A stretch of 5,623 nucleotides of DNA from Actinomycetota bacterium. GTDB taxonomy: Bacteria; Actinomycetota; Actinomycetes; Nanopelagicales; Nanopelagicaceae. The DNA lies in NCBI GenBank assembly GCA_009704285.1, contig WLEM01000044.1:1-5623 (forward strand). Direction: 5' to 3'. Positions 1 to 5,623 of this stretch are shown piece after piece (the stretch's first letter is position 1; each line of letters starts with the position of its first letter). Under the pieces are notes generated by a model that worked only from the letters and a program-made list of their open reading frames with translations, was not told the DNA's origin and made no database searches. The position numbers and the translations under genes were made by a program.

Positions 1-41
1 TAGTAAATGGGCGTGGTTAAGTAAAAAGATTTTTCGGCCAT
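1..41 (-). CDS. metG: Methionyl-tRNA synthetase, N-terminal fragment (cut by window edge)
   Basis: Reading leftwards from the ATG at 41-39, the 13 complete codons give MAEKSFYLTTPIY, and the following partial codon TA can only be Tyr or a stop. FYLTTPIYY is the conserved opening strand of class I methionyl-tRNA synthetases, which continues towards the HIGH signature outside this window. The enzyme charges tRNA-Met with methionine in the cytoplasm. The start lies 2 nt after the rsmI stop codon. A TAnnnT box ends 6 nt before the ATG, so the gene may be transcribed leaderless as well as by readthrough from rsmI. The same rsmI-metG neighbourhood is known in mycobacteria. Only the N-terminus is visible, so the call rests on a short but characteristic motif. 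Confidence 0.82.
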   Translation of the reverse strand, partial: MAEKSFYLTTPIY

Positions 42-43
42 GA

Positions 44-886
44 TCAGATCTTATCCTCACTCTTATAGGTAACCATGGCATCAAATACAACTCGCTTAGC
101 AACTGCATATTTCTTCGCTACTTGTGCGATTGCCTCTTTACGGCTTTCACCAATTTCTTCAAGCTCTAAAACCATTTTAATTAGATCCTCATCAGCAATC
201 TGTCTGCTTGCTGGATCAAAACCAGCAAGTACAACTGTTATCTCACCCAAGATCTCTTTTGATTTAGCCCAAGTAATTAGCTCTGCGATACTTCCGCGAA
301 CCACCTCTTCATAATGTTTACTCATTTCCCGACAGATCGCACCACTTCGATCTAATCCAAATGCGGCTCCTGCATCAACTAGGCACTCAGTAATTCTGTG
401 TGGTGCTTCAAAAAAGATAACAGTTCGCTCCTGCTGGGCTAGATCTTCAAACCATTTAGCTCTTGCCCCTTGTGTTCGTGGCGGAAAACCTTCAAAGCAA
501 AATCGATCAGTTGGTAATCCAGAAAGTAACAACGCAGTTGTAACAGCACTTGGTCCAGGCAAAACCTTTATCTCAACATTAGATTGCAAGGCAGCTCTTA
601 TCAATCGATACCCTGGATCTGAAATACCAGGAGCACCTGCATCAGTTGCAACTAAAACATCTTTTTGTGACTTTAGGAGATTTGTTAACTCCTCAATTTT
701 CTCACTTTCATTTCCTTCAAAAAATGAAATTACCTTGGCATTATGTTTAATGTTTAAGTCTTGGCAAAGCCTGGCAAACTTACGTGAATCCTCCGCAGCT
801 ACATACTGAACCTGTTGAATACTTTGGATTAGATGGGCAGAGGCATCCCTTGAATCGCCAATCGGTAAGCAGGCCAGGATTAACAT
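44..886 (-). CDS. rsmI: 16S rRNA (cytidine(1402)-2'-O)-methyltransferase RsmI
   Basis: RsmI uses S-adenosylmethionine to methylate the ribose of C1402 in the ribosomal P-site, which helps decoding fidelity. The 280-residue protein has the usual family length and all main blocks of the tetrapyrrole-methylase fold. These are PIGD at residues 8-11, AEDSR at 31-35, the SAM-binding ATDAGAPGISDPGY at 80-93, LPGPSAV at 109-115, the GFPPR stretch at 133-137 and FFEAPHR at 158-164. REMSKHYEEVVRG and GEITVVLAG follow. The last ~45 residues look like the small helical C-terminal domain of this family. The ATG at 886 is favoured because a TAG stop lies two codons upstream in frame and the protein begins as actinobacterial homologues do (MLILAxxPIGDxRDAS). 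It is divergent from the O-mannosyltransferase gene and 2 nt upstream of metG. Confidence 0.96.
   Translation of the reverse strand: MLILACLPIGDSRDASAHLIQSIQQVQYVAAEDSRKFARLCQDLNIKHNAKVISFFEGNESEKIEELTNLLKSQKDVLVATDAGAPGISDPGYRLIRAALQSNVEIKVLPGPSAVTTALLLSGLPTDRFCFEGFPPRTQGARAKWFEDLAQQERTVIFFEAPHRITECLVDAGAAFGLDRSGAICREMSKHYEEVVRGSIAELITWAKSKEILGEITVVLAGFDPASRQIADEDLIKMVLELEEIGESRKEAIAQVAKKYAVAKRVVFDAMVTYKSEDKI
48..53 (-). promoter_or_regulatory. Putative -10 box (TAAGAT) of metG, inside the rsmI 3' end
   Basis: On the minus strand TAAGAT is followed by exactly 6 nt (CTGATC) and then the metG ATG. This spacing would put the transcription start at or next to the A of ATG, giving a leaderless mRNA as is common in Actinobacteria. 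The box lies within the last codons of rsmI (Asp-Lys-Ile). A possible GAGGA Shine-Dalgarno is 12 nt from the ATG, longer than the usual spacing. TAnnnT boxes are frequent by chance in AT-rich DNA. Confidence 0.4.
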
Positions 887-900
887 CTGCTAATTCTCTC

Positions 901-906
901 AGGTTA
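901..906 (-). promoter_or_regulatory. Possible -10 box (TAACCT) of rsmI
   Basis: On the minus strand TAACCT lies 14 nt before the rsmI ATG. It would give a leader of about 7-8 nt, too short for a normal Shine-Dalgarno interaction. A GAGAG purine run lies in the same interval, 9 nt before the ATG, so SD-led initiation from a more distant promoter is an alternative. No convincing -35 hexamer is visible. Confidence 0.25.
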
Positions 907-933
907 TTTCACAACTGATGTTCTATCTGGTCT

Positions 934-939
934 TAGGCT
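934..939 (+). promoter_or_regulatory. Putative -10 box (TAGGCT) of the O-mannosyltransferase gene
   Basis: TAGGCT is followed by 6 nt (GACCCT) and the ATG at 946, so transcription would begin at or near the start codon and the mRNA would be leaderless. No Shine-Dalgarno-like purine run precedes this ATG, which agrees with a leaderless start. No clear -35 element is seen at 16-18 bp. The 59-bp spacer is shared with the divergent rsmI start. Confidence 0.42.
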
Positions 940-945
940 GACCCT

Positions 946-2193
946 ATGAATAAGAGTCGGTTGCGAGAATTTGCACCTATCACCTTAATTCTTGGCTTTG
1001 CCCTCACACTTCGGCTTTGGCGACTAAACCAACCAAAAGGTTATATTTTTGATGAGATCTACTATGCAAAAAATGCAGCCTCACTAATTAATGATGGCGT
1101 TGAGTTAAATGCGCAAGGTGATGCTGAGTTTGTCGTGCACCCACCCCTGGGAAAGTGGCTAATTGGGTTGGGAATTAAGGTATTTGGCGACAATGAGTTT
1201 GGCTGGCGAATTTCAGCAGCGCTTATTGGTAGCGCCTCCGTCTTATTGATTTTTATGATTACGAAATTACTTTTTAACTCTTTATTTTTAAGTAACACTG
1301 CAGCTGCTTTGATGTCACTAGATGGCTTACACCTGGTGATGTCACGGGTTGCACTCCTTGATATCTTCCTGATGTTTTTTATTTTATTAGCATTTTATTT
1401 AATACTTCAAGATAACTTGTGGTTAAGTGGGATGGTAATTGGAGTTGCTGGTGCTACTAAGTGGAGTGCTTTTTTCCTTATACCGCTACTGATTTTACTG
1501 ACTATAAATTTTAGTAAATTTCATTGGAGTATTTTGGTAAAGCGAATTGCTCAATACATACTTACACCCCTTGGTATTTACTTTATTTCATGGAGCGGTT
1601 GGATCTTTAACTCAAATGGCTGGGGCAGGGATTCAGGCTCAAATCTGTTTTCTTCACTCTGGAATTATCACCGTGAAATTATCACTTTTCATCGAGAGTT
1701 AACTGAAGCCCATGCCTATGCAGCAAATCCGTGGAGTTGGTTAGTACTAGGCCGGCCTACCTCTTTCTACTACCAGACGCCAACAAACTGTGGTGCATCC
1801 TCTTGTTCGCAGGAGATCTTGGCAATTGGAACACCAATGCTGTGGTGGGTTGGAGTCTTTGCAATTGCAATTACTTTTGGCTTCTTTATATCTAAACCCG
1901 ATCGAATATCTGCATTTGTTTTAGCAGGAGTTGCTGGCACCTACCTGCCATGGTTTTTCATACAAGAAAGAACCACTTTCTATTTTTATTCAATTTCAAT
2001 ACTGCCATTCTTAATACTTTCTGTAATAAACCTTATGAATTGGGCCTTAAACAAAGGCTTAGATCGAAGATACCTATATGGCTATCTAGTATTAGTGGGT
2101 GTTAATTTCATTTACTTCTTACCAATATTGGTTGGATTAGAAATTCCATACTCAGATTGGATCAACCGAATGTGGTTGCCTAGCTGGATTTAA
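946..2193 (+). CDS. Polyprenyl-phosphate-mannose--protein mannosyltransferase (PMT family, GT39)
   Basis: This multispanning membrane enzyme is predicted to transfer mannose from polyprenyl-phosphate-mannose to Ser/Thr of proteins as they are exported through Sec, like Rv1002c of Mycobacterium tuberculosis. The first membrane segment (about residues 10-27) is followed by an outer loop with the catalytic acidic pair FDE (Asp36-Glu37) and HPPLGKW at 65-71. SRVALLD spans 133-139 and ATKWSA 170-175. A second outer loop carries GRPTSFYY and the NCGASSCSQE block with Cys282 and Cys287. LPW at 334-336 and ERTTF at 341-345 precede the last membrane segments. The terminus RMWLPSWI is the usual actinobacterial ending, so the gene is complete. 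At 415 residues it is roughly 100 shorter than typical actinobacterial PMTs, apparently through trimmed loops. It is divergent from rsmI, a pairing also found in mycobacteria, and its stop abuts that of sepX. Confidence 0.93.
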   Translation: MNKSRLREFAPITLILGFALTLRLWRLNQPKGYIFDEIYYAKNAASLINDGVELNAQGDAEFVVHPPLGKWLIGLGIKVFGDNEFGWRISAALIGSASVLLIFMITKLLFNSLFLSNTAAALMSLDGLHLVMSRVALLDIFLMFFILLAFYLILQDNLWLSGMVIGVAGATKWSAFFLIPLLILLTINFSKFHWSILVKRIAQYILTPLGIYFISWSGWIFNSNGWGRDSGSNLFSSLWNYHREIITFHRELTEAHAYAANPWSWLVLGRPTSFYYQTPTNCGASSCSQEILAIGTPMLWWVGVFAIAITFGFFISKPDRISAFVLAGVAGTYLPWFFIQERTTFYFYSISILPFLILSVINLMNWALNKGLDRRYLYGYLVLVGVNFIYFLPILVGLEIPYSDWINRMWLPSWI

Positions 2194-2916
2194 CTATTGG
2201 TTAACAGCTCTGTCTTCTTCAGAGAGGTTTGCTGCAATTTCTTGATCAAAAAAGTCATCATCTCTACCTGATAAAGCTTTAACTCGCTCTTGCTCAGCAC
2301 TCCACTGACCAGTAGTGGTTAGATCAATTATTCGTTTACTTGGAACCGCTTTAGCCGCTGTTGTGTAGACAGGTTTTGGAACTTTTGTTGGCTGCCAACC
2401 TTTTCGATCCTTTGGAACTACTACCACTCCAGTGATCTCTGGGCGCTCAGAAAATGGAATCCAATGCTCTTTGCTACTTTTTTCTGTAATTGGATCTGGA
2501 ATTACTGTAGTTGGAATCTTACTGTTAGTGATCTTCTCTAATGCTTTTAATCTCCTGGCTTTAAGTTGTGAGGCCACTACCTGTTTTCGAACATTTACTA
2601 CATAAATTAGTAAAGCTGTCATCGGTATTAATGTTGTAGTTAAATCTAAAAATCCAACAGATGCAAAAATCAAAGCGATAAAACTTAAAGAAAACAATGA
2701 ACCAAATATAAGTTGTCGCTGGAAATAGATTCTGCCTTTATCTTCAATTCTTGGTTCAGTCTTTACACTCGGGTTGTTTTCGGCAACTACCTGCATTGCA
2801 TTCTTATATCTTTCAATTGCTTTTCCTGAAGTGTCTTCATGCTTACTTAACCATTGCGGTAAGAAGTAGGCAGCCCACATCGCGATGATGATTAAGTAGA
2901 TAAAACCCGAACCCAT
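2194..2916 (-). CDS. sepX: SepX/GlpR-type septation membrane protein
   Basis: The protein resembles actinobacterial SepX (Streptomyces, septation) and GlpR (Corynebacterium, membrane receptor of the gephyrin-like protein Glp in division and polar growth). The start at ATG 2916 gives 240 residues beginning MGSGFIYLIIIAMWAAYFLPQWL, broken here as MGSGFIYLII and IAMWAAYFLPQWL, which matches the usual N-terminal helix ending in a PxWL motif. A TTG four codons upstream (2928) also opens the frame but adds residues not typical of the family. A charged segment (about 25-65) is followed by two adjacent membrane helices (about 68-110). The basic and then low-complexity cytoplasmic tail contains GWQPTKVPKPVY, the conserved W-P-VP-P-Y block of the family. 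The tail ends acidic (DDDFF, SEEDRA). It is the last gene of the glp-rimJ-sepX cluster and abuts the convergent mannosyltransferase with no spacer. The assignment rests on remembered family features plus gene order. Confidence 0.82.
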   Translation of the reverse strand: MGSGFIYLIIIAMWAAYFLPQWLSKHEDTSGKAIERYKNAMQVVAENNPSVKTEPRIEDKGRIYFQRQLIFGSLFSLSFIALIFASVGFLDLTTTLIPMTALLIYVVNVRKQVVASQLKARRLKALEKITNSKIPTTVIPDPITEKSSKEHWIPFSERPEITGVVVVPKDRKGWQPTKVPKPVYTTAAKAVPSKRIIDLTTTGQWSAEQERVKALSGRDDDFFDQEIAANLSEEDRAVNQ

Positions 2917-2924
2917 AAAGCACA

Positions 2925-2930
2925 ACAATA
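2925..2930 (-). promoter_or_regulatory. Possible -10 box (TATTGT) of sepX
   Basis: TATTGT on the minus strand ends 8 nt before the ATG at 2916, implying a leaderless or nearly leaderless message. No Shine-Dalgarno sequence precedes that ATG. The nearby palindrome contains TTGAAT (2946-2951, minus), a partial -35 match with a short 15-bp spacer. A private promoter would let sepX be expressed apart from glp-rimJ. Confidence 0.33.
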
Positions 2931-2940
2931 AATGTTAAAG

Positions 2941-2952
2941 GTTGAATTCAAC
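2941..2952. repeat. Perfect 12-bp palindrome upstream of sepX
   Basis: GTTGAATTCAAC reads identically on both strands. It sits in the 67-bp spacer between the rimJ stop and the sepX ATG, where a -35 element of the sepX promoter would be expected. It could be an operator for a dimeric regulator, but a single short palindrome is weak evidence. It has no loop and no following T-run, so it is not a terminator. Confidence 0.4.
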
Positions 2953-2977
2953 GGCAAATGAGCAGGTATGTCCTTAC

Positions 2978-2994
2978 TTTATTTTATTTTATTT
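2978..2994. repeat. Period-5 microsatellite (TTTAT, 3.4 units) at the rimJ stop
   Basis: Adenines at 2981, 2986 and 2991 are separated by runs of four T, giving a 17-bp tract of 5-bp period. It covers the last two codons and the TAA stop of rimJ. Slippage by one unit would alter only the extreme C-terminus of the acetyltransferase. Confidence 0.6.
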
Positions 2995-3544
2995 CTGGAT
3001 TTTCCTTAACAAAAGTAATGTGATTACGCCAATCCCCAGCAATATGAAGGTAGTTGTTTCTAGACCCTTCCAATACATACCCAGCTTTTACTGCAACTTT
3101 CTTTGATGCCTCATTTTCTGGGCGAAGGTTTATTTCAATGCGATGCAACTTAAGGCCATCAAATCCAAACTTAGTTAATAGCTTGACTGCTCTGGTGGTG
3201 TAGCCGCGGCTGGCAAAGCGTTGATCGATCCAGTAACCAATATGGGCTCCCCGCATCGCACCAAAAATTATTCCACCTAAAGTTATTTGACCAATTAGTT
3301 TTTGTTCACCATCTTCACTTAGCCAAATCCCTAGCGAGATAGATCGAAGTGCTCTTATCTCCTTATTTAACTGCATGACCATTCCATAATAAGAAGGAAG
3401 TGGTGCATTACTTTCAATCTTAGGTCTAGTTGCCTCCCAAGGTGAAAGCCAATCTCGATTTACTGCGCGAACTGCATCCCACTCTGCTTTATCCCTAAAA
3501 CGAATTGGCCTTAAGGTAATTTCATGATCAACTAATTTTTTCAA
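2984..3544 (-). CDS. rimJ: RimJ/RimL-like GNAT N-acetyltransferase
   Basis: This 186-residue single-domain GNAT enzyme uses acetyl-CoA and by family is expected to acetylate the N-terminal amine of a protein; the target is unknown. The N-terminus has ITLRPIRFRD (9-18) and the DWLSPWEATRP block (31-41) typical of the actinobacterial RimJ found beside glp. The strand GQITLGGI (85-92) leads to AHIGYWID (100-107) and the acetyl-CoA-binding turn ASRGYTTRAV (111-120). LHRIEINLRPEN (133-144) and the final YLHIAGDWRNH (165-175) complete the fold. The start is TTG at 3544: a TAG stop lies two codons upstream and no ATG is available. It overlaps the glp stop by 4 nt (TTGA), so the two are probably translationally coupled. 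The position between glp and sepX is conserved in Actinobacteria, but a role in division is only suggested by that context. Confidence 0.9.
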   Translation of the reverse strand: MKKLVDHEITLRPIRFRDKAEWDAVRAVNRDWLSPWEATRPKIESNAPLPSYYGMVMQLNKEIRALRSISLGIWLSEDGEQKLIGQITLGGIIFGAMRGAHIGYWIDQRFASRGYTTRAVKLLTKFGFDGLKLHRIEINLRPENEASKKVAVKAGYVLEGSRNNYLHIAGDWRNHITFVKENPEIK

Positions 3545-4452
3545 CGTCTATCCTGGTTTAACTTGATAACACTGACCGAATCACCAGAGTTTAATTTTTC
3601 CTCCTTCTCACCAAGTGTTATTAAACAATTTGCCTTAGAGAGTGTCATAAGTGATTCCTGATCTGCCAATGGCGATACCTGACCATCGGCATTTAATTCA
3701 CCTCTTATGTAAGAGGCTACACCTGAAGGTGAAGTTACTGATTTAGTTAACTTCACTTTCTTATTCGGCTTATCTGTACTTACGCCAGTTAACATCTTTG
3801 TGATCATTGGTCTGATAAATAGCTCTGCAGATAGAAAGTTACTAATTGGATCTCCTGGCAAAACCACTACTGGGGTTTTATCTGGACCAATCAACCCAAA
3901 GCTATGTTTGCTGCTCTCGGAAAGTTTTGGTGTGACAATTTGAATCTCGCCAAGTGTTGATATTACTGAGGTAATCAAATCAAATGATTCATCCTTTGAT
4001 TCACCACTAATTACGATCAAATCAGCTCTTACTAATTGATCTTCAATTACTAATTTTAATTGCTCGGCTGTTTCTGGAATTGTGTGTACTCGAAATGCAT
4101 GAGCTCCCACCTCTCGAGCAAAGGTGGTTAAAAACCAAGAATTACTCTCAAACTCATCATCGGTATCTGCCAATTTGCTTCCGGGCTCAACTAAGTCATC
4201 ACCGGCACTGATGATTACAACTCGTGGATGTGGTCGACATGGCAATCTATCTAGACCAAGAGAGGCAGCTAGTGCTATTTGAGTTGAATCAATTAATTGC
4301 CCGTTCCTGATTACTGGTTTTTCATCCACTAACAGGTCACTAGCCAAGGTAGCCCCATGCGCATCTAAGAGTGGCAGGTCAAGTGCGGCTAAGGGCTTAC
4401 TTAAATTAAGTAACTGCTCCTGAAAAGCGCCGACTGTCACCACTTCATCCAT
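3541..4452 (-). CDS. glp: Glp: gephyrin/MoeA-like protein with internal domain loss
   Basis: The ends and core belong to the MoeA/gephyrin-E family. The N-terminal helix has LDLPLLDAHGATLASDLL (24-41). IALAASLGLD (59-68) and RVVIISAGDDLVEPG (77-91) follow, then ESNSWFL (102-108), VVLPGDPISN (196-205) and FIRPM (212-216). A final beta-rich domain starts near 225 and includes the family's SGVASYIRG-type strand. Full-length relatives have about 400-425 residues; this one has 303. The gap falls between residues 43 and 52, where about 100 residues including the DNSAMDGYA motif should lie. The GGVS loop is replaced by GESKDESFD (150-158) and the PGKP motif by KLSESSKHSFG (176-186). Molybdate insertion into molybdopterin is therefore unlikely. 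With rimJ and sepX downstream, the better inference is the division role shown for corynebacterial Glp with GlpR. The ATG at 4452 is supported by family alignment and a TAGGGT box 6 nt upstream. Confidence 0.85.
   Translation of the reverse strand: MDEVVTVGAFQEQLLNLSKPLAALDLPLLDAHGATLASDLLVDEKPVIRNGQLIDSTQIALAASLGLDRLPCRPHPRVVIISAGDDLVEPGSKLADTDDEFESNSWFLTTFAREVGAHAFRVHTIPETAEQLKLVIEDQLVRADLIVISGESKDESFDLITSVISTLGEIQIVTPKLSESSKHSFGLIGPDKTPVVVLPGDPISNFLSAELFIRPMITKMLTGVSTDKPNKKVKLTKSVTSPSGVASYIRGELNADGQVSPLADQESLMTLSKANCLITLGEKEEKLNSGDSVSVIKLNQDRR
3551..3554 (-). promoter_or_regulatory. Shine-Dalgarno AGGA of rimJ
   Basis: AGGA lies 6 nt before the TTG start of rimJ, inside the end of glp. 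It supports the TTG start and shows that this internal operon gene uses SD-led initiation, unlike the leaderless-looking first genes of this window. Confidence 0.6.
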
Positions 4453-4458
4453 ACCTAA

Positions 4459-4464
4459 ACCCTA
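4459..4464 (-). promoter_or_regulatory. Putative -10 box (TAGGGT) of the glp-rimJ(-sepX) operon
   Basis: On the minus strand TAGGGT is followed by 6 nt (TTAGGT) and the glp ATG, the same geometry as TAGGCT before the mannosyltransferase gene. A leaderless transcript is implied. The box falls roughly where the -35 contact of the divergent 5-formyltetrahydrofolate cyclo-ligase promoter would be, so the two polymerases could exclude each other. Confidence 0.45.
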
Positions 4465-4483
4465 CTTTGCCCAAGCCATAAAT

Positions 4484-4489
4484 TAAGGT
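4484..4489 (+). promoter_or_regulatory. Putative -10 box (TAAGGT) of the cyclo-ligase gene
   Basis: TAAGGT is followed by 7 nt (AAGGGGC) and the ATG at 4497, consistent with a leaderless message. The AAGGGG run ends only 1 nt before the ATG, too close for a normal Shine-Dalgarno interaction. No good -35 hexamer is visible. Confidence 0.42.
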
Positions 4490-4496
4490 AAGGGGC

Positions 4497-5039
4497 ATGG
4501 GTAATAAAGAAAATAAATCACAGCTGCGCAAGCAGTACCGAAAAGAGAGAGCGGATCGATTTATTGCTGATAGTTGGCTCCATATTCTCTCAGCAAAAGA
4601 GTTTGAGAATATTGAAAATGTTGGTTCATACATCTCATATGAGTTTGAGCCAGAAACTAGTGATCTAAATCAAAGGTTAATCTCTGCTGGTAAAACAGTT
4701 TTTCTGCCAAAGGTTATAAAAGATAATGATTTAGCCTGGGTTAAGTGGGATGGAACGAGTGCAAATCTTAAAAAGGTTGGCAAAAGTTATGAACCAATTG
4801 GAGATGCAGATATCAATGTAAATCTTGATCTAATAATTGTGCCCGCATTACATGTTGATCGCGCAGGAAATCGACTAGGCCAAGGTGGTGGCTCTTATGA
4901 TCGCGCGTTGGCAAAAAGTAAGGCTTGGACCATCGCACTGCTGCACCGCGGTGAATTAACTAGTGAACCACTTCCAGTTGAGCCTCATGATCAAAAGGTA
5001 AAGGCTGCGGCAACTCCTGAGATTATTGTTAGATTTTAA
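4497..5039 (+). CDS. 5-formyltetrahydrofolate cyclo-ligase (methenyl-THF synthetase)
   Basis: The enzyme uses ATP to convert 5-formyltetrahydrofolate to 5,10-methenyltetrahydrofolate, returning a storage or inhibitory folate to one-carbon metabolism. The 180-residue length is normal. A basic N-terminal helix (SQLRKQYRKER, 8-18) corresponds to the conserved K-LR-x-R start of the family. VGSYISYEFEPET lies at about 41-53, FLPKV near 70 and LIIVPALHVDRAGNR before the signature RLGQGGGSYDR at 126-136, the ATP/Mg-binding loop. The glutamine in this loop departs from the usual RLGYGGG form, as is usual in actinobacterial members. The tail HDQKVKAAATPEII matches the family's conserved C-terminal block. 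The gene is divergent from glp, an arrangement common in Actinobacteria where galU often lies between; no galU is present here. Its TAA overlaps the stop of the convergent acyl-CoA dehydrogenase. Confidence 0.94.
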   Translation: MGNKENKSQLRKQYRKERADRFIADSWLHILSAKEFENIENVGSYISYEFEPETSDLNQRLISAGKTVFLPKVIKDNDLAWVKWDGTSANLKKVGKSYEPIGDADINVNLDLIIVPALHVDRAGNRLGQGGGSYDRALAKSKAWTIALLHRGELTSEPLPVEPHDQKVKAAATPEIIVRF

Positions 5040-5623
5040 TTAGTTAAAGAATCTAAATTTCTAGCCATTACCACGCGTTGAATCTGGTTTGTACCCTCAT
5101 AAATTTGAGTTAGTTTGGCATCTCGCATCATGCGCTCAACTGGATAATCACTTACATATCCATAACCACCTAATACCTGCACCGCATCAGTAGTTACCTT
5201 CATAGCTACATCTGTGGCAAAGCATTTGCTGGCTGCTGAGAAGAAGGTTAAATCACTTTCTACTCTTTCACTCTTTACCGCAGCTGCATATGTTAATTGG
5301 CGAGCAGCCTCAATCTGCATTGCCATGTCAGCTAACATAAATTGCACTGCTTGAAAATCAAATATTGGCTTGCCAAATTGTTGGCGTTCATGGGCATACT
5401 TTTTCGCCACATCAAATGCACCTTGAGCAATTCCTAAAGCTTGTGCGGCAATGGTAATTCTGGTGTGATCTAGAGTTTTCATGGCAAGTGAAAATCCACT
5501 TCCTATCTCACCTAATCTTCGATCATCACTGATTTTTACATTATCAAAGTAGACCTCACGAGTTGGTGATCCTCGAAACCCCATCTTTTTCTCATGAGCG
5601 CCAAATGAAACTCCTGCATCTGA
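5036..5623 (-). CDS. Acyl-CoA dehydrogenase, C-terminal half (5' end outside window)
   Basis: This flavoprotein oxidises acyl-CoA thioesters to trans-2-enoyl-CoA and passes electrons to electron-transfer flavoprotein. The frame stays open from 5584 to the edge, adding SDAGVSFGAHEKK before MGFRGSPTREVYFDNVKI, a typical middle-domain stretch. The internal ATG at 5584 is therefore not the start. About 195 residues of an expected ~380 are visible. RQQFGKPIFDFQAVQFMLADM begins the C-terminal helical domain, with the conserved arginine and phenylalanine of the FAD pocket. QVLGGYGYV is the FAD-contacting block. RDAKLTQIYEGTNQIQR carries the catalytic-base glutamate of YEGT (codon 5096-5098). The motifs resemble short-chain or branched-chain members, but substrate cannot be assigned. 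It is convergent with the cyclo-ligase, with overlapping stops. Confidence 0.93.
   Translation of the reverse strand, partial: SDAGVSFGAHEKKMGFRGSPTREVYFDNVKISDDRRLGEIGSGFSLAMKTLDHTRITIAAQALGIAQGAFDVAKKYAHERQQFGKPIFDFQAVQFMLADMAMQIEAARQLTYAAAVKSERVESDLTFFSAASKCFATDVAMKVTTDAVQVLGGYGYVSDYPVERMMRDAKLTQIYEGTNQIQRVVMARNLDSLTN

What the first reader, a model, noticed from the sequence alone, without database searches (positions are those of the whole stretch)
4294..4326. In-frame loss of the DNSAMDGYA-containing domain from Glp/MoeA
Seen: the frame runs straight from the N-terminal helix (..GATLASDLL, residue 41) through about ten residues to the IALAASLGLDR segment that in normal MoeA proteins lies about 100 residues later. 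Known: the omitted part contains domain II and the DNSAMDGYA motif with a catalytic aspartate. Inference: the enzyme has been cut down to a shorter scaffold while staying in its division-linked gene cluster, so it may be a natural separation of the structural role from molybdenum chemistry. I know of no description of such a reduced form, but could not search.
Basis: partly seen in the sequence, partly recalled or inferred. Interest (0 to 1): 0.75.

Follow-up and report, generated by a model that had tools for sequence, protein, structure and literature searches.

The report
Division protein shorn of enzyme domain

Summary
ORF 3541-4452(-), 303 aa, belongs to the Glp/MoeA clade and has lost domain II in frame: 14 residues stand where 24 full-length Glps have 112-136. 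It is not an assembly error: the 120 listed best homologues, 13 of 13 species loci and nearly a whole order share it (242 of 251 genomes match the Glp profile; 4 are over its cut-off and full-length). The gene is under purifying selection (dN/dS 0.065-0.108) and heads a glp-rimJ-glpR cluster. The model keeps domains I, III and IV. E. coli MoeA positions D59, T100, R137 and D142 fall in the lost part. 167 of 251 genomes have a clear Glp match but neither MoeA_N nor MoaC.

New: a second clade, R2, also lost domain II beside rimJ and glpR; one shared loss with R1 is rejected (AU p 0.0033). Further eroded forms exist.

Caution: the C. glutamicum FtsZ-binding hairpin and pocket are not conserved here. 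Best reading: a non-catalytic GlpR/SepX partner at the septum. Binding and location are inferred, not shown.

The parts
3541..4452 (-). reduced glp (moeA-like) gene, 303 aa, without domain II
4321..4326 (-). deletion junction, residues 43|44; C. glutamicum residues of about 41-151 are missing (ends uncertain by a few residues)
   Evidence: alignment
4309..4335 (-). residues 40-48: two short strands (40-42 and 45-48) that close domain I where domain II was inserted
   Evidence: AlphaFold model
4207..4239 (-). residues 72-82, CRPHPRVVIIS: Pro-rich linker between domains I and III, conserved Glp type
   Evidence: hinge described in PMC10522489
4021..4044 (-). residues 137-144, EDQLVRAD: motif conserved in Glp-type rows and mostly absent from canonical MoeA rows
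   Evidence: E 49, D 48, Q 51, L 48, R 48 of 51 rows
3670..3717 (-). residues 246-261: domain IV hairpin region that binds FtsZ in C. glutamicum Glp, shortened here
2984..3544 (-). rimJ-like GNAT acetyltransferase gene directly downstream of glp, overlapping it by 4 bases
2194..2928 (-). glpR/sepX-like membrane protein gene, 244 aa, hydrophobic stretches near 1-25 and 71-111
   Evidence: NCBIfam SepX_GlpR_2, 81.5 bits against a cut-off of 150; hydropathy
4497..5039 (+). divergent 5-formyltetrahydrofolate cyclo-ligase gene, the conserved upstream neighbour

Best explanation
The window encodes a domain-II-less descendant of the actinobacterial Glp clade of MoeA. Shown by sequence and model: domain II, with the residues matching E. 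coli D59, T100, R137 and D142, was cut out in frame; domains I, III and IV are predicted to fold together as in MoeA; the gene is under purifying selection and stays in a glp-rimJ-glpR cluster; it is kept in genomes where no MoeA_N domain or MoaC is found. Inferred: it no longer inserts molybdenum but acts as a cytoplasmic partner or scaffold for the membrane protein GlpR/SepX at the division site, through the surfaces still conserved as Glp-type (the Pro-rich hinge and the EDQLVRAD helix). Domain II was dispensable for that job, so it was lost early in this order and, separately, in at least one other lineage. Whether the protein still grips the FtsZ tail directly is undecided.
Against: No binding, location or knockout data for any reduced Glp. 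In C. glutamicum the domain IV hairpin is needed for both FtsZ and GlpR binding; in the window the hairpin is shorter and V338, L343, M361, Y369 and F414 are K, T, N, absent and K, with only L360 kept. Those residues also vary in full-length Glps outside C. glutamicum, so this is not a mark of the reduced form alone. Domain IV is the fastest-evolving of domains I, III and IV in R1 (mean identity 41% against 67%). The dimer was not modelled. The NCBIfam cut-offs for Glp and for SepX/GlpR are not reached.
Confidence: 0.7

Rival explanations
1. GlpR-only partner: in this order the reduced Glp has lost direct FtsZ binding altogether and serves GlpR/SepX alone, or another partner such as the neighbouring acetyltransferase.
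For: FtsZ-contact residues of C. glutamicum Glp are mostly replaced and the hairpin is shortened while glpR stays in the cluster in 56 of 58 loci.
Against: The same positions vary in full-length Glps, where FtsZ binding has not been tested here; the FtsZ tail is conserved in 25 of 25 genomes.
Confidence: 0.3
2. Another, non-division function: the protein binds a small molecule or a different protein through its MogA-like domain III, and the cluster is only inherited gene order.
For: Domain III is well conserved (66.5% mean identity in R1); MogA/MoaB-like folds are the next structural matches; no experiment ties these proteins to division.
Against: glpR, itself a division gene in Streptomyces and C. 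glutamicum (PMC8748795 passages, PMC10522489), stays downstream in diverged lineages; the motifs kept are those that distinguish Glp from canonical MoeA.
Confidence: 0.15
3. Relic of cofactor synthesis decaying in streamlined genomes.
For: Many genomes of the order lack MoeA_N and MoaC; catalytic residues are lost; L096 and L097 are strongly eroded.
Against: dN/dS 0.065-0.108, similar to its neighbours; kept in nearly the whole order; reduced also in genomes that keep a separate MoeA and MoaC such as G019 and G028 and in R3 genomes of 3.5-3.7 Mb.
Confidence: 0.04
4. Assembly artefact, or a split gene with domain II encoded elsewhere.
For: None found.
Against: Same junction in many independent assemblies including contigs of about genome size. 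No MoeA_N match at all in 180 of 251 genomes.
Confidence: 0.01

Closest known systems
Glp of Corynebacterium glutamicum (MoeA2; PDB 8bve, 8bvf; PMC10522489)
   Same: Glp clade of MoeA by descent (Glp rows against canonical rows 98/99), domain III-I-IV fold, Pro-rich hinge, rimJ and glpR neighbours in the window; GlpR partner and FtsZ tail present.
   Different: No domain II; FtsZ hairpin shortened and its pocket residues mostly replaced; 220 bits against a Glp cut-off of 475.
Canonical MoeA molybdotransferase (E. coli 1g8l; about 390-aa MoeA of the same order)
   Different: D59, T100, R137 and D142 lost, K279 replaced; present where neither MoeA_N nor MoaC is found.
Gephyrin E domain (2fts) and plant Cnx1E (5g2r)
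   Same: MoeA fold; gephyrin also serves as a scaffold for membrane receptors.
   Different: They keep domain II; gephyrin is a fused enzyme with both roles (PMC11733289).
MogA/MoaB-like single-domain proteins (1mkz, 1r2k)
   Different: No domains I and IV; not linked to glpR.

Membership tests
Glp (gephyrin-like divisome MoeA) | placement inside the Glp clade, apart from canonical MoeA | tested here: met
   Glp-type rows against canonical rows 98/99; R1 groups with full-length Glps of its order 100/99 and 100/98
Glp (gephyrin-like divisome MoeA) | glpR in the same gene neighbourhood | tested here: met
   window ORF 2194-2928; 56 of 58 reduced loci
Glp (gephyrin-like divisome MoeA) | two Pro-rich linkers between domains I and III | tested here: inconclusive
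   the second (RPHPRVV) is present, P74 in 50 of 51 Glp-type rows and 0 of 7 canonical rows; the first was not scored against the published boxes
Glp (gephyrin-like divisome MoeA) | FtsZ-binding loop between M361 and Y369 (as published for Corynebacteriales) | tested here: not met
   loop shortened, M361 is N, Y369 absent; most full-length Glps shown lack M361 as well
Glp (gephyrin-like divisome MoeA) | four-domain architecture and NCBIfam NF045515 cut-off | tested here: not met
   220 of 475 bits, profile 145-403. So it is a reduced descendant of Glp, not a Glp by the curated definition
Glp (gephyrin-like divisome MoeA) | septal location, FtsZ and GlpR binding | not testable with these tools
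   no experiment
MoeA molybdotransferase | MoeA_N domain with the catalytic D59 region | tested here: not met
   no PF03453; D59, T100, R137 and D142 fall in the gap
MoeA molybdotransferase | active-site residues of domains III and IV (E188, D228, K279, R350, S371) | tested here: not met
   window D, E, S, R, S; the last in a shortened loop with uncertain alignment. Mutants of these positions are titled
SepX/GlpR (the neighbour 2194-2928) | NCBIfam SepX_GlpR model over its cut-off | tested here: not met
   81.5 of 150 bits (NF050099); filed as GlpR-like on position and partial match

The most novel reading that the evidence does not exclude
Domain II has been discarded repeatedly, and not only together with cofactor loss, from the GlpR-linked MoeA paralogue. 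The surviving three-domain protein is a minimal, purely structural divisome part, and in this order it has moved from gripping the FtsZ tail to acting mainly through GlpR/SepX. These lineages are natural domain-deletion experiments that show which surfaces of a gephyrin-like scaffold matter.
Probability: 0.35. Interest if true: 0.75.

Novelty: new variant of a known kind. Interest (0 to 1): 0.6.

Why it matters
The introduction of PMC11733289 calls it unknown whether Glp has kept its enzymatic function, and that paper argues for loss from a degenerate active site. Here nearly a whole order of freshwater bacteria, and at least one independent lineage, keep the protein beside rimJ and glpR while lacking a domain that holds part of the active site. 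If the division role is confirmed, structure and chemistry are separable in nature, a protein of about 300 residues becomes a compact target for structural work on the scaffold, and domain II removal becomes a direct test in C. glutamicum. It is also a practical warning: searches that demand the MoeA_N Pfam domain miss these proteins; PMC11733289 describes such a three-domain filter in the methods passage I saw.

Tried and rejected
Assembly error, split gene and pseudogene were considered and rejected. L098 (G658) looked reduced by length but is a partial canonical-type MoeA without rimJ or glpR; it was dropped before the tree and the counts.

One origin of all reduced forms is disfavoured (AU p 0.021) and of R1 with R2 rejected (p 0.0033). 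A third origin is only suggested: the first tree needs three changes and joins R3 to R6 (98/94), but R2 with R3-R6 is not rejected (p 0.44). Without R4-R6, R1 with R3 gives p 0.136 and R2 with R3 gives p 0.365, and R3 moves next to the long C. glutamicum branch. In that second tree R2 no longer pairs with full-length P0341 (95/86) and many backbone branches are weak; R1 and R2 stay 100/100. The test of R1 with R3-R6 did not finish. R4, R5 and R6 are long single rows of unsure place.

The class and order samples print only part of their matches, so reduced forms elsewhere are undercounted, and the unprinted matches were not seen. I recall MoeA-like proteins of about 340 aa without domain II in other phyla; that is memory, not tested. 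The structure comparison listed no solved domain-II-less MoeA among its 50 entries, which excludes nothing.

Literature: searches (open-licence PMC only) showed no title or abstract describing a domain-II-less Glp; two searches returned no paper. Most listed papers were seen as listings only. The supplements of PMC10522489 and PMC11733289, which hold their sequence sets, could not be read, so reduced sequences may be in them without comment.

Full report
Observation. The minus-strand ORF 3541-4452 encodes 303 aa. It has the MoCF_biosynth and MoeA_C Pfam domains but no MoeA_N, and it matches NCBIfam Glp only over profile positions 145-403. Its best solved relative by sequence is C. glutamicum Glp, 8bve. 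In an alignment of 60 proteins (24 full-length Glps, 29 reduced, 7 canonical MoeAs) the window has 14 residues between two anchor columns where full-length Glps have 112-136 and canonical MoeAs 105-112. Domain II of C. glutamicum Glp is residues 46-145 (PMC10522489, section 7 read).

Not an artefact. The 120 listed best of 4187 database matches are 299-303 aa. A scan of species genomes gave 13 relatives, all reduced, one titled Candidatus Nanopelagicus. A profile of eight reduced proteins listed 120 of 6672 matches, all without a MoeA_N annotation and all but one 301-305 aa, the other 364; among them is Candidatus Planktophila vernalis. I infer the order Candidatus Nanopelagicales from these names; the genome tool names nothing. 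In 251 genomes drawn from that order, 242 match the Glp profile. Four are over the cut-off and full-length; every other strong match that was printed starts at profile position 137-144; the tail was not printed, and three matches are marginal (G094, G202, G235). In the class sample, 40 of 41 members of the order match the reduced profile over its whole length and one (G048) is full-length.

Relation to the molybdenum cofactor. MoeA_N is found in 71 of 251 genomes and MoaC in 68: both in 66, only MoeA_N in 5, only MoaC in 2, neither in 178. Of the 178, 169 have a Glp match, or 167 without the two marginal ones. Completeness is not told, so single absences are weak, but G015, G022 and G025, each essentially one contig, have neither marker. 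Four MoeA_N genomes are the full-length Glps. In 54 of the other 67 both places are printed and the MoeA lies elsewhere than the reduced glp; 13 could not be compared. Loss of domain II is therefore not tied to loss of the pathway. PMC5301498 reports formate dehydrogenase with a molybdenum cofactor pathway in only one of its acI strains (passages), which fits.

Active site. E. coli D59, T100, R137 and D142 fall in the lost part. E188 is D, D228 is E, K279 is S and R350 is kept in the window (mutants of these positions are titled). D259 (kept) and K275 (T) are also read; that they belong to the active site is recalled. All 24 full-length Glps keep D59 and E188, but none has K at 279 (19 Q, 3 N, 2 H; the E. 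coli row is the K279Q mutant), so Glp chemistry was doubtful before the deletion.

Selection and cluster. dN/dS of glp is 0.108 against L001 and 0.082 against L002; the wider comparisons (0.065-0.104) have dS above 1 and are rough. Neighbouring genes range from 0 to 0.20. In 58 reduced-glp loci rimJ follows on the same strand in 58 and glpR in 56. L013 ends 83 bases after glp; L102 gave a weak glpR match only. The R1 loci from whole genomes were the best-scoring ones, not a random draw. In 51 Glp-type rows (L096 and L097 left out as eroded), P74, R121, E137, D138, Q139, L140 and R142 are conserved in 48 to 51, while at each of them at most 1 of 7 canonical MoeAs has that residue. These are candidate partner surfaces. 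Domain IV evolves faster than domains I and III in R1, R2 and full-length Glps alike.

Independent losses. Profiles of reduced proteins found short forms outside the order. R2 comprises 16 genomes with full-length matches and 2 with partial ones among 119 of another order, genomes of 1.3-1.8 Mb; in the protein database 94 of 120 listed relatives are 345 aa or shorter and 26 longer. R3 (G542, G493) lies in genomes of 3.5-3.7 Mb that also hold a 411-aa full-length MoeA-type gene, so a small genome is not required. R4 (G331), R5 (G642) and R6 (G665) are single, very diverged cases. All have rimJ and a glpR-like gene downstream. Junction lengths differ by lineage: 14 in R1, 18 in R2, 19 in R3, 13, 31 and 8 in R4-R6. 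The tree places R1 with the full-length Glps of its own order (100/99), and a joint clade of R1 and R2 is rejected. Two losses are well supported; a third is suggested only.

Mechanism. In C. glutamicum, Glp binds the FtsZ tail through a domain IV hairpin at the dimer centre, far from the putative active site, and binds GlpR with nM affinity; a mutant without the hairpin binds neither (PMC10522489). Removing domain II leaves that centre in place, which is the main reason to think the division role survived. Against simple transfer, the hairpin is shortened and pocket residues are mostly replaced in the window, although the FtsZ tail is conserved in 25 of 25 genomes examined. I commit to a non-catalytic GlpR/SepX partner, with direct FtsZ binding undecided.

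Known and new. Glp, GlpR/SepX and the view that Glp is a repurposed enzyme are published (PMC10522489: sections 7 and 10 and passages; PMC11733289: the first part, sections 7 and 9 and passages; PMC8748795: passages). [quoted passage not shown] I found no description of a domain-II-less Glp in the searches listed under Tried and rejected. The thing is a new variant of a known kind.

Noticed in passing
L014-L017, L138-L141 (G142, G073, G121, G048): The four full-length Glps of the order sit next to moaC, and each of these genomes gave only one MoeA_N match; rimJ and glpR follow in three of them (the G142 contig ends first). A single gene may serve both cofactor synthesis and division there, unlike the published rule of at least two copies.
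   Followed up: partly
L096 (G642) and L097 (G665): Even more eroded Glp-like genes, with domain IV and most catalytic motifs unrecognisable, still beside rimJ and a glpR-like gene.
   Followed up: partly
L094, L095 (G542, G493): Genomes of 3.5-3.7 Mb with a reduced, rimJ-glpR-linked gene and a separate 411-aa full-length MoeA-type gene, so the reduction is not only a small-genome effect.
   Followed up: partly
G024:C1:161409-162311: The reduced glp match in this genome contains one in-frame TAG; sequencing error, pseudogene or real, not examined.
   Followed up: no
946-2193 and 44-886: A protein O-mannosyltransferase homologue (plus strand) converges on glpR and stands head to head with an rsmI-like methyltransferase gene; the same two genes lie near the full-length glp clusters L138 and L140.
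   Followed up: no
2194-2928: The GlpR-like protein scores under the NCBIfam SepX/GlpR cut-offs (81.5 of 150 bits), so automatic annotation is likely to miss it in this lineage.
   Followed up: no
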